Shown: positions 1-64,000 of the stretch, one piece after another | Position numbering within the stretch: the first letter of the stretch is position 1 | Layout of the letters: the number at the start of each line of letters is the position of its first letter | Source of the DNA: Methylobacterium sp. | GTDB taxonomy: Bacteria > Pseudomonadota > Alphaproteobacteria > Rhizobiales > Beijerinckiaceae | Assembly (NCBI GenBank): GCA_013823325.1 | Contig: PNLY01000011.1 | Span: 26,810-90,809, forward strand | Reading direction: 5' to 3' | Length of the DNA: 64,000 nt | Made by a program: the position numbers and the translations under genes | Notes under the pieces: generated by a model | Seen by the model: only the letters and a program-made list of their open reading frames with translations | The model's database searches: none | What the model was told of the DNA's origin: nothing

Positions 1-1779
1 CGCCTGCGCCAGTTCTTTCGCGTGGCCCTGCGGTTCTGGTCAGGCCAGAGTCGATTGCGGGCCTGGGGTCTCACCCTTGCGGTGCTGCTCTTCGTCGCTG
101 CCCAGCTCGGCGCGGCGGTCGGCATCAACAGCTGGAACCGGTTGTTCTTCGATGCTCTGGAGAAGCGCGACCTCGACAAGATCTGGACGGCTGTCGGCTG
201 GCTGCCGCTGATCGTCGCGGCATCGGCAGCATCGCTGTCCTGCCTGGTGATCAGCCGGATGCTGCTGCAGATGCGCTGGCGTGAATGGCTGACCCATCGC
301 CTCGCCGGCTGGTGGATTGCCGATCAGCGCTATTACCGGATGCAATTCGTCGTGCCCGACCAAAGCGCGCCGGAATACCGCATCGCTGAGGATGTCCGCC
401 TCTCCATCGAGCCATTGGTCGAATTCGCCATCGGCCTGCTCAGCGCCTTCGTCACGGCAGTGACCTTCGCCGCGATCCTCTGGCAGGTCGCGGGGGCGGC
501 GCATTTCACACTCGGCGGGACTGCAATCGTCATCCCCAGTTACATGGCGCTCGCCGCGATCGTCTATGCGCTCGTCGCCTCGCTCGCGGCCTATTTCGCC
601 GGCCGGCCCTTGGTGCCGCGCATCGCCGCCAAGAACGAGGCCGAGGCGCAGTTTCGCGCCGAGATGACGCGCCTGCGCGAGAACGCCGAAAGCATTGCCC
701 TGATCAAGGGCGATGCCGATGAGCGTGATTCGGTCGGCGAGAATTATGGCCGTGTCGTCGCGGCCTGGCTGAAGGTGATCCGGCAGCAGGGCGTCATCGC
801 CATCGTGCTCAACACCAATGGCGCGCTGTTCCCGATCGTGCCCCTGCTGCTGATCGCGCCGAAATACCTCTCCGGCGAAATCACGCTTGGCGCCGTCATG
901 CAGGTGGTCGCCGCCTTCAGCGCGGTGCAGGCTGCGCTGATCTGGTTCGTCGACAACTTCGTCCGGCTGGCCGAGTGGTTCGCCTCGGTGAGGCGCGTCG
1001 ACGAGCTGGCCGAAGCACTGGAGGCGCTCGATGTCGGCACGATCATGGAAGGCGAGACCCAGATCGAGCTGGGCGAGAGCGAGGATGGCGGCATCCATAT
1101 CGCCGATCTCTCAATCGCCCACAGCAATGGGCGGATCGTCATCGCCGATGCGTCGATCGTGATCGCGGCGGGCGAGAAGGTGCTGGTCGCCGGCGAGAGC
1201 GGCTCGGGCAAGAGCACGCTGATCCGGGCGATTGCCGGCCTCTGGCCCTGGGGCGCAGGCTCGATCAAGCTGCCGCCGGGCAAGCGCATCGCCTTCGTGC
1301 CGCAGAAGCCCTATCTGCCGATCGGCACGCTGCGCGACGTGCTGCTCTATCCGGAAGCCGAGAGCCGCGTCGACGACGACACGGTCAGGGATGCGCTGAA
1401 ACGCTGCGGGCTCGCCTCGCTCGGCCAACGACTCGACGAAAAAGAGCGGTGGGACCAGACCCTGTCCGGCGGCGAGCGTCAGCGTATCGCCTTTGCGCGG
1501 CTGCTGATCCAGAAGCCCGACATCATCATCATGGACGAGGCGACGTCGGCACTCGACGAGGCCAGCCAGGATTCGCTGCTCGGGCTGATCGAGAGCGAGC
1601 TCTCCTATGCGACGATCATCAGCGTCGGGCATCGGCCGGGCCTCGAGGATTTCCACGAGCGCAAGATCACCTTCGAGAAGCGCGAGGCCGGTGCGCATCT
1701 GACCACGAAGCGCCTGACCCGGTCGCTCTGGCGCCTGTTCCGTCGACGCGAAGCCGCCAATGACAGCTCGGCCGCTTGA
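1..1779 (+). CDS. ABC transporter, fused permease-ATPase (YddA/SbmA-like), 5' partial
   Basis: Inner-membrane half-transporter with an N-terminal membrane domain of the ABC_membrane_2 type followed by an ATPase domain. Counting from the GTG at position 22, Walker A GESGSGKST is near residue 391, the signature LSGGERQ near 481 and Walker B IIIMDEATSALDE near 501, followed by the switch His in VGHR. The frame stays open to the left edge, so the true start is probably outside the window and the GTG is only the first candidate. Relatives carry peptides, vitamins or lipids; the cargo cannot be told here. The stop at 1777-1779 is clear, and no partner gene is seen downstream. Confidence 0.88.
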   Translation, partial: RLRQFFRVALRFWSGQSRLRAWGLTLAVLLFVAAQLGAAVGINSWNRLFFDALEKRDLDKIWTAVGWLPLIVAASAASLSCLVISRMLLQMRWREWLTHRLAGWWIADQRYYRMQFVVPDQSAPEYRIAEDVRLSIEPLVEFAIGLLSAFVTAVTFAAILWQVAGAAHFTLGGTAIVIPSYMALAAIVYALVASLAAYFAGRPLVPRIAAKNEAEAQFRAEMTRLRENAESIALIKGDADERDSVGENYGRVVAAWLKVIRQQGVIAIVLNTNGALFPIVPLLLIAPKYLSGEITLGAVMQVVAAFSAVQAALIWFVDNFVRLAEWFASVRRVDELAEALEALDVGTIMEGETQIELGESEDGGIHIADLSIAHSNGRIVIADASIVIAAGEKVLVAGESGSGKSTLIRAIAGLWPWGAGSIKLPPGKRIAFVPQKPYLPIGTLRDVLLYPEAESRVDDDTVRDALKRCGLASLGQRLDEKERWDQTLSGGERQRIAFARLLIQKPDIIIMDEATSALDEASQDSLLGLIESELSYATIISVGHRPGLEDFHERKITFEKREAGAHLTTKRLTRSLWRLFRRREAANDSSAA

Positions 1780-1891
1780 GAAAGAATCGGGATCGCCGCG
1801 ATTTCCGCCCAAAGCGGAACAATTCCCGGCCAGACGGGTTGAGAAGCCGTTCCGCCTTTCAAGAGCGACCACACGAACCGGGAGAGCGAAG

Positions 1892-2167
1892 ATGACCACC
1901 GCCAGCCTTGCCCCCTTCAAGCGCGCTGCCACCTTCTTCGGCGGCATGGCGCTGGTCGTGAGCGCCCTGACCATGGGCGCCTCGTTCCAGAACGGCTTCG
2001 GCGAGAGCTCGGAAGCGGTGGCCCAGGCCAAGCTCCAGCGCGGCGCCCCGGCCGACGTCCAGTTCGCCGCGGTCAATCCCGCCGAGATGCGCCGCGACTT
2101 CGCTCACCGCGTCGTCCCGACCTCGCAGCGCGAGGCCAGCCTCAAGGGCAACACCGTCCTGCGTTGA
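1892..2167 (+). CDS. Small hypothetical membrane or secreted protein, 91 aa
   Basis: Unknown function. The ATG at 1892 follows GGGAGAG at good spacing. The protein begins with a short basic stretch and one hydrophobic segment (about residues 10-30), then a polar tail, so it is either anchored in the inner membrane or exported. The frame is open further upstream, but without a ribosome binding site. A hairpin terminator lies about 110 bases past the stop, suggesting a single-gene transcript. GGAAC-N16-GGTT at 1816-1840 is one base off the EcfG promoter pattern, so stress control is possible but not shown. I recognise no family. Confidence 0.6.
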   Translation: MTTASLAPFKRAATFFGGMALVVSALTMGASFQNGFGESSEAVAQAKLQRGAPADVQFAAVNPAEMRRDFAHRVVPTSQREASLKGNTVLR

Positions 2168-2274
2168 GCTTTACCCCGCCGCGTTGTCTTTACGCGAACC
2201 GTTTCCCGCGTCGCTCGAAATGCGTTCGGCGGAACCGATCCGCCGCTCGCGCGTAGTTCATCCGCCTGATCAGC

Positions 2275-2298
2275 AAAGCCGCCGCGAGGCGGCTTTTT
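2275..2298 (+). terminator. Rho-independent terminator
   Basis: GCCGCC, a GCGA tetraloop and GGCGGC are followed by five T and preceded by three A. It lies downstream of the 91-aa gene and just before the transglutaminase gene, so it probably separates the two transcripts. Confidence 0.75.
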
Positions 2299-2336
2299 CC
2301 GTGACGGTGAGGTATGATGAACCGGCTGGGGACCAG

Positions 2337-3209
2337 ATGTATCTGCGCATTCGCCACGCGACGACTTATCGCTATGCCGAACCGGTCGTCTTCGGCCCGC
2401 ACCGGTTGATGCTGCGGCCGCGCGATTCCTTCGATCTGCGCGTCATCGATACGGCGATCGCGATCTCGCCGCAGGCGAGCCTGCGCTGGATGCACGACGC
2501 CTATGGCAATCCCGTCGCTATGGCGAGCTTCGCCGGTGCTTCGGATACGCTCGAGATCGTCAGCGAGCTCGTCATCCAGCGCTTCGGTTCGGCCCTGCCC
2601 CGCACCAAGGTCGAGCCCGACATCGAGAGCTCCGAGATCAGCTATACACCGGCCGAGCGCGCCGTGCTCCAGCCTTATCTCGACCTCGCCGCCGCCGATC
2701 CCGATGGTGCGCTCGACGCCTGGCTGCAGGCGTTCCGAACCCGGCTCAATGGCGGTCATCTGCTGCGCGCTTTGGCGCATGAGATCTATGCCAGCCTGCA
2801 CTATGCGGTGCGCTTCGATGAAGGCACCCAGCATCCGCTCGACACGCTGCGGATGGGAGCGGGTTCCTGCCGCGACTATGCTTGGCTGTTCATCGAGCTG
2901 GCGCGCCGGCTCGGCTTCGCCGCGCGTTTCGTCACCGGTTACATCCACGAGCGCTCGCCGGAAGGTGCGGGGATGACGTCCGTGGCCGGGCTGACCCACG
3001 CCTGGGCCGATGTCTTCATCCCCAATGACGGCTGGGTCGAATTCGATCCGACCAACGACCTCGTCGCCGACCGGCAATTGCTGCGGGTCGCGGTCGCGCG
3101 GGTACCGGAAGACGCCTCGCCGGTGGCCGGGAGCTATGTCGGGCCGGCCGGCGCCTTCCTCGGGCTCAGCGTCGGCGTCGCGATCACGCCGGCGGATGGG
3201 CCGGGCTGA
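2337..3209 (+). CDS. Transglutaminase-like cysteine peptidase family protein
   Basis: A 290-residue protein with an N-terminal beta domain (starting MYLRIRHATTYRY) followed by a transglutaminase core. The triad is visible: Cys in GAGSCRDYAW, His in GLTHAWADVF and Asp in FDPTNDL. Family members are putative peptidases or transglutaminases, often near stress or cell-wall genes; the substrate is unknown. The ATG at 2337 is preferred over an in-frame start at 2184 because homology-like sequence begins there and the upstream part would read through a terminator. No signal peptide is seen. The 3' end overlaps the convergent kinase gene by 76 bases. Confidence 0.85.
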   Translation: MYLRIRHATTYRYAEPVVFGPHRLMLRPRDSFDLRVIDTAIAISPQASLRWMHDAYGNPVAMASFAGASDTLEIVSELVIQRFGSALPRTKVEPDIESSEISYTPAERAVLQPYLDLAAADPDGALDAWLQAFRTRLNGGHLLRALAHEIYASLHYAVRFDEGTQHPLDTLRMGAGSCRDYAWLFIELARRLGFAARFVTGYIHERSPEGAGMTSVAGLTHAWADVFIPNDGWVEFDPTNDLVADRQLLRVAVARVPEDASPVAGSYVGPAGAFLGLSVGVAITPADGPG

Positions 3210-4864
3210 ATCGCGTCGTTCCGGCGCGGAGCGCCGTGGCTCAGGCGCCAGACGCCGAGGCTACGCCCCTGCGGGGGGCTGATCTCGATCGCCTCGATCT
3301 GCATCAGCAGACCGGCGAACAGGCGCGGCGGCGCGATCTGGGTGGTGTCACGGTCCGTGCTGATGGCAATGTCGATGATGCCGTCGCCGGCCGCGGTCAC
3401 GGCGAGTTCGAGGCCGATGCCGGGGGCGGCGCGCAGCGCCCGGCTGACCACGTCGACGATCAGAAAGCCGAGCGGGATGATCCGGTCGATCGGTAGGGCG
3501 GCCTGCGTCTCGATGCGGCTTTCCAGCCGCTGGCCACGGGCGAGGATCAAGCTGGAGACCATGGCGACGACATCGTCGAGGAAGAGGTCGATCCGCACCG
3601 GCTGCATCTCGCCATCGGCAAGGGTGAAGCGATAGGCGGCCGAGAGCACGTGGACGCGGCACTCCGCGTCGGAGAGCGCCATCCGTGCCTCGCCTTGGTG
3701 GTTGCGCTTGGCGAGTCCGATATAGCTCTGCACCACCTGCAGGCTGTTCTTGACCCGGTGATGCAACTCGCGAACCAGGAAACGATTGTCGTCGAGCGCG
3801 AGCCTGAGCTTGCTCTGACGCACCTCCTGCTCGTCGACCATCGCGTTGAAGGCCTCGGCGACGCTGCGGATATCGCGCGGCATCTCGTCCGAGAGCGGGA
3901 CGCGGGCGCTGGCCGAGGTGGAGCGGGCTCGGGCCGTCGTCTCGATGCCGCGCAGCCAGCGCACGCAATGCTGATCGATCGCCTTCATGTAGACGAGCCC
4001 GAGCAGGGTGAGGGTCAGCAACGGCGCGAGCAGCAGGGTATAGAATTGCGTCTTTGCGGCCTGCTCGGCCGTGCCGTCGAAGCTCACCACGACATAGAGT
4101 TCAGGTTCGGCCACCATCCGGGCGGCATAGGTGCGGCTCGGCCCGCCGCGGCTCGGCGCGGACCAGTGCGCGGCCTGATCGGGCACGGTCTCGGCCCTGG
4201 GAAGCCACGAGGCGTCGGCCTGTGCGCCGCCGCGCGCAACCACGACGTCGCCGCCGCGTCGCAGCAGTGCCGCCATCATGCCCTTGTCGCTGCTGCCGAG
4301 GTCGAAGGTGTCGTCGAGCGGATCGGGCTTGCTGAGCAGGAGCGCGTCGCCTCCGTCGAACTCGCTGTAGATGGCGAGGAAGGAGCGGCCCGCGATCGTG
4401 ACCTGGCCGTAGCGGGCTTTCGTGAATTCGGTGCCGCCCCACAGCTTGATGGGGGGGCGCGTGGCGAGCTGATCGGCGACAGCGGTGAGTTCGCCGGGCG
4501 GGATGCTGCCGTCGAGCCTGCCGACGCAGTCTGGCCGGCCACCCACCCGCAGCAGCACGGCCTCATAGCCCGAGACCGCGGCGAGCGCCTTCTCGGCGAT
4601 GCGGTCGCACATATCCGGTGGTGGCGAGACAGCCCGGATCGTCGCGGCGCTGGCGACGAGCGAGCGCAGAGCGCCGCGATACCAGACGCGGGCGCGCACA
4701 GCGAAGTCGTCCGCCGCGCGCATCTGCGAGGTCTCGATCGCCTCGAACACGGTCCGATAGGTCGCAACCGCCGCCGCCGCCGTCAGGCAGGCGATCGGCA
4801 GGACGATCGCGACCATCAGTGCCAGCAGGCGGCCGCGGACCGTCCTGAACAGCGAGAGGGCCAT
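3134..4864 (-). CDS. Sensor kinase of the PhyR locus, HisKA_2 type, with degenerate ATPase domain
   Basis: A 576-residue membrane sensor with a helix at about 13-34, a periplasmic domain, a second helix at about 275-294, a HAMP-like linker and a HisKA_2 domain with ELHHRVKN at 366-373 (likely phospho-acceptor His369). The C-terminal region should bind ATP, but the N-box reads PLGFLIVDVVSRAL, without the usual NEL..NA pattern, and no DxGxG box follows. Kinases beside ecfG set the phosphorylation of PhyR; the Sphingomonas relative PhyP is a negative regulator. Loss of ATP-binding motifs fits a phosphatase or accessory role (inference). The gene follows ecfG on the same strand after about 110 bases holding two inverted repeats. 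Confidence 0.82.
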   Translation of the reverse strand: MALSLFRTVRGRLLALMVAIVLPIACLTAAAAVATYRTVFEAIETSQMRAADDFAVRARVWYRGALRSLVASAATIRAVSPPPDMCDRIAEKALAAVSGYEAVLLRVGGRPDCVGRLDGSIPPGELTAVADQLATRPPIKLWGGTEFTKARYGQVTIAGRSFLAIYSEFDGGDALLLSKPDPLDDTFDLGSSDKGMMAALLRRGGDVVVARGGAQADASWLPRAETVPDQAAHWSAPSRGGPSRTYAARMVAEPELYVVVSFDGTAEQAAKTQFYTLLLAPLLTLTLLGLVYMKAIDQHCVRWLRGIETTARARSTSASARVPLSDEMPRDIRSVAEAFNAMVDEQEVRQSKLRLALDDNRFLVRELHHRVKNSLQVVQSYIGLAKRNHQGEARMALSDAECRVHVLSAAYRFTLADGEMQPVRIDLFLDDVVAMVSSLILARGQRLESRIETQAALPIDRIIPLGFLIVDVVSRALRAAPGIGLELAVTAAGDGIIDIAISTDRDTTQIAPPRLFAGLLMQIEAIEISPPQGRSLGVWRLSHGAPRRNDAIQPGPSAGVIATPTLSPRKAPAGPT

Positions 4865-4873
4865 CAGATCACG

Positions 4874-4904
4874 ATGATTCTGGATCGAACCGATCCAGAA
4901 TCAT
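4874..4904. repeat. Perfect 14-bp inverted repeat between ecfG and the kinase gene
   Basis: ATGATTCTGGATCG, three bases (AAC), then the exact reverse complement, ending 40 bases before the ecfG stop and just ahead of the kinase start. No T run follows on the minus strand, so it could be an mRNA stem that damps read-through or an operator rather than a simple terminator. Confidence 0.6.
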
Positions 4905-4928
4905 AAAATGTGATCGATTGCAATAATT

Positions 4929-4979
4929 TAGAGCAGGATTTCTGCGAAAACCGGTTCCCACTTTTCGCATCCTGCTCTA
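4929..4979. repeat. Rhizobiales-type intergenic palindromic repeat
   Basis: TAGAGCAGGAT at 4929-4939 pairs with ATCCTGCTCTA at 4969-4979, and an inner GCGAAAA/TTTTCGC pair flanks CCGGTTCCCA. Elements of this kind are scattered between genes in Rhizobiales genomes. The right arm supplies the TAG stop codon of ecfG (4977-4979 on the minus strand). I saw no second copy in the window. Confidence 0.7.
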
Positions 4980-5537
4980 GCTGCCGACGGTTTCAGGTCC
5001 GGCGCGCTGGACGGCCGCGGTGATCCGGCGATCGGGGCCGAGATCGTCGACGCCGCCGATGGACAGGAGCTCCGCCAGCTTGGCGCGTGCCCGGTTGACG
5101 CGGCTCTTGATCGTGCCGATCGCGACGCCGCAGATCTCGGCGGTCTCCTCATAGGACAGCCCGGTGGCACCGACCATGATCAGGACCTCGCGCTGCTCCT
5201 CGGGGAGCTTGGCCAGCGCCTTGCGGAAATCGGCGAGGTCGAGATGACTCTCCTGGTTGCCATGGGTCGCGAGCCGGTCGGCATAGGTGCCTTCGCTGTC
5301 CTGTACTTCCCGCCCGCGCTTGCGGTAGAGCGAGTAATAGGTGTTGCGCAGGATGGTGAAGAGCCAGGCCCGCAGGCTGGTGCCGGGCTGGAACTTCTCG
5401 GCGTTACCCCAGGCCTTGAGCAGCGTGTCCTGAACCAGGTCGTCGGCAAGCTGCATCGAGCCCGAGAGCGACGCTGCGAACGCGCGCAGATTCGGAATCT
5501 CGGCGATCAGCCCGTCCTTGAAGTCAGCTGCGCTCAT
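4977..5537 (-). CDS. ecfG: ECF sigma factor EcfG, general stress response
   Basis: A 186-residue two-domain sigma factor. Region 2 includes LVQDTLLKAW near residues 34-43, and region 4 has a helix-turn-helix around 127-154 (LSYEETAEICGVAIGTIKSR). EcfG directs RNA polymerase to GGAAC-N16/17-CGTT promoters, is held by the anti-sigma factor NepR and is freed when phosphorylated PhyR binds NepR. The gene overlaps nepR by 14 bases, which implies translational coupling. An EcfG-type promoter at 5866-5890 indicates self-activation. The neighbours nepR, phyR and a HisKA_2 kinase make the assignment firm. Confidence 0.95.
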   Translation of the reverse strand: MSAADFKDGLIAEIPNLRAFAASLSGSMQLADDLVQDTLLKAWGNAEKFQPGTSLRAWLFTILRNTYYSLYRKRGREVQDSEGTYADRLATHGNQESHLDLADFRKALAKLPEEQREVLIMVGATGLSYEETAEICGVAIGTIKSRVNRARAKLAELLSIGGVDDLGPDRRITAAVQRAGPETVGS

Positions 5538-5748
5538 CAGAGCCGCCTCCAGACTTCAGGCGCCGTTCGGTGTCTTCGAGCTGGGCCAGCAGCACCAGGA
5601 ACCGGTCGGGAACCGGCGCATTGATCAGATCATCATAATGCGCCTTGAGGGACCGGCCGATCGATTCCTGCACGCGCGGGTCGAGCATCATCTCGTCGTC
5701 CGGCTCGGCTTTGGCCGCTTCGGGCGGATCGGCATTCATCAGATTCAT
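5524..5748 (-). CDS. nepR: NepR anti-sigma factor
   Basis: A 74-residue protein with the NepR core DPRVQESIGRSLKAHYDDL followed by PVPDRFLVLLAQLE, the two helices that clamp EcfG in the unstressed cell. The ATG at 5748 is chosen because GAGCGAGGG lies a few bases upstream; in-frame starts further out lack such a site. The stop overlaps the ecfG start. Phosphorylated PhyR sequesters NepR through its sigma-like domain (known for the family). The leader from the EcfG-type promoter would be about 110 bases. Confidence 0.93.
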   Translation of the reverse strand: MNLMNADPPEAAKAEPDDEMMLDPRVQESIGRSLKAHYDDLINAPVPDRFLVLLAQLEDTERRLKSGGGSDERS

Positions 5749-5865
5749 GATCCCTCGCTCCATTGGCATGCCGACAGTGCCGCCGATCACACCCAACCAC
5801 GCCACGCACGCTCGTTGACACGCTTGCGCGCGACTGCCCCGAAACGCACCTTCATTCGGCACAAT

Positions 5866-5890
5866 AACGAGGCCGAAAACAAAAGGTTCC
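5866..5890 (-). promoter_or_regulatory. EcfG-type promoter of nepR-ecfG
   Basis: On the minus strand GGAAC (5890-5886), 16 bases, CGTT (5869-5866), an exact match to the EcfG consensus. It points at nepR-ecfG and implies positive autoregulation. A plus-strand GGAAC at 5895-5899 faces phyR only four bases away but has no CGTT at the right distance. The whole nepR-phyR gap (5749-6080) holds no other gene that I can support. Confidence 0.85.
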
Positions 5891-6080
5891 TTCGGGAACA
5901 AAAAATAATTTTCTTGTCATAACAGGGACTTGAGTGCTCTTCTCCAGCAACTTTGGTTGGAGCCGGATCTCGCTGGATCGGAAGCCCGGTCGGTGAATCC
6001 GTCTCTCGATTTTGGATAGAGCCCGACCCGATCAGCTTGCGTTGAAAGCCGATCGGGCTGGACTCGTGGGGGATAGCAAG

Positions 6081-6875
6081 ATGTCGATCGCCACTGAAAT
6101 TGCACCGCATTTGCCGTATCTACGCCGCTTCGCCCGCGCGCTGAGCGGAACCCAGGCGGGCGGAGACGCCTATGTCGTCGCTACGCTGGAAGCGCTGATC
6201 GCCGATCCCGGCACCTTCCCGCGCGAGCTCGGCCCGCGGGTCGGCCTCTACCGGCTGTTCCTGCAGATGTGGTCGTCGGTGGGGCTCAACACCCAGGCCC
6301 CGGCGCCCGAAGCCGAACGTTCCGCCGCCGAGCGCAATCTCGACGCGTTGACGCCGCGTTCGCGCCAGGCCTTCCTGCTGCGGACGGTCGAGGGCTTTCC
6401 TATCGAGGAGGTCGCCCAGGTCATGAACATCTCCAGCAGCGACGCAGCCGCTCTCGTCCAGACGGCCGGCCAGGAGATCGCCGAGCAGGTTGCCACCGAC
6501 GTGCTGATCATCGAGGACGAACCGATCATCGCCCTCGACATCGAGACCATGGTTGAGGAGCTCGGCCACAGGGTCACCGGCGTCGCCAGGACGCATCGCG
6601 AGGCGATCGCGCTGGTCGCCAAGAAGCGGCCGGGCCTGGTGCTGGCCGACATCCAGCTCGCCGATGGCAGCTCCGGCCTCGAGGCGGTCAACGAGATCCT
6701 CAGTGCGATCGAGGTGCCGGTGATCTTCATCACCGCCTATCCCGAGCGGCTGCTTACCGGTGACCGTCCGGAGCCGGCCTTCCTGATCACCAAGCCGTTC
6801 CAGCCGGAAGCGGTGAAGGCTGCGATCAGCCAGGCGCTGTTCTTCGATCGGCGCGCCGGCCGCAAGGCTGCCTGA
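6081..6875 (+). CDS. phyR: PhyR stress response regulator
   Basis: A 264-residue cytoplasmic regulator with an EcfG-like N-terminal domain (about 1-135) fused to a receiver (about 138-258). The acidic pair is E145/D146, the phospho-acceptor is D190 in LVLADIQLADG and the conserved Lys is K238 in ITKPF. On phosphorylation the sigma-like domain binds NepR and frees EcfG. The ATG at 6081 follows GGGGGATAG and gives the usual family length; an in-frame start at 6012 would add 23 atypical residues. The gene diverges from nepR-ecfG. No exact EcfG promoter lies upstream, so basal transcription may rely on another sigma factor. Confidence 0.96.
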   Translation: MSIATEIAPHLPYLRRFARALSGTQAGGDAYVVATLEALIADPGTFPRELGPRVGLYRLFLQMWSSVGLNTQAPAPEAERSAAERNLDALTPRSRQAFLLRTVEGFPIEEVAQVMNISSSDAAALVQTAGQEIAEQVATDVLIIEDEPIIALDIETMVEELGHRVTGVARTHREAIALVAKKRPGLVLADIQLADGSSGLEAVNEILSAIEVPVIFITAYPERLLTGDRPEPAFLITKPFQPEAVKAAISQALFFDRRAGRKAA

Positions 6876-6895
6876 CCCGCCGATCGAGGTGACCG

Positions 6896-6921
6896 GGAAC
6901 AAATCGGCCATCCCTCGCGTT
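6896..6921 (+). promoter_or_regulatory. EcfG-type promoter downstream of phyR
   Basis: GGAAC (6896-6900), 17 bases, CGTT (6918-6921). It starts 20 bases after the phyR stop and points at the 23-residue peptide gene and the extensin-like gene. The expected leader is about 27 bases. Confidence 0.8.
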
Positions 6922-6954
6922 GCCCCGGCCCGGGCGATGCGAAGGAGATCGGTC

Positions 6955-7026
6955 ATGTCCATGGCTCTGCTGGCGGCGCTGATCGTCGCGGCCTCGCTCA
7001 CGGTCCTGTTCACGGCTGTCGGCTGA
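6955..7026 (+). CDS. Predicted 23-residue membrane peptide, probably stress-induced
   Basis: A very short gene reading MSMALLAALIVAASLTV then LFTAVG, almost entirely one transmembrane helix. AAGGAGA lies eight bases before the ATG, and an exact EcfG-type promoter sits about 35 bases upstream. The next gene starts four bases after its stop, so the two are probably co-transcribed. Small hydrophobic peptides of this kind often modulate membrane proteins in stressed bacteria, but no function can be assigned. Without the promoter and ribosome binding site I would not call it. Confidence 0.6.
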   Translation: MSMALLAALIVAASLTVLFTAVG

Positions 7027-7030
7027 ACCT

Positions 7031-7816
7031 ATGCGTCGACGCTGGCTCATAGGGCGGGGGTGTTGGGTATTCGTCATCGTCGCCGCCGGGCTGACCGGCG
7101 CCGAACACGCGCGCAGCCGTGAAGCGCAGCCGGGGAGCGCGCCGCGGCCTCCGCCACGCCCCGCGTCCTTGCAAAAGCCTGTTTCGGCTCCGCCGGCCAC
7201 GTCGCCGGTGGAGAAGCCCATCGTCGTGACGCAGGATAGCGCCTGCATGCGAATGCTCGCAGGCGTGGCTGGGAACCGGATTCGTCCGGCTCCATCGGGC
7301 GCAAAACCCGAGCCGGAGGGTTGCCGCGTGGACGATCCGGTCGTGGTCGAGGCGCTGGCGGTACGGACGGCCGATGGCCCCGGCCAGGTGAGGCTGCTGC
7401 CGCCGCCGACAGTGAGCTGCGAACTCGCGCGGGCGGTCTCGCTCTGGCTCGACACCAGCCTGCAGCCTTTGGCGCGGGGAGCGTTCGGACGGGAGTTGAC
7501 GGCACTACATGTCGGCGGCGGGCATGAATGCCGGCGACGCAATCGTCAGGCGCAAGGGCAGCTCAGCGAGCATGCCACGGGAAAAGCGCTCGACATCTTC
7601 TCTTTTCAGCTCGGCGAGGAGAAGCAGGGCGGAGTGGCCGTGTCGGTCGAACAGCCGAAGGGCCTGGAGCAGAGCCGTTTCCTGGACGGCGTCCGCCAAT
7701 CGGCTTGCGGTGCCTTCATGACCGTCCTCGGCCCGGGCTCGGATGCTGCCCACGCCAATCATCTTCATGTCGACATTCAACAGCGCAGGGCGGCTTCGAG
7801 CCGCTTCTGCCAATGA
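7031..7816 (+). CDS. Extensin-like C-terminal domain protein, exported
   Basis: A 261-residue protein with an N-terminal hydrophobic segment (about 5-24), a proline-rich linker (PRPPPRPASL) and an extensin-like C-terminal domain (PF06904). Conserved-looking stretches are SCELARAVSLW, HATGKALDIFSF and HANHLHVD; the last resembles the metal-binding end of D,D-peptidase-like folds. It probably acts on or binds the envelope, but the activity of the family is not settled. It follows the 23-residue peptide after four bases and probably shares its EcfG promoter, which would make it a stress-induced envelope protein. Confidence 0.82.
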   Translation: MRRRWLIGRGCWVFVIVAAGLTGAEHARSREAQPGSAPRPPPRPASLQKPVSAPPATSPVEKPIVVTQDSACMRMLAGVAGNRIRPAPSGAKPEPEGCRVDDPVVVEALAVRTADGPGQVRLLPPPTVSCELARAVSLWLDTSLQPLARGAFGRELTALHVGGGHECRRRNRQAQGQLSEHATGKALDIFSFQLGEEKQGGVAVSVEQPKGLEQSRFLDGVRQSACGAFMTVLGPGSDAAHANHLHVDIQQRRAASSRFCQ

Positions 7817-7829
7817 TCCCGGTGAAAAC

Positions 7830-8060
7830 CTATGACGCGATCGTGAAGACGCCGTCCGGCGCGTCGGACTGCGCCGCGGCCGGCGGCGAACGCCTACCGT
7901 TCGACCAGTTCTCGCGTCGATGGGCCAGCTCGGCCAGCGCCGAATCATGGTCGAAACCCTCGCGCAGAAGTTGTTCGAGCTCCCAGAATGGCGGAAGATC
8001 ACGCGCCAGCTTGGGAGTGGGGAAGATCTGCACCGGGATGGTCCGTCCTTGCTTTTGCAT
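7830..8060 (-). CDS. Small hypothetical protein, 76 aa, probably EcfG-controlled
   Basis: Unknown family. The centre (PFWELEQLLREGFDHDSALA) looks like amphipathic helix, and the C-terminus is polar and alanine-rich. I use the ATG at 8060; a GTG four codons upstream (8072) is an alternative, and neither has a strong ribosome binding site. The main support is an exact EcfG-type promoter at 8088-8112 on the same strand, giving a leader of about 20 bases. It converges on the extensin-like gene with a 13-base gap. Base composition is like the neighbours. Confidence 0.5.
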   Translation of the reverse strand: MQKQGRTIPVQIFPTPKLARDLPPFWELEQLLREGFDHDSALAELAHRRENWSNGRRSPPAAAQSDAPDGVFTIAS

Positions 8061-8087
8061 TCGCGCGTCCACTGGTCAGTTCCCGTC

Positions 8088-8112
8088 AACGCAAGCACCG
8101 GATTGAGGTTCC
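8088..8112 (-). promoter_or_regulatory. EcfG-type promoter for the 76-aa gene
   Basis: On the minus strand GGAAC (8112-8108), 16 bases, CGTT (8091-8088). On the opposite strand GGAAC-N16-CGCT at 8123-8147 faces the DUF992 gene but misses the -10 by one base. Confidence 0.75.
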
Positions 8113-8228
8113 GGATTATTTAGGAACTATGGAGTGATTGCGGCGCTTTGGTGCGGTTTCGAGGCGGGAGCCGATTTGGAGAAGCCGGCTGCGAGTCGCT
8201 GCGGCGGGTAGGGCGCAGGAGAAACTGA

Positions 8229-8690
8229 ATGACACGTCTGATCGCAATGCTTGCCCTGGCCGCCGGCGCGAGCCTGTCCGCAGCTCCGGCTCTGGCGCAG
8301 AGCGGTGCGCCGGCCGGGCGCCTGACCTGCACGATCGGGGCCGGCCTCGCCCAGGCCGTCGCCACGCAGAAGCCGCTCGATTGCCGGTTCCGGCCTCGGC
8401 GTGGGCCGCTGCAGACCTATACCGGGGTGATTCGCGGGTTCGGCCTCGACGCCAAGATGGTCGGGCGCAGCCTGCTCGCCTGGCGGGTCTACGGCCCATA
8501 CGCGCGCTCTCCCCTGGGCGTCCTCTCCGGCCCCTATGCCCGCAAGCCGGGCGAAGTCGCGCTGACCGGCAGCCATGACGGCGATGTCCGGCTGGTGCCG
8601 CGGGCCCTCCCCATCCAGCGCGGCGCCAATGTCGCCCTCGGCGTCACCGCCTTCGAGCTCAGCCTCGTCCGCTCGCCACGGCGACGCTGA
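8229..8690 (+). CDS. DUF992 family exported protein
   Basis: A 153-residue protein with a clear signal peptide (MTRLIAMLALAAGASLSAAP, likely cleaved after ALA at about residue 23). The mature part starts with RLTCTIGAGLAQAVATQKPLDC, the DUF992 signature with two Cys that may pair, followed by YTGVIRGFGLDAK. The family is common and uncharacterised in Rhizobiales and is periplasmic. It stands alone between two divergent units. A near-match EcfG promoter at 8123-8147 may drive it, but the -10 reads CGCT instead of CGTT. Confidence 0.78.
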   Translation: MTRLIAMLALAAGASLSAAPALAQSGAPAGRLTCTIGAGLAQAVATQKPLDCRFRPRRGPLQTYTGVIRGFGLDAKMVGRSLLAWRVYGPYARSPLGVLSGPYARKPGEVALTGSHDGDVRLVPRALPIQRGANVALGVTAFELSLVRSPRRR

Positions 8691-8774
8691 GCTGGATACT
8701 TACGTTTTCCTAACCATACCCAGCCAATTTGAGTTGAATTTGAAGGGTTCGAGGCGGACAATCCGGCTCAGAAC

Positions 8775-8800
8775 GGAACAAGGCCGACCAAGCAGGCGTT
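8775..8800 (+). promoter_or_regulatory. EcfG-type promoter before the receiver gene
   Basis: GGAAC (8775-8779), 17 bases, CGTT (8797-8800). It directs transcription into the single-domain response regulator, with a leader of roughly 35-60 bases depending on the start codon. Confidence 0.78.
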
Positions 8801-8866
8801 CATGAAGCTCACAAGCAGGCAACAGCTTGGGGTGTAGTCGTGAAGTTGGAAGGTGATCTGGGTCTC

Positions 8867-9226
8867 ATGGCCGGTATTCGGGTCCTCATCGTCGAGGACG
8901 ACCCCTTCATCGCGATGGATATCGAGAGTGCCCTGAGCGAAGAGCTCGGTGGCAACGCCGAGTTGATCGTGGTCGAATCGGTGTCCCAGGCGCGACGCGC
9001 CGCCGATCAGCCGCTCGACTGCGCTTTGCTCGATATCGACGTCGTCGGCGGCAAGACCTTCGCCGTCGCGGCCAGCCTGCGCGCCAAGGGCACGCCGCTG
9101 GCGTTTGTCTCGGGATCTGCGCCGAGCGAGGTTCCGCCCGAACTGCGCGACGTGCGCTTCGTGCGCAAGCCGTTCTCGGCCGACGAGCTCGGCCGCTTCG
9201 TCTCCAAGGCCGTGAACAAGGGCTGA
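8867..9226 (+). CDS. Single-domain response regulator (receiver only)
   Basis: A 119-residue receiver without an output domain. The acidic residues are in VEDDPF (10-12), the phospho-acceptor is D56 in CALLDIDVVGG and the conserved Lys is K101 in VRKPFS. The ATG at 8867 gives a canonical N-terminus (MAGIRVLIVEDD); a GTG at 8840 would add nine residues. It ends six bases from the convergent CHASE3 kinase gene, its likely partner. Lone receivers often act as phosphate sinks or shuttles for HisKA_2 kinases; with an EcfG promoter this one could give feedback on stress signalling (inference). Confidence 0.88.
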   Translation: MAGIRVLIVEDDPFIAMDIESALSEELGGNAELIVVESVSQARRAADQPLDCALLDIDVVGGKTFAVAASLRAKGTPLAFVSGSAPSEVPPELRDVRFVRKPFSADELGRFVSKAVNKG

Positions 9227-9232
9227 GGGCTA

Positions 9233-10621
9233 CTATTCGGCCGCTTCTTCCTCTGCCGGCTGCTCTCGTTTCGGGAAGGTGACGGCGACGCGGGTGCCGG
9301 GCCGCGCAGCGCCGGCCGACAGCGGCGCAATCTCCATATCGGCTCGCATGCTGCGCAGCAGCGCATTGATCACCGATTTGCCGAGCCCCGCCGTCTGCTG
9401 GTCCTCCGGCATGCCGATGCCATCATCTTCGACGGAGAGAACGAGATTCTCCTCGGGCGTGCGTGCCAGCCGGATCGTGATCTTGCCGGCGGCACCGTCT
9501 GGAAAGGCATGCTTGATCGCGTTGGTCACCAGCTCGTTGATGACGACGACAAAGGAGACGGCGTCGCGGCCGGGCAGGCGGATCGCGTCCATCGCCAGTC
9601 CGATCTCGATCGGCTTGCCTTCCGCCGCCTTGCCGATCTCGGCCAGCAGGTCCTCCAGATAGGGCCGGGCCTCGATCTCGTCCGCCTCGATGTCGAGCCG
9701 CAGGCGGCGCTGCCCCGCGGCGATCGCCTGGATGCGCGATTGCGCCTGGGCCAGCGCCTGCTTCACGGCAGGCTCGCGCGTCTGCCGGCTCTGGACGTTG
9801 AGCAGCGCCGAGACCATCGCCAAATTGTTGCCGACGCGATGGTTGACGTCGCGCAGCAGCGCCTCGATGCGCAGCCGCTCATTCTCGAGCTGGCGCGTGC
9901 GCTCGCCGACCTTGCGCTCCAGCTCGGCATTCGAACTCGACAGCGTGACGGCGCGTCGATGCCGCACCCGCAATTGCAGCCAGGCGGCGAAGCAGAGACC
10001 TGCGAGCGCGACCAGGATGCCGGCGCTGGCCAGGACACGGCGACGGGCCTCGCGACGGGTGCTGGCGGTGAGGCGGTGATTCTCCTCGAGCTGGATTTCG
10101 CCGACGATGTCGCGCAGCTCCTGGGTGAGGCGATTGCCGGCGCCGCGGCTCACCAGGGCAGTTGCTTCGCTGCGCTTGCCGGTGCGCATCAGCCCGACGG
10201 TCTCGGTCATCTCGGCGAGCTTGCGTGTGGTGACGGCGCGGGCCCGCTTCACCCGTTCGGTCTGGGTCGAACTGTAGGCGACGAGGCGTTCGATCTCATC
10301 CAGGCTCGGCAGCAACTTGGTATGGCTGTCGTTGTAGGGCTCGAGGTATTGCTCGTCGCCAGTGAGCAGGAAGCCGCGCTGCCCCGTCTCGGTATCGAGG
10401 ACGTTGCTGAGGAAGCGTTCGCTGCGTTCACGGATGTCGATCGAGCGCGAGACCAGCTTCGAGGCCTCGTCGGCCTGGACGTTGATCCAGCCGGCGATCA
10501 GGACGGCGGCAGCGACCACGAGGATCGCGATCGCAGCCGAGGATGCGGTGTAGCGGCGCGTACCGAGCAAGGGCAGTCCCGGCGAGAGCCAGCGTGGACG
10601 GAGCTTCAGCTGGGCATTCAT
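9233..10621 (-). CDS. CHASE3-domain sensor histidine kinase, HisKA_2 type
   Basis: A 462-residue inner-membrane kinase. It has a helix at about 29-48, a CHASE3 periplasmic domain (about 50-190, with the typical DTETGQRGFLLTGDEQYL), a second helix at about 197-216, a HisKA_2 domain with phospho-His H261 in DVNHRVGNNLAM, and an intact ATPase domain with N-box NELVTNAIKHAF and VEDDGIGMP. Unlike the kinase beside ecfG, all catalytic motifs are present, so it is a good candidate to phosphorylate the convergent receiver and perhaps PhyR. The signal sensed by CHASE3 domains is generally unknown. Confidence 0.9.
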   Translation of the reverse strand: MNAQLKLRPRWLSPGLPLLGTRRYTASSAAIAILVVAAAVLIAGWINVQADEASKLVSRSIDIRERSERFLSNVLDTETGQRGFLLTGDEQYLEPYNDSHTKLLPSLDEIERLVAYSSTQTERVKRARAVTTRKLAEMTETVGLMRTGKRSEATALVSRGAGNRLTQELRDIVGEIQLEENHRLTASTRREARRRVLASAGILVALAGLCFAAWLQLRVRHRRAVTLSSSNAELERKVGERTRQLENERLRIEALLRDVNHRVGNNLAMVSALLNVQSRQTREPAVKQALAQAQSRIQAIAAGQRRLRLDIEADEIEARPYLEDLLAEIGKAAEGKPIEIGLAMDAIRLPGRDAVSFVVVINELVTNAIKHAFPDGAAGKITIRLARTPEENLVLSVEDDGIGMPEDQQTAGLGKSVINALLRSMRADMEIAPLSAGAARPGTRVAVTFPKREQPAEEEAAE

Positions 10622-10721
10622 TGCCGCCTTGAATAGACGCTGAAATCCGATCGCCCAAGGTAAAAAGACACGTTACCGCGAACCGGCTGCGGAAAGACCG
10701 CCGGCTCAGGGCGAATTCGAC

Positions 10722-11141
10722 CTAGGTTTCAGCGTCGTCGTCGCCTTGCGCGAATTGCCGTCCGAGGATGAGGCCGAGAAGCACCACGCCGCCGACCAAT
10801 CCGGCGCGCCAGCCGAGCTTGCGGTTGCCGACCAGCGATGCCGCGATCGGCGCTGCCGCCACCGCGGCGGCGAGGCGCCGGTTCGGGCGCGGCCGGCTCT
10901 TCACATAGAGCGCGATGCCGAGCATCAGCAGTGACGCGAACAGCAGTCCCCCGGCGATCGACAGGCTGGCGGTGATCGCACCGTAATGCAGCGTCAGCAC
11001 CGTATGCAGCGCATTCAGCGCATAGCCCACGGCGCCGGCCGCCAGCACGCCGGCCAGCATATAGAGCGCGACGACCGTGACGTTGCGGCGCACGACGCCG
11101 CCGACCTCGCGCGTGACCAGACCGGTCAGCCCCCCCAGCAT
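10722..11141 (-). CDS. Phage-holin-like family membrane protein
   Basis: A 139-residue protein with two strong hydrophobic segments near residues 23-45 and 55-80 and a third near 112-130, ending in an acidic tail (GDDDAET). It resembles the holin-superfamily proteins found beside DUF883 genes in proteobacteria; despite the name these are usually cellular. It starts two bases after the DUF883-like stop, so the genes are translationally coupled and share the EcfG-type promoter at 11567-11591. A role in membrane stability under stress is plausible but not shown. Confidence 0.72.
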   Translation of the reverse strand: MLGGLTGLVTREVGGVVRRNVTVVALYMLAGVLAAGAVGYALNALHTVLTLHYGAITASLSIAGGLLFASLLMLGIALYVKSRPRPNRRLAAAVAAAPIAASLVGNRKLGWRAGLVGGVVLLGLILGRQFAQGDDDAET

Positions 11142-11143
11142 GG

Positions 11144-11506
11144 TCAGCGCGCCGACAGGAAGCCGACGAACAGCCCGACCGCGGCTGCCAGGCCGAGCGC
11201 CCGCAGGGGCCGCTCGCGGATCTCGCGGATTATCAGCTCTTCCAGGTCGCCGGCCTGCTCGCGCGCGATCTCTACCATTCGGTCGGTGTCGACGCCGACC
11301 GATTTCAGCTTCTCGCTGACCGTCGCGGCGAGGTCCTCGGCGCCGCGCGCCACGCTGGCCTCGATCTCGTCCGCCTCGTCCTTGACGCGGCGGCCGGCGC
11401 GGCGCGCGCGCTCGGCGGTGTCCGAGGCGGCCTCAGCGACTTCGTCCTTGGCGCGTTTGACCGAGGCCGCGGCCTGTCGCTTTGCGGTGGAACTGGTTGC
11501 GGCCAT
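11144..11506 (-). CDS. DUF883-like (ElaB/YqjD) membrane-anchored protein
   Basis: A 120-residue protein whose body is a long Ala/Glu/Arg-rich helical stretch (about 5-85), followed by the C-terminal anchor RPLRALGLAAAVGLFVGFL, the layout of ElaB/YqjD. Those proteins are stationary-phase, membrane-anchored and ribosome-associated in E. coli. The ATG at 11506 follows AAAGGAGG at ideal spacing; an in-frame extension to 11554 lacks a site. It is first in a two-gene operon behind an exact EcfG-type promoter, which fits a stationary-phase or stress role. Confidence 0.8.
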   Translation of the reverse strand: MAATSSTAKRQAAASVKRAKDEVAEAASDTAERARRAGRRVKDEADEIEASVARGAEDLAATVSEKLKSVGVDTDRMVEIAREQAGDLEELIIREIRERPLRALGLAAAVGLFVGFLSAR

Positions 11507-11566
11507 CAAACGCCTCCTTTGTACCGGCAATGAACGATGCCATGCCGAACGCATGGCGCAAAGCTC

Positions 11567-11591
11567 AACGCCTCAACCAGGCGAGGGTTCC
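11567..11591 (-). promoter_or_regulatory. EcfG-type promoter of the DUF883-like/holin-like operon
   Basis: On the minus strand GGAAC (11591-11587), 16 bases, CGTT (11570-11567), about 60 bases before the ATG of the DUF883-like gene. The site lies in the short gap after polA. Confidence 0.8.
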
Positions 11592-11602
11592 CGGCCGTAA
11601 GG

Positions 11603-14600
11603 TTAGTGCGCCTCGTCCCAGTTGTCGGCTGCGCGCGCGTCGACGACGAGCGGCACCTTGAGCTGCACTGCCGGCTGCGGCGCCTCGACCATGACCTTGC
11701 GGATCACCGGCAGGGCCGCCTCGACCTGGCCCTCCGGCACCTCGAAGACCAACTCGTCATGCACCTGCAGCAGCATGCGCGCATCGAGCTTGGCGGTGGC
11801 GAGCGCATCCTCCATGCGGATCATCGCCCGGCGGATGATGTCCGAGGCCGAGCCCTGGATCGGCGCGTTGATCGCCTGGCGCTCGACGAAGGCGCGCTCG
11901 GACGGATTCTTCGAGGCGACCGCCGGGAAATGGCAGACGCGGCCGAAGATCGTCTCGACCGCGCCCTTGGCGCGCACGGTGGTGCGGGCCTGGTCCATAT
12001 AGTCGCGGATGCCGGGGAAGCGCTCGAAATACTTGCGGATATAGGCGCTGGCCTCCTCGCGGGAGATGCCGAGCTGATTGGCGAGGCCGAAGGCCGAAAT
12101 CCCGTAGATGATGCCGAAATTGATCGCCTTGGCGCGCCGGCGCACCTCGCTCGGCATGCCCTGGACCGGCACGCCGAACATCTCGGAGGCCGTCATCGCA
12201 TGGATGTCGACGCCATCGGCGAAGGCCTGCCTGAGCTGCGGAATGTCGGCCATGTGGGCGAGGATGCGCAGCTCGATCTGGCTATAGTCGGCCGAGACCA
12301 GCTTGTGGCCCTTCTCGGCGACGAAGGCGGTCCTGATCTTGCGGCCGGCCTCGGTGCGGATCGGGATGTTCTGCAGGTTCGGCTCGGAGGAGGAGAGCCG
12401 GCCCGTGGTGGTCGCAGCCAGGGCGTAGGACGTATGGACCCGGTGGGTTTGCGGGTTCACGTAAGTGGGCAGCGAGTCGGTATAGGTCGATTTCAGCTTG
12501 GCGAGCTGGCGCCAGTCGAGGATGCGCGCCGGCAGTTCGTTGCCCTGTTCGGCAAGGTCCTCGAGCACGCCGGCGCCGGTCGCCCATTGCCCGGTCGCGG
12601 TCTTCTTGGCGCCGGGCAGGCCCATCTTGCCGAACAGGATGTCGCCGAGCTGCTTGGGGCTGCCGATTGTGAATTTCTCGCCGGCGAGCGTATGGATCTC
12701 GTCCTCCAGCCGCGCCAGCGACTGGGCGAACTCGCCTGACAGTCGCGACAGGATCTGCCGGTCGATCGCGATGCCGCGCCGCTCCATCCTGACCAGCACC
12801 GGCACGAGCGGGCGCTCCATCGTCTCGTAGACCGTGGTCTTGCGCTCGGAAACGAGGCGCGGCTTCAGCGCCAGCCAGAGCCTGAGCGTGACGTCTGCAT
12901 CCTCGGCGGCATAGGCGGTCGCCTTGTCGAGCGGCACCTTGTCGAAGGTGACCTGGCTCTTGCCGGTGCCGGCGACCTCCGAATAGGCGATCGGCTTGTG
13001 GCCGAGATGCAGCTCGGAGAGCCGGTCCATGCCCTGCCCGCCATTGCCGGCATCGAGCGCATAGGAGATCAGCATGGTGTCGTCGATCGGGCCGACCTCG
13101 ACGCCATGCCGATTGAACACGGCTATGTCGTATTTGAGGTTCTGCCCGATCTTGAGCACGCCGGGATCGGCGAGCAGCGGCTTCAGCTCGGTCAGCGCCT
13201 GGTCGAGCGGGATCTGGCCTTCGAGCAGGCCTGAATCGAACAACCCGTCGCCGGCGCGGTGCTGCAGTGGGATATAGCAGGCCTTGCCCGGCGCGACCGC
13301 GAGCGAGATGCCGATCAGGTCGGCCTGCATCACGTCGAGCGAATTGGTCTCGGTGTCGAGCGCGACCTGGCCGGCCTCATAGGCCCAGCCGATCCAGCGC
13401 GAGAGGTCGGCGACCGTACGGACGCATTCGTAAGCGGAATGGTCGATCTTGGCCGTGATCGCCGCATCCTTGCGTGCTGCGGCGAGATCGGCCGGGCGCA
13501 TCCAGCCATCGGCGGCGGGGGCAGCCTTGCCCTCGACCGTCGCGGCGGCCACCACGGTCGTGCCGCCATCTGTCGCGACCGCCACGGCCGCTCCAACGAC
13601 CGGCGTGTCCGTCTCGGCATAGAGCGCCTTGAGCTCGGCGGCGCGGGCGCCGCCCGGGGCGAGGTCGGGATCGGCATCGATCGCGCCGACATCGGCCTCA
13701 TAGGCCTCGGCCGCGCGCTTGGTGATGGTGGTGAACTCCATCGCCTTGAGGAAGGCGATCAGCTTGGCTGGATCGGGCTGGTTCAGCGTCAGTTCGCCGA
13801 CAGGCGTCTCGACCGGCACGTCCTCGACCAGCGTGACGAGCTTGTGCGAGATGCGGACCTTCTCGACCACCTCGGGGTTGGTCAGCGTCTCCCGGCGCTT
13901 GGGCTGCTTGATCTCGCCGGCGCGCTTCAGCAGCGTTTCGAGGTCGCCATACTCGCCGATCAGCTGCGCCGCCGTCTTGATGCCGATGCCGGGCGCGCCC
14001 GGGACATTGTCGGTGGCGTCGCCGGCGAGCGCCTGGACGTCGGTGACCTTGTCGGGCGTGACGCCGAAATATTCGACCACCTCGGGCTCGCCGATGCGCC
14101 GCTCCGGCCTGAAGCCGGCGCCCTTCTTGGCATCGCCGGAGGCCGGGTCGTACATGGCGACGCCCGGCCGCACGAGCTGCATCAGGTCCTTGTCGGCCGA
14201 GACGATCAGCACGTCGGCGCCGGCCTCGCGTGCCTGCCTGGCATAGGTCGCGATCAGGTCGTCGGCCTCGTAGATGTCCTGCTCGACCGGGATCAGACCG
14301 AAGGCACGCACCGCATCGCGCATCAGCGGGAATTGCGGGATCAGGTCCGGCGGCGGATCGGAGCGGTTGCCCTTGTAGGCCGGGTAGATCTCCTTGCGGA
14401 AGGAGTTCTCACTCTTGTCGAAGACGATGGCGAGATGGGTCGGCTTCACCCCGAGCACGCCCTCGCGCACGAACTGGAACAGCTTCGTCGCGAACAATCG
14501 GACCGCGCCGGAGGGCAGCCCGTCCGAGCGGGCATTGTATTTCCGGTCCTGGTTGATCGACTGGAAATAGGCGCGGAAGATGAAGTTCGAGCCATCGACC

Positions 14601-14647
14601 AGGAAGAGGTGGTCGCCGGGCTTGAGCTGTGAGCTGTCGTTCGTCAT
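11603..14647 (-). CDS. polA: DNA polymerase I
   Basis: A 1,014-residue three-domain repair polymerase. The N-terminal 5'-3' exonuclease starts with [14 protein letters not shown] and carries [10 protein letters not shown] and [13 protein letters not shown]. The middle 3'-5' exonuclease keeps its metal ligands in [10 protein letters not shown], so proofreading is probably active. The polymerase has [15 protein letters not shown] (motif A), [14 protein letters not shown] (motif B) and [13 protein letters not shown] (motif C). It removes RNA primers and fills repair gaps. The ATG at 14647 (MTNDSS) is preferred over an upstream in-frame start. The gene is transcribed alone. Confidence 0.96.
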
Positions 14648-14728
14648 GGCCGGGACCATAGGGCTGCGCGCCGGGATGGTCTATTGTGCAAGCAGCAGTG
14701 CCCGCAAGAAGCTGTCAGGAGGAAATCG

Positions 14729-15394
14729 ATGAACGCCTATGTCACCATGCCGCTCGCCTTCCAGGGCCTGCCCGAGGAGGAGATGAAGGCACAGGCGCTC
14801 AAGTTCCTGGAGACGATGAGGACGCGCCGCACGGTGCGCGATTATTCCGACAGGCCGGTGCCGCGCGAGGTGATCGAGGCGGCCGTCGCGACCGCCGGCA
14901 CGGCGCCCTCCGGCGCCAACCAGCAGCCCTGGACCTTCGTCTGCATTTCCGATCCCGAGCTCAAGACAAAGATTCGCGAGGGGGCGGAGGAAGAAGAGCG
15001 TGAATTCTATGCCGGCCGCGCCGGTGAGGAATGGCTCGGTGCGCTCGCCCATCTCGGCACCGACGAGCACAAGCCCTTCCTCGACACCGCGCCCTGGCTG
15101 ATCGCGATCTTCGCCCAGCGCTGGGGCTATGACGCCGATGGCCGCAAGGTGAAGCACTACTATGTGCCGGAATCGGTCGGCATCGCCGCCGGCTTCCTGA
15201 TCGCCTCGCTGCATCAGGCCGGCCTGGCGACGCTGACGCATACGCCGGCGCCGATGAACTTCCTCAACCAGCTCTGCGGCCGGCCCGACAATGAGAAGGC
15301 GCTGATTCTGCTGGTCGTCGGCTATCCCGCGGAGGGCTGCGTCGTCCCGGCGATCGGCAAGAAGCCGCTGGAGGAGATCGCTAGTTTCCTCTGA
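14729..15394 (+). CDS. Nitroreductase family flavoprotein
   Basis: A 221-residue FMN-dependent NAD(P)H oxidoreductase of the nitroreductase fold. Visible FMN-site features are [13 protein letters not shown] near the N-terminus and [13 protein letters not shown], with a C-terminal GYPAEGC stretch. The ATG at 14729 has AGGAGG close upstream and gives a typical length. Physiological substrates of such proteins are often unknown: quinones, nitro compounds, or in some branches iodotyrosine-like halides. It diverges from polA and is not obviously operonic with the nucleotidyltransferase that follows. Confidence 0.88.
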
Positions 15395-15471
15395 GCTGTT
15401 GCCGCACTTGAGCAATCGCGCCGGCCATGGCTGATGTAGCAGTCTTGGCCGGCGGGAGATTCGTTCACGTC

Positions 15472-16206
15472 ATGCAGACCAGTTCGCCGCCGATCCGCCG
15501 GGCCATGGTGCTCGCCGCTGGGCTTGGCAAGCGCATGCGCCCGATCACCGATACGCTGCCGAAGCCGCTGGTGGCGATCGCCGGCAAGACCATGCTCGAC
15601 CATGCGCTCGACCGTCTGGCCGAGGCGGGGGTCGAGGAGGCCGTGGTCAATGTCCACTATCTCGCCGAGCAGATCGAGGCGCGCGTCGCCGGGCGCACGC
15701 GCCCGAAGATCGCCATCTCCGACGAGCGCGACGTCCTGCTCGAAACCGGCGGTGGCGTGAAGAAGGCGCTGCCGCTGCTCGGAGCGGAGCCCTTCTTCCA
15801 CGTCAATTCCGACTCGCTCTGGAGCGAAACCGGCGCATCGAATCTCGCCGCCATGGCAGCCGCCTGGGATGCGGAGCGCATGGACATGCTGCTGCTGCTT
15901 GCCGAGCGCGAGAGCAGTGTCGGCTTCGATGGCGCCGGCGATTTCTTCCGCGACGAGGCCGGCATGCTGGCAAGGCGTGGAAAAGCAGCTGTTGCACCTT
16001 ACGTCTATGCCGGCGTCGCGATCATCAAGCCCGAGCTTTTCGCCGATACGCCGGAGGGGCCTTTCTCGCTCAACCTGCTGTTCGATCGCTGCATCGCCAG
16101 GGGAACCCTCTTCGGTCACCTGCTCGACGGGCGCTGGCTCCATGTCGGCACGCCCGAGGCGATCCCGCTGGCGGAGCAGGCCTACGCCGCACACCAGGGC
16201 GGGTGA
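15472..16206 (+). CDS. Sugar-phosphate nucleotidyltransferase (MurU-like)
   Basis: A 244-residue nucleotidyltransferase with the signature AMVLAAGLGKRMRPITDTLPKPL, the nucleotide-binding loop with catalytic Arg and Lys, and a metal-site Asp in FHVNSDSLW. Relatives include MurU, which makes UDP-MurNAc in cell-wall recycling together with the kinase AmgK. In many Rhizobiales a phosphotransferase and tsaE precede it and addB follows; here addB follows after six bases but the phosphotransferase is not adjacent. The start is uncertain: the ATG at 15472 fits the family, but an in-frame ATG at 15427 exists and neither has a good ribosome binding site. Confidence 0.85.
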   Translation: MQTSSPPIRRAMVLAAGLGKRMRPITDTLPKPLVAIAGKTMLDHALDRLAEAGVEEAVVNVHYLAEQIEARVAGRTRPKIAISDERDVLLETGGGVKKALPLLGAEPFFHVNSDSLWSETGASNLAAMAAAWDAERMDMLLLLAERESSVGFDGAGDFFRDEAGMLARRGKAAVAPYVYAGVAIIKPELFADTPEGPFSLNLLFDRCIARGTLFGHLLDGRWLHVGTPEAIPLAEQAYAAHQGG

Positions 16207-16212
16207 GCCGCG

Positions 16213-19200
16213 ATGGCCGGGCTCACCCTGTTCAGCATCCCGGCCGGCGCGCCCTTTCTCTCCGTGCTCGCCGAAGCACTGATCGCCGGCCGCTTCGGCC
16301 GGGCTTATGATCCAGGCGATCCCACTGCCCTGTCGCGCACCACGCTCTACCTGCCGACCCAGCGCGCGGCGCGGGCCTTCGGCACGATCCTGTCGGAAAA
16401 GCTCGGCGGCCGGCCGCTGCTGTTACCGCGCATTGTTCCGCTTGGCGATGTCGACGAGGCCGAAACCGCGTTGATCGCCGGTGCAGGCGATGCCCTCGCT
16501 TTGCAGCGGCTCGCACCGATCGATCCGCTCCGCCGCCGCTTCATCCTGACGACGCTGATCTCGGCCTGGGGTCGCACCGCCAATCGCCGGCATCTCAAGC
16601 TCGACCCGGCCGAGCCGTCGCTGATGCCGGCGACCTTGGCCGAGGCCTGGGGGCTGGCCGGCGACCTCGCCCATCTGCTCGACCAATTGCAGACCGAGGG
16701 CGTCTCGGCGTCGCGGCTGAAAGGGCTCGATGCCGCCCGCTTCGACGAGATCTGGCAGTTCAATGCCCGCTTCCTCGACATCATCGCGCAAGCCTGGCCA
16801 GCGATCCTGGAACAGCGGGCCGAGTGCGATCCGGCCGAGTTCCGCAACCGCATGCTCGCGGCCGAGCGCGAGCGTCTGCTCGCCGGCGATTTCCACGGGC
16901 CGGTGATCGCGGCGGGCTCGACCGGTACGGTGCCGGCGACGGCCCGCCTGCTCGCTGCGCTCGCCCGCGCCCCGAATGGCGCCGTCGTCCTGCCCGATCT
17001 CGATGAGGGGCTTTCGGAACAGGGCTGGCGCGCCATCGTCCAGGAGCCGGCGCCATCGCATCCGCAAGCGGCGCTGCATCGCCTGCTCGACGAGATCGGC
17101 GCGAGCCGCGACGAGGTCGTCACCCTTGCCGAGCCCTCGCCTGCCTTGGCTCTCCGCCGCGACTTGCTGCGGCGCGCTTTGCTGCCAGCATCGATCACCG
17201 ATGACTGGGCCGGCGCTGCGCCACTTGCTGCCGGGGCACTCGACGGCTTACGCATCGTCGAAGCAGCCGACGAGCGCGAGGAGGCGCTGGTCGCAGCCCT
17301 GGCCTTGCGCGAAGTGCTGGAGCAGCCCGGCGCCCGTGCCGCGCTGATCACGCCGGATCGCGGCCTCGCCGAGCGCGTGGCGGTCGAGCTCGGGCGCTGG
17401 GGCATCCAGGCCGATGATTCCGCCGGCTTGCCGCTCGGCCGCTGGCCCGCCGGCGCCCTGCTCCGGCTGGCGCTCGATGCGGTCGAAAGCGAGCTCTCGC
17501 CGGCGAGCCTCGTGGCGCTGCTGGCCCATCCGCTCTGCCGGCTCGGCCTGACGGAAGCGCGCTTGCGGCAGGGCGCGGCGGCGTTGGAGATCGGCTGCTG
17601 GCGTGGCGAATCCGTCGGTCCGGGTTTCGCCGGCCTGCGCCGCGCCTTCGAGACGATGCCGGAGCTGCGCGAGGCGACCTATGCGCCGCGCCCGCGCCGC
17701 AAGCTGACAGACGAGGATGTCGGCGCGGCCGAAGAGGTCCTCGCCGCGCTAGAAGACGCGCTCGCCCCGTTCGTCGCGGCCTTGGCCAGTCCTGCGCCCG
17801 AACTGCGCGAGATCGCGGCGCAGGCCCGCCGCGCCGTCGAAAAACTGAGTGGCGACGAGGCCGGCGCGATCCTCGCCTGGCGCGGTCCGGATGGCGAGGC
17901 GCTTGCCGCGCTCTTCGACGATCTCGACGCCGCCTTGCCGGAGGCGCCCGGCGAGGGCCGCGCCCGCGACTGGATCGCCATTCTCGAAGGCCTGATCGGC
18001 GAGCGCGTCGTGCAGCGCCGCGATCCCGGCCATCCCCGCGTCAAGATCTGGGGCCTGCTCGAAGCCCGCCTGCTCGAAGCCGAGCATGTCGTGCTCGGTG
18101 GTTTGATCGAGAGCGTCTGGCCGCCGGCGACTGAGACCGATTCCTTCATCAACCGGCCGATGCGAGCCGAGCTCGGTCTTTCGCCGCCGGAACGACGCAT
18201 CGGCCAGACCGCGCATGACTTCGTCGCGGCGGCGCTCGCCGGCAAGGTGACGCTGACCCGCGCCCGCAAGGCCGGCGAAGCCGAGACGATCCCTTCGCGT
18301 TTCTGGCAGCGGCTCAAGGCGGTGGCGCCGCCTGACGCCTGGATGGCCGCAGAGGCGCGAGGGCGTGATCTCACCGCCTGGGCCGGGCTGCTCGGCAAGC
18401 CCGCCGATCTCCTGCCGGTGCCCCGGCCAAAACCCTATCCGCCTGCGCATCTGCAGCCGAAGCGGCTCAGCGTCACCGAGGTCGAGACGCTCTATCGCGA
18501 TCCCTATGCCGTCTATGCCCGCAAGATCCTCAGGCTCGACGCCCTGCCGGAGCTGGTCGAGGATCCCGGCGCGACCGATCGCGGCTCGCTGCTGCACGAC
18601 ATCGTCGGCACCTTTGCCGAGACCTATCCCGAGCACATTCCCGCCGGCGCCCTCGGCAGCCTGATCGAGATCGGCGAGCGCTTCTTCCGCGCCTATGACG
18701 AGACGCCGGAGGTCCGCGCCTTCTGGTGGCCGCGCTTCCTTTTGATCGCGCAGAATTTCCTCGGCTGGGAGGAAAGGCGCCGGCCGGGCCTCGCCCGCGT
18801 CGCGGTCGAGCGCGATACGCAAGGCGAGTTCCCGCTGGTCGACGGCTCCTCGATCCTGCTCACCGGCCGGGCCGACCGCGTCGAAATCACGCGCGAGGGC
18901 GCCTTGCGCATCATCGATTTCAAGACCGGCGCGCCGCCGAGCGAGGAGCAGGTCCGCCTCGGTTTTGCTCCGCAATTGACGCTCGAAGCCGAGCTCGCTT
19001 TGCGCCACGGTTTTACGCCGGACATCCTGCCCGGACCCGTCGAGGCGCTGCTTTATCTTCGGCTGAACCACGATCCGAAGAGCTGGGAGAAGGACAAGAA
19101 GCTGTCGTTCAAGGACGAGGCGCAGGCCGACGTCACCGCGCGCCATCTCGTCCAGTTGCTCGACCATCTTTCGGTGCTGCGCGCCGGCCGCGAGCCCTGG

Positions 19201-19317
19201 CTCTCGCGCCGGGCGCCGGCCTACATCAAATATGCCAGCCCCTATGACCAGCTCGCCCGGGTCAAGGAATGGTCGGCCGCGCCCGATCTCGGCGGCGATG
19301 CCGGAGACGAGGCATGA
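16213..19317 (+). CDS. addB: AddB subunit of the AddAB helicase-nuclease
   Basis: A 1,034-residue alphaproteobacterial-type AddB. The N-terminal part is a helicase-like fold, as usual for this branch. The C-terminal PD-(D/E)XK nuclease is clear: RGSLLHDIVGTF, then LTGRADRVEITREG and LRIIDFKTGAPPSEEQ with catalytic Asp and Lys. With AddA it resects double-strand breaks for RecA loading. It starts six bases after the nucleotidyltransferase stop, and its own stop overlaps the addA start (ATGA), so the subunits are translationally coupled. Confidence 0.94.
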   Translation: MAGLTLFSIPAGAPFLSVLAEALIAGRFGRAYDPGDPTALSRTTLYLPTQRAARAFGTILSEKLGGRPLLLPRIVPLGDVDEAETALIAGAGDALALQRLAPIDPLRRRFILTTLISAWGRTANRRHLKLDPAEPSLMPATLAEAWGLAGDLAHLLDQLQTEGVSASRLKGLDAARFDEIWQFNARFLDIIAQAWPAILEQRAECDPAEFRNRMLAAERERLLAGDFHGPVIAAGSTGTVPATARLLAALARAPNGAVVLPDLDEGLSEQGWRAIVQEPAPSHPQAALHRLLDEIGASRDEVVTLAEPSPALALRRDLLRRALLPASITDDWAGAAPLAAGALDGLRIVEAADEREEALVAALALREVLEQPGARAALITPDRGLAERVAVELGRWGIQADDSAGLPLGRWPAGALLRLALDAVESELSPASLVALLAHPLCRLGLTEARLRQGAAALEIGCWRGESVGPGFAGLRRAFETMPELREATYAPRPRRKLTDEDVGAAEEVLAALEDALAPFVAALASPAPELREIAAQARRAVEKLSGDEAGAILAWRGPDGEALAALFDDLDAALPEAPGEGRARDWIAILEGLIGERVVQRRDPGHPRVKIWGLLEARLLEAEHVVLGGLIESVWPPATETDSFINRPMRAELGLSPPERRIGQTAHDFVAAALAGKVTLTRARKAGEAETIPSRFWQRLKAVAPPDAWMAAEARGRDLTAWAGLLGKPADLLPVPRPKPYPPAHLQPKRLSVTEVETLYRDPYAVYARKILRLDALPELVEDPGATDRGSLLHDIVGTFAETYPEHIPAGALGSLIEIGERFFRAYDETPEVRAFWWPRFLLIAQNFLGWEERRRPGLARVAVERDTQGEFPLVDGSSILLTGRADRVEITREGALRIIDFKTGAPPSEEQVRLGFAPQLTLEAELALRHGFTPDILPGPVEALLYLRLNHDPKSWEKDKKLSFKDEAQADVTARHLVQLLDHLSVLRAGREPWLSRRAPAYIKYASPYDQLARVKEWSAAPDLGGDAGDEA

Positions 19318-22300
19318 CGCCCGCCGGCTGGACCATTCCCGAGCAGACCCGGCGCAACCAGGCGCTGGCGGCCGAGCCCGATCTCAGCGCCTGGGTCTCG
19401 GCCAATGCCGGCTCCGGCAAGACCCATGTGCTGGTCAACCGCGTGCTGCGCCTGCTGCTCGACGGCGTCGCGCCGGGCCGCATGCTCTGCATCACCTATA
19501 CCAAGGCCGCCGCCGCCAACATGTCGAACCGGGTCTTCCGGGCGCTCTCGATCTGGGCCGTCGCCTCCGACTCGGTGCTGTGGGCGGCGCTGTCGGCGCT
19601 GACGGGGAAGCTCCCGGCCGCGAGCGACATCAGCCGGGCGCGGCGGCTGTTCGCGCAGGCGCTCGAGACGCCGGGCGGCCTCAAGATCGAGACGATCCAC
19701 GCCTTCTGTACCCGCGTGCTGCAAAGCGCGCCCTTCGAGGCCAATGTCCCGCCGCGCTTCGAGGTCGCCGACGACCTCGCCCAGGACGAGCTAATGCGCG
19801 ATGCCAGGCGCGACCTGCTCGCCGCCGCCGAGAGCGATCCGGACGGGCCGCAGGCGCGGGCGCTGCGCTTCATGGCCGAGCACGCGGCGCAGGACACCTT
19901 CGACCAGATCATGCGCGAGGCGCTGCACCAGCGCGCCGTGTTCAGCGATGCGGAAGGGCGGGCGCGGCGGCCCGAGGAGATCGTTGCGGGGCTCTCGGCC
20001 TTCCTCGGCATTGCAGCGGAGCTGACGGCGGAGACGGTGCGCGAGCGCTTCCGGCACGCACTGGTTGGCGTGCCCGATCTCGAGCGGTTGATCGCCGCTT
20101 TCGAGGCCGGCAGCGCGACGCGCGTCAAGGCGGCGGCCGCGATCCGGCTGGCGCTCTCGGATGCGCCGGGCATCGATCCGGTCGCTGCCTGCCGCGCTGG
20201 CCTGCTCACGGCCGAGGGCAATGTCGCCCAGCATGTCCGCGGCAAGGGCAACAGCGCCCTGCCGGCCGATCTCGACGCGGCGCTCGATGCGCTCGCCGCC
20301 TGTCTGACCACCGCGATCGACCAACTCAATGCCATCGCAGTACGCGAGCGCAGCGCGGCGCTCGCCGTGCTGGTGACGCATATCCTCGCCGCCTATCGCC
20401 GGCTGAAGGCGCAGCGCTCGCTGCTCGATTATGACGATCTGATCGCCAAGGCGCGTTCGCTGCTCGACCGGGTCGATCCGGCCTGGGCGCTCTACAAGCT
20501 CGACGCCGGCATCGACCACATCCTGCTCGACGAAGCCCAGGACACCAGCGAGGCGCAATGGGCGATTCTGCGCCGCCTCGCCGAGGAGTTCTCGGCCGGC
20601 GAGGGCGCGCGCGAGCAGGTGCGGCCGCGAACCGTCTTCGTCGTCGGCGACGAGAAGCAGTCGATCTACGGTTTCCAAGGCGCGGCGCCCGCCCATTTCA
20701 GCGAGGAAAGGCGGTTGCTCGGCCGGCGCCTCCAGGAGGCGGGCCAGCGCTTCGAGCCGATCAGCCTCACCACCTCCTTCCGCTCGGCGCCCGACATCAT
20801 GCGTGCCGTCGATGCGGTGTTCGCGCCGCAGGAGCACTGGCGCGGCCTCGTCTTCGACGGCGGCGCCGGGCCCGAGCGCCACGACACGGTCAAGCGCGCC
20901 GCGATCGGCGCGGTCGATCTCTGGCCGATCTCGGCCGATGACTCCAGCGAGAAGCCCGATGCCTGGACGACGCCGGTCGATGCACCTGAGCGGCGCTCCG
21001 GCCTGGTCAAGCTCGCCGCCCGCATCGCCGATGTGTTGAAGCGCTGGAGCGAGGCCGGCCGCGACGATATCGGCCGGCCGTTCAAGCCCGGCGACGTGAT
21101 GATCCTGCTGCGCCAGCGCGGCGCGCTGTTCGAGGCGATCGTCAAGGCGCTGAAGGATCGCGGCGTCCCCGTCACCGGCCGCGACCGGTTGACGCTTGCC
21201 GACCATCCGGCGGTGGAGGATCTCGTCGCGCTGGGGCGGGCGATTCTGCTGCCGCAGGACGATCTTTCGCTGGCGATCACGCTGAAGACGCCGCTCTTCG
21301 GCCTCGACGATGACGACCTGATGCGGCTCGCGCCGGAGCGGAAGGGTTCCTTGCGCGACGCCTTCCGCCAGGCGGCGCAGGCGGAACCGCGCTACGCCGC
21401 GATCGAGGCGCGCCTGACCGAACTCGCCGAAGAGGCGGGTCGCTGCGGTCCGTTCCGCTTCTACGCCGGGCTGCTCGGTCCCGGCGGCGGGCGCAATCTC
21501 GCGCTTGCCCGCCTCGGCCCGGAAGCCGGCGATGCGCTCGACGCCTTCCTCAGCGCCGCGCTCGACCATGAGCGGCGCCATGGCCCCTCGCTCGCCGGCT
21601 TCCTGCATCATATCGGTGCGGTGGCGACGCAGGTGAAGCGCGATCTTTCGGCCAGCGCCGGCGAGGTCCGGGTGATGACCGTGCACGGCTCGAAAGGGCT
21701 GGAGGCGCCGGTCGTCATCCTCGCCGATCTCGGCATCGCGCCCGGAGAGCGCCGCCTGCCCAAGCTTATGGCGGTCGCGCCGCCGCGCGGTGCGCAGGTG
21801 CCGGTCTGGCCGACGAAGCGGGCGGACGATCCCGCCGCGATGCGGCGCGCCAAGGATGCGATCGTCGCGCAGATGGTCGAGGAGCATCACCGCCTGCTCT
21901 ATGTCGCGCTGACCCGCGCCGAGGAGCGCTTGATTCTGTGCGGCGTGCAGGCCAAGGGCGAGGCGCCCGAAGGCTCCTGGTACGCCATGGCCGAACTCGG
22001 CCTCGCCGGCTCCGAACCCTGGCTGCGCGATGTTCCCGCGCCCGATGGCGACGGCGAGGTTCGCCGCTTCATGGTCTCCCAGCCGGGAGAGACCGCGGCT
22101 GAGGACAGTCTTGCCGCCCCTACTTCAGCCCCGCCGCCAGGCTGGTTGACGCGTTCCGCACCCGAGGAGGCAGAGCCTGCGCCGCCCCTGCGTCCGTCGA
22201 GCGCGCTGTCTGCGGCCGACGCGCAGGAGCGCCCGCATGACGGACCTTTCGTCGCCAATGCGGCGGCGGCCGGCCGGCTCGCGCATCTGCTGCTGCAGGT

Positions 22301-22790
22301 CCTGCCGGAGGTGCCGCACGAGCGCCGCGCCAGCACGGCTCATGCGCTGGCGGAGGCGCGTGGCGGCTCTTTGCCGGAGGAGCGTCGCAGCAAGATCGTC
22401 GACGACGCGCTCGCGCTGATCGCCGCACCGGAGTTCGGCGGCCTGTTCGGGCAAGGTAGCCTCGCCGAGGTGCCGCTCGCCGGCGAGATTATCCTAGCCG
22501 ATGGCAGCAAGCGGCCTGTGCAAGGCCGGATCGACCGGCTCTCGGTCGGCGACGACGAGGTGCTGATCGCCGATTTCAAGACGGCTGCCCGTGCGCCGCA
22601 GGATGCGGCCGCGCTGCCGGTCTCGACGCTGGCGCAGCTTGCGGTCTATCGCCGGCTGGTCGGCGAGATCTACCCCGGCCGGCGTGTCCGGGCGGTGGCG
22701 ATCTATACGGCGAGCCTGAAGCCGCTGGAGCCGTCAGTCGAGCTGCTCGATGCAGCCCTGGCGAAGATGGCGGCTCCGTCGCGGCAATAG
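19314..22790 (+). CDS. addA: AddA subunit of the AddAB helicase-nuclease
   Basis: A 1,158-residue UvrD-type helicase plus nuclease. Walker A is NAGSGKTH at 31-38, the Walker B-like motif is LLDEAQDTSEAQW, and later helicase motifs include VVGDEKQSIYGFQGA, VMTVHGSKGLEAPVV and YVALTRAEERL. The C-terminal nuclease shows QGRIDRLSVGDDEVLIADFKTA. The ATG at 19314 overlaps the addB stop by four bases and starts with MTPAGW, as expected. AddA unwinds and cuts one strand during break repair. trxA, which follows addA in many relatives, is not here but about 22 kb away. Confidence 0.95.
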   Translation: MTPAGWTIPEQTRRNQALAAEPDLSAWVSANAGSGKTHVLVNRVLRLLLDGVAPGRMLCITYTKAAAANMSNRVFRALSIWAVASDSVLWAALSALTGKLPAASDISRARRLFAQALETPGGLKIETIHAFCTRVLQSAPFEANVPPRFEVADDLAQDELMRDARRDLLAAAESDPDGPQARALRFMAEHAAQDTFDQIMREALHQRAVFSDAEGRARRPEEIVAGLSAFLGIAAELTAETVRERFRHALVGVPDLERLIAAFEAGSATRVKAAAAIRLALSDAPGIDPVAACRAGLLTAEGNVAQHVRGKGNSALPADLDAALDALAACLTTAIDQLNAIAVRERSAALAVLVTHILAAYRRLKAQRSLLDYDDLIAKARSLLDRVDPAWALYKLDAGIDHILLDEAQDTSEAQWAILRRLAEEFSAGEGAREQVRPRTVFVVGDEKQSIYGFQGAAPAHFSEERRLLGRRLQEAGQRFEPISLTTSFRSAPDIMRAVDAVFAPQEHWRGLVFDGGAGPERHDTVKRAAIGAVDLWPISADDSSEKPDAWTTPVDAPERRSGLVKLAARIADVLKRWSEAGRDDIGRPFKPGDVMILLRQRGALFEAIVKALKDRGVPVTGRDRLTLADHPAVEDLVALGRAILLPQDDLSLAITLKTPLFGLDDDDLMRLAPERKGSLRDAFRQAAQAEPRYAAIEARLTELAEEAGRCGPFRFYAGLLGPGGGRNLALARLGPEAGDALDAFLSAALDHERRHGPSLAGFLHHIGAVATQVKRDLSASAGEVRVMTVHGSKGLEAPVVILADLGIAPGERRLPKLMAVAPPRGAQVPVWPTKRADDPAAMRRAKDAIVAQMVEEHHRLLYVALTRAEERLILCGVQAKGEAPEGSWYAMAELGLAGSEPWLRDVPAPDGDGEVRRFMVSQPGETAAEDSLAAPTSAPPPGWLTRSAPEEAEPAPPLRPSSALSAADAQERPHDGPFVANAAAAGRLAHLLLQVLPEVPHERRASTAHALAEARGGSLPEERRSKIVDDALALIAAPEFGGLFGQGSLAEVPLAGEIILADGSKRPVQGRIDRLSVGDDEVLIADFKTAARAPQDAAALPVSTLAQLAVYRRLVGEIYPGRRVRAVAIYTASLKPLEPSVELLDAALAKMAAPSRQ

Positions 22791-22793
22791 GAG

Positions 22794-23189
22794 TCAGCCG
22801 ATCGCGGCGACGCACTCGATCTCGATGTCGAAGGGCAATGGCCAGGGCCGGATCGCGGCGCTGGTCCGGGCCGGGAAGCCGTCGCTGAAATAGGTGCGGT
22901 AGACCGCGTTGACCCCGGCCATCAGGGCGGGATCGGTGACGAAGATCGTCGCCTTGATGACGGCGTCGAGCGAGGCGCCGCCATGGCGCAGGGTCACGGC
23001 CAGCGCTTCCATGGCGGCGCGGGTCTGCGTCTCGATGTCGCCGCCGACGATATCGCCGGTGGTGACGTCGATAGGCGGCATGCCGCAGGTGAAGAGCAGG
23101 TCGCCGGCGCGCGCCAGTGCCGAAGTCGGAGCGCCGAGCCGGCGGATCGCCTCGGAGATGACGGGGACTTCGATGATCTCGCGGCGCAT
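22794..23189 (-). CDS. RidA family protein
   Basis: A 131-residue Rid-family protein (MRREIIEVP...), the size of the trimeric RidA/YjgF fold. It keeps the Arg in FPARTSAAIRPWPLP, the position that binds the carboxylate of imine/enamine substrates in deaminating RidA proteins, and the acidic ending DIEIECVAAIG. Canonical RidA hydrolyses 2-aminoacrylate-type intermediates from PLP enzymes; subfamilies in catabolic operons act on pathway-specific imines. The TetR gene lies 32 bases upstream on the same strand, so the two may be co-transcribed and tied to the divergent cyclase-BKACE operon. Confidence 0.85.
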   Translation of the reverse strand: MRREIIEVPVISEAIRRLGAPTSALARAGDLLFTCGMPPIDVTTGDIVGGDIETQTRAAMEALAVTLRHGGASLDAVIKATIFVTDPALMAGVNAVYRTYFSDGFPARTSAAIRPWPLPFDIEIECVAAIG

Positions 23190-23221
23190 GATCTGATCCA
23201 CTTTCCCTTGGATAAGCCGGC

Positions 23222-23866
23222 TCAGCGGCCCCGTAGCAGGCCGTCGATGCCGGCGGCACAGAACTCTGTCAGGCGCTGCAACAGCTGCTCGGCATTCTCC
23301 ACGATCGGCACCGCCTCGCGTGGCTGGTCGAGCCGGGCGGCGCGGTCGCCGGCCGCCATGGTCATGACGAGCGCACCGACCATGAACAGGTAGGCGTCGA
23401 CCAGTGAGCCCTCCGGTGCCTGCGGATAGGCCTTGCCCAGCGCCGCGACGAATTGCCGTGCGGTCGGATCGAAATGCTCGGCCACGACGCCGCGCGCCGC
23501 CTCGCGCGGGTCGATCGCTTCGCGGGCGGTCATCATGGCGAAGGCCGCGCCCTGCACCCCTTCGCTGAAGCGCTGGCGGACGGAGGGGCCGATCAAGGCG
23601 GCGACGATCTCGCGGACGTCCAATGCCGGCCGGGCCATGGCCTCGCCCAGCGCCTGGGCACGCGCCAGCGCCAAGGCATGCGCCCGGCGGGCGAAGACGG
23701 CACGGTAGAGCGCCTCCTTCGAGCCGAAATGATAGCTGAGCTGCGAGAGCCGCACGCCGGCCGCGGCCGCAAGGTCCCGCATCGAGGCGCCGTCGGCGCC
23801 GCCGCGCTCGGCGAAAAGCCGCTCGGCAGCGTCGAGAATGCGGTCGCGCGTCGGCATCGCGGACAT
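23222..23866 (-). CDS. TetR family transcriptional regulator
   Basis: A 214-residue repressor-type protein. The N-terminal helix-turn-helix is typical ([16 protein letters not shown], then [20 protein letters not shown] with GSKEALY), followed by a helical ligand-binding domain. It diverges from the cyclase-BKACE-SMP30 genes across 119 bases, which hold an inverted repeat GGACG-TT-CGTCC at 23928-23939. The likely role is ligand-relieved repression of the divergent catabolic genes and itself. The ligand cannot be predicted. Confidence 0.86.
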
Positions 23867-23927
23867 CGGGCCCTCCAGAATCCAGCGATTCCCCTCTTAC
23901 CAGAAACATGGCGCCCTGCTATAGGTC

Positions 23928-23939
23928 GGACGTTCGTCC
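23928..23939. promoter_or_regulatory. Candidate TetR operator
   Basis: GGACG, TT, CGTCC: a short inverted repeat 62 bases upstream of the TetR start and 47 bases before the cyclase start, in the only gap between the divergent units. Size and placement fit a TetR site; binding is inferred. Confidence 0.45.
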
Positions 23940-23985
23940 AAATTCGAACTCCAGAGAACACATCCTCACGGGAGGACATACCGGC

Positions 23986-24765
23986 ATGCTGCCAGGCCGC
24001 CTCGTCGATCTGTCGATTCCGCTGGAGAACGACGTTCCTGCCGATCCGCCCTTCCAGAAGGTCAGAATCGACTATCGCACGCATGAGGCGACGGCGAAGG
24101 ACATCGCAGCGGCCTTTCCGGGCCTTAAGCCCGAGCAGCTTCCGGACGGCATGGGCTGGGCGGTCGAGCTCGCGACGATCTCGACCCATAACGGCACCCA
24201 TGTCGATGCGCCCTGGCACTATCACCCGACGCAGGATGGCGGCGCGCCGGCGCTCAGGATCGACGAATGCCCGCTCGACTGGTTCCTGCGGCCGGGCGTG
24301 AAGCTCGACTTCCGCCATCTGCCGGATGGCCATGTCGTCACTCCCGCCGAGATCGACGCCGAGCTGGCGCGGATCGGCCATACCCTCAGCCCGCTGGAGA
24401 TCGTCATCGCCAATACGCGGGCCGGCGCTCGCTATGGCGAGGCCGACTATGTCGATTCCGGTTGCGGCTTCGGCCGCGAGGCGACGCTGCATCTGGTGCG
24501 GCAGGGCATCAAGGTGGTCGGCACCGATGGCTGGAGCTGGGATGCGCCGTTCAGCCACACCGCCCACCGCTTTGCGCAGACCGGCGACGCCTCGCTGATC
24601 TGGGAGGGCCACAAGGCGGGGCGCGAGGCCGGCTATTGCCAGATCGAGAAGCTGCACAATCTCGAAGCGCTGCCGGCGACCGGTTTCACCATCAGCTGCC
24701 TGCCGGTGAAGGTCCGCAACGGCTCGGCCGGCTGGACGCGGGCAGTCGCCATTCTACCGGTCTGA
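23986..24765 (+). CDS. Cyclase family hydrolase (kynurenine formamidase-like fold)
   Basis: A 259-residue metal-dependent hydrolase of PF04199. The metal motif is [12 protein letters not shown] near residues 66-77, with a further His in FSHTAHRF. Family members open cyclic amides and esters or remove N-formyl groups, as in kynurenine formamidase and isatin hydrolase. The ATG at 23986 follows GGGAGGA at proper spacing. It is first of an operon with BKACE and SMP-30 genes (24-base gap to the next). The N-terminus has [18 protein letters not shown], typical for the fold. Substrate unknown; an amide or lactone ring opened before beta-keto cleavage is plausible. Confidence 0.85.
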
Positions 24766-24788
24766 ACGCAGGGACGAAGGAGAGCTCC

Positions 24789-25715
24789 ATGAGCAAGATC
24801 ATCATCACCTGCGCCGTCACCGGCGGCATCCACACGCCGACCATGTCCGAGCATCTGCCGATCACGCCGGACGAGATCGCGAGCCAGGCGATCGCGGCGG
24901 CGGAGGCGGGCGCGGCGATCCTGCATCTGCACGCGCGCGATCCCAAAGACGGCCGCCCGACGCCGGACCCGGCGGTGTTCATGGAGTTCCTGCCGCGGAT
25001 CAAGCAAGCGACCGACGCGGTCGTGAACATCACCACCGGCGGCGGCCTTACCATGACGGTCGAGGAGCGCCTTGCCGCGCCGCTCAAGGCCGCGCCTGAG
25101 ATGTGCTCGCTCAACATGGGCTCGATGAACTTCGCGCTGCATCCCCTTGCGGAGAAGTACAGCGACTGGAAACATCCCTGGGAGCAGCCCTATCTCGCGG
25201 GCACCAAGGACTTCATCTTCCGCAACACCTTCGGCGACATCGAGCGCATCTACAAGCTGCTCGGCGAAGGCCACGGCACCAAGTTCGAGCATGAATGCTA
25301 CGATGTCGGCCACCTCTACAATCTCGCCCATTGCCTCGATCGCGGCTGGTTCCGGCCGCCGGTCTTCCTGCAACTGATCTTCGGCATTCTCGGCGGCATC
25401 GGCGCCGATCTCGACAACCTGATGTTCATGAAGCGCACCGCCGACAAGCTTTTCGGCCGGGATTACCACTGGTCGGTGCTCGCTGCCGGGCGCCATCAGA
25501 TGGCCTTCTGCACGCAGGCCGCGATGCTGGGCGGCAATGTCCGCGTCGGGCTCGAGGACAGCCTGTTCATCGGCAGGGGCAAGCTCGCCACGTCCAATGC
25601 CGAGCAGGTTGCCAAGATCCGCCGCATCGTCGAGGAGCTCGGCTACGAGATCGCCACGCCCGATGAGGCCCGCGCCACGCTCGGCCTCAAGGGCGGCGAC
25701 CGCGTGAACTTCTGA
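24789..25715 (+). CDS. BKACE family beta-keto acid cleavage enzyme (DUF849)
   Basis: A 308-residue TIM-barrel enzyme of the BKACE family, whose founder (Kce) condenses 3-keto-5-aminohexanoate with acetyl-CoA to give acetoacetate and 3-aminobutyryl-CoA. The Zn-binding strand HLHARD is at 46-51, preceded by the start MSKIIITCAVTGG, and the active-site Glu is in VRVGLEDSLF. BKACE members accept many beta-keto acids, so only the reaction type is safe. It sits between the cyclase and an SMP-30-type lactonase, its stop overlapping the next start by one base, which argues for one pathway. Confidence 0.9.
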   Translation: MSKIIITCAVTGGIHTPTMSEHLPITPDEIASQAIAAAEAGAAILHLHARDPKDGRPTPDPAVFMEFLPRIKQATDAVVNITTGGGLTMTVEERLAAPLKAAPEMCSLNMGSMNFALHPLAEKYSDWKHPWEQPYLAGTKDFIFRNTFGDIERIYKLLGEGHGTKFEHECYDVGHLYNLAHCLDRGWFRPPVFLQLIFGILGGIGADLDNLMFMKRTADKLFGRDYHWSVLAAGRHQMAFCTQAAMLGGNVRVGLEDSLFIGRGKLATSNAEQVAKIRRIVEELGYEIATPDEARATLGLKGGDRVNF

Positions 25716-26743
25716 TGTCGCCTCGCCCCAACCCCCTCGACGGCTTCGTCGTCGATCCGGCCACTCTTCGCTATGTCGGCGAAGGCCTGCAGCGGCCGGA
25801 ATGCATCCTCGCCGAGCGCGACGGCTCGCTCTGGAGCGCCGATGCGCGCGGCGGCGTCGTCCATATCCGGCCCGACGGCACGCAGCAGCTGATCACGCAG
25901 ACGGCGAGCCGCGGCTTTGCCGAAGCCCCCGACGAGGAGGCGCGCTTCGTCTCCGGCACCTTGCCGAACGGCCTCGCCTTCGCCCGCAATGGCGACGTGC
26001 TGATCTCGAATTTCGGCACCGACCGGCTGGAGGTGATGACCCGCTCGGGCGAGACACGCGTGCTGGTCGATACGATCGACGGGCAGCCGATCGGCAAGGT
26101 CAATTTCGTGCTGCGCGACAGCAAGGACCGGATCTGGCTGACGATCTCGACCCGGACCAGGAACTGGATGCGGGCGATGAGCCCCAATGTCCGCGACGGC
26201 CATGTTGCGCTCTATGATGGCGGACGCCTGCGCATCGTCGCTGATGGCTTCGCCTTCACCAACGAGATCCGTCTCGATGCCAATGAGGAATGGCTCTACG
26301 TCGCCGAGACCTGCGCCTGCCGGGTGACGCGATTGCGGGTCCAGCCCGATGGCAGCCTGACCGATCGCGAGATCTTCGGCCCGAGCGACCATGGCGCCTT
26401 CATCGACGGCATCGCCTTCGACGCCCATGGCAATCTCTGGGGCACGCATGTGATGCTCGACCGGATCTTCGCGCTCACGCCCGAAGGCGATCTGCGCATC
26501 CTGCTCGACGACGATCGCGGCAGCGCAGCCGGCAAGGCTCTGATGGCGGCCTTTGCTCGCGACGAGGCGACGCCGGAACTGATGCTCGCCTGTGGCGGCA
26601 CGATCGCGCCCTGGTTCGCCAGCATCACCTTCGGCGGCCCCGATCTCAACACCGCCTATATCGGCAGCCTGCGCGGCAGCCGCATCCCCTCTTTCAGATC
26701 ACCGGCCGCCGGCCTGCCGATGGCGCACTGGCACGACCGCTAG
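25715..26743 (+). CDS. SMP-30/gluconolactonase/LRE family protein
   Basis: A 342-residue six-bladed beta-propeller of the SMP-30 family, which hydrolyses lactones with one divalent metal. Family-like stretches are LQRPECILAERDGSLWSAD (metal-site Glu near the N-terminus), LPNGLAFARNGDVLISNFG, AFTNEIRLDANEEWLYVAET (Asn and Asp ligands) and IDGIAFDAHGNLWGTH. No signal peptide, so cytoplasmic. The start overlaps the BKACE stop by one base (TGATG). It probably opens a lactone intermediate in the same pathway as the cyclase and BKACE enzymes. Confidence 0.85.
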   Translation: MSPRPNPLDGFVVDPATLRYVGEGLQRPECILAERDGSLWSADARGGVVHIRPDGTQQLITQTASRGFAEAPDEEARFVSGTLPNGLAFARNGDVLISNFGTDRLEVMTRSGETRVLVDTIDGQPIGKVNFVLRDSKDRIWLTISTRTRNWMRAMSPNVRDGHVALYDGGRLRIVADGFAFTNEIRLDANEEWLYVAETCACRVTRLRVQPDGSLTDREIFGPSDHGAFIDGIAFDAHGNLWGTHVMLDRIFALTPEGDLRILLDDDRGSAAGKALMAAFARDEATPELMLACGGTIAPWFASITFGGPDLNTAYIGSLRGSRIPSFRSPAAGLPMAHWHDR

Positions 26744-26774
26744 CAACGACGAAAACACCATGGGAGGAATTCAC

Positions 26775-27983
26775 ATGAAGGGTCTAGTCTCGGCGCTCGC
26801 CATCGCCACCGCGTTGCTCGGCGCCCTGCCGGCCGCAGCCGAAATCTCGGACGGCGCCGTCAAGATCGGCGTGCTGACCGACATGTCCGGCGTCTACTCC
26901 GACATCACCGGCAAGGGCTCGATCACCGCCGCCCGCATGGCAGTCGAGGACTGCCTGAAGGCCGAATGCCAGGGCATGAAGATCGAGGTCGTCTCGGCCG
27001 ATCACCAGAACAAGGCCGATGTCGGCTCGGCGATCGCGCGCGAATGGATCGACAGGCAGGGCGTCGACGTCCTCGCCGACATGTCGAACGCCTCGCTGCA
27101 GCTCGCCATCCCGCCGCTGCTGAAGGACAAGAACCGCGTCGGCCTCTTCCCCGGTGGCACCGCGCGACTGACCGGCGATGCCTGTCAGCCCGACCATGTC
27201 GTCCAGTGGATGTGGGACACCTATGTCCAGGTTGCAGGGATCGCCAACCACCTGACCAAGCCCGGCACAAAATGGTATCTGGTCACCGCCGATTACGCGC
27301 TCGGCCACCAGCTCGAAGCCGACGCCAAGACCCTCGTCACCGCCAAGGGTGGGAGCTATGTCGGCTCGGTCCGGCACGCCTTCCCGGCGGTCGATCTGTC
27401 CTCGCAGCTCCTGACGGCGCAGGGCTCGGGCGCCGACCTGATCGCACTCGCCAATGCCGGGGGCGACACCGTCGCCGGGATCAAGACGGCGCGCGATTTC
27501 GGCATCGGCCAGGACAAGCAGAAGCTGGTCGCCTTCTTCCTGACCGCGATGGACGTGAAGAGCGTCGGCCTCGCCTCGGCCCAGGGCACGATCCTGACCG
27601 AGGGCTTCTACTGGAACATCGACGAGCGTACCCGCGCCTTCTCGGAGCGCTTCAAGACGGCGCATGGCGCGGTGCCCTCGGCGATCCAGGCCGGCGTCTA
27701 TTCCTCGGTCCGTCACTATCTCAAGGCGGTCGCTGCGGCGAAGTCTGACGAGGCCAAGACGGTGATCGCCAAGATGCGCGAATTGCCGATCGAGGACGAC
27801 GTTGTCCGCAACGCCAAGCTGCGCGAGGACGGCCGCATGGTGCACGACTTCTACGTCTTCCAGGTCAAGAAGCCGGCGGAATCGAAGGGCGAATGGGACC
27901 TCTACGACCTCGTCGCCACGATCCCCGGCGACCAGGCCTTCCGCCCGCTCGCCCAGAGCGCCTGTCCGGCGATCAAGAAGTAG
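26775..27983 (+). CDS. Branched-chain amino acid-type ABC substrate-binding protein, without permease genes
   Basis: A 402-residue periplasmic binding protein of the Leu/Ile/Val type (Peripla_BP_6). The signal peptide is MKGLVSALAIATALLGALPAAA, and the mature part starts with IKIGVLTD-like sequence (VKIGVLTDMSGVYSD). GGGAGGA precedes the ATG. It closes the cyclase-BKACE-SMP30 operon after a 31-base gap. No LivHMGF permease or ATPase genes lie here, so it must use a transporter encoded elsewhere or act as a sensor. Related lone binding proteins in aromatic-acid operons bind aromatic compounds, so the ligand need not be an amino acid. Confidence 0.88.
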   Translation: MKGLVSALAIATALLGALPAAAEISDGAVKIGVLTDMSGVYSDITGKGSITAARMAVEDCLKAECQGMKIEVVSADHQNKADVGSAIAREWIDRQGVDVLADMSNASLQLAIPPLLKDKNRVGLFPGGTARLTGDACQPDHVVQWMWDTYVQVAGIANHLTKPGTKWYLVTADYALGHQLEADAKTLVTAKGGSYVGSVRHAFPAVDLSSQLLTAQGSGADLIALANAGGDTVAGIKTARDFGIGQDKQKLVAFFLTAMDVKSVGLASAQGTILTEGFYWNIDERTRAFSERFKTAHGAVPSAIQAGVYSSVRHYLKAVAAAKSDEAKTVIAKMRELPIEDDVVRNAKLREDGRMVHDFYVFQVKKPAESKGEWDLYDLVATIPGDQAFRPLAQSACPAIKK

Positions 27984-27993
27984 CCGCACGTTC

Positions 27994-28743
27994 TCAGGCG
28001 ACGCGGCGCAGCTCCTCCTGGGTCACGCCGAGGCTGCTCAGCAACTCGCTGCGCACCTCGGCGAAGCGGCGCTGCCGTGGCCCCGCCTCGGCCGGCAGCT
28101 CGACCTTGAGATCGACGATGAAGCGGCCCTGATCGAGCACCAGCACGCGCTGGGCGAGATGGATCGCTTCGTCAACGTCATGGGTGACGAGCAGCACCGC
28201 CGGGCGATGGCGGGCGCAGAGATCGAGCAAGAGCGCCTGCATGCGTAGGCGGGTCAGCGCATCGAGCGCGCCGAAAGGCTCGTCGAGCAGCAGCAGCTCC
28301 GGCTCGCGCACCAGCGAGCGGGCCAGCGCCGCGCGCTGCTGCTCGCCGCCGGAGAGCTGCATCGGCCAGGCCCGCGCCCGCGCCGTCAGCTCGACCTCGG
28401 CGAGGGCGTGCAGGGCGCGCTCGCGCGGCGTTTGCCCCTTTAGCCCGAGCGAGACATTGTCGACGACGCTCTTCCAGGGCAGCAGGCGCGCATCCTGGAA
28501 GACGACCGAGACCGCGTCGGGTGTGCCGAGCCGGCCGGAGCCGGGCACGCCATGGTCGAGCCCGGCGAGCGCCCGCAGGAAGGTGCTCTTGCCGGAGCCG
28601 GAGCGACCGAGCAAAGCGACGAACTCGCCGCGGCCGATGTCGAGGTCGACACCGTCGATGATGGTGCGCTCGCCATAGCGGCGGGTGAGGCCGCGGACTT
28701 CGACGACCGGCGGCTGGTTCAGTCGGCCAGAATCTTGCGCCAT
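27994..28743 (-). CDS. ABC transporter ATP-binding protein, nitrate/sulfonate/taurine type
   Basis: A 249-residue ATPase of the SsuB/TauB type. Walker A is GRSGSGKST near residues 46-54, the Q-loop is in VVFQDARLLPW, the signature is LSGGEQQRAALAR, Walker B is LLLLDEPFGALD and the switch His is in VTHDVDEA. The ATG at 28743 lies inside the end of the permease gene (25-base overlap), so the two are coupled. It powers import with the permease and binding protein encoded upstream on the same strand. Substrate unproven; the context with a flavin monooxygenase suggests a sulfonate or related sulfur source. Confidence 0.9.
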   Translation of the reverse strand: MAQDSGRLNQPPVVEVRGLTRRYGERTIIDGVDLDIGRGEFVALLGRSGSGKSTFLRALAGLDHGVPGSGRLGTPDAVSVVFQDARLLPWKSVVDNVSLGLKGQTPRERALHALAEVELTARARAWPMQLSGGEQQRAALARSLVREPELLLLDEPFGALDALTRLRMQALLLDLCARHRPAVLLVTHDVDEAIHLAQRVLVLDQGRFIVDLKVELPAEAGPRQRRFAEVRSELLSSLGVTQEELRRVA

Positions 28744-29603
28744 GGCAGAGCCTTTCGGGTGATGAAGCGGACGAGCCAATCCGAGCTCAGGCCGAGCGCG
28801 GCATAGACGGCGAGGCAGAGGATGATGACCTCGGTCTGGCCATAGGTGCGGGCGAGATTGATCATGTAGCCGAGGCCGGAGGTGGCGTTGACCTGCTCGA
28901 CCACGACGAGGGCGAGCCAGGAATAGGTGACGCCGAAGCGCAGGCCGAGCAGGAAGCCGGGCAGCGCCGCCGGCAGCACGACATGGCGCAGGAACTGGCC
29001 GTTGCTGAGGTCCAGCGTTTCGGCCAGCTCAATGAAGCGGGCATCGGTCGAGCGCAGGCCGTCATGGGTCTGGATATAGATCGGCGCGAAGGTGATCAGC
29101 GCGATCGTCAGCACCTTCATGCCCTCGCCGATGCCGAACCAGAGCATCAGCAGCGGGATCAGCGCCAGCGCCGGAATGGCGCGCTTGATCTGGATCGGGC
29201 CGTCGACGAGGTATTCGCCGATTCGGCTGAGGCCGGCGATGACGCCGAGCAAGGCGCCGGCGACGATGCCCCAGAACAGCCCCCAGAAGGAGCGCTGGAA
29301 CGAGGTCCAGAGGTTTTCCTGCAGGCGTCCGTCCTGGATCAGCTCCCAGCCGGTGGTCGCCACCGTCCAGGGCGCCGAGAGGATGCGGTCGTCGATGAAG
29401 CCGGTCGCGGAGCCGATGCTCCAGAGGATCAGCAGCAAAGCGGGGCCGAGCGCGGCGCCATAGGGGATCGGACGGCCAGGGCCGAGCTTGCGCCGGCGGC
29501 GCGGCGTCTCGGCGGTGGCAGCAGGCTGGCTGCGGGCGAAGTTGAGCCAGGCGGGATCGACGGCGCCCTGCCCGCCGGTGAGCGAGAGATCGGCCATGCT
29601 CAT
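28719..29603 (-). CDS. ABC transporter permease, nitrate/sulfonate/taurine type
   Basis: A 294-residue BPD_transp_1 permease with about six membrane helices starting at PYGAALGPALLLILW. The ATPase-docking EAA-type loop is visible as ELAETLDLSNGQFLRHVVLPAALPG. The N-terminus has a long polar stretch of about 45 residues before the first helix. The start ATG overlaps the binding-protein stop (ATGA), and its 3' end overlaps the ATPase start. It probably forms the channel for a sulfonate-like substrate. Confidence 0.89.
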   Translation of the reverse strand: MSMADLSLTGGQGAVDPAWLNFARSQPAATAETPRRRRKLGPGRPIPYGAALGPALLLILWSIGSATGFIDDRILSAPWTVATTGWELIQDGRLQENLWTSFQRSFWGLFWGIVAGALLGVIAGLSRIGEYLVDGPIQIKRAIPALALIPLLMLWFGIGEGMKVLTIALITFAPIYIQTHDGLRSTDARFIELAETLDLSNGQFLRHVVLPAALPGFLLGLRFGVTYSWLALVVVEQVNATSGLGYMINLARTYGQTEVIILCLAVYAALGLSSDWLVRFITRKALPWRKILAD

Positions 29604-30613
29604 TCTCCCTGATAGGCCGCGCCGGCGACCTGCTCGAAGCGCCGGTCGAACAGCGTGGCCGCCTTGAGCACCGGTTTCTTCAGCTCGGCGGCGAGGAGGT
29701 CGATCGTCTCCTGCTGGCGCTCGATCGCCCCGTTCCAGTCGAGCGGCACATCGGGGTCGCCGTTCGATTCGACCAGGAAGCGGCCGGAATCGGCCTTCAA
29801 CCCCTGGTCCTTGACGTAGTAGCCCTTGATCCACTCCTCGGGATGGGTCTCGACCCATTTCGTGGCGCGGCCCCAGGCCTGGACATAGGCACGAACCGCC
29901 GCCGCCTTGCCGGGGTCCTCCAGCGAGGATTTCACCACATAGAGATAGGCGGGATCGTCGCGCAGGCCGTGTGGCAGCGCCCTGGCGCCGTCGCGCTCGT
30001 AGTTCTGGACGAAGCGCTGCTTGTTCGCCTCGGCGATCGGCGCGGCGTCGACGAGCTTGCTGGCGAGCGCGTTGACATAGGCATCGCCGACACTCGGCAG
30101 TTCGACGAGCTGGACTTCGTCATGCCGGAGGCCCAGCTTCTTCAGCACGCGCAGCACCAGCGCGCCCTGGGCCTGGCCGGGGCTGAAGGCGATCTTGCGG
30201 CCCTTGATGTCCGCGAGCTTGGCGATGCCCGAGCCGGGCGCCGTGGCGATCACATAGATCGGATGGCCGACGGGGTCGCGCCGGAACTTGGCGGCGACGA
30301 TCCGGACGTCGAGGCCGGTCCATTGCGCATGGATCGGCGGGATGTCGGCGACGGCGCCGATATCGAGCGCCTTGGCCCGGAAGGCTTCGATCGTCTGCGG
30401 ACCGCCGGAGATGTTGGCCCATTCGACCTTGAAGGGCAGCTTGGCGAGTTCTCCCGACAGGGCGAGCGCGACCCTGGTCTGCGGATCGCCGATCACCAAG
30501 GTCGTGCCCGGAGGAATGCGGTCGGGGATCGGCGCGCTGTCCGGCAGGGGCTGGGCTATGGCTGGGCCGGCCAGCAGGGCGGCTGCAAGGGGCAGGAGAT
30601 AGGTCAGCTTCAT
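29600..30613 (-). CDS. ABC substrate-binding protein, aliphatic sulfonate (SsuA) type
   Basis: A 337-residue periplasmic protein with signal peptide MKLTYLLPLAAALLAGPAIA, cleaved before QPLPD. The mature chain has the NMT1/THI5-like fold of SsuA/TauA proteins (TLVIGDPQTRVALALSGELA, then GAVADIPPIHAQWTGLDVRIVA, ADIKGRKIAFSPGQ). First gene of the ABC operon; the order binding protein-permease-ATPase matches ssu/tau systems. The LLM monooxygenase gene lies upstream on the same strand after about 90 bases and may share the transcript. The ligand cannot be read from sequence. Confidence 0.88.
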   Translation of the reverse strand: MKLTYLLPLAAALLAGPAIAQPLPDSAPIPDRIPPGTTLVIGDPQTRVALALSGELAKLPFKVEWANISGGPQTIEAFRAKALDIGAVADIPPIHAQWTGLDVRIVAAKFRRDPVGHPIYVIATAPGSGIAKLADIKGRKIAFSPGQAQGALVLRVLKKLGLRHDEVQLVELPSVGDAYVNALASKLVDAAPIAEANKQRFVQNYERDGARALPHGLRDDPAYLYVVKSSLEDPGKAAAVRAYVQAWGRATKWVETHPEEWIKGYYVKDQGLKADSGRFLVESNGDPDVPLDWNGAIERQQETIDLLAAELKKPVLKAATLFDRRFEQVAGAAYQGE

Positions 30614-30701
30614 CTGATATCCTCTGGGCATGCGTCATCGCTGGCGGGCGAGGCCCGCGCCGCGTCGGGCATTGGGAAGGGGGGCAGGGACGCCAGGCGC
30701 C

Positions 30702-32048
30702 TCAGGCGCTCTTGCGCCGGGCCTCGGCATAACCGCTGTCAGGCCGCGGCAGTCCGAAATGGTCGCGCAATGTCGTGCCGGAGTACTCCTGCCGGAACAG
30801 GTCGCGCTTGCGCAGGATCGGCACGACCTCGGCGACGAAATGGTCGAAGCCGCCGGTGAGATAGGGCGGCATGACGTTGAAGCCGTCTGCTGCGCCCTGC
30901 TCGAACCAGCTCTGGATCTCGTTCGCGACATGCTCGGGCGTGCCGACGACGACGCGATGGCCGCGCGCGCCGGCAAGGCGCCGGATCAACTGGCGGATGG
31001 TCGGGTTCTCGCGGTCGACGATGTCGACGACGAGCTGGAAGCGGCTCGCCAGCCCCTTCGGCCCGTTGATGTCGATGATGTGGCGGGGCACGGGCCCGTC
31101 GAGATCATAGCCGCTGAGGTCGACGCCGATCAGGCGCTTGAGCTGGTCGAGCGAGGCGGCGGGCTGGATCAGATCGTCGATCTCCTCCTCCAGCCGCTTC
31201 GCCTCGGCCTGCGTCGAGCCGAGGAAGGGACTGATCCCCGGCAGGATGCGCAGGTGCTCCGGCCGGCGGCCGAGAGCGGCAGCGCGCGCCTTGATGTCGG
31301 AATAGAACTCCTGCGCGCTTTGCAGCGTCTGGTGCGCGGTGAAGATCGCCTCGGCGAACTGGGCCGCGAAGGAGCGGCCATCCTCCGACGACCCGGCCTG
31401 GACATAGACCGGCCGTCCCTGCGGCGAGCGCGAAATGTTGAGGGGACCACGGACGCGGTAATGCTTGCCGACATGGTCGATGCGATGGACCTTGTCGGCG
31501 TCGGCGAAGACGCCGCTCCGGGGATCGGCGAGGAGGGCGTCGTCCTCCCAGCTGTCCCAGAGCCTGGTGACGACATCGAGGAATTCGCGGGCCTTCTCAT
31601 AGCGTTCGCCATGCGGTGGATGCTCGGGCAGCCCGAAATTTTGGGCGGCCCCGGCATCGCTTGTCGTGACGATGTTCCAGCCGGCGCGGCCGCCGCTGAT
31701 ATGGTCGAGCGAGGCGAAGAGGCGGGCGAGGTTGTAGGGCTCGTTATAGGTGGTCGAGGCCGTGCCGATCAGACCGATCTTTTCGGTCGCCGCTGCGATC
31801 GCGGTCAGCCAGGTCACCGGCTCCAGGCGAACGCGGGAGGAATACCGGACATTCTCCGCCAAAGACGGCCCGTCGGCGAGGAAGACCGCATCGAACTTCG
31901 CGGCCTCTGCCTTCCGCGCCAGCTCCTGATAATAGCGGATGTCGAGTACCCGCTCCGGTTCCGACTCCCTGTAGCGCCAGGCGGCCTCGTGATGGCCGCC
32001 GGGATAGATGAACAGGTTGAGCGTGAGCTGGCGGCCGGCATTGGACAT
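30702..32048 (-). CDS. LLM-class FMN-dependent monooxygenase (NtaA/SnaA/DszA type)
   Basis: A 448-residue two-component flavin monooxygenase. The N-terminus (LTLNLFIYPGGHHEAAWR) and the segments FDAVFLADGP, IGLIGTASTTYNEPYNLAR and HISGGRAGWNIVTT are characteristic of the NtaA/DmoA/SnaA branch. Relatives oxidise nitrilotriacetate, dimethylsulfide or dibenzothiophene sulfone using FMNH2 from a separate reductase. No such reductase gene is in the window. Next to the sulfonate-type importer it probably frees sulfur or nitrogen from an imported organic molecule. The ATG at 32048 (MSNAGRQ) is chosen over an upstream in-frame start. Confidence 0.88.
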   Translation of the reverse strand: MSNAGRQLTLNLFIYPGGHHEAAWRYRESEPERVLDIRYYQELARKAEAAKFDAVFLADGPSLAENVRYSSRVRLEPVTWLTAIAAATEKIGLIGTASTTYNEPYNLARLFASLDHISGGRAGWNIVTTSDAGAAQNFGLPEHPPHGERYEKAREFLDVVTRLWDSWEDDALLADPRSGVFADADKVHRIDHVGKHYRVRGPLNISRSPQGRPVYVQAGSSEDGRSFAAQFAEAIFTAHQTLQSAQEFYSDIKARAAALGRRPEHLRILPGISPFLGSTQAEAKRLEEEIDDLIQPAASLDQLKRLIGVDLSGYDLDGPVPRHIIDINGPKGLASRFQLVVDIVDRENPTIRQLIRRLAGARGHRVVVGTPEHVANEIQSWFEQGAADGFNVMPPYLTGGFDHFVAEVVPILRKRDLFRQEYSGTTLRDHFGLPRPDSGYAEARRKSA

Positions 32049-32144
32049 CGCGCACCTCGCATCGAATGAATGATCTGAGGGCGTACGCAAGTAGCGTCCC
32101 CGTTCATTTACGATGGCGTTGGGTGACACATATGGTCAAGAGAA

Positions 32145-32468
32145 GTGTTTTTTAAAAAGAACGGTTTGCCCGGGAGATTATTATTCTGCCGTTATCCCAC
32201 TATCTGGGCGGAGCACTGGGCCCGGATTGGAACAAACAGTTTGAGTGCCATTGCTTTTATGGGATTATCATCCCTGACTGCGTCGGAAATTCAAAAGGAC
32301 CTTCCCATTGTGGACCCGTGCGCGCCAGAGAGGGCAGGGTGCACACGGCAAGGCATCGACCAATGGCTGCGCCTGGAAATGGGGCAGATCAAAATCTCCG
32401 GATGGGACGGGCTGCAGGTGACTTCGCTCAGGCATCCCGGCAGGATCACGCCGGTTAGGAGTTCTTGA
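32145..32468 (+). CDS. Hypothetical protein, 107 aa, coupled to a lipoprotein gene
   Basis: No family recognised. It starts with GTG (MFFKKNG...) behind a weak AAGAGA; the true start may lie further in. The middle has a hydrophobic stretch (LSAIAFMGLSSLTA) and the rest contains two Cys (VDPCAPERAGC). The main support is that its stop and the lipoprotein start overlap as TGATG (32466-32470), the usual sign of translational coupling. The DNA from about 32,100 to 32,300 is more AT-rich than the surroundings, which could mean recent acquisition or a decayed gene. Confidence 0.4.
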   Translation: MFFKKNGLPGRLLFCRYPTIWAEHWARIGTNSLSAIAFMGLSSLTASEIQKDLPIVDPCAPERAGCTRQGIDQWLRLEMGQIKISGWDGLQVTSLRHPGRITPVRSS

Positions 32469-32668
32469 TGACAAAATTCTTCGTGGCGGTGTGCTGCATG
32501 CTGTTGGCCGGTTGTGCCGCCACCGGCATGTCGGCGGGCGTCGATCCAATGCAAAGCGATGGATCGACCTATGTGCCGTCGAATGGCGCGGCGACCTACG
32601 TACCGTCAGCCGATGAGCGCCCGACCTCGACCTGCACCATGCGCGGACAGAGCGCCGTATGTCGGTGA
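32468..32668 (+). CDS. Small lipoprotein, 66 aa
   Basis: A clear lipoprotein signal: MTKFFVAVCCMLLAGC with lipobox LLAGC, so the mature protein starts at Cys16 and is lipid-anchored. The mature part is only about 50 residues, with the repeated phrase TYVPS (STYVPSNGA, ATYVPSADE) and two Cys near the end. AGGAG lies seven bases before the ATG. The start overlaps the stop of the preceding small gene. Function unknown; short lipoproteins of this kind are common in Rhizobiales envelopes. Confidence 0.68.
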   Translation: MTKFFVAVCCMLLAGCAATGMSAGVDPMQSDGSTYVPSNGAATYVPSADERPTSTCTMRGQSAVCR

Positions 32669-32739
32669 GCGCACGGTAGCGACCGCCTCCGTGAAAGATG
32701 TTGCTGGCCGACTGGCAACGAAGCCCGGCGCGGAACAGC

Positions 32740-32780
32740 GCAAAACAAAACAGAAGAACCGGCCGCGATCGGGGCCGGTT
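32740..32780 (-). terminator. Probable terminator after tRNA-Ala
   Basis: On the minus strand AACCGGCC, an eight-base loop and GGCCGGTT are followed by a T-rich run (CTTCTGTTTTGTTTTG). It lies about 35 bases past the tRNA 3' end. Confidence 0.6.
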
Positions 32781-32813
32781 GTAGCTTCATGCAACGATCG
32801 ATGAAAAGAGATT

Positions 32814-32889
<76 letters not shown>

Positions 32890-33078
32890 ACTTGGCCGGC
32901 CTTCTTGGGGAAAGGCCGGGAAATCGTCGCTGACCGAAGGCTCTTTCGAGGCGGTCCGCGCTCGTCGCCGCAGCGACGAAGCGCTCTATAGGCAAGCTTG
33001 CGCCAAGACACAAGCACTGATGTCACGTTATCGTCGCGCTTTTTTCAGGAGCGCGATCTGACGCGATTTTGGCGCCGC

Positions 33079-33480
33079 TCAGGCGTCCTCGTCACCCTCG
33101 ATGTCGCCATCGATCAGGTCGGAGACATCGTCGTCGCCTTCCTCGTCCTCTTCCAGGAAAGTGTCGTCGTCATCGCCGGCGACGCCGTCATCCTCGATCT
33201 CGATATCGTCGTCGCTGGTGACCACCGGCTCCTTCTCGGCAGCCTCGGCATCGGCGTCGTCGAGCGAGACGAGCTCGACCGCGCCGTCGGCGACCTCCGT
33301 CTCGTCCTCGTCATCGGCCGGCTTGGGCGCCGGGGCGGCAGCCTTGGCCTGCGGCTCGAACAGCGAGCGCGGATAGGACTGGCCAGTATAGGGCGAGACG
33401 ATCGGATCCTTGTCGAGATCGTAGAATTTGCGGCCCGTGACCGGGCAAACGCGCTTGGTACCAAGTTCCGGTTTCGCCAC
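33079..33480 (-). CDS. TIGR02300 family protein (FYDLN acid domain)
   Basis: A 133-residue protein with the family signature in its first 40 residues (KRVCPVTGRKFYDLDKDP, then IVSPYTGQSYPR), where the single Cys and aromatic residues suggest a small metal-ribbon-like fold. The rest is a very acidic, low-complexity tail rich in Asp and Glu, presumably disordered. The family is nearly universal in Alphaproteobacteria and of unknown function, and commonly lies beside aroA-cmk-rpsA. Here it diverges from cmk, with aroA absent from the gap. Confidence 0.9.
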   Translation of the reverse strand: MAKPELGTKRVCPVTGRKFYDLDKDPIVSPYTGQSYPRSLFEPQAKAAAPAPKPADDEDETEVADGAVELVSLDDADAEAAEKEPVVTSDDDIEIEDDGVAGDDDDTFLEEDEEGDDDVSDLIDGDIEGDEDA

Positions 33481-33673
33481 GGCGTCGGACCTTCAAGTTC
33501 ATACAGGGTTCGTAAAAAGCAGGGGCGTCCGTTAGTCGGGCGAAGCGTCGCTGTCAAATATTGATTTGGCGGCGACGCGACCCGGCGACACCGGGTGCAA
33601 AACCGCTTCGCATCCGCGCGCCCCGTGCTTTAGAACTCAGCCTTCACCAGAGCACTGACGAAAGACGAGAATC

Positions 33674-34348
33674 GTGCCCGCAGCCCAGCCGATAGCCTCC
33701 TCCGCCAAGCAGGCCGATCGGCTCGTGATTGCCGTCGACGGGCCGGCGGCTTCCGGCAAGGGAACCTTGGCGCGCCGGCTCGCCGCCCATTACGGCCTGC
33801 CCTATCTCGACACCGGCCTGCTCTACCGCATGGTGGCCCGCACCATGCTCGATGCGGGCGAGCCGCTCGACGATGTGCAGGCCGCTGCGGCGAGCGCCGC
33901 GGGCTTCGACGATGCGGCAATCGACGAATCGCGGCTGCGCGGGCGCGAGATCGGCGAGGCAGCCTCGGTGGTGGCGGCGATCCCTGCCGTCAGGCGTGCC
34001 CTGATCGACCGGCAGCGCCGCTTCGCCGCGGCAGGAGAAGGCGCGGTGCTCGACGGGCGCGACATCGGCACGGTGATCTGCCCGGATGCGACCGTGAAGC
34101 TCTTCGTCACCGCGACGCCGGAGGTCCGCGCCGCGCGCCGGCACAAGGAACTGGCGGGGCGGGGCGAGGCCGCGACGCTGGATGGCATCCTGGCCGACAT
34201 CCGCCGGCGCGACGCCAGGGATTCCGGCAGGGGTGATGCGCCTCTCAAGGCGGCGGAGGATGCGGTTCAGCTCGACACCTCGGCGCTCGGCGTCGAGGAG
34301 GCCTTCCAGGCGGCCCTTGCCATCGTCGAGGATCGCCGGCGCGGATAG
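33674..34348 (+). CDS. cmk: Cytidylate kinase
   Basis: A 224-residue nucleoside monophosphate kinase that phosphorylates CMP and dCMP. The P-loop [17 protein letters not shown] is at about 20-37, followed by [13 protein letters not shown] and the LID-like region with [14 protein letters not shown]. The GTG at 33674 is the only sensible start, because an in-frame stop lies six codons upstream. In many relatives cmk lies between aroA and rpsA; here neither is adjacent, so the gene has moved or the operon has been split. Confidence 0.94.
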
Positions 34349-34530
34349 TCCTTCAGGGTACTGGCTTATCCAGGTCGATGCTCATTTTTCCGGCTTGAAC
34401 TCGCGTTTTCGTGCTTTGCGCGAATCGAAACCGGGCGCAGACTTCGACGACATTCGTTTGAAGCCTGCCTTCGTCCGAAACTCGGCCTCCTTTCGGCGTC
34501 ACGCTTCGACGACAGATGATGGAGGTTTCG

Positions 34531-35349
34531 ATGCGGCGCTGGCTGTTCGGTCTCTTTTGTCTCGCTGCCGCCGGGGCTTGGCCCGCCTCCGCCCCCGATG
34601 CTCAGCAAGCGGCTGCGCCACCCGAGGAGGTCGACGTCGCGCTGGTGCTGGCGGTCGACGTCTCCTATTCGATGGACCTCGACGAGCTCGCGCTGCAACG
34701 CAACGGCTATATCGAGGCGTTTCGATCGAAACAGCTGCACGATGCCATCGCCAAGGGGGCGATCGGCAAGATCGCCGTTACCTATTTCGAATGGGCCGGC
34801 GGCGATTTCCAGCACATCGTCCGGCCCTGGACAGTGATCGAGACGCCGCAATCGGCGATCGCCTTCGCCGAGGAGCTCGGCGAGGCCCCGACCCGGCGGG
34901 GCCGGCGCACCTCGATCTCCGGCGCGATCGACCTTGCCGTCGCCCTGCTCGAGAAGAGCAATGTCGCGCCACTGCGCCGCGTCATCGACATCTCCGGCGA
35001 CGGCGCCAACAATGACGGGCGCCCCGTGACCGCCGCACGCGACGCGGCGCGCGACAAGGGCATCTCCATCAATGGCCTGCCGGTCATGCTGAAGCAGGCG
35101 AGCTATTTCGATATCGACAATCTCGACGTCTACTATGAGGACTGCGTCGTCACCGGCGTCGGCGCCTTCGTGATCCCGATCCGCGAGCGCCATCAGTTCG
35201 TCGATGCGACCAGGACGAAGCTGGTGCGCGAGATCGCCGAGATGCCGGCCTCCGGCTCCGAGGCCCTGATCCAGAAGGCGCAGGCCAAGCCGCCGCGCAT
35301 CTCCTGCATGCAGGGCGAGCGGCAATGGCGCGACCGGATGGGGAACTGA
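34531..35349 (+). CDS. DUF1194 family secreted protein with VWA-like fold
   Basis: A 272-residue protein with an N-terminal signal peptide (MRRWLFGLFCLAAAGAWPAS) and a von Willebrand A-like domain. The MIDAS motif is DVSYSMD near residues 44-50, followed by DISGDGANNDGRPV, as expected for DUF1194. The ATG at 34531 follows GGAGG at six bases; an in-frame ATG at 34516 has no such site. The family is periplasmic and uncharacterised; metal-dependent adhesion or scaffolding is the usual role of the fold. The gene ends three bases before a convergent MFS exporter gene. Confidence 0.86.
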   Translation: MRRWLFGLFCLAAAGAWPASAPDAQQAAAPPEEVDVALVLAVDVSYSMDLDELALQRNGYIEAFRSKQLHDAIAKGAIGKIAVTYFEWAGGDFQHIVRPWTVIETPQSAIAFAEELGEAPTRRGRRTSISGAIDLAVALLEKSNVAPLRRVIDISGDGANNDGRPVTAARDAARDKGISINGLPVMLKQASYFDIDNLDVYYEDCVVTGVGAFVIPIRERHQFVDATRTKLVREIAEMPASGSEALIQKAQAKPPRISCMQGERQWRDRMGN

Positions 35350-35352
35350 GGC

Positions 35353-36549
35353 TCAGGGCTTGCCGGCGCGGATTGCGGCGCTGGCATGGAAGAGGATCAG
35401 CGTCGCTACGCCGATCAGCGACATCACGATCGGCAAAGGCAGCGCGGTGCCCTTGAGCAGGTGGCCGACCAGCAGGCCGACGCAGGCCGCGAGCAGCATC
35501 TGGCACAGGCCGGTCAGCGAAGAAGCCGCGCCGGCCCGGTCCGGGAACGGCATCATCGCCGAAGCCTGGGCTTGCGGCATGACGAGCCCGATGCCGCAGG
35601 CATAGAGCGCCATCGGCGCGACGACCCCGAACGGCCCGCCGAAGCCGGTGGCGACGCCGGCCAGCATGGCGAGCCCGCCGGCGGCGAGGCAGACGACGCC
35701 GAGCCCGATCACGCCGTCGAGGCCGCGGCGGCCGACCAGGCGCTGCGCGATGATCGTGCCGAGGATGAAGCCGAGCACGGCGCAGCCGAAGGACAGGCCA
35801 TAGGCCGGCGCCGACAGGCCGTAGACCCCCATCAGCACGAAGGACGAGCCGGAGATGAAGGCGAAGAGGCCGGCATAGGCGAGCGAGGTCAGGGCGACAT
35901 AGACGCGGTAGGCCGGGTTGCGCAGCAGCAGCCGGTAGCCGCGGAAGATCGCCGGCAGCGACAGGCCGTCGGGCGAGCGTTGGCGCAGCGTCTCCGGCAT
36001 GATCGTCACGATGATGGCGAGCATGGTGAGCGCGAAGACGAGCGAGGCCAGGAAGGTCGAGCGCCAGCCGAAGGCGTTCTGCAGCAGGCCGCCGAGGACG
36101 GGCGCGATCGCCGGAACGAGGCCCATGATCATGCCCATCCGGGCGAGCTCGCTGCCCGCGCGCGGCCCCTCATAGAGGTCGCGCACCATGGCACGGCCGA
36201 GCACGATCGGCCCGGACGCCCCGACCGCTTGGGCGAAGCGGGCACCGATCAACGCCTCGATCGAGGGCGCGAAGGCGCAGGCGAGCGTGGTCGCGATGAA
36301 CAGGCCAAGGCCGATCATCAGCACCGGACGGCGGCCGAGTCGGTCCGAGAGCGGACCCCAGATGATCTGGCCGGCGGCATAGCCGAACAGGAAGGCCGAG
36401 AGCGTCGCCTGCGCGCCGGCGAAATCGGTACCCATCACGCGGGCGATCTCGGGCAGGGAGGGCAAATAGAAATCGGTCGAGAGCGGACCGAGCGCCGTCA
36501 GCATGGCGAGGACGGCGGTCATCGCCAGCGTGTCGGTGCGCAGGGGCAT
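35353..36549 (-). CDS. Bcr/CflA family MFS drug exporter
   Basis: A 398-residue inner-membrane transporter with about 12 helices. Helix 1 has the Bcr/CflA signature LTALGPLSTDFYLPSLPEIA, and the loop after helix 2 carries motif A (GPLSDRLGRRPVLMIGL). The second half repeats the pattern less strictly, as usual. The family exports bicyclomycin, chloramphenicol, sulfathiazole or other small molecules by proton antiport. No regulator sits beside it, and the actual substrate is unknown. A palindromic repeat lies just upstream. Confidence 0.92.
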   Translation of the reverse strand: MPLRTDTLAMTAVLAMLTALGPLSTDFYLPSLPEIARVMGTDFAGAQATLSAFLFGYAAGQIIWGPLSDRLGRRPVLMIGLGLFIATTLACAFAPSIEALIGARFAQAVGASGPIVLGRAMVRDLYEGPRAGSELARMGMIMGLVPAIAPVLGGLLQNAFGWRSTFLASLVFALTMLAIIVTIMPETLRQRSPDGLSLPAIFRGYRLLLRNPAYRVYVALTSLAYAGLFAFISGSSFVLMGVYGLSAPAYGLSFGCAVLGFILGTIIAQRLVGRRGLDGVIGLGVVCLAAGGLAMLAGVATGFGGPFGVVAPMALYACGIGLVMPQAQASAMMPFPDRAGAASSLTGLCQMLLAACVGLLVGHLLKGTALPLPIVMSLIGVATLILFHASAAIRAGKP

Positions 36550-36607
36550 CGGGGTTTCCTTCGGAAGCCGCGGTCTAGACTAACTCGGCCCGTGAAGGAA
36601 CCGCGCC

Positions 36608-36751
36608 GTCATTCCGGGGCGGCCGAAGGCCGAGCCCGGAACCCAGAGCCGATACCGGTCCCGGACGGAGTGCTTCGCTTTCCCAGCCCTCGTGACTAAG
36701 GGCATCGGTTCTGGGTTCCGGGCCCGCCGCTGCGCGGCGTCCCGGAACGAC
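36608..36751. repeat. Palindromic repeat element, copy 1
   Basis: Outer arms GTCATTCCGGG (36608) and CCCGGAACGAC (ending 36751) and inner arms CCCGGAACCCAGAGCCGAT (36635-36653) and its complement with one mismatch (36704-36722) give a long nested hairpin between the MFS and antiporter genes. The same arm sequences recur at 59063-59191, so this is a dispersed family. It may also stop or stabilise transcripts. Confidence 0.75.
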
Positions 36752-36756
36752 ACGCC

Positions 36757-38169
36757 TCAGCGGAAGAAGATCAGCGTCTGCAATAGGAAGAGCGGGATCA
36801 GGATAGCGCCCGACCAGAGCATGTAGCCGAAGAAGCTCGGCATCGCGACCTTCCGGTCCTTGGCGATGGCATAGACCATGAAGTTGGGGGCGTTGCCGAT
36901 GTAGGAGTTGGCGCCCATGAAGACGGCGCCGGCCGAGATCGCGGTCAGCGTCAGGGCACCGGTGGTCATCAAAGCCTGCGCATTGCCACCGGCGAGCTCG
37001 AAGAAGACGAGGTAGGTCGGCGCATTGTCGAGGAAGGACGACAGGCCGCCGGTCAGCCAGAAATAGGCGACGTTGTTGTTGCTGCCGTCAGAATTGCTGA
37101 CGAGGGCGACCAGCGGGGCGAAGGCACCGTTCCGGCCGGCCTGGAGCATCGCCAGCACCGGGATGATGCAGGCGAAGATGCCGGCGAAGAGCTTGGCGAC
37201 CTCCTTGATCGGCCCCCAGCTGAACTCGTTGCCGGCGCGCACCGGCTTCGGCGTCAGCATGAGCGACAGTCCTGCCAGCCCGAGCAGCACAAGGTCGCGC
37301 ACGACGTTCTGCAGTTCGACATGGACGCCATGGATGTCGAAGACGACGCCCGGCTTCCAGTTCGCCGACATCAGGATGGCGAGGATGACGCCGCCGAGCA
37401 GCAGGATATTGACCTTGCCGAACAGCTTGATGGCGCGGTCGGGCGTCGGATCACGCAGCGGCGGATAGTTCTCCTCCTTGCGGAAGAAATAGCTGTCGAG
37501 CGCGTAGAACAGAGCGAGCAGGACGGCGACCGCGAACAGCGTCTCCGGCAGCAGATGCGTCGTCGTCCAGAAGAAGGAGACGCCGCGCAGGAAACCGAGG
37601 AAGAGCGGCGGGTCGCCGAGCGGCGTCAGCGATCCGCCGATGTTCGAGACCAGGAAGATGAAGAAGACGACGACATGGACGTTGAAGCGCCGGTCGTCAT
37701 TCGCCCGCAGGACCGGGCGGATCATGATGATCGAGGCGCCGGTGGTGCCGACGAAGCTCGCCATCAGCGTGCCGATCGCGAGCAGCACCGTGTTCGTCGC
37801 CGGGGTGCCGTGCAGATTGCCGGTGATCAGGATGCCGCCGGCGATGGTGAACAGCGCGAACAGCAGGATGATGAAGGGAATGTATTCCAGCAGCGCGGTG
37901 TGCAGCAGCGCGCCGAGCGCCGGGTCGAAGCCGCGGAACAGGACGAGCGGCACCATCACCAGCACGGCCCAGAAGGCGGCGAACTTGCCGTAGTTCAGCT
38001 CCCAGAAATGCGGGAACAGGATCGGCCCGAGCGCGATCGAGAGCAGCATGCCGGCGAAGGGCATGGCCCAGGCGGCACCCATCGTCGCGCCGCCAATGTC
38101 GCCGGCGGCGAAGGCGGCCTCAGGGAGCAGGGCAAACAGGAGCGCCGCGCCGGCAAGCTTCGTCAGCAT
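36757..38169 (-). CDS. NhaD-type sodium:proton antiporter
   Basis: A 470-residue inner-membrane protein with about 12 helices and a cleavable-looking N-terminus (MLTKLAGAALLFALLPEAAFA). NhaD/ion-transporter-superfamily stretches include PHFWELNYGKFAAFWAVL, HGTPATNTVLLAIGTLMASFVGTTGASIIMIRP, VSNIGGSLTPLGDPPLFLGF and SSFLDNAPTYLVFFELAGG; the conserved Asp and Asn residues in the last two are the likely cation site. It expels Na+ (or Li+) in exchange for protons. It is preceded and followed by unrelated single genes. Confidence 0.88.
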   Translation of the reverse strand: MLTKLAGAALLFALLPEAAFAAGDIGGATMGAAWAMPFAGMLLSIALGPILFPHFWELNYGKFAAFWAVLVMVPLVLFRGFDPALGALLHTALLEYIPFIILLFALFTIAGGILITGNLHGTPATNTVLLAIGTLMASFVGTTGASIIMIRPVLRANDDRRFNVHVVVFFIFLVSNIGGSLTPLGDPPLFLGFLRGVSFFWTTTHLLPETLFAVAVLLALFYALDSYFFRKEENYPPLRDPTPDRAIKLFGKVNILLLGGVILAILMSANWKPGVVFDIHGVHVELQNVVRDLVLLGLAGLSLMLTPKPVRAGNEFSWGPIKEVAKLFAGIFACIIPVLAMLQAGRNGAFAPLVALVSNSDGSNNNVAYFWLTGGLSSFLDNAPTYLVFFELAGGNAQALMTTGALTLTAISAGAVFMGANSYIGNAPNFMVYAIAKDRKVAMPSFFGYMLWSGAILIPLFLLQTLIFFR

Positions 38170-38344
38170 CAGAAACGGCCCTTCCCCGCCCGCTTGCCGC
38201 GGGACATCGTCACCCCATCGCTGCGACGGTTATAGCAAGGCTATGGGAGCGACAACCGGGCGACCGCCACCATTATGCCGGCATTCATTCTCATGGAATA
38301 ATCTTCTCCTGCGGCGTCCCGCCCGCAGCTGATTCGGGACCACC

Positions 38345-39133
38345 ATGTGCCGTTTCCTCGCCTATACCGGCGTCCCGGTCTTCCTCGAGGACCTCATCGC
38401 CTCGCCCTGCCATTCGCTGATCCACCAGTCGCTGCATGCCGAAGAGGCCAAGACCGGCACCAATGGCGACGGCTTCGGCGTGGGCTGGTATGGCGAGCGG
38501 GCCGAGCCCGGCCAATATCGCGAGATCAGACCGGCCTGGTCGGACGAGAACCTGCTCTCGATCGCGCGCCTGGTGCGCTCGCACCTCTTCTTCGCGCATG
38601 TGCGCGCCGCCACCGGCACCGCCTCGACGCGGGCGAACTGCCACCCTTTCGTCCATGGCCGGCACCTGTTCATGCATAACGGCCAGATCGGCGGCTACGC
38701 CGTGATCAAGCGCCGGCTCGAAAGCCTGATCCCGGACGCGCTCTATGACGCCCGCGTCGGCACCACCGATTCGGAAGCGCTGTTCCTGCTGGCGCTGGCT
38801 CGCATCGCCGAGGGCGCTACGCCTGGCGATGCGCTGGCGGGAGCCCTCGGCGACGCCCTCGCGCTGATGCAGGAGGCCGGCGTCAGGGAGCCCTTGCGCT
38901 GTGCTGCCGCGCTCGCCGATGGCGAGACGGTCCATGCGGTGCGCTGGTCCTCCGACCCGCGGCCGCCGACGCTCTATGTCTGCGATCGCGGCGATGCGGT
39001 CGTGATCGCCTCCGAGCCGGTCGACGCCGCCCGCGATTGCTGGCAGGCGCTGCCCTGCAACACGCTGGTCTCGGTGAAGGCGGGCGCCGTCAGCATGACG
39101 CCGTTCGAGGTCGGGCTGCGGCAGGCGGCCTGA
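38345..39133 (+). CDS. Class II glutamine amidotransferase (YafJ-like)
   Basis: A 262-residue protein starting MCRFLAYTG, so that removal of Met exposes the catalytic Cys2. Further class II features are NGDGFGVGWYG, HVRAATGTASTRANCHPF and HNGQIGGYAVIKRRL. It has a glutaminase domain only and no synthase domain, as in E. coli YafJ and in EgtC of ergothioneine synthesis; no other egt gene is present, so the role is open. It is followed after 43 bases by hrpB on the same strand. Confidence 0.88.
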   Translation: MCRFLAYTGVPVFLEDLIASPCHSLIHQSLHAEEAKTGTNGDGFGVGWYGERAEPGQYREIRPAWSDENLLSIARLVRSHLFFAHVRAATGTASTRANCHPFVHGRHLFMHNGQIGGYAVIKRRLESLIPDALYDARVGTTDSEALFLLALARIAEGATPGDALAGALGDALALMQEAGVREPLRCAAALADGETVHAVRWSSDPRPPTLYVCDRGDAVVIASEPVDAARDCWQALPCNTLVSVKAGAVSMTPFEVGLRQAA

Positions 39134-39176
39134 GGCGGCTTGCGCGACCGCGCCGCCTGCGCCACATCGCAGGCGC

Positions 39177-41675
39177 ATGCGCGCCTTCGACACAAACCTT
39201 CCGATCGACGCGGTTCTCGATGCCCTCGCCGGGGCCCTGCGCGAGACGCCGAATGCCGTGCTCGTCGCCCCACCCGGCGCCGGCAAGACCACGCGCGTGC
39301 CGCTCGCGCTGCTCGACGAGCCTTGGGCTAAAGGCGGCAAGCTGATCGTGCTGGAACCGCGGCGCCTGGCAGCGCGCGGCGCGGCCAATCGCATGGCGCA
39401 GACATTGGGCGAGCGCGTCGGCGAGACGGTCGGCCTGCGCGTCCGGCTCGGCTCCAAGATCGGGCCGAAGACGCGGATCGAGGTCGTCACCGAGGGCGTC
39501 TTCGCCCGGATGATCCTCGACGATCCCGCGCTCGACGGCGTCGCCGCGGTGCTGTTCGACGAGTTCCACGAGCGTTCGCTCGATGCCGATTTCGGGCTGG
39601 CGCTGGCGCTCGACGCGCAGGCCGGCCTGCGTGAGGACCTGCGCATCCTAGTGATGTCGGCGACATTGGACGGCGCACGCGTGGCAAGGCTCCTGGGCGA
39701 CGCCCCCGTGATCGAGAGCGAAGGCCGGGCCTATCCGGTCGAGACACGCTATCTCGGCCGCGACCCGCTGAAGCGGATCGAGGATCAGGTCAGCGAGGCC
39801 GTGCTGCAGGCGCTGAACGAGCAGGCCGGCTCGCTGCTGGTCTTCCTGCCCGGCCAGGGCGAGATCCGCCGGGTCGAGGAGCGCCTGCGCGAGAAGATCC
39901 GCGATGCATCCATCGAGATCGCGCCGCTCTATGGCGCGCTTGACCAGGCCGAGCAGGACCGCGCCGTGCTGCCGGCGCCCAAGGGCAGGCGCAAGGTCGT
40001 GCTGGCGACCTCGATCGCCGAGACCTCGCTGACGATCGAGGGCGTGCGCGTGGTGATCGATTCCGGCCTCGCCCGGGTGCCGCTCTACGAGCCCGATATC
40101 GGCGTTACCCGTCTCGTCACCCAACGCGCCAGCCGGGCGGCTTGCGACCAGCGCCGCGGCCGCGCTGGCCGGACCGAGCCCGGGATCTGCTACCGGCTCT
40201 GGGAGGAGGCGGCGAATGGCGCGCTCGAAGCCTTTGCCCGGCCGGAAATCCTCTCGGCCGATCTCGCGCCGTTGCTGCTTGACTGCGCCGCCTGGGGCGT
40301 CTCCGATCCGACAACGCTCGCCTTCCTCGATCCGCCGCCGGCGCCGGCGCTGAAGGAGGCGCGAACGCTGCTGGGCGACCTCGATGCGCTCGACCAGGAC
40401 GGGCGCATCACCGAGGACGGCAAGGCGCTGCAGGGCCTGCCGCTGCCGCCGCGGCTGGCCCATATGGTGGTCGGCGCCGCGCATCATCGCCAAAGCGAGC
40501 CGGCGGCCCTGCTGGCAGCGCTGCTGGTCGAGCGCGGGCTCGGGGGCGATGCGATCGATCTCGCCGAGCGGCTGGAGCGCTTCGGGCGCGAGCGCGGCGG
40601 CCGCGCGGCCGACATGCGCCGCCTCGCCGAGGGCTGGGCCAGGCAGGCGGCGAGCAAGGTGAAGGCCGGCGCGGAGCAGCCGCTCTCACCCGGCTTCCTG
40701 CTCGGCCTCGCCTTCCCCGACCGTGTCGCCAAGGCGCGCCAGCCGGGCTCCGGCCAGTACCTGCTCGCTAACGGCCGCGGCGCGGCGCTTGAACCCGGCC
40801 AGAGGCTGGCACGCGAGCCCTATCTCGTCGTCGGCGAGATGACAGGAAGCGCCCAGCAGGCCCGCATCCTCAGCGCCGTCGCGATCAGCGAAGCCGAGAT
40901 TGCTGCGCTAGCCGCCTCCGGCCTGATCCGGATCGCCCTGTCCGAGCGCAACGAGACCGTGTTCGACCGGCAGTCACGGGCGTTGCGGGCTCGCGCCGCG
41001 CGCAAATACGGTTCGCTGGTGCTGGCCGAGCGACCCTTGCCGGTCGAAGCCTCGGCGGAGAATGCGGAGGTGCTGGCGAAGGGTGTCGCGGCACTCGGCA
41101 TCGAGATGCTGCCCTGGAGCAAGGCGCAGGCGCAATTGCGCGAGCGCGTCGCCTTCCTGCGCACCGCCGAAGGAGAGGATGCCGGCTGGCCGGACCTGTC
41201 CGATAGCGGCCTTGCAAAGACCGCTCTGGATTGGCTCGCGCCGCACATCGCCGGTCGGACCTCTCTGGCAGCGATCACGCCGGGGGATCTCGACGCTGCG
41301 CTGTCGACCTTGCTGCCCTGGGAGCTGAAGCGGCGGCTCGACGCGGAGGCGCCGACGCATTTTACGGCGCCGACCGGCTCGCAGCTCGCCGTCGACTACG
41401 GCGCCGAGGCCGGGCCGACCATTTCGGTCCGGGTGCAGGAGCTCTACGGGCTGGCGCAGCATCCCTCGCTCGCCGGCGGGCGCGTGCCGCTCGTGCTGGA
41501 GCTGCTCTCGCCGGCGCACCGGCCGATCCAGGTGACGCGTGACCTGCCAGGCTTCTGGCGCGGCTCCTGGGCTGCGGTGAAGAGCGAGATGAAAGGGCGC
41601 TATCCGCGCCATTCCTGGCCGGATGATCCCGCCGCGGCGGCGCCCACGACCCGCGCCAAGCCGCGCGGGACGTAA
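39177..41675 (+). CDS. hrpB: ATP-dependent helicase HrpB
   Basis: An 832-residue DEAH-type RNA helicase-like protein. Walker A is APPGAGKTTRVP near residues 31-42, the DExH box is FDEFHERS, motif III is VMSATLDG, and the helicase C part shows LATSIAETSLTIEGV and QRRGRAGRTEPGICYRLW. The HrpB C-terminal domain (LLPWELKRRLDAEAPTHF, then PTGSQLAVDYG) is complete, giving the usual length. The cellular role of HrpB in bacteria is poorly defined. The convergent PBP gene ends four bases away. Confidence 0.93.
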   Translation: MRAFDTNLPIDAVLDALAGALRETPNAVLVAPPGAGKTTRVPLALLDEPWAKGGKLIVLEPRRLAARGAANRMAQTLGERVGETVGLRVRLGSKIGPKTRIEVVTEGVFARMILDDPALDGVAAVLFDEFHERSLDADFGLALALDAQAGLREDLRILVMSATLDGARVARLLGDAPVIESEGRAYPVETRYLGRDPLKRIEDQVSEAVLQALNEQAGSLLVFLPGQGEIRRVEERLREKIRDASIEIAPLYGALDQAEQDRAVLPAPKGRRKVVLATSIAETSLTIEGVRVVIDSGLARVPLYEPDIGVTRLVTQRASRAACDQRRGRAGRTEPGICYRLWEEAANGALEAFARPEILSADLAPLLLDCAAWGVSDPTTLAFLDPPPAPALKEARTLLGDLDALDQDGRITEDGKALQGLPLPPRLAHMVVGAAHHRQSEPAALLAALLVERGLGGDAIDLAERLERFGRERGGRAADMRRLAEGWARQAASKVKAGAEQPLSPGFLLGLAFPDRVAKARQPGSGQYLLANGRGAALEPGQRLAREPYLVVGEMTGSAQQARILSAVAISEAEIAALAASGLIRIALSERNETVFDRQSRALRARAARKYGSLVLAERPLPVEASAENAEVLAKGVAALGIEMLPWSKAQAQLRERVAFLRTAEGEDAGWPDLSDSGLAKTALDWLAPHIAGRTSLAAITPGDLDAALSTLLPWELKRRLDAEAPTHFTAPTGSQLAVDYGAEAGPTISVRVQELYGLAQHPSLAGGRVPLVLELLSPAHRPIQVTRDLPGFWRGSWAAVKSEMKGRYPRHSWPDDPAAAAPTTRAKPRGT

Positions 41676-41679
41676 GGCG

Positions 41680-43830
41680 TCAACCGCCGAACAGGCGCTC
41701 GAAGAAGTTCTTCTCCTGCGGAGCCGGCGGCGTCCAGGCGCGGTCGCCCGAGGCGGCTGGCTGCGTTCGCGGCGAGGGCGCGACGCCGGCGACCGGCTCG
41801 CCGCCATCGAAGATCGACTTCGGCGCCGACTGCCACAGTCCGCCCGGCAGCTGGATCGGTTGCTGGCCGGCATGGGCTGCCTTCATGTACTTGCCCCAGA
41901 TCTCGGCCGGCAGGCCGGCCCCGGTGACGCGCTTCATCGTCGAGTTGTCGTCGTTGCCGACCCAGACGGCCGTGACCAGGCGCCCGGTGAAGCCGACGAA
42001 CCAGGCGTCGCGATAGTCCTGCGTCGTGCCCGACTTGCCGCCGACCTCCCAGCCGGGAAGGTTGACCTTGCTGCCGGTGCCGCTCGTCATCACCGCGTGG
42101 AACATCGAATTCATCATCGAGAGCGTCTGCGGCTGGATCACCGGGCCGAAATTATTGGCCTTGCGGGCGTAGACGACCTTGCCGCTGGTCGATTTCACCT
42201 CGCGGATGACATAGGGGAGCACCGACTGGCCGCCATTGGCGAAGGTCGCATAGGCGGCGGTCATCTCCAGCGGCGTCACCTCCGAGGTGCCGAGCGCCAG
42301 CGACGGGTTGGCCTGCAGGGACGAGTTCACGCCGAGGCGCTGGGCCGTGCGCACGACCTCGCGCGGCGTCACCTCCTGGATCAGGCGCGCCACCACCGTG
42401 TTGAGCGAATGGGCGAAGGCGGTCTGCAGCGTCACCGGGCCGCGGAAGGTGCGCGAATAGTTCTCCGGCTCCCAGCCCTTGATCGAGACCGGGGAATCGT
42501 CGCGGATCGTATCCGGGGTCATGCCCTTCTCGAGCGCGGTGAGATAGACGAAGGGCTTGAAGGACGAGCCCGGCTGGCGATGCGCGGCCGTGGCGCGGTT
42601 GAACTGGCTCTTGGTGTAGTCGCGCCCGCCGATCAGGGCACGGATCGCCCCGTCCGGCGCCAGCGAGACCACCGCGCCCTGCGAGGCGTTGAGCTTGGCG
42701 CCCTGCGCCGAGAGCGCCTCGACCAGGATCGTCTCGGCCGAGCCTTGCAGCCTGGTGTCGATCGTGGTCAGCACGGTGACGTCGCCCTCGATCGCACCGA
42801 CGAAGTCGTCGAGCACGTCCATGACATAGTCGGCGGCATAGTTGACCGAGCCGGCACCGACGCGCTCGGGCACTTCGGCCGGCGCGCCAAGCGCGGTCTT
42901 GGCCGAGGCCTGCGAGATCAGCCCTTGCTCGGCCATCGCCGAGATCACCAGCTGGGCCCGCTTCTCGGCGGCCTCGGGATTGCGGTTCGGCGCGAGGCGC
43001 GAGGGTGCCTGGACGAGGCCGGCGAGCATCGCCGCCTCGGCGATCGAGACCGAACGGGCCGACTTGTTGAAATAGCGCTGCGCCGCCGCCTCGACGCCAT
43101 AGGCGCCCGAGCCGAAATAGACCCGGTTGAGATAGAGTTCGAGAATCTGGTCCTTGGTGTAGGTCCGCTCCAGCCAGAGCGAGAGGATCGCTTCCTGGAT
43201 CTTGCGCGCTGCCGTGCGCTCCTGCGTCAGGAACAGGTTCTTGGCGAGCTGCTGGGTCAGGGTCGAGCCGCCCTGGACGCCGCCGCGTTTGGTCAGGTTG
43301 TTGACGATGGCGCGGCCGAGGCCGATCGGGTCGATGCCGAAATGCTCGTAGAAGCGCCGGTCTTCGATCGCGACGAAGGCCTTCGGCAGATAGGGCGGCA
43401 CCTCGCCGAGAGTGATGGTGCGTCCGCCGGTCTCGCCGCGATTGGCGAGCAACGTGCCGTCGGCCGCGAGGATCGCGATGTTCGGCGGCCGCTTCGGCAC
43501 GGTGAGCTGGTCGATCGGCGGCAATTGCGCGGCGTGATAGGCGACGACGCCGCCGACGGCGAGCACCGCCCACAGCCCCATGACGACGCCCCAGTAGAAG
43601 ATGCGACCGAGGAAGGAGCCACGCTTGCGGCGCGGCTTGCGGCCACCCTTGCTGCGCTCGTTCTGCTGGCGGCGCGGTTGCTGGCGCGGTGCCACCCGGT
43701 TTGCTCCTCCGCGATAGGGGCGGTCCTCGGCCGAGAGGCGCAGATCGCCGTCGTCGCGCTCGTAATCGTCGCGCGCACGCTCGAAGGACGGCTCGCGCCG
43801 CTCACCGCCTCGTTTCGACCGGTCGTTCAT
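41680..43830 (-). CDS. Class A penicillin-binding protein (PBP1A-like)
   Basis: A 716-residue bifunctional peptidoglycan synthase with a basic, disordered cytoplasmic N-terminus, one helix near residues 80-100, and a transglycosylase domain with EDRRFYEHFGIDP (catalytic Glu), GGSTLTQQLAKN and KIQEAILSLWLE. The transpeptidase has SSFK (nucleophile Ser, in RQPGSSFKPF), SLN (in AHSLNTVVARL) and KSG (in GGKSGTTQDYRD). It polymerises and cross-links glycan strands in the periplasm. The ATG at 43830 (MNDRSKRGG) has a GGGGCGGG site; a GTG at 43854 is an alternative. The C-terminal tail is Pro-rich. Confidence 0.92.
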   Translation of the reverse strand: MNDRSKRGGERREPSFERARDDYERDDGDLRLSAEDRPYRGGANRVAPRQQPRRQQNERSKGGRKPRRKRGSFLGRIFYWGVVMGLWAVLAVGGVVAYHAAQLPPIDQLTVPKRPPNIAILAADGTLLANRGETGGRTITLGEVPPYLPKAFVAIEDRRFYEHFGIDPIGLGRAIVNNLTKRGGVQGGSTLTQQLAKNLFLTQERTAARKIQEAILSLWLERTYTKDQILELYLNRVYFGSGAYGVEAAAQRYFNKSARSVSIAEAAMLAGLVQAPSRLAPNRNPEAAEKRAQLVISAMAEQGLISQASAKTALGAPAEVPERVGAGSVNYAADYVMDVLDDFVGAIEGDVTVLTTIDTRLQGSAETILVEALSAQGAKLNASQGAVVSLAPDGAIRALIGGRDYTKSQFNRATAAHRQPGSSFKPFVYLTALEKGMTPDTIRDDSPVSIKGWEPENYSRTFRGPVTLQTAFAHSLNTVVARLIQEVTPREVVRTAQRLGVNSSLQANPSLALGTSEVTPLEMTAAYATFANGGQSVLPYVIREVKSTSGKVVYARKANNFGPVIQPQTLSMMNSMFHAVMTSGTGSKVNLPGWEVGGKSGTTQDYRDAWFVGFTGRLVTAVWVGNDDNSTMKRVTGAGLPAEIWGKYMKAAHAGQQPIQLPGGLWQSAPKSIFDGGEPVAGVAPSPRTQPAASGDRAWTPPAPQEKNFFERLFGG

Positions 43831-44140
43831 CCCGCCCCGTTCAGGCCCCGCCACCGCGCTGCGATCCGTAGCCCGGCGATTTCCAGACAGGATTCAAACA
43901 TGGCGCTTTTAAGGGGTGGTTAAGCCCGATTCCGGCGAATTGTCCGCAATGGTGAACGAAGCCCATCGCTGTTGCGGATTTGCCGCCCTGTAACTTTGCT
44001 GCACTGCAAACGGAAACGTGACTTGATCGGCCTTGCTTGCATGGGGACAAGCGCAGGGCGGCGGAGAAGACTTCTTCGCCAGCAAACCCAATCACTTAGC
44101 AAATTAGTCCAATTCGAACCGGACGGAAGGCAACCCGCCC
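43831..44140. other. Intergenic region without a recognised gene
   Basis: 310 bases between the divergent PBP and DoxX genes. I see no convincing small gene, RNA or strong promoter match here; the centre is more AT-rich and presumably carries both promoters. Confidence 0.5.
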
Positions 44141-44536
44141 ATGCAGGCTCTCAACTCCCTGAACCGCTACGCGCCCCACGCGCTCGCATTGCTGCGCATC
44201 GTCACGGCGCTGACCTTCCTGACGCACGGCACCCAGAAATTGTTCGGCTTTCCGCAGCCTCCGTCCTGGGGGATGCCGGCTGCCTTCGCGCTGACTTGGT
44301 ATGCCGCCATCCTCGAAGTCGCCGGCGGCGCCCTGCTCGCCATCGGCCTCCTGAGCCGGCCGGTCGCCTTCATCCTCTCGGGGCTGATGGCTTTCGCCTA
44401 TTGGATCGGGCACGCTCCGAAGGGCTTCTACCCGCTCCTGAACGGCGGCGAGCCGGCGCTGCTGTTCTGCTTCATCTTCTTCTATCTGTTCTTCGCCGGC
44501 CCCGGCTCCTTCGCGCTCGACAACCGCGCGAAGTGA
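44141..44536 (+). CDS. DoxX family membrane protein
   Basis: A 131-residue protein with four predicted helices, starting with the family-typical LLRIVTALTFLTHGTQKLFGFP and followed by WGMPAAFALTWYAAILEVAGGALLAIGLLSRPVAF. DoxX proteins are inner-membrane subunits or redox partners of varied function; in mycobacteria one contributes to oxidative-stress resistance. The gene is monocistronic, ending at a strong terminator shared with the convergent trxA. No thiosulfate:quinone oxidoreductase partner is present. Confidence 0.87.
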   Translation: MQALNSLNRYAPHALALLRIVTALTFLTHGTQKLFGFPQPPSWGMPAAFALTWYAAILEVAGGALLAIGLLSRPVAFILSGLMAFAYWIGHAPKGFYPLLNGGEPALLFCFIFFYLFFAGPGSFALDNRAK

Positions 44537-44559
44537 CAAGGACAATAGGCTGAAACGAC

Positions 44560-44596
44560 GAAGGCCCGCCCTCGATGAGGGCGGGCCTTCCTTTAT
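44560..44596 (+). terminator. Strong terminator between doxX-like gene and trxA
   Basis: A perfect 14-bp stem, GAAGGCCCGCCCTC / GAGGGCGGGCCTTC, with a three-base loop (GAT) and followed by CTTTAT on the plus strand. The symmetrical stem lies between convergent genes, so it may also stop trxA transcripts, though the T run is weak on that side. Confidence 0.85.
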
Positions 44597-44617
44597 ATCA
44601 CAGAGCTTCCCGAAGGA

Positions 44618-44938
44618 TCAGACCGCAGCCGAGATCCAGCGCGACAGGTCGCTCTTGGGGGCGGCACCGACCTTCTGCGAGGCCAGCTTGCCGTCCTTGA
44701 ACAGCATCAGGGTCGGGATCGAGCGGATGCCGAACTGGGCCGGGATCTGCTGGTTTTCGTCGACGTTCATCTTGACGATCTTGACCTTGCCGTCGAGCTC
44801 GCCGGCGATCTCCTCGAGCGCCGGGCCGATCATCCGGCAGGGACCGCACCATTCGGCCCAGAAGTCCACCACCACCGGCTCAGCTGACTTCAGGACGTCG
44901 GCCTCGAAGCTCGCATCGGTCACTTTGGTCGTCGCCAT
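44618..44938 (-). CDS. trxA: Thioredoxin
   Basis: A 106-residue classical thioredoxin with the active site [13 protein letters not shown] (CGPC near residues 31-34), the buried Asp in VVDFWAEW, and cis-Pro in [14 protein letters not shown]. It is the cytoplasmic disulfide reductase that serves ribonucleotide reductase and peroxiredoxins. In many Rhizobiales trxA follows addA; here it stands alone beside a doxX-like gene. The start ATG at 44938 is the only sensible one. Confidence 0.96.
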
Positions 44939-45088
44939 GGCTTACCGCCTTTCGATTCGGAGTGCGGCAACAACGCCGCTATTCGCCGCTGAAGCTATGA
45001 ACGGGCGGCCGCAGGGTCAAGGCTGGCTCACCTTCCGGTGAAGCGGGTCAGCCGTGCTTCCACCGGGGATGGATGGTCGCCTGCCGAT

Positions 45089-46333
45089 TCATCGGTCCGC
45101 CCGCGCCACCACCGTGTGCAGAAGCACGTTGAGACCGGGTTCGAGATCCTCCGGCGTGCAGAGTTCCTGATTGTTGTGGGTGATGCCGCCCTTGCAGGGC
45201 GCGAAGATCATCGTCGTCGGCGCGTGGCGGGCGACGAAATAGGCGTCGTGCCCCGCTTGGCTCAGGATATCGCGGGTTCGATAGCCGAGGCCATGTGAGG
45301 TCGAGCGGACCTGCTCGATCAGCTCCTCGGCGAAAACCTTGCCGCCCCAGTTCCAGACATCGAGGATCTCGGCCGTGCAGTCGGCCCGGGCCGCCGCCTC
45401 ATGGACGGCGCGGCGCACCCGCTCGGCCATCACCCTGGCGGTTTCCGGGTCGGCATGGCGGACGTCGCAGGTCGCCTGCGCCCAGTCGGAGAGGATGCCG
45501 GGCTTGTTCGGCCAGGCCACCAGCCGCGAAGCCGTCGCCTTGCCGCCGCTGCCGGCATGCTCCCAGCCGAGATCGTCGACCGCGACCAGCAGGCGCGCCC
45601 CGGCGATCAGCGCGTTTTTGCGCCGCTCCATCGGCCAGGGGCCGGTATGGGCGGTCTCGCCGCGGAATTCGACCAGCATGCCGGTGCTGGCATAGCCGCC
45701 GGTGACGACGCCGACCTGCATGCCCTCGCGGTCGAGGATCGGTCCCTGCTCGATATGGAACTCGATATAGGCGTCGAATGGATGCGGCGCCGCCTCCATC
45801 TGCCCGCGATAGCCGATGCGGTCGAGCTCCTCGCCGATCGTCCTGCCGTCGTCGTCGCGCCGACCCAGCGCCCAGTCGAGCGTATAGGCGCCGGTGAAGC
45901 AGCCCGAGCCGACCATCGGCGGTGAGAAGCGCCCACCTTCCTCATTGGTCCAGTTGACGACCTCGATCGGCCGTCTGGTGCGATGGCCGAGCTGGTCGAG
46001 CGTGCGGCAGACCTCGAGCCCACCGAGCACGCCGGCGATGCCGTCGAAGCGCCCGCCGTTCACCTGCGTGTCGAGATGGCTGCCCATCAGCACCGGCGGC
46101 AGGCTGTCGTCCTCTCCGGCCCGGCGAGCGAAAATGTTGCCGATGCCGTCGACGCGCACGCTCATGCCCGCCTGCCGGCACCACTCGACGAAGACGTCGC
46201 GCACCTCCCGGTCGGCATCGCCGAGCGCCAGCCGCGACAGCCCGCCCGGTCGGCCGACCCCAATTTCGGCCGAGCGTTCGATCGTCGTCCAGAAGCGCCC
46301 GATGTCGATGCGCGCGGTCGCTGGCAGGCCCAT
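45089..46333 (-). CDS. Zn-dependent amidase, N-carbamoyl amino acid hydrolase/allantoate amidohydrolase family
   Basis: A 414-residue M20-type two-metal hydrolase (HyuC/AllC/beta-ureidopropionase group). Metal ligands are H86 in GSHLDT, D97 in GRFDGIAG, E131/E132 in TNEEGGRF, H193 in FHIEQGP and a C-terminal His in GITHNNQE. The group cleaves N-carbamoyl compounds such as N-carbamoyl-beta-alanine, N-carbamoyl amino acids or allantoate, i.e. products of opened pyrimidine, hydantoin or purine rings. GAGGG precedes the ATG at 46333. It diverges from the sugar-type ABC operon, so the two may be co-regulated. The exact substrate is not decidable. Confidence 0.88.
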   Translation of the reverse strand: MGLPATARIDIGRFWTTIERSAEIGVGRPGGLSRLALGDADREVRDVFVEWCRQAGMSVRVDGIGNIFARRAGEDDSLPPVLMGSHLDTQVNGGRFDGIAGVLGGLEVCRTLDQLGHRTRRPIEVVNWTNEEGGRFSPPMVGSGCFTGAYTLDWALGRRDDDGRTIGEELDRIGYRGQMEAAPHPFDAYIEFHIEQGPILDREGMQVGVVTGGYASTGMLVEFRGETAHTGPWPMERRKNALIAGARLLVAVDDLGWEHAGSGGKATASRLVAWPNKPGILSDWAQATCDVRHADPETARVMAERVRRAVHEAAARADCTAEILDVWNWGGKVFAEELIEQVRSTSHGLGYRTRDILSQAGHDAYFVARHAPTTMIFAPCKGGITHNNQELCTPEDLEPGLNVLLHTVVARADR

Positions 46334-46510
46334 GACATTCCCTCGATGCCGGGCGCTGTTGGCGCCGCTTGGATCACTGACAATCGAGGCCGCGGCCCGC
46401 TCCTGGCAAATCGATATTGGTGATGGGTTTCTCCGGTCTGGTTGAGCGGGCCGGTACACGCTCCGGTATGTCAGCGGCGCAGAAGGCGCTTGACAGCTGT
46501 GCATGCGCGG

Positions 46511-46526
46511 TGGAATGATTGTTCCA
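46511..46526. promoter_or_regulatory. Candidate operator in the 46334-46725 divergent gap
   Basis: TGGAA-N6-TTCCA, an interrupted palindrome of the kind bound by IclR-type regulators, in the 392-base gap between the hydrolase and ABC transporter genes. The gap also has a T-rich stretch at about 46,545-46,560 and no gene I can support. No IclR gene is in the window, so this is a weak call. Confidence 0.3.
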
Positions 46527-46725
46527 TTGAATACTGAAAACGGTTTTTTTGTTTCGTTTTGAAAGAAGCGCAGGGTCGGTGGTCGCGCCTGGCGCGTCCT
46601 CCCTCCTTCGCCATCCCAGGCAGTCCGCGACGCTTCGCGGCCGGCCAAATCGCCCGACAACCGGCCGATCGAGCCCGATCGGACCGATAACGAAAGCGGG
46701 GGACATCCCCGCAAGGGAGGATGAG

Positions 46726-47661
46726 ATGAAGCGTTTTCTCGCAGGGATGATTGCTGCTGCCGCCATCGCGGTTGCAGGGGCGACGCCGAGCGTCGCGCAG
46801 CAGACCAGGATCATCGTCGTCAGCCATGGCCAGGCCGCGGACCCGTTCTGGTCGGTGGTCAAGAACGGCGTCGCCAAGGCGGCCGCCGACCTCAAGGTCT
46901 CCGTCGACTACCGCGCGCCCGAGACCTTCGACATGGTGGCGATGAGCCAATTGATCGACGCCGCGGTGAACCAGAAGCCGGCCGGCCTCGTCGTCTCGAT
47001 TCCCGACGCCTCGGCGCTCGGCCCCTCGATCCAGAAGGCGGTCGCCGCCGGCATCCCGGTGATCTCGATGAACTCCGGCTCCGACGTCTCGAAGAAACTC
47101 GGCGCCCTTCTTCATGTCGGCCAGGACGAGTTCGATGCCGGCAAGGCTGCCGGCGAGAAGCTCGCCAGCATGGGCGGCAAGGTCGGTGTCTGCGTCAACC
47201 ACGAGGTCGGCAATGTCGCGCTCGATCTGCGCTGCAAGGGTTTTGCCGAGGGCTTCAAGGGCAAGGTCACGACCCTGCCGGTCTCGAACGATCCATCCGA
47301 GATCCGCTCTAAGGTCAAGGCGGCGCTCTCCGATGCCAGCGTCGATACGGTGATGGCGCTGAGCGCCTCGCTCGGCGGCGAGCCGACCCTGGCGGGCGTC
47401 AAGGAGGCCGGCAAGATCGCCAGCGTCCGCGTCGCCACCTTCGATCTCTCCGCCAATTTCCTCAAGGCGATCGTGGCGGGCGAAGCGGCCTTCGGCATCG
47501 ACCAGCAGCAGTTCCTGCAGGGCTATCTGCCGGTCGCTTTCCTGGCGCTGAATGCCGAGTACGGCCTCGTCCCCGGCGGCAATGTCCCCTCCGGCCCGAA
47601 CCTCGTCACCAAGGAGAAGGCGGCCCAGGTCGTCGACCTCTCGGCCAAGGGCATCCGCTGA
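46726..47661 (+). CDS. Sugar-type ABC substrate-binding protein (RbsB-like)
   Basis: A 311-residue periplasmic binding protein of the Peripla_BP_4 type. The signal peptide is MKRFLAGMIAAAAIAVAGATPSVA, cleaved before QQTRIIVVSHGQ. The mature domain has the RbsB-like run of SHGQAADPFWSVVKNG, AVNQKPAGLVVSIPD and VISMNSGSD. GGGAGG lies about eight bases before the ATG. It heads an operon with permease and ATPase genes. The cluster reads as a ribose- or nucleoside-type importer, but the ligand is not determinable; family members also bind autoinducer-2, polyols and purine nucleosides. Confidence 0.9.
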   Translation: MKRFLAGMIAAAAIAVAGATPSVAQQTRIIVVSHGQAADPFWSVVKNGVAKAAADLKVSVDYRAPETFDMVAMSQLIDAAVNQKPAGLVVSIPDASALGPSIQKAVAAGIPVISMNSGSDVSKKLGALLHVGQDEFDAGKAAGEKLASMGGKVGVCVNHEVGNVALDLRCKGFAEGFKGKVTTLPVSNDPSEIRSKVKAALSDASVDTVMALSASLGGEPTLAGVKEAGKIASVRVATFDLSANFLKAIVAGEAAFGIDQQQFLQGYLPVAFLALNAEYGLVPGGNVPSGPNLVTKEKAAQVVDLSAKGIR

Positions 47662-47730
47662 GCGCTCCGCGGCGGTGCGCCCAGCACCGCCGCTCCCTCT
47701 ACGGACGTTCACAAGCTCAGGAGGCGCGCC

Positions 47731-48879
47731 ATGACGACCTCGACCGCCGATCTCGCCGCGGGTGCGTCCCGTCCCATTGACCCGGCCGCAGAGGCCCGTG
47801 ACGAGCGCCTGCGCCGCGTCTCGCTGATAGCCCGGCTGATGCGCCGGCCTGAATTGGGGGCGGTCGCCGGCCTCGTCCTGGTCACCGTCTTCTTTGGGCT
47901 CACCGCCAATCCGGCGATGTTCACCCTCGCCGGCCTGATGACCGTGCTCTCGCCGGCGGCGCAGCTCGGCATCCTCGCCATCGCGGCGGCGCTGCTGATG
48001 ATCGGCGGCGAGTTCGACCTCTCGATCGGCTCGATGATCGCCTTTTCCGGCCTCGTCTTCGGTGCGCTGATCGTGGTCGGCGACCTGCCGCTGCTGGCGG
48101 CGATCGTCGCGACCTTCGTCTTCGCCGGCCTGATGGGCGCGGTGAACGGGCAGATCGTCATCAGGACGCGCCTGCCCTCCTTCATCGTCACCCTCGCCTT
48201 TCTCTTCATCCTGCGCGGGCTCTCGCTGGTCGGGCTGAAATGGACGACCGGCGGCTCGACGCAGTTGCGCGGCATCGGCGACAAGGCAGGGCAAGGCGTC
48301 GTGCGCGAGCTCTTCTCCGGCCAGGCGCTGGAGGGGCTGTTCGCCTGGCTGGCGCAGGCCAACCTGATCGCCAAATTTCCGAACGGCACGCCGACCGTGA
48401 CCGGCGTCCCCGTTGGGGTGCTCTGGTTCCTCGCCATCGCGGCGCTTGCGACCTATGTCCTGCTGCGCACCCGCTTCGGCAACTGGATCTTCGCCGCCGG
48501 CGGGGACCCCAATGCGGCCCGCAATTCCGGCGTCCCCGTGAACATGGTCAAGACAACCCTGTTCGTGCTGACCGCCTGCGCCGCCACCCTCGTCGCCATC
48601 CTGACAGTGCTCGACGCCGGCTCGACCGATGCCCGCCGCGGCTTCCAGAAGGAGTTCGAGGCGATCATCGCCGCGGTGATCGGCGGTTGCCTGCTCACCG
48701 GTGGCTATGGCTCGGCGATCGGCGCCTTCTTCGGCGCGATCATCTTCGGCATGGTCTCGATCGGCCTGACCTATACCAGCTTCGACAGCGACTGGTTCCA
48801 GGTCTTTCTCGGCGGCATGCTGCTGCTCGCCGTGCTGTTCAACAACTTCATCCGCCGCAAGGCGACAGGGGAGCGCTGA
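47731..48879 (+). CDS. Sugar-type ABC transporter permease (RbsC-like)
   Basis: A 382-residue BPD_transp_2 permease with 8-10 helices. Characteristic stretches are [22 protein letters not shown] (the RbsC-type motif), [20 protein letters not shown] and [23 protein letters not shown] precedes the ATG. The N-terminus carries about 40 polar residues before the first helix. It lies between the binding-protein and ATPase genes; the ATPase starts two bases after its stop. Confidence 0.91.
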
Positions 48880-48881
48880 GC

Positions 48882-49676
<795 letters not shown>

Positions 49677-49726
49677 CGCGTGGCGAACATCCGGTCTTTC
49701 CTTCCTCGTCGCTACGGAGATTGCTC

Positions 49727-50839
49727 ATGCGCGCGCTCGGCGTCGGCCTGATCGGCACCGGCTATATGGGCAAATGCCATGCGCTGGCCTGGAACGCCGT
49801 CGCGCCGGTCTTCGGCGACGTGCCCCGTCCCAGGCTCGCCGTGCTCTGCGAGGTCGACGAAGCCCTGGCGGCGCAGCGCGCCGGCGAGTTCGGTTTCGCT
49901 GAATCGACGGCCGACTGGCAGGCCCTCATCGCCCATCCCGACGTCGACGTCGTCTCGATCACCACGCCCAACGCCTTCCATGCGCAGATGGCGATCGCGG
50001 CGCTCAAGGCCGGCAAGCATGTCTGGTGCGAGAAGCCGATGGCGACCAGCCTCGGCGATGCAGAGGCGATGCTGGCGGCGGCGAAGGCCGCCGGCGCGGT
50101 CGCCGCCCTCGGCTACAACTACATCCAGAACCCGGCGATCCGGCTGGCCAAGCGCTTGATTGCGGATGGTGCGATCGGTTCGGTCAACCATGTCCGCGTC
50201 GAGATGGACGAGGATTTCATGGCTGACGCCGCTTTGCTCTTCTCCTGGAAGAGCGAAGCGGCGTCCGGCCATGGCGCGCTTGACGATTTCGGCGTCCACG
50301 CCTTCTCGCTGATCAAGGTCCTGGTCGGCGAGGTCGAAGCGGTCATGGCCGATATGGCCAGGCCCTATGCCGAGCGCCCGCTCACTGCCGGTGGCAGCCG
50401 CGCGGTCGAGACCCACGATATCGCGACCTTGCTGCTGCGCCTGTCGTCCGGCGCCTCCGGGCTCGTCGCGCTCAACCGCTCGGCCTGGGGCCGCAAGGGC
50501 CGGATCGCCCTGCAGGTCTTCGGCGCGAAGGGCACGATCGCCTATGATCAGGAGCGGATGAACGAGATCGAGCTCTACACGGCCGAGGGTGCTGCTGACG
50601 TCCAGGGCTTCCGCCGCATCCTGACCGCTCCGGCACACGAGCCTTATGGCCGCTTCATCCCGGCGCCCGGCCACGGCCTCGGCTTCAACGAGCTCAAGAT
50701 CATCGAATGCCGCGAATTGCTGCGGGCGATCGCCAGCGAGCCGGCGCATCTCCTCGATTTCGAAGCGGGCCTACGCATCGAGCGCACGGTCGATGCCGCG
50801 GCCCGGAGTTTCCGCGAGGGACGCTGGACGACGATCTGA
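49727..50839 (+). CDS. Gfo/Idh/MocA family NAD(P)-dependent oxidoreductase
   Basis: A 370-residue dehydrogenase. The Rossmann motif GLIGTGYMGKCHALAW is near residues 7-22, followed by the signature CEKPMATSLGDAEAM with catalytic-type Lys, and a C-terminal alpha/beta domain with GHGALDDFGVHAFSLI, where Asp and His fit the substrate site. The family oxidises or reduces sugars, inositols and their derivatives. The ATG at 49727 follows GGAG; a TTG two codons upstream is less likely. It follows the ABC transporter genes after 50 bases and probably processes the imported compound. Confidence 0.88.
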   Translation: MRALGVGLIGTGYMGKCHALAWNAVAPVFGDVPRPRLAVLCEVDEALAAQRAGEFGFAESTADWQALIAHPDVDVVSITTPNAFHAQMAIAALKAGKHVWCEKPMATSLGDAEAMLAAAKAAGAVAALGYNYIQNPAIRLAKRLIADGAIGSVNHVRVEMDEDFMADAALLFSWKSEAASGHGALDDFGVHAFSLIKVLVGEVEAVMADMARPYAERPLTAGGSRAVETHDIATLLLRLSSGASGLVALNRSAWGRKGRIALQVFGAKGTIAYDQERMNEIELYTAEGAADVQGFRRILTAPAHEPYGRFIPAPGHGLGFNELKIIECRELLRAIASEPAHLLDFEAGLRIERTVDAAARSFREGRWTTI

Positions 50840-50924
50840 GGACCTGCTTCGCTAACGTGGTGGACGGAGCGTGATTCTCGGCGATCTAGCCGGTTCCGAT
50901 CGCCAGGAAAGCGCGCTAGGAATA

Positions 50925-50942
50925 TCGTTCGTATACGAACGA
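50925..50942. promoter_or_regulatory. 18-bp perfect palindrome before marR (operator 1)
   Basis: TCGTTCGTATACGAACGA, ending nine bases before the marR start codon. Placement implies autorepression. Half-site GTTCGTA is shared in modified form with the three sites between nadC and the reductase gene. Confidence 0.75.
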
Positions 50943-50951
50943 GGATCAGCG

Positions 50952-51407
50952 ATGGCGCGACCGAGCACTGCGGCCGAGACGCCCGAACCCGCCGACGAGA
51001 ACTACGATCTCGCCGAGCAGGTCGGCTTCATCATGCGCCAGGCGGCGCAGCGCCATGTCTCGATCTTCAATGAGATCATGGGCAGCGACCTGACCCCGAC
51101 GCAATGGGCGGTGCTGGCGCGGCTCTACCAGGACGGCGGCTCCTCGCAGAACCTGCTGGGCCGCCAGACCGCCATGGACGCCGCCACGATCAAGGGCGTG
51201 GTCGACCGCCTGCTCAAGCGCAAGCTGGTCCAGACCAAGCCCGATCCGGAGGATGGCCGCCGGCTCATCGTCGAGCTCAGCCCGGCCGGCATCGACTATA
51301 CCCGCGAGCTCCTGCCCAAGGCTGAGACGGTCACCAAGGTGACGCTGGCGCCGCTCGCGACCAACCAGCGCGCGACGCTGGTCGCGCTGCTGAAGCAGTT
51401 GCGCTGA
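50952..51407 (+). CDS. MarR family transcriptional regulator
   Basis: A 151-residue winged-helix regulator. The DNA-binding core runs from LTPTQWAVLARLYQDG through TAMDAATIKGVVDRLLKRKLV to the wing PDPEDGRRLIVELSPAG. The ATG at 50952 lies directly after a perfect palindrome, so the protein probably represses itself. Similar palindromes flank nadC and the 6-hydroxynicotinate reductase gene, making it the likely local regulator of that divergent cluster. MarR ligands are often aromatic acids or urate-like heterocycles; a pyridine or purine-like ligand would fit the neighbourhood (inference). Confidence 0.89.
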   Translation: MARPSTAAETPEPADENYDLAEQVGFIMRQAAQRHVSIFNEIMGSDLTPTQWAVLARLYQDGGSSQNLLGRQTAMDAATIKGVVDRLLKRKLVQTKPDPEDGRRLIVELSPAGIDYTRELLPKAETVTKVTLAPLATNQRATLVALLKQLR

Positions 51408-51417
51408 GGCGCTGCCG

Positions 51418-53460
51418 CTAACTGATTACGTAGCAGTCGCAGCTATCCGCCATCGCCTTCGCCTCGTCGAGATCGCTCGAGGCGCTGGCGTGGATGGCGA
51501 AGAGCGGATCGCCCACCGCGACGCGATCGCCGACATGGCGCCGCAGGTCGATGCCGGCCGCCTTGTCGAAGGGCGCGCCTGCCCGCCGCGCGATCCCGGC
51601 GACGGCCCAGCCGTCGATCTCGGTGACGACCCCCGCCTTGGGCGAGCGCACGGTATGGACCAGCAGGGCCGGCGCGACCGGCGGCTCGCGCCGGCCCTGC
51701 GCATCGATGATCCGCTCGAAGGCGGCCCGCGCCGCGCCGGAGCGCAGCAATTCTTCAGCCCGCTCTCGCCCGGCCGCGACCGAGCCGAGCGCCGGGTCCC
51801 AGGCCAGGATGCGGCTGGCGAAGAACAGTGCCTTCTCGACGAGATCAGCCGGCGCCTGCGGGTCGTTGTCGAGCACCCAGCCGACATCGCGGCATTCCAG
51901 CGCCGGGCCGATGCCACGCCCGATCGGGCGGCTGCCATCGGTCGGGAAGGCGTTGACGACGAGGCCGAGCCCGGCGCCCACCGTCTCGAACAGTTGCGCC
52001 AGCTCGGCGGCTTCGGCCTCGCTCTTCAGCTTGGCGCGCGGGCCATAGGGCAGGTCGACGATGACATGGGTCGAGCCCGCTGTGAGCTTCTTCGACAGGA
52101 TCGAGGCGACCGACCAGCGATTGGAATCGATGCCGAGCGGCCGCGTGATCGCATTCATCACGTCGTCGACGACGGAATGGTTCAATCGTCCATTCCAGGC
52201 GATGCAGCCGCGCGCCTTTTCCACGCAGGCGCGCAGTTCGGCCGGGTTGAGCTCGACGCGGGCGAGCGCCTCCATTGCATCGGCCGTACCCGCCGCCGAG
52301 GTGATGGCGCGCGACGAGGTTTTGGGCATCAGGAAGGCGCCATGCGCCGCGACGATCGGCACCACGATCAGCGTGATCCGGCTGCCGGGGATGCCGCCCA
52401 TCGAATGCTTGTCGACGACGATCCTGTCGGGCCAGGTGATTGTCTGCGCGAAGCGGGTGCGCACCCGCGCCAACGCGATGACCTCGTCGTCGGAGAGCTT
52501 CTGCGTCGCCGCGACAAGGAAAGCCGCGACCTCGCCATCGGGATAACGCGCTTCGACGATGTCACGGATCAGCGTGTGGTACTGCTCTTCGGTGAGTTCG
52601 CCGCCCTGGATCTTGCGGGTCAGCGCCGCCCGGCTTTCGGGCGAAGGCGTGCGCCGGATCGTGACCTCGCTGCCCTCAGGCAGGCCGAGCTCGTCAAAAG
52701 CCTCGGCGGACAAGCCGATCTCGTCGCCGGCGAGCAGGGCGGGAGAGTCGACGACCTGTACATCCGAGCGGATGCTGGCCGTCGTCCCTGAAATCTCGAT
52801 CCGGCCCGGCCCGAGATAGTCGAAGCCGTTGACGATCTCGCCTCTGGCCGGGAGATAGGCGCAATGCGCCCGTCCCGCGAACAGCGGCAGGCGGCGCAGG
52901 CGCATCGTATTGGCGGCGGCCTCGACCGCAGCGACGAAGCGCTCGATGCCGATCTCGACGCTCTGATCGTTGCAGACCGTCGTAGCCCTGATCCCCTCCG
53001 GGCGTGGCTCTACCGTGCGCGACAGGCGCTTCTCGATGGCTTCGCCGCTCTCGCGGCCGCGCCCGGCGATGCGGGCGGCGAGCACCTCGGGCGGAGCCGT
53101 GACCTCGACCACGACGAAGCGCGGCAGGCGGGCAGCGAGCGCCGCGATCGTGGCGCGCGAGCCGTTGGCGATGACGTTGCGGCCGGCCTCGACCTGGCGC
53201 TTCAGCTCGGCCGGCAGCCCATAGCGCAGGCCATGGGCGCCCCAGGTGATGAGGAAGTCGCCTTTGGCCTCGCGGGCGTCGAAGGCCTCGTCCGTCGCGG
53301 CCTCGTGATCCTCGCCCGGCGACCCCGCCGGACGGGTGACCACGCGCCGCGCGAAGACATAGCGGCCCGTCGGCTCCAGCAAGGCGCGGGCGCCGTCGAT
53401 CAGCGAGTCCTTGCCGGCTCCGCTCGGGCCGACGACGAGGAAGAAGGTACCTTGCCGCAT
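51418..53460 (-). CDS. Fusion: ribose 1,5-bisphosphokinase (PhnN-like) with AMP/thymidine phosphorylase-like enzyme
   Basis: A 680-residue fusion. Residues 1-185 resemble PhnN, which makes PRPP from ribose 1,5-bisphosphate and ATP: P-loop GPSGAGKDSL at 11-20, then FARRVVTRPAGSPGEDHEA. Residues about 187-680 resemble archaeal-type AMP phosphorylase, which turns a nucleoside 5'-monophosphate and phosphate into base and ribose 1,5-bisphosphate: an N-terminal small domain (AHCAYLPARGEIV...), then VVDKHSMGGIPGSR at about 349-361 and MPKTSSRAITSAAGTADAME, the wording of AMP phosphorylases rather than of thymidine phosphorylase. One product is the substrate of the other half, so the fusion could recharge phosphoribose. 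It ends near the convergent marR and follows nadC after 19 bases. Confidence 0.88.
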   Translation of the reverse strand: MRQGTFFLVVGPSGAGKDSLIDGARALLEPTGRYVFARRVVTRPAGSPGEDHEAATDEAFDAREAKGDFLITWGAHGLRYGLPAELKRQVEAGRNVIANGSRATIAALAARLPRFVVVEVTAPPEVLAARIAGRGRESGEAIEKRLSRTVEPRPEGIRATTVCNDQSVEIGIERFVAAVEAAANTMRLRRLPLFAGRAHCAYLPARGEIVNGFDYLGPGRIEISGTTASIRSDVQVVDSPALLAGDEIGLSAEAFDELGLPEGSEVTIRRTPSPESRAALTRKIQGGELTEEQYHTLIRDIVEARYPDGEVAAFLVAATQKLSDDEVIALARVRTRFAQTITWPDRIVVDKHSMGGIPGSRITLIVVPIVAAHGAFLMPKTSSRAITSAAGTADAMEALARVELNPAELRACVEKARGCIAWNGRLNHSVVDDVMNAITRPLGIDSNRWSVASILSKKLTAGSTHVIVDLPYGPRAKLKSEAEAAELAQLFETVGAGLGLVVNAFPTDGSRPIGRGIGPALECRDVGWVLDNDPQAPADLVEKALFFASRILAWDPALGSVAAGRERAEELLRSGAARAAFERIIDAQGRREPPVAPALLVHTVRSPKAGVVTEIDGWAVAGIARRAGAPFDKAAGIDLRRHVGDRVAVGDPLFAIHASASSDLDEAKAMADSCDCYVIS

Positions 53461-53479
53461 TCCCTGGCCGCAGTCCTGC

Positions 53480-54313
53480 TCAGGCTTCGTCGAGGCCGAT
53501 ATCCACCGCCGGCGCCGACTGGGTGATCTTGCTGGTCGAGATGTAATCGACGCCGGTCCTGGAGATCGGGCCGATCGTGTCGATATTGATGCCGCCGGAG
53601 GCCTCGACCTTGGCGCGGCCGGCGATCAGCTCGACCGCCTTGGTCATGTCGGCGACCGACATGTTGTCGAGCATGATCACGTCGGCGCCGGCCTTGGCGG
53701 CCTCCTCGACCTGCTCCAGCCGGTCGCATTCGACCTCGAGCTTGGTCAGCACCGGCAGCTTCTTGCGGGCGCGCTCGACGGCGGCGGTGATGCTGCCGCA
53801 GACGGCGATGTGGTTGTCCTTGATCATCACGCCGTTGTCGAGGCCGAGGCGATGGTTGAGGCCGCCGCCGCAGGTCACCGCGTGCTTCTCCATCATGCGC
53901 AGGCCCGGCGTGGTCTTGCGGGTGTCGATCAGGCGCGCCTTGCTGCCGGCCATGGCGGCGGCGTAGCGGGCGGTCTCGTTGGCGATGCCGGAGAGGCGCT
54001 GGGCGATGTTGAGCGCGGTGCGCTCGGCGGTGAGCACGCTGCGGGCCGAGCCTTCGATCTCGACCAGGATCGCGCCCTTCTCGACCTTGTCGCCATCCTT
54101 GACGCGCAGGGTCACCTTGAGATCGGGGTCGTAGCGCTTAAACACGCGGGCGGCGACCTCGACGCCGGCGACGATCATCGGCTCGCGGGCGTTCATGTGG
54201 AACTTGCCGGTCTCCTCGGGCTCGATCATCACCTGGACGGTGAGGTCGCAGGCGCCGATGTCTTCGACAAGCCAGTGGTCGATCAGGCGGTCCGTAGCGA
54301 AGACGTCATACAT
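53480..54313 (-). CDS. Nicotinate-nucleotide pyrophosphorylase (carboxylating) family, NadC-like
   Basis: A 277-residue type II phosphoribosyltransferase. NadC converts quinolinate and PRPP to nicotinate mononucleotide, CO2 and pyrophosphate. The active-site run is intact: DTRKTTPGLR at 130-139, KHAVTCGGGLNHRLGL and MIKDNHIA near 163-170. The ATG at 54313 gives the family length. It lacks nadA/nadB beside it, and heads an operon with the phosphoribose-recycling fusion under a MarR-type palindrome, so a catabolic copy is more likely than the biosynthetic one. ModD-type relatives are an alternative. The substrate may be quinolinate or another pyridine carboxylate. Confidence 0.88.
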   Translation of the reverse strand: MYDVFATDRLIDHWLVEDIGACDLTVQVMIEPEETGKFHMNAREPMIVAGVEVAARVFKRYDPDLKVTLRVKDGDKVEKGAILVEIEGSARSVLTAERTALNIAQRLSGIANETARYAAAMAGSKARLIDTRKTTPGLRMMEKHAVTCGGGLNHRLGLDNGVMIKDNHIAVCGSITAAVERARKKLPVLTKLEVECDRLEQVEEAAKAGADVIMLDNMSVADMTKAVELIAGRAKVEASGGINIDTIGPISRTGVDYISTSKITQSAPAVDIGLDEA

Positions 54314-54352
54314 GGCAGGGCCCTCTCTCCCGCGGCGATGCCGCTCCAAACA

Positions 54353-54368
54353 TGTTTGTATGCAAACA
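54353..54368. promoter_or_regulatory. MarR-type palindrome before nadC (operator 2)
   Basis: TGTTTG-TATG-CAAACA, six-base perfect arms. It overlaps the -10 and start region of the nadC promoter, the right place for repression, and shares its TATG core with operator 3. Confidence 0.65.
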
Positions 54369-54395
54369 ATAGCAGCGGGAAAATTTGGCTGTCAA
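54366..54395 (-). promoter_or_regulatory. Probable sigma-70-type promoter of nadC
   Basis: On the minus strand TTGACA (54395-54390), 18 bases, TATTGT (54371-54366). The -10 overlaps operator 2 and the leader would be roughly 45 bases. Confidence 0.5.
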
Positions 54396-54485
54396 TGCGC
54401 CATTGATGCCGTGCTTGCAATCGGCAATCGCGTCATGCGGAGGTCATCTCCGCCGGGTAGAAACCTTGCCCGGCGGCGCTATAAA

Positions 54486-54505
54486 CAATCTTGTATGCAA
54501 GATTG
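54486..54505. promoter_or_regulatory. MarR-type palindrome between the divergent operons (operator 3)
   Basis: CAATCTTG-TATG-CAAGATTG, eight-base perfect arms around the TATG core. It is midway in the 391-base gap between nadC and the reductase gene and could allow looping or cooperative binding. The gap carries no gene I can support. Confidence 0.6.
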
Positions 54506-54654
54506 CGCGCCGGCACTTCTCTTTCACCGACGAATCGGCACGGGCTCGGCCACGATGGCCGGGCCCGTGGGCCAATCCGGATATCGGGCGTAGAGTAGGC
54601 GCCGTCCCGCGCCTCGCCGCTGTCTTGACTTGCTCCAAGAGGCGCGCCAGTATC

Positions 54655-54668
54655 GTTTGTACACAAAC
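54655..54668. promoter_or_regulatory. MarR-type palindrome before the reductase gene (operator 4)
   Basis: GTTTGT-AC-ACAAAC, six-base arms, ending 36 bases before the reductase start codon. TTGACT at 54625-54630 is a possible -35, so the site would cover the -10/+1 region. Confidence 0.6.
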
Positions 54669-54704
54669 AAAATCCCTAAGGCCCGCTCTGCGGGAGGATC
54701 AAGC

Positions 54705-56189
54705 ATGGCGCTGGACGAAGCGAGCCCGGTTGCGGACGACAAGATCCGCTGCGATGCCTGCCCGGTGATGTGCTTCATCAAGCCGGGCGCCGTCGGCGCC
54801 TGCGACCGCTACGGCAATGTCGACGGCGAGCTGGTGCGGATGGAGCCGCATATCGTGCTCGAGCGCACGCTGGAGCATGGCGGCGAGGTCGTTCCCTTCG
54901 CCGGCAGTCGCGAATGGGAAGGCGAAATCGTCCACCAGCAGGGCACCTTCATCACCGCGATCGGCGCCGGCACCACCTATCCCGACTACAAGCCCGCCCC
55001 GTTCATCGTCTCGTCCGAGGTCGACGGCGTCGACATGGTCACCGTCGTGACCGAGGGCATCTTCAGCTATTGCGGCGTCAAGGTGAAGATCGACACCGAC
55101 CGCTTCCTCGGCCCCGAGCAGGCGACGGTACGGGTCGAGGGCGAGGCGATCGGCCACGTCACCACCGGCGAATACGGCTCGCAGATGCTCTCGCTCGGCG
55201 GCGTCCACCATCTCACCGGCGGCTCGAAGAAGGAGGGGCGCGTCACCTGCGACGCGCTGCTCCAGCTCAGCAACGGCAAGGCGGTCGAGCTCAGCATCGA
55301 CGAGGGCGAGACGGTGATCGTCCAGGCCGGCAAGCCGCCGATCGTCAACGGCATCCAGGAAAGCCGGATGCGCGTCGGCTGCGGCTCGGCGACGATCGGC
55401 ATCTTCGCCAAGCAATGGCATGGCAAGGTCGACGAGGTCGTCGTCGTCGACGACCACATCACCGGCGTGCTCTCCGAGCACCAGGCCGGCAAGCTGCTCG
55501 GCATGGCCGGCACCGGCATCAAGATGAAGGGCCGGCGCTCGACGCCCGGCCGCTATTTCCAGGTGGCGCAGCCCGGCACCGGCTGGGGCGGCACCAATAT
55601 CAGCGACCCCCTGACCATTCTCGGGCCGTTCGACCCGAAGGTCGCCTATCCCGGCCTGCGCCTGCTGATGGTTTCGACCACCGGCGAGCACGCCGCCTAT
55701 TACGAGCTCGACGAGCACCTCGTTCCGGTCGAGATGCAGATGCCGCAGCCGCTGGTCGAGCCGGTCGAGCGTATCGCCGAGAATTGCGAGCCGGCGCTCT
55801 CCACCGTGCTGTTCATCGGCGGCGCCGGCGGCTCGCTGCGCGCCGGCGTCACCGAGAATCCGGTCCGCCTGACCCGCTCGGTCAAGGATGCGCTGACCTA
55901 TGTCACCTGCGGCGGCGCCCCGGTCTATATCTGGCCGGGCGGCGGCATCACCTTCATGGTCGACGTCACCCGCCTGCCCGAGAACGCCTTCGGCTATGTG
56001 CCGACGCCGGCTTTGGTCGCGCCGCTCGAATTCACCATGAGCCGCAGCGACTACGAGGCGCTCGGCGGCCATATGGACGCGATCCAGCCGCTGGCTTCGC
56101 TCAAGGGCGGCAGTCGCCTGCGCCTGCCGCAGCGCCCCGACAATCCCTGGCCGCTGGCGCCGGAGCAGCCGCGCCGCTCCCTCGGCTAG
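54705..56189 (+). CDS. 6-hydroxynicotinate reductase family protein
   Basis: A 494-residue protein of the family named after Eubacterium barkeri 6-hydroxynicotinate reductase, which uses reduced ferredoxin to saturate the ring to 1,4,5,6-tetrahydro-6-oxonicotinate. The N-terminal Cys cluster C16-x2-C19-x3-C23-x9-C33 (IRCDACPVMCFIKPGAVGAC) should hold an iron-sulfur cluster. Glycine-rich stretches such as FIGGAGGSLRAGV and CGGAPVYIWPGGGI follow. No signal peptide. GGGAGGA precedes the ATG. It opens an operon with UPF0280 and two DUF1185 genes, opposite nadC. The real substrate may be another oxidised N-heterocycle. No nicotinate dehydrogenase or enamidase gene is nearby. Confidence 0.82.
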   Translation: MALDEASPVADDKIRCDACPVMCFIKPGAVGACDRYGNVDGELVRMEPHIVLERTLEHGGEVVPFAGSREWEGEIVHQQGTFITAIGAGTTYPDYKPAPFIVSSEVDGVDMVTVVTEGIFSYCGVKVKIDTDRFLGPEQATVRVEGEAIGHVTTGEYGSQMLSLGGVHHLTGGSKKEGRVTCDALLQLSNGKAVELSIDEGETVIVQAGKPPIVNGIQESRMRVGCGSATIGIFAKQWHGKVDEVVVVDDHITGVLSEHQAGKLLGMAGTGIKMKGRRSTPGRYFQVAQPGTGWGGTNISDPLTILGPFDPKVAYPGLRLLMVSTTGEHAAYYELDEHLVPVEMQMPQPLVEPVERIAENCEPALSTVLFIGGAGGSLRAGVTENPVRLTRSVKDALTYVTCGGAPVYIWPGGGITFMVDVTRLPENAFGYVPTPALVAPLEFTMSRSDYEALGGHMDAIQPLASLKGGSRLRLPQRPDNPWPLAPEQPRRSLG

Positions 56190-56193
56190 GGCG

Positions 56194-57081
56194 ATGTGGG
56201 AGAAGCCCTCCGCGCGGATTCTGCCGGATGGCCGGCGCCTGCTGCTGCAGCAGGGGCCGATCGATCTCGTCATCGAGGCCGTCGGCGAGCAAAGCGCGGT
56301 CAAGGTCGCGCATGAGGCGGCGATTCTCCGCTTCGACGGCCTGCTCGCCGAACTCTGCGACGAGTTGCAGCTGCTGCGGACGGCTGTGAGCCGGACGAGC
56401 CCGTTGCCGCTCGGCCCGGTCGCCCGGCGCATGCATGCGGCGGTAGCTCCCTTCGCTGAGACAAGCTTCATCACGCCGATGGCCGCCGTCGCCGGTTCGG
56501 TGGCGCAGGAGATTCTCGGCGTGATGTGCGCGGCCGCGCCGCTGCAGCGCGCCTATGTCAATAATGGTGGCGACATCGCCCTGCATCTCGCAGCCGGCGA
56601 GCAGTTCCGCATCGGGCTGGTGAAGCGCCCCGACCGGCCGGAGTTCTTCGCCACGGCGACGATCCGGCCCGAGGACGGCGTCGCCGGCATCGCGACCTCG
56701 GGCTATCCCGGCCGCAGCTTCTCGCTGGGGATTGCCGAGGCCGTGACGGTGCTGGCGCCCACCGCCGCGATGGCCGACGCCGCCGCGACCGTGATCGCCA
56801 ATGCGATCGATCTGCCCGGCCATCCCGCGGTCGAGCGCCTGCCGGCCAATTCCATCCAGAGCGACACCGATCTCGGCGAGCGGCTGGTGACCCGCGACGT
56901 CGGCCCGCTGGCAACGGACGAGATCGAAACCGCGCTCGCTGCCGGTCTAGCCGAGGCGGAATCCTTACGCACCGCAGGCCTGATCGTCTCGGCCGCCATG
57001 CATCTTCAGGGCGTGAGCCGCACGCTCGCCAGCCCTATGATCGTTCAAGAAAAGCCTGAGAGGAGACTGGCTCGTGCCTGA
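56194..57081 (+). CDS. UPF0280 family protein, ApbE-like fold
   Basis: A 295-residue protein of the UPF0280 family, structurally grouped with ApbE. The central stretch AGSVAQEILGVM followed by RAYVNNGGDIALHL matches the ApbE-type nucleotide-binding region with GGD. ApbE transfers FMN from FAD to a Thr of its target; whether UPF0280 does so is not established. It starts five bases after the reductase stop and overlaps the first DUF1185 start, so it probably serves the reductase, e.g. in flavin attachment (inference). I could not find a canonical ApbE target motif in the reductase. Confidence 0.82.
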   Translation: MWEKPSARILPDGRRLLLQQGPIDLVIEAVGEQSAVKVAHEAAILRFDGLLAELCDELQLLRTAVSRTSPLPLGPVARRMHAAVAPFAETSFITPMAAVAGSVAQEILGVMCAAAPLQRAYVNNGGDIALHLAAGEQFRIGLVKRPDRPEFFATATIRPEDGVAGIATSGYPGRSFSLGIAEAVTVLAPTAAMADAAATVIANAIDLPGHPAVERLPANSIQSDTDLGERLVTRDVGPLATDEIETALAAGLAEAESLRTAGLIVSAAMHLQGVSRTLASPMIVQEKPERRLARA

Positions 57082-57658
57082 GATCGCCGTGCGAAAATAC
57101 GCCGTGACCGTCGAGGAAATTTTCCATGAGGGCGGCCCGGCCGCTGCGGTGCCGCTGAAGCGCGGTGCGGCGCTGGCCGTGATCGCCAACCCCTATGCCG
57201 GCCGCTATGTCGAGGACATCCAGGGCTTCATGGACGACCTCAAGCCCTTCGGCCTCGCCATGGCGCAGCGCTTGCTCGCCGCGATGGGCGGCGATGCCCA
57301 GGCGATCCAGGGCTATGGCAAGGGCGCCATTGTCGGCGCTGCCGGCGAGCTCGAGCACGGAGCGCTCTGGCATGTGCCGGGCGGCTACGCCATGCGCGAA
57401 TTGCTGGGCGACGCCAAGGCGATCGTGCCCTCGACCAAGAAGGTCGGCGGCCCCGGCACGCGGCTCGACATCCCGGTCACCCATGTGAATGCGTCTTACG
57501 TGCGGAGCCATTTCGACTCTTTCGAGATCGGCATCACCGACGCGCCCCGGGCCGACGAACTGCTGTTCGCGCTGGTGATGACCACCGGGCCGCGCATCCA
57601 TGCCCGTGTTGGCGGCCTCAAGGCCAGCGAGATCAAGGGCGAGGACGGCCTGCGATGA
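57074..57658 (+). CDS. DUF1185 (amino acid synthesis family) protein, copy 1
   Basis: A 194-residue protein of PF06684, whose solved members have a Bacillus chorismate mutase-like fold and no proven reaction. GTG start at 57074, overlapping the UPF0280 stop by eight bases. Landmarks shared with copy 2 are VIANPYAGRY, QGYGKGAIVG, GELEHGA, YVRSHFDSFE and the final GEDGLR. These conserved Gly, Lys and acidic residues probably line an active site. The constant pairing with 6-hydroxynicotinate reductase-type genes suggests action on the reduced or opened ring. Confidence 0.84.
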   Translation: MPEIAVRKYAVTVEEIFHEGGPAAAVPLKRGAALAVIANPYAGRYVEDIQGFMDDLKPFGLAMAQRLLAAMGGDAQAIQGYGKGAIVGAAGELEHGALWHVPGGYAMRELLGDAKAIVPSTKKVGGPGTRLDIPVTHVNASYVRSHFDSFEIGITDAPRADELLFALVMTTGPRIHARVGGLKASEIKGEDGLR

Positions 57659-58239
57659 AAGCCAGGATCCGCAAGATCGTCACCGTCCTCGACGAGACCC
57701 ATAGCGAGCTCGGCCGGCCCGTCTCGCCGCCGATCAAGCGCGCTGCCGCCGTCGCGGTGATCGCCAATCCCTTCGCGGGACAATATCAGGACGATCTTTC
57801 CGAGCTGATCGACATCGGCGAGGAGCTCGGCGACCTGCTCGGCCGCCATGCGCTGGCGGCGCTCGGCATCGCGGGCGACGCGGTCCAGGGCTATGGCAAG
57901 GCCGCCGCCGTCGGCGAGGACGGCGAGCTGGAGCATGCCGCCGCGATCCTGCACCCCAAGCTCGGCGCCCCCCTGCGCAAGCTGCTCGGCAAGGCGCCGG
58001 CGCTGATCCCGTCCTCGAAGAAGCGCGGCTCGCTCGGCGTCGTGCTCGACGTGCCGCTCGGCCACAAGGCGGCGGCCTATGTCCGCAGCCATTTCGACGG
58101 CATGGAAGTGCGCATTCCCGATGCGCCGCGCGCCGGCGAGATCGTCGTCGCGGTCGCCCTGACCAGCGGTGGCCGGCCCTTGCCGCGCGTCGGCGGGCTC
58201 ACCCATGCCGAGGCCAAGGGCGAGGACGGGTTGCGCTGA
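57655..58239 (+). CDS. DUF1185 (amino acid synthesis family) protein, copy 2
   Basis: A second 194-residue PF06684 protein, in tandem with the first (ATGA overlap). It shares VIANPFAGQY, VQGYGKAAAVG, GELEHAA, YVRSHFDGME and GEDGLR, but differs in much of the rest (for example the 80-110 and 140-160 regions), so it is an old duplicate and not a recent copy. Equal length and coupling suggest a heteromeric complex or two successive steps. It ends 27 bases before the convergent transporter ATPase gene. Confidence 0.84.
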   Translation: MKARIRKIVTVLDETHSELGRPVSPPIKRAAAVAVIANPFAGQYQDDLSELIDIGEELGDLLGRHALAALGIAGDAVQGYGKAAAVGEDGELEHAAAILHPKLGAPLRKLLGKAPALIPSSKKRGSLGVVLDVPLGHKAAAYVRSHFDGMEVRIPDAPRAGEIVVAVALTSGGRPLPRVGGLTHAEAKGEDGLR

Positions 58240-58265
58240 GGTATCCCGTCCCCTCACTGGCGCTG

Positions 58266-59045
58266 CTAGCTGCGTAGCGCGCCTGGTCCGGCCACCGCGC
58301 CGGGCGGGCATTTGCCGGAGATGATCATCCCCAGCACTTCGTCCTGCGTGACGTCGCGGACATGGGCGCTGCCGACGACCTTGCCGTTCTTCATCACGCT
58401 GACGCGGTCGGCGAGATCGAAGACATCGTGCAGGTCATGGCTGATCAGGAAGATGCCGATGCCCTGCTTCTTCAGTTCCAGGATGAGATCGGCGACCTGC
58501 TTGGTTTCTGCGGGCCCGAGCGCCGCCGTCGGCTCGTCCATGATCAGCACCCGGGCGTTGAAATAGATCGCGCGGGCGATCGCGACCGATTGGCGCTGGC
58601 CGCCGGAAAGCGCCTTCACCGGCTCCTTGAAGCGGCGGAAATGCGGGTTGAGCCGGCCCATCACCTTGCGCGTCTCGGCCTCCATGGCGCTGTCGTCGAG
58701 CGTGCCCCAGGCCGTCAGGAGCTCGCGGCCAAGGAAGATATTGGCGGCGGCGTCGACATTGTCCGCCAGAGCGAGCGTCTGGTAGATCGTCTCGATGCCA
58801 TGGCGCTTGGCGTCGCGGGGACTTGAGATCGCGACAGGCTCGCCGGCGATCCTGATCTCGCCGGCATCGGCGCGATAGGCCCCCGACAATATCTTGATCA
58901 GCGTCGACTTGCCGGCGCCGTTATGGCCGAGCAGGCCGACGACCTCGCCGGCATGGAGATCGACGCTGGCATGGTCGACCGCCTTGATGCCGCCGAAGGC
59001 GATCGAGATTTCGCGCATCTCGACGAGGGGCGTGGTCATGTCCAT
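58266..59045 (-). CDS. Sugar ABC transporter ATP-binding protein, single domain (XylG-like)
   Basis: A 259-residue ATPase with Walker [10 protein letters not shown] near 39-47, signature [14 protein letters not shown], Walker [13 protein letters not shown] and switch His in LISHDLHD. Like the other sugar ATPase here it is half the length of classical XylG. It is the last gene of a binding protein-permease-ATPase operon, but a 129-base palindromic repeat separates it from the permease and may change the amount of ATPase made. An in-frame ATG two codons later is also possible. Confidence 0.9.
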
Positions 59046-59062
59046 GGGCAGGCTCCTCCCTT

Positions 59063-59191
59063 GTCATTCCGGGTCGCCGCGCAGCGGTGAACCCGGAACC
59101 CACGACTGGGCGAGCGCAATCGACGGGGTCGTATTTGAGGGTTCATCCGGTCGTGGGTTCCGGGTTCTCGCTTTGCGAGCCCCGGAATGAC
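59063..59191. repeat. Palindromic repeat element, copy 2
   Basis: Outer arms GTCATTCCGGG (59063) and CCCCGGAATGAC (ending 59191); inner arms AACCCGGAACCCACGAC and its perfect 17-base complement. Same family as 36608-36751. It lies inside the transporter operon, between permease stop and ATPase start, where such stems can act as RNA processing or partial termination signals. Confidence 0.75.
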
Positions 59192-59216
59192 AGGGGAGTT
59201 TGCCGCGCTCATCCCG

Positions 59217-60521
59217 CTAACCCAGCCGCTTGCGATAGAGCCCGTCGAGCCAGACGGCGAGGACGAGCACGATGCCGACGACGATGTTCTGCAGGGGCGT
59301 ATCGACGCCGATCAGCACCATGCCCGATTGCAGCGACTGCATCACCAGGGCGCCCAGCATGGCGCCGGCGATAGTGCCGACGCCGCCGGCGAGCGACGTG
59401 CCGCCGATCACCGCCGCGGCGATGACATAGAGCTCGTCGAGCTGGCCGGCCGAATTGGTCGCGGCGTTGAGGCGGGCGGTCGAGATGCAGGCGGCGATGC
59501 CGACCAGCATGCCCATCAGCCCGTAGACCAGCATTAGAACCTTGCGCGTGTTGACGCCGGAGAGCTGGGCCGCCTCGGGATTGCCGCCGATCGAGAAGAC
59601 ATAGCGGCCGAAGCGCAGACGCCGCGCCAGGAAGCTCATGGCGACGCCGACCGCGAGCGCGAGCAGCACCGGCACGGCGAGGCCATGGCCGATGGTGAGT
59701 CCACCCTCGGGCCAGGTGCCGCCTTTCGCCTCGACGAGGCGGCGGGCGACGCCGGCCGGCAGGGCATAGGAATTGGCGATCGCGACCGCGCCGACGACGG
59801 TGCCGCAGGCAAGCGCCGCGAGCACGATCTCGGCCCAGAGCGGGCGCAGGGCGAAGCCGTAGCGCTTGCGCCGGCGCCGGGCGAAGGCGATCCCGGCGAC
59901 GATCAGCGCGCAGATGACGAGGCCGATTGCCCAGGAGGCGGAGGTGCCGATCGCGCCCTCGATGCCGCCGCCGAGCGGGCGGAAGCGCGAATCCATCGGC
60001 GCGATGGTCTGGCCCTGCGTCACCCACCAGGCTCCGCCGCGCCAGACCAGGAGGCCGCCGAGCGTGACGATGAAGGAGGGGATGGCGAGATAGGCGATCA
60101 GCGCGCCCTGGAACAGGCCGATCAGCCCGCCGAGCGCGACCGCTGCAAGGATCGAGAGCAGCCAGGTGGCGGGGTGCTCGAAGCCGAGCAGGCCGGGGAG
60201 CAATTGCGCCTGGACGAGGCCGGTGACCATGCCGACGAAGCCGAGCATCGAGCCGACCGAGAGGTCGATGTTGCGGGTGACGATGACCAGCACCATGCCG
60301 CAGGCCATCACTGCGACTGAGGCGGTCTGGACCGAGAGGTTCCAGAGATTGCGCGGCGTCAGGAAGGCGCCGCCCGAGAGCCAGTTGAAGCCGAGCCAGA
60401 TCACCGCCAGCGCGGCGATCATGCCGATCATCCGCGCGTCGAACTCGATGGCGCGCAGATGGTCGGCGAAGCTCTTCGCATCCTGCGACGGCGTTGCCGG
60501 CGCTGGCACGCTTTCAGTCAC
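59217..60521 (-). CDS. Sugar ABC transporter permease (XylH-like)
   Basis: A 434-residue permease with about 10-12 helices. The XylH/RbsC-type motif is [19 protein letters not shown], followed by [40 protein letters not shown] and [17 protein letters not shown]. The long polar N-terminus is typical of XylH. GTG at 60521 overlaps the binding-protein stop by eight bases and is preferred; a TTG at 60545 is possible. With the XylF-like binding protein it probably imports D-xylose or a related sugar. Confidence 0.9.
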
Positions 60522-61563
60522 AGGCTTTGACCTTGCCGGCGGCAACGCCCTGGCAGACCGCTGCTTTCGGCGCCCAGCCGGCTTCGATCACCACGTTAAG
60601 ATTGTCCTTGGTCACCGGCACCGGCTTCAGGAAGAGCGCGGTCATCTTGGCCTTGCTCGGGCCCTGGTCCCAGGCGGTGGAGCCTGCGACCTCGGTCAGC
60701 TTGGCGCCGCCGGCGAGCTTGATCGCGATCTCGGCGGCGTTGCGCCCGAGCTCGCGCGCATCCTTCCAGATCGTCACCGTCTGGGTGCCCAAGGCGACGC
60801 GGTTGAGGGCGGCGCGGTCGGCGTCCTGGCCGGAGACCGGCACCGAGCCGGCGAGGCCCTGCGCGGCGAGCGCCGCGATGGCGCCGCCGCCGGTGCCGTC
60901 ATTGGCGGCGATGACGGCGTCGACCTTGTTGGCGTTGCGCGTCAGGAACTGCTCCATGTTGCGCTGGGCGTTGGCCGGCAGCCAGCCATCGGTGTAGGCC
61001 TCGCCGACATTCTTGATCTTGCCGGCGTCGATCGCCGGTTTCAGCACCTCGATCGAGCCCTGGAACAGGAAGTTGGCGTTCGGATCCGAGCTCGAGCCCT
61101 TGATGAAGACGTAGTTGCCTTCCGGCTTCGCCTTCTGGATCTCGCGCGCCATCATCCGGCCGACCTCGACATTGTCGAAGGTCAGGTAGAAGGCCTGCGG
61201 AATCTCGATCAGCCGGTCATAGCCGACCACCGCGATACCCTCGTCGACCGCCTTCTGCACGGCCGGCCGGATCGCCTGCGCGTCCTGCGCCAGCACGATG
61301 ATCGCCTTGGCGCCGCGCGCGATCAGGCTCTCGACATCGGTGAGCTGTTTGGCGGGCGAAGATTGCGCATCGGCCGAGAGATAGGTGCCGCCGACCTTCT
61401 CGATCGCCGCCTTGATCGCGGCCTCGTCGGTCTTCCAGCGCTCTTCCTGGAAGTTCGACCAGCTCACCCCGATCACCGGCCCCTTGCTCTGGGCGAAAGC
61501 GGGGAATGCGCTGCCGAAGGCCGCGAGCGCGAGGCCCGCGGCGAGAAAATGGCGTCTCAACAC
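60514..61563 (-). CDS. D-xylose-type ABC substrate-binding protein (XylF-like)
   Basis: A 349-residue periplasmic protein. Signal peptide [24 protein letters not shown], then the XylF-type run [41 protein letters not shown] and [14 protein letters not shown]; later [20 protein letters not shown] and [11 protein letters not shown] are conserved in XylF. It is first in the operon, order xylF-xylH-xylG. No xylose isomerase or kinase gene is in the window. The ligand is likely D-xylose, but related pentoses or pentose-containing molecules cannot be excluded. The 190 bases upstream hold no gene. Confidence 0.9.
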
Positions 61564-61752
61564 GGCGTTTCTCCCTCGTTTGCGGCCGCGTGCCTTGATG
61601 CGGCGCGTCAGATTGGAGGGAAGGTGATCTTATCGGCCGGGACCCGTCAAGCACACATTGAAGGCAATGCCGCTCGCACGCAGGACGGGCATGTAATCGA
61701 TTGCGCCTGTCTGAGAACGATTGGTTCCGAATGGAATTTGGTTGCTGGCCCC

Positions 61753-62991
61753 TCAGCGGCAGATCGCCGAGCGCAGCTGCGGCAGACGCAGCAGCTCGGC
61801 CGCGGTTCCGCTGCGCTGCCAGGTCGAGGGTGTGCTGTCTTCCGCCGGGGGATCGATCTTCAGCGACACCGCGGTCCGATCCGTCAGGCCGCACAGAGTC
61901 TCGCGCAGGACATCGGCGCTCATCGGCCCGTCGGGGGCGCTGCCGTCCTCGTTCTGCGCGATGATCGGCGGGCCGCCCGGCAAGGTGAGGGTGACCGTCC
62001 GCAGCCGCGTCGGGATCGGCGCGTCGCCGAACAGCAGCCGCATCTGCAGGGCGGTCGTCTGCTGATAGCGCCCCTCGCCGACGGACAAGGCGAGGCGCAG
62101 CTTGCCGCCGCGATGCGGGCCGAGCTCGACCGAGCCGAGCGGGGTCGCCGGTGCGACCAGCGTCGCCGGCAACACGGGCGCCGCGCTCAGGCTCCGCGAC
62201 GAGCCGGGAACGGGAGCCAATGCCGGCCGCAGGTCCTCGAAGGCGAGGGCGGCAGGACCGATCTGGGTCGCGATCGTGGTCGCGCGCATCTCGTCGGGCT
62301 TGAGATAGCGCATCGTGTCGGCCGGCGTCGACACCGTCACCTCGATGAACGAGCGGTCGAGGCCCATGGCGTCGAGGTAGCGCCTCATCTTGGCGTCGAT
62401 CTCGCCGGTCGCCTGCTCCTGCTTGATCGTCCGCGTCTCGGTTCGCTCATCCACCAGTTCCTTGCGCCCGCGCACAATCTTGTAGTCGCGCACCGTCGTC
62501 GTCTCGGTCTCGACGATGGTCTGCTGGTGCACGCCGATGCGCGATTGCGGCGGGATGATCCGGCGTTGCCCTCCGGCGAGGAAGAGCGTGCAGGCCGAGG
62601 CGCAGAGCGGGCTGCGCTCGTCGATGGTGCCGAGCGCCGGTTCGCGCTGGCTGAAGACGGTGCGGGCGACGGCGATGTCGAGGCCGCTCTTGCGGACGAG
62701 CTCGCCCATCGCGATCGCCGCTTCGACCGTGCCGCCGGTCGAGTAGACCAGCAGCGGCAGCTTGCGCCCGTTCAATTCGGCAAGCGCGCGGCGCAGTTCG
62801 GCCGGCGTGTCCTTGGTGATCGCACCCTGAGCGGCGAGCCATTCACGGCAGTCTGGCTCGCAGGGCTCGGCGCTGCGCGTCAGCACGATGCGCATCGGCT
62901 CCGGCTGCGGCGCGGCAGCCGGCTTGTCCTGCGCCAGCGCGGGCAGGGCGATCAGGGAAAAGGCGAACGCCAGGAGATGGGCGATGCGCAT
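61753..62991 (-). CDS. Secreted ClpP-fold (crotonase superfamily) predicted serine protease-like protein
   Basis: A 412-residue protein with signal peptide MRIAHLLAFAFSLIALPALA. Residues about 75-160 look like the periplasmic ClpP-like family (COG3904): LLVYSTGGTVEAAIAMGELVR, then CASACTLFLAGGQRRI with probable nucleophile S132, and GVHQQ with H155. The part from about 160 to 412 has no recognised domain and includes a Pro/Ala-rich linker. The family is predicted to be periplasmic or membrane-associated, with no defined substrate. It is a single gene between unrelated neighbours. Confidence 0.75.
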   Translation of the reverse strand: MRIAHLLAFAFSLIALPALAQDKPAAAPQPEPMRIVLTRSAEPCEPDCREWLAAQGAITKDTPAELRRALAELNGRKLPLLVYSTGGTVEAAIAMGELVRKSGLDIAVARTVFSQREPALGTIDERSPLCASACTLFLAGGQRRIIPPQSRIGVHQQTIVETETTTVRDYKIVRGRKELVDERTETRTIKQEQATGEIDAKMRRYLDAMGLDRSFIEVTVSTPADTMRYLKPDEMRATTIATQIGPAALAFEDLRPALAPVPGSSRSLSAAPVLPATLVAPATPLGSVELGPHRGGKLRLALSVGEGRYQQTTALQMRLLFGDAPIPTRLRTVTLTLPGGPPIIAQNEDGSAPDGPMSADVLRETLCGLTDRTAVSLKIDPPAEDSTPSTWQRSGTAAELLRLPQLRSAICR

Positions 62992-63144
62992 CACGAAGTC
63001 AGCGGCCTCAGCTGCGGTTGCGCAAGGGAACCCCAGGCGCAGGGTTTTGACAACAGCCTCCGTGCCCCGTCGCATGGGCAGGGAGGCAAGGTAAAGGCTT
63101 TGGCTGTGCCGTTGGGCGTCTTTGAGGCGCTCTCGCGGCCGATT

Positions 63145-64000
63145 TCAGCGCGTGATCGCGTCGATCTCCGCGAGCTCCTCCGGTGTCAGCGCCCAGTCCG
63201 CCGCCTTGACGTTGGCGGCGACCTGCTCGGGTTTCGTCGCACCGGCAATGACGCTGGAGACGACCGGCTGGGCGGCGAGCCAGGAGAAGGCGAGTTCCAG
63301 CAGCGTCTTGCCGCGCGCCTCACAGAAGGCGGCGAGCTTTTCCGTCTTGGCCCAGTTCGCCTCCGTCAGCACCTCGCCGGCGCGCTGCGCCTCGCGGGTC
63401 ATGCGTGCGCCTTCCGGCATCGGGGCATTGCGCTGGTACTTGCCGGTGAGGAGGCCGTTGGCGAGCGGGAAATAGGGCAGGAGGCCCATGCCGAAATGGC
63501 TGATGGCCGGGATCAGCTCCTTCTCGGCGCCGCGTACCAGCAGGCTGTACTCGTCCTGCGCCGAGGCGAAGCCTTCGAGTCCCAGCGTCTTCGCCGACCA
63601 ATACGCATCCGCGACCTGCCAGGACGGCAGGTTCGAGCAGCCGATATAGCGGACCTTGCCCTGCCGGATCAGATCGTCGAGGGCGCGCAGCGTCTCCTCG
63701 ATCGGGGTCAGCGGGTCGGGGCGGTGCAACTGGTAGAGGTCGATCCAGTCGGTCTTCATCCGCTTCAGCGAGGCTTCGACGGCCTCGATGATATAGCGCC
63801 GCGAGCCGCCCTTCTTCACGCCGGCATCGTCCATGTTCATGCCGAACTTGCTGGCGAGCACGATGTCCTTGCGGCGGGCGCCGAGCAATTCGCCGAGCGC
63901 CAGCTCCGAGCCGCCGCGATTGCCGTACATGTCGGCGGTGTCGAACAGGGTGATGCCGTGCTCGATCGCGGCGTCGACGACCTTGCGCGCCGCTTCCAGG
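63145..64000 (-). CDS. Aldo/keto reductase, 5' partial at the window edge
   Basis: NADPH-dependent oxidoreductase with the AKR (alpha/beta)8 barrel. Visible landmarks are LFDTADMYGNRGGSE (catalytic Asp and Tyr), LASKFGM (catalytic Lys), DWIDLYQLHRPDP (catalytic His) and a C-terminal VIAGATKPEQVAANV that binds the cofactor phosphate. The frame continues to the right edge, so roughly the first 35-45 residues are missing; the ATG at 63930 lies inside the domain and is not the start. The 153 bases between it and the ClpP-fold gene show no feature. Confidence 0.9.
   Translation of the reverse strand, partial: LEAARKVVDAAIEHGITLFDTADMYGNRGGSELALGELLGARRKDIVLASKFGMNMDDAGVKKGGSRRYIIEAVEASLKRMKTDWIDLYQLHRPDPLTPIEETLRALDDLIRQGKVRYIGCSNLPSWQVADAYWSAKTLGLEGFASAQDEYSLLVRGAEKELIPAISHFGMGLLPYFPLANGLLTGKYQRNAPMPEGARMTREAQRAGEVLTEANWAKTEKLAAFCEARGKTLLELAFSWLAAQPVVSSVIAGATKPEQVAANVKAADWALTPEELAEIDAITR

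What the first reader, a model, noticed from the sequence alone, without database searches (positions are those of the whole stretch)
51418..58239. Possible phosphoribose-carrier cycle that decarboxylates a pyridine dicarboxylate before ring reduction
Seen: a NadC-like gene is followed by a PhnN-AMP phosphorylase fusion, and both diverge from a 6-hydroxynicotinate reductase-like gene. Known: NadC makes nicotinate mononucleotide, CO2 and PPi from quinolinate and PRPP; AMP phosphorylases turn NMPs plus phosphate into base plus ribose 1,5-bisphosphate; PhnN makes PRPP from that and ATP. Inference: in series these close a loop, with net quinolinate + ATP + Pi giving nicotinate + CO2 + ADP + PPi and the phosphoribosyl group recycled. 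The freed pyridine could be hydroxylated elsewhere and reduced by the divergent operon. I know of no described pathway that uses PRPP this way. An alternative is salvage or breakdown of a nucleotide with an unusual base.
Basis: partly seen in the sequence, partly recalled or inferred. Interest (0 to 1): 0.88.

Follow-up and report, generated by a model that had tools for sequence, protein, structure and literature searches.

The report
PRPP-recycling quinolinate breakdown module
A pair of bacterial genes found together in dozens of genomes appears to strip carbon dioxide from quinolinate by attaching it to a reusable sugar-phosphate carrier, releasing nicotinate as food; if confirmed, this is an undescribed way to eat this compound and an unusual use of a building block normally spent on making nucleotides.

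Summary
In detail: nadC (53480-54313, -) is followed 19 bp later by a PhnN-phosphorylase fusion (51418-53460, -), divergent from a 6-hydroxynicotinate reductase operon (to 58239, +). Of the 80 best relatives of the fusion in named genomes (a capped list), 73 have nadC directly upstream, in alpha-, beta- and gammaproteobacteria. 54 of 80 carry solute-binding proteins; a Variovorax copy adjoins a relative of Bug27, which binds quinolinate at about 0.1 uM. 31 of 80 carry nicotinate-catabolism genes, reductive or oxidative type. Module NadCs form one clade apart from other NadCs of the same genomes. The own genome has no NadA, no NadB above cut-off, but NicAB, an enamidase-like protein and PncB. 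The phosphorylase half keeps catalytic residues but has a changed pocket. NaMN phosphorolysis is untested. Against: here it is the only nadC; some relatives need it for NAD; some fusions lack nadC; 49 of 80 loci show no nicotinate gene in view.

The parts
53480..54313 (-). nadC, quinolinate phosphoribosyltransferase of the module clade
   Evidence: TIGR00078 above cut-off; PF01729 and PF02749; one clade with 77 other module NadCs, 99/99 support
51418..53460 (-). PhnN - phosphorylase fusion, proposed NaMN phosphorylase / ribose 1,5-bisphosphokinase
   Evidence: pocket signature; tree
54314..54704 (.). divergent intergenic region with candidate operator inverted repeats (54539-54569; 54486-54505)
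   Evidence: function not tested
54705..56189 (+). hnr, 6-hydroxynicotinate reductase-like (frame open from TTG 54630; database matches begin at residues 17-38 of that longer frame)
56194..57081 (+). UPF0280 family protein (NF003322)
   Evidence: 390.7 bits, cut-off 290
57074..57658 (+). AA_synth family protein, copy 1 (GTG start)
   Evidence: PF06684 from residue 6
57655..58239 (+). AA_synth family protein, copy 2
   Evidence: PF06684
50952..51407 (+). MarR family regulator, likely controls the module (frame open from GTG 50871)
   Evidence: MarR-family gene within the flanks of 33 of 80 loci

Best explanation
The two genes make a phosphoribosyl-carrier cycle that turns quinolinate into nicotinate for catabolism. 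NadC joins quinolinate to PRPP and releases CO2 and PPi, giving nicotinate mononucleotide (known chemistry of the family). The phosphorylase half of the fusion then cleaves it with phosphate to nicotinate and ribose 1,5-bisphosphate (inferred). The PhnN half phosphorylates that with ATP back to PRPP (family activity). Net: quinolinate + ATP + Pi gives nicotinate + CO2 + ADP + PPi, with PRPP acting as a cofactor that makes the ring nitrogen cationic so that C2 can lose CO2. Nicotinate is then hydroxylated by NicAB to 6-hydroxynicotinate and, in this organism, reduced by Hnr and ring-opened (inferred from genes); in some relatives the oxidative nic pathway takes over. Shown by sequence: gene families, conservation, linkage. 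Inferred: substrate of the phosphorylase half, direction and physiological flux.
For: (1) nadC directly upstream in 73 of 80 loci, among them Bosea, Bradyrhizobium, Rhodoplanes, Azorhizobium, Jiella, Roseovarius, Acetobacter, Variovorax, Comamonas, Herbaspirillum, Caballeronia and Pseudomonas. The two halves are one ORF in 73 of 80, two ORFs overlapping by 4 bp in the same order in 4 (L106, L109, L114, L116), and the phosphorylase stands without PhnN in 3, of which L127 and L128 keep nadC directly upstream. (2) Solute-binding proteins of three unrelated kinds in the flanks of 54 of 80 (TAXI 23, SsuA/NMT1 24, Bug/TctC 8); the Bug protein beside the module in Variovorax SRS16 has Bug27 as best PDB match (2qpq, 457 bits), and Bug27 binds quinolinate at about 0.1 uM (PMC11452294, passages). 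(3) Nicotinate-catabolism genes in 31 of 80 loci: hnr 19, nicA/nicB-like 17; at Herbaspirillum and Comamonas loci a nic operon with relatives of 2,5-dihydroxypyridine dioxygenase and maleate isomerase. The two downstream pathways share only the nicotinate / 6-hydroxynicotinate entry. (4) 30 of the 80 genomes checked: 16 have NadA; 11 of these carry a NadC outside the module clade, within about 3 kb of nadA in 8. (5) Module NadCs are one clade (99/99); in a class sample of 385 genomes (157 with a match), among the 30 best NadCs 4 (own included) have the fusion within the 1.5 kb flanks, all at 57% identity or more; one at 60% has not, nor any of the 25 at 55% or less. (6) Residues aligned with E. 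coli DeoA K84, H85, S86, S113, T123, R171, S186, K190 are kept in 71-74 of 74 module fusions, but Glu439 (15 of 15 stand-alone enzymes and T. kodakarensis) is absent in 74 of 74, and R425 (72/74), H428 (73/74), N436 (74/74) are present, as an anionic base would favour. (7) Own genome: NicA and NicB 92-93% identical to copies in the module cluster of other Boseaceae, an amidohydrolase 71% identical to the one beside the module in L078, PncB, no NadA, no NadB above cut-off.
Against: No biochemical evidence for NaMN phosphorolysis. In the window genome this is the only nadC, so salvage of quinolinate for NAD is not excluded. Of the 16 genomes with NadA, three (Xanthobacter agilis, Azorhizobium doebereinerae, Limibaculum) have no other NadC but ModD-like copies or none, nor has G126, so there the module NadC must also serve NAD synthesis; in CAVE-383 both NadCs are of the module clade. 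Fusions with the same pocket residues exist in six genomes without any NadC; in Pseudomonas baltica and Pseudomonas sp. 286 nadC is not adjacent. 49 of 80 loci show no nicotinate-catabolism gene in the flanks held. R425 is not exclusive: 1 of 15 stand-alone enzymes has Arg there and 6 have His. The window cluster has no conserved quinolinate-type transporter; its neighbouring ABC systems are sugar-type. Pocket positions come from alignment, not from a structure (the one model was poor, pLDDT 60.6).
Confidence: 0.76

Rival explanations
1. Quinolinate salvage for NAD. NadC makes NaMN from imported quinolinate for NAD synthesis; the fusion only supplies PRPP, by phosphorolysis of ordinary nucleotides (AMP, CMP, UMP) followed by the PhnN kinase. 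NAD salvage with PhnN supplying PRPP is the reading in print for the Variovorax nadC-phnN-bug27 neighbourhood.
For: PMC11452294 (passages) proposes it; the window genome shows no NadA and no NadB above cut-off, and this is its only nadC; 14 of 30 module genomes show no NadA.
Against: 11 of 16 NadA-bearing hosts have another NadC, near nadA in 8; NAD demand is small and needs no dedicated PRPP generator (inference); the word phosphorylase is absent from that paper's main text; nicotinate-degradation genes in 31 of 80 loci; regulator genes seen near the module are MarR (33 of 80) or Lrp (10 of 80) types (NadQ was not searched for); pocket differs from AMP-type phosphorylases; own genome has PncB.
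Confidence: 0.13
2. Breakdown of nucleotides with an unusual base, or turnover of NaMN/NMN from NAD: the fusion recovers PRPP and nicotinate from surplus pyridine nucleotides, and NadC is a side entry.
For: Fusions with the same pocket residues exist in six genomes without NadC, and a PhnN-less phosphorylase sits near nicAB without nadC in view in L118.
Against: nadC adjacency in 73 of 80; transporter context points to an imported organic acid; the NadC-less fusions are nested inside NadC-linked ones in the tree (quick method), so loss of nadC is the simpler reading.
Confidence: 0.08
3. The adjacency is genomic hitch-hiking: a mobile catabolic island on which nadC and the fusion travel without acting in one pathway.
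For: The NadC tree mixes alpha-, beta- and gammaproteobacteria and some copies lie on plasmids.
Against: Same strand and 4-68 bp between aligned ends in 68 of 80 loci with widely different flanks.
Confidence: 0.03

Closest known systems
Quinolinate salvage in Bordetella (nadQ-nadC-bug69; Bug27/Bug69; PMC11452294, passages)
   Same: NadC with a solute-binding protein for quinolinate, without complete de novo NAD synthesis; a Bug27 relative adjoins the module in Variovorax
   Different: Bordetella type is read as ending in NAD; the passages seen name no phosphorylase and no nicotinate-degradation genes; regulator NadQ, whereas MarR genes are seen here
Nicotinate catabolism via 6-hydroxynicotinate: reductive (Eubacterium barkeri, Azorhizobium, strain SG-6C; PMC3511419) and oxidative (Pseudomonas putida nic, recalled)
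   Same: hnr, NicAB-like hydroxylase, amidohydrolase, or NicX-type genes, as found beside the module
   Different: Those pathways start from nicotinate; the module adds an entry from quinolinate
Archaeal pentose bisphosphate pathway (NMP phosphorylase TK0352, R15P isomerase, RuBisCO; PMC9700705, passages)
   Same: NMP phosphorylase giving ribose 1,5-bisphosphate
   Different: R15P goes to RuBP there; here it is returned to PRPP by a fused PhnN, and the pocket differs
C-P lyase phosphonate breakdown (recalled, no call)
   Same: A ribosyl handle is put on the substrate and PhnN closes the loop from R15P to PRPP
   Different: Different substrate, transfer and cleavage enzymes
Quinolinate degradation by 6-hydroxylation (recalled, no call)
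   Same: Same growth substrate
   Different: Hydroxylation before decarboxylation, no PRPP

Membership tests
Quinolinate phosphoribosyltransferase (NadC, TIGR00078) | Profile score above curated cut-off; both domains | tested here: met
   326.8 bits, cut-off 198.4; PF01729, PF02749
Quinolinate phosphoribosyltransferase (NadC, TIGR00078) | Quinolinate/PRPP-binding residues (roles recalled): R99, R133, K134, H155, R156, K166, E196, D217 | tested here: met
   identical in 78 of 78 module NadCs; the three ModD-like copies differ at R99, K166, D217
De novo NAD biosynthesis operon | NadA and NadB in the same genome | tested here: not met
   NadA no match; best NadB-profile match is below cut-off and scores as succinate dehydrogenase; genome 95.5% complete, so a missed gene is possible
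PhnN ribose 1,5-bisphosphokinase (TIGR02322) | Profile above cut-off | tested here: met
   188.4 bits, cut-off 156
PhnN ribose 1,5-bisphosphokinase (TIGR02322) | Kinase activity on R15P | not testable with these tools
   needs enzyme assay
AMP phosphorylase (TIGR03327) | Equivalog profile above cut-off | tested here: not met
   385.9 bits, cut-off 535
Archaeal-type phosphorylase group (TIGR02645 / NF003338) | Profile above cut-off | tested here: met
   459.3 (cut-off 434.6) and 601.3 (cut-off 434)
Archaeal-type phosphorylase group (TIGR02645 / NF003338) | Residues aligned with E. coli DeoA K84, H85, S86, S113, T123, R171, S186, K190 (roles recalled) | tested here: met
   all eight present in the window protein; 71-74 of 74 module rows each
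Archaeal-type phosphorylase group (TIGR02645 / NF003338) | Substrate: AMP/CMP/UMP or NaMN | not testable with these tools
   pocket residues differ but activity unknown
6-hydroxynicotinate reductase (Hnr) | Homology to annotated Hnr | tested here: met
   66-70% identity to plasmid genes, 7 of 15 listed so named
6-hydroxynicotinate reductase (Hnr) | Reduction of 6-hydroxynicotinate | not testable with these tools
   needs enzyme assay
Bordetella-type quinolinate salvage cluster | NadQ regulator beside nadC, no phosphorylase | tested here: not met
   window neighbours of nadC are the fusion and hnr, with a MarR gene after the fusion

The most novel reading that the evidence does not exclude
PRPP is a true catalytic cofactor in a widespread, horizontally moved catabolic route: NadC and a dedicated nicotinate-nucleotide phosphorylase fused to PhnN form a self-regenerating decarboxylation cycle that feeds quinolinate into either of two nicotinate pathways. 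The fused phosphorylases would be the first enzymes known to be dedicated to phosphorolysis of a pyridine nucleotide.
Probability: 0.66. Interest if true: 0.88.

Novelty: new variant of a known kind. Interest (0 to 1): 0.82.

Why it matters
It would give a gene-level route for bacterial growth on quinolinate, a compound known to neuroscientists as an excitotoxin and to microbiologists mainly as a NAD precursor. It would show PRPP, normally spent in biosynthesis, working as a recycled activating group in catabolism, and would change the annotation of many nadC, phnN and 'thymidine phosphorylase' genes. It also separates salvage-type from catabolic nadC genes: gut-microbiome studies that count nadC as quinolinate degradation would need that distinction (that use of nadC is recalled, not from a call).

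Tried and rejected
De novo NAD synthesis for the window nadC: rejected, no NadA, best NadB-profile match scores as SdhA. Flanking sugar-type ABC transporters as part of the module: rejected as conserved parts; the first system accompanies the module in L061, L062 and L067, the second in L061 only, and neither in L063, L064, L068. Phosphonate-operon reading of PhnN: no dedicated search for C-P lyase genes was made; none was seen among the neighbours whose families I looked up. A structure model of the fusion (four-row alignment) was too poor to use (pLDDT 60.6), so no fold search was run. My own gene caller is crude: it missed genes in several loci (L041 gave none), so gene-family counts are lower bounds; tblastn hits were added for nadC, fusion, hnr, UPF0280 and AA_synth only. 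NicA/NicB/NicC/NicD/NicF names are recalled from the P. putida cluster and matched by family and size; the dioxygenase name is in 2 of 8 listed plasmid rows, maleate isomerase in 1 of 6, the rest bearing no feature name.

Rows dropped or set apart: the phosphorylase alignment used 70 of the 80 loci; ten were left out because the called protein was 600 aa or shorter (L106, L109, L114, L116, L118, L127, L128, L129, L133, L134). Of the 70, L089, L121 and L124 were labelled 'no nadC seen', so 67 are module rows; the other seven of the 74 module rows are the window, L003-L005 and L057-L059. The set holds duplicates (L005/L108 are identical; L138/L140). The NadC tree holds 72 of the 80 loci, five other loci and the window, against only 16 other NadCs and 3 ModD-like ones; G042's 60% NadC is not in it. 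The phosphorylase tree used the quick method without bootstrap. Literature searches; no title, abstract start or passage that I saw describes NaMN phosphorolysis or a PRPP-recycling quinolinate route; the library lacks most subscription journals.

Full report
What is there. The window lies in a 6.03 Mb genome (95.5% complete) whose nearest named relatives at this locus are Bosea strains (97% identity of the fusion to Bosea sp. CRIB-10). On the minus strand nadC (53480-54313) is followed after 19 bp by a 680-residue fusion (51418-53460) of PhnN (residues 4-179) and an archaeal-type nucleotide phosphorylase (186-678). On the plus strand, divergent from them, are hnr (54705-56189), a UPF0280 gene and two AA_synth genes, ending at 58239. 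A MarR gene (50952-51407, +) closes the other side.

Is it more than chance? I examined all 80. In 73, nadC lies upstream on the same strand within 500 bp; in 68 of these the aligned ends are 4-68 bp apart. The seven others: fusion near a contig edge (L089, L124), nadC about 1 kb upstream behind a MarR gene (L096), or no nadC in view (L118, L121, L129, L133). The 80 include near-duplicates (for example L138/L140, L113/L115). PhnN and phosphorylase are one ORF in 73 of 80, two ORFs overlapping by 4 bp in L106, L109, L114 and L116, and the PhnN half is missing in L118, L127 and L128; L127 and L128 still have nadC directly upstream of the phosphorylase. Within the window's order, 10 of 297 genomes sampled have a full-length match: nadC is adjacent in G000, G226, G126 and G072; the six others have no PF01729 match in the genome. 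Those six are of one genus, and G226 is of the same genus. As a control, tblastn in the roughly 1.5 kb flanks of 14 stand-alone phosphorylase loci (L012-L025) found no nadC, nor did gene calls in wider contexts (L041-L051), where my caller missed genes.

What travels with it. Solute-binding proteins of three unrelated kinds, from TRAP, ABC and tricarboxylate-type systems, occur in the flanks (up to 10 kb) of 54 of 80 loci (TAXI 23, SsuA/NMT1-like 24, Bug/TctC 8, one locus with two kinds). The Bug protein next to the module on a Variovorax SRS16 plasmid has Bug27 (PDB 2qpq) as its best match in the PDB at 457 bits. Bug27 and Bug69 of Bordetella bind quinolinate with Kd about 0.1 uM and at least 40-fold preference over nicotinate and nicotinamide (PMC11452294; passages read). 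That paper noticed that Variovorax bug27 adjoins nadC and phnN, and proposed a role in NAD metabolism with PhnN supplying PRPP. The word phosphorylase does not occur in its main text.

Nicotinate-catabolism genes (hnr, nicA/nicB-like, xanthine-dehydrogenase-like hydroxylase or UPF0280) lie in the flanks of 31 of 80 loci: hnr in 19, nicA/nicB-like in 17. The NicB-like protein has molybdopterin domains followed by cytochrome c domains. Amidohydrolase genes (8 loci), ferredoxin-reductase genes (7) and succinate-glutarate CoA-transferase-like genes (7) also recur. In Herbaspirillum (L115) and Comamonas (L103) the module adjoins nicBA and an operon with a 2,5-dihydroxypyridine dioxygenase relative, a maleate isomerase relative, an alpha/beta hydrolase and an isochorismatase-like protein. 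So the same module sits beside the reductive pathway in some lineages and the oxidative pathway in others. What these share is nicotinate and 6-hydroxynicotinate. The reductive cluster is described as a nicotinate cluster in PMC3511419 (section 13 and passages), where an Hnr homologue is 42% identical to that of Eubacterium barkeri; the two conserved unknown proteins mentioned there may be the UPF0280 and AA_synth proteins, which is my inference. 49 of 80 loci show none of these genes in the flanks held.

Biosynthetic or not. I checked 30 of the 80 genomes, chosen by me for spread. 16 of 30 have NadA. Of these, 11 have a NadC outside the module clade: three Pseudomonas, two Variovorax, two Cupriavidus, Herbaspirillum, Labrenzia, Caballeronia and Burkholderia; in 8 of the 11 it lies within about 3 kb of nadA. 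In one of these, C. basilensis OR16, the fusion starts 431 bp from a contig end and its own nadC is not in view. The other 5 of 16: Xanthobacter agilis, Azorhizobium doebereinerae and Limibaculum have no NadC besides the module one except ModD-like copies, CAVE-383 has two of the module clade, and Pseudomonas baltica has one ordinary NadC and a fusion without adjacent nadC. G126, a single-contig genome with NadA, also has only the module NadC. In these the module NadC must serve NAD synthesis too. The other NadCs are 39-48% identical to the window protein, apart from L193 at 74% and the ModD-like copies at about 30%. In the tree, 78 module NadCs form one clade with 99/99 support and a long stem, joined by a single non-adjacent copy (L193). 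In a class sample of 385 genomes, 157 had a match; of the 30 best, four (own included) have the fusion within the 1.5 kb flanks, all at 57% identity or more; one at 60% (G042) does not, nor does any of the 25 at 55% or less. The window genome has one NadC, no NadA, no NadB above cut-off, the best match scoring as succinate dehydrogenase, and nicotinate phosphoribosyltransferase PncB. It can therefore make NAD from nicotinate, and NadC has no endogenous source of quinolinate by the aspartate route.

The own genome can use the product. NicA and NicB genes lie together on another contig (C123), 92-93% identical to copies that sit in the module cluster of L063 and L067. An amidohydrolase 71% identical to the one beside the module in L078 is on C110; I read it as the enamidase step by analogy, not by test.

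The phosphorylase half. Its nearest solved relative is the T. kodakarensis phosphorylase 4ga5 (E 2e-79); the T. kodakarensis enzyme TK0352 acts on AMP, CMP and UMP (PMC9700705, passages). Fused halves form one group of 83 rows apart from 15 stand-alone bacterial enzymes and the archaeal one (quick method). Residues aligned with the catalytic and base-binding set of E. coli thymidine phosphorylase are kept in 71-74 of 74 module rows. The neighbouring positions differ: Glu439, present in 15 of 15 stand-alone enzymes and the archaeal one, is Thr, Asn or Val in 74 of 74; R425 is found in 72, H428 in 73, N436 and N423 in 74 of 74. Position 425 is the least clean: 1 of 15 stand-alone enzymes has Arg and 6 have His. 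Loss of an acid and gain of basic residues is what an anionic base such as nicotinate would favour. This is inference from alignment: no usable structure was obtained. The six NadC-less fusions share R425, H428 and N436 and are nested among NadC-linked ones, so they may have lost nadC; their role is open.

Mechanism and its status. NadC and PhnN reactions are established for their families. The NaMN phosphorolysis step is inferred from adjacency, fusion, pocket and flux logic: a pathway for NAD needs little PRPP, whereas catabolism of quinolinate would spend one PRPP per molecule and would stall unless the phosphoribosyl group is recovered. The fusion would do that recovery in two steps. Net: quinolinate + ATP + Pi gives nicotinate + CO2 + ADP + PPi. 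The likely chemical reason is that N-ribosylation makes the ring nitrogen cationic and permits loss of the C2 carboxylate (NadC chemistry, recalled).

Verdict. The main rival, quinolinate salvage for NAD with the fusion supplying PRPP, keeps about 0.13. Nothing that I saw in the searches describes NaMN phosphorolysis or this cycle; the adjacency of nadC and phnN in Variovorax is in print with the salvage reading. I rate it a new variant of a known kind because ribosyl-handle catabolism closed by PhnN exists in phosphonate breakdown (recalled) and nicotinate pathways are known; the combination and the catalytic use of PRPP are new as far as I could search.

Noticed in passing
L065, L079, L081, L087, L091, L098, L100, L103, L105, L113, L115, L118, L119, L122, L126, L137: A gene for an FRG-domain protein recurs near the module in 16 of 80 loci (cluster list; two members checked against Pfam), in several divergent from nadC. 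Its role is unexplained.
   Followed up: no
L035, L037-L040 (G206, G100, G245, G159, G064); L036 (G183, short contig): PhnN-phosphorylase fusions lie next to cytochrome bc1 genes in six genomes without NadC or NadA. Substrate unknown.
   Followed up: partly
L106, L109, L114, L116: phnN and the phosphorylase are separate ORFs overlapping by 4 bp behind nadC, the unfused form of the same gene set.
   Followed up: partly
L118:10115-11494; L127:3681-5177; L128:9980-11476: Phosphorylases of the fused group without a PhnN half; L118 lies with nicA, nicB, a CoA-transferase and a Bug-type binding protein, no nadC in view.
   Followed up: partly
L043, L044, L047, L060: Stand-alone phosphorylases recur beside a beta-CASP metallo-beta-lactamase-fold protein, and in L043, L044 and L047 also a ribose-phosphate pyrophosphokinase-like gene: a separate gene set.
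   Followed up: no
window 46606-49676 and 58266-61563: Two sugar-type ABC transporters flank the cluster: the first has a rhizopine-type binding protein and is followed by a levoglucosan dehydrogenase-like gene at 49727-50839; the second has a XylF-type binding protein above cut-off.
   Followed up: partly
window 57074-58239: Two tandem AA_synth (PF06684) genes of unknown function; AA_synth genes are seen near the module in 15 of 80 loci.
   Followed up: no
L129, L133: Pseudomonas baltica and Pseudomonas sp. 286 carry the fusion without adjacent nadC.
   Followed up: partly
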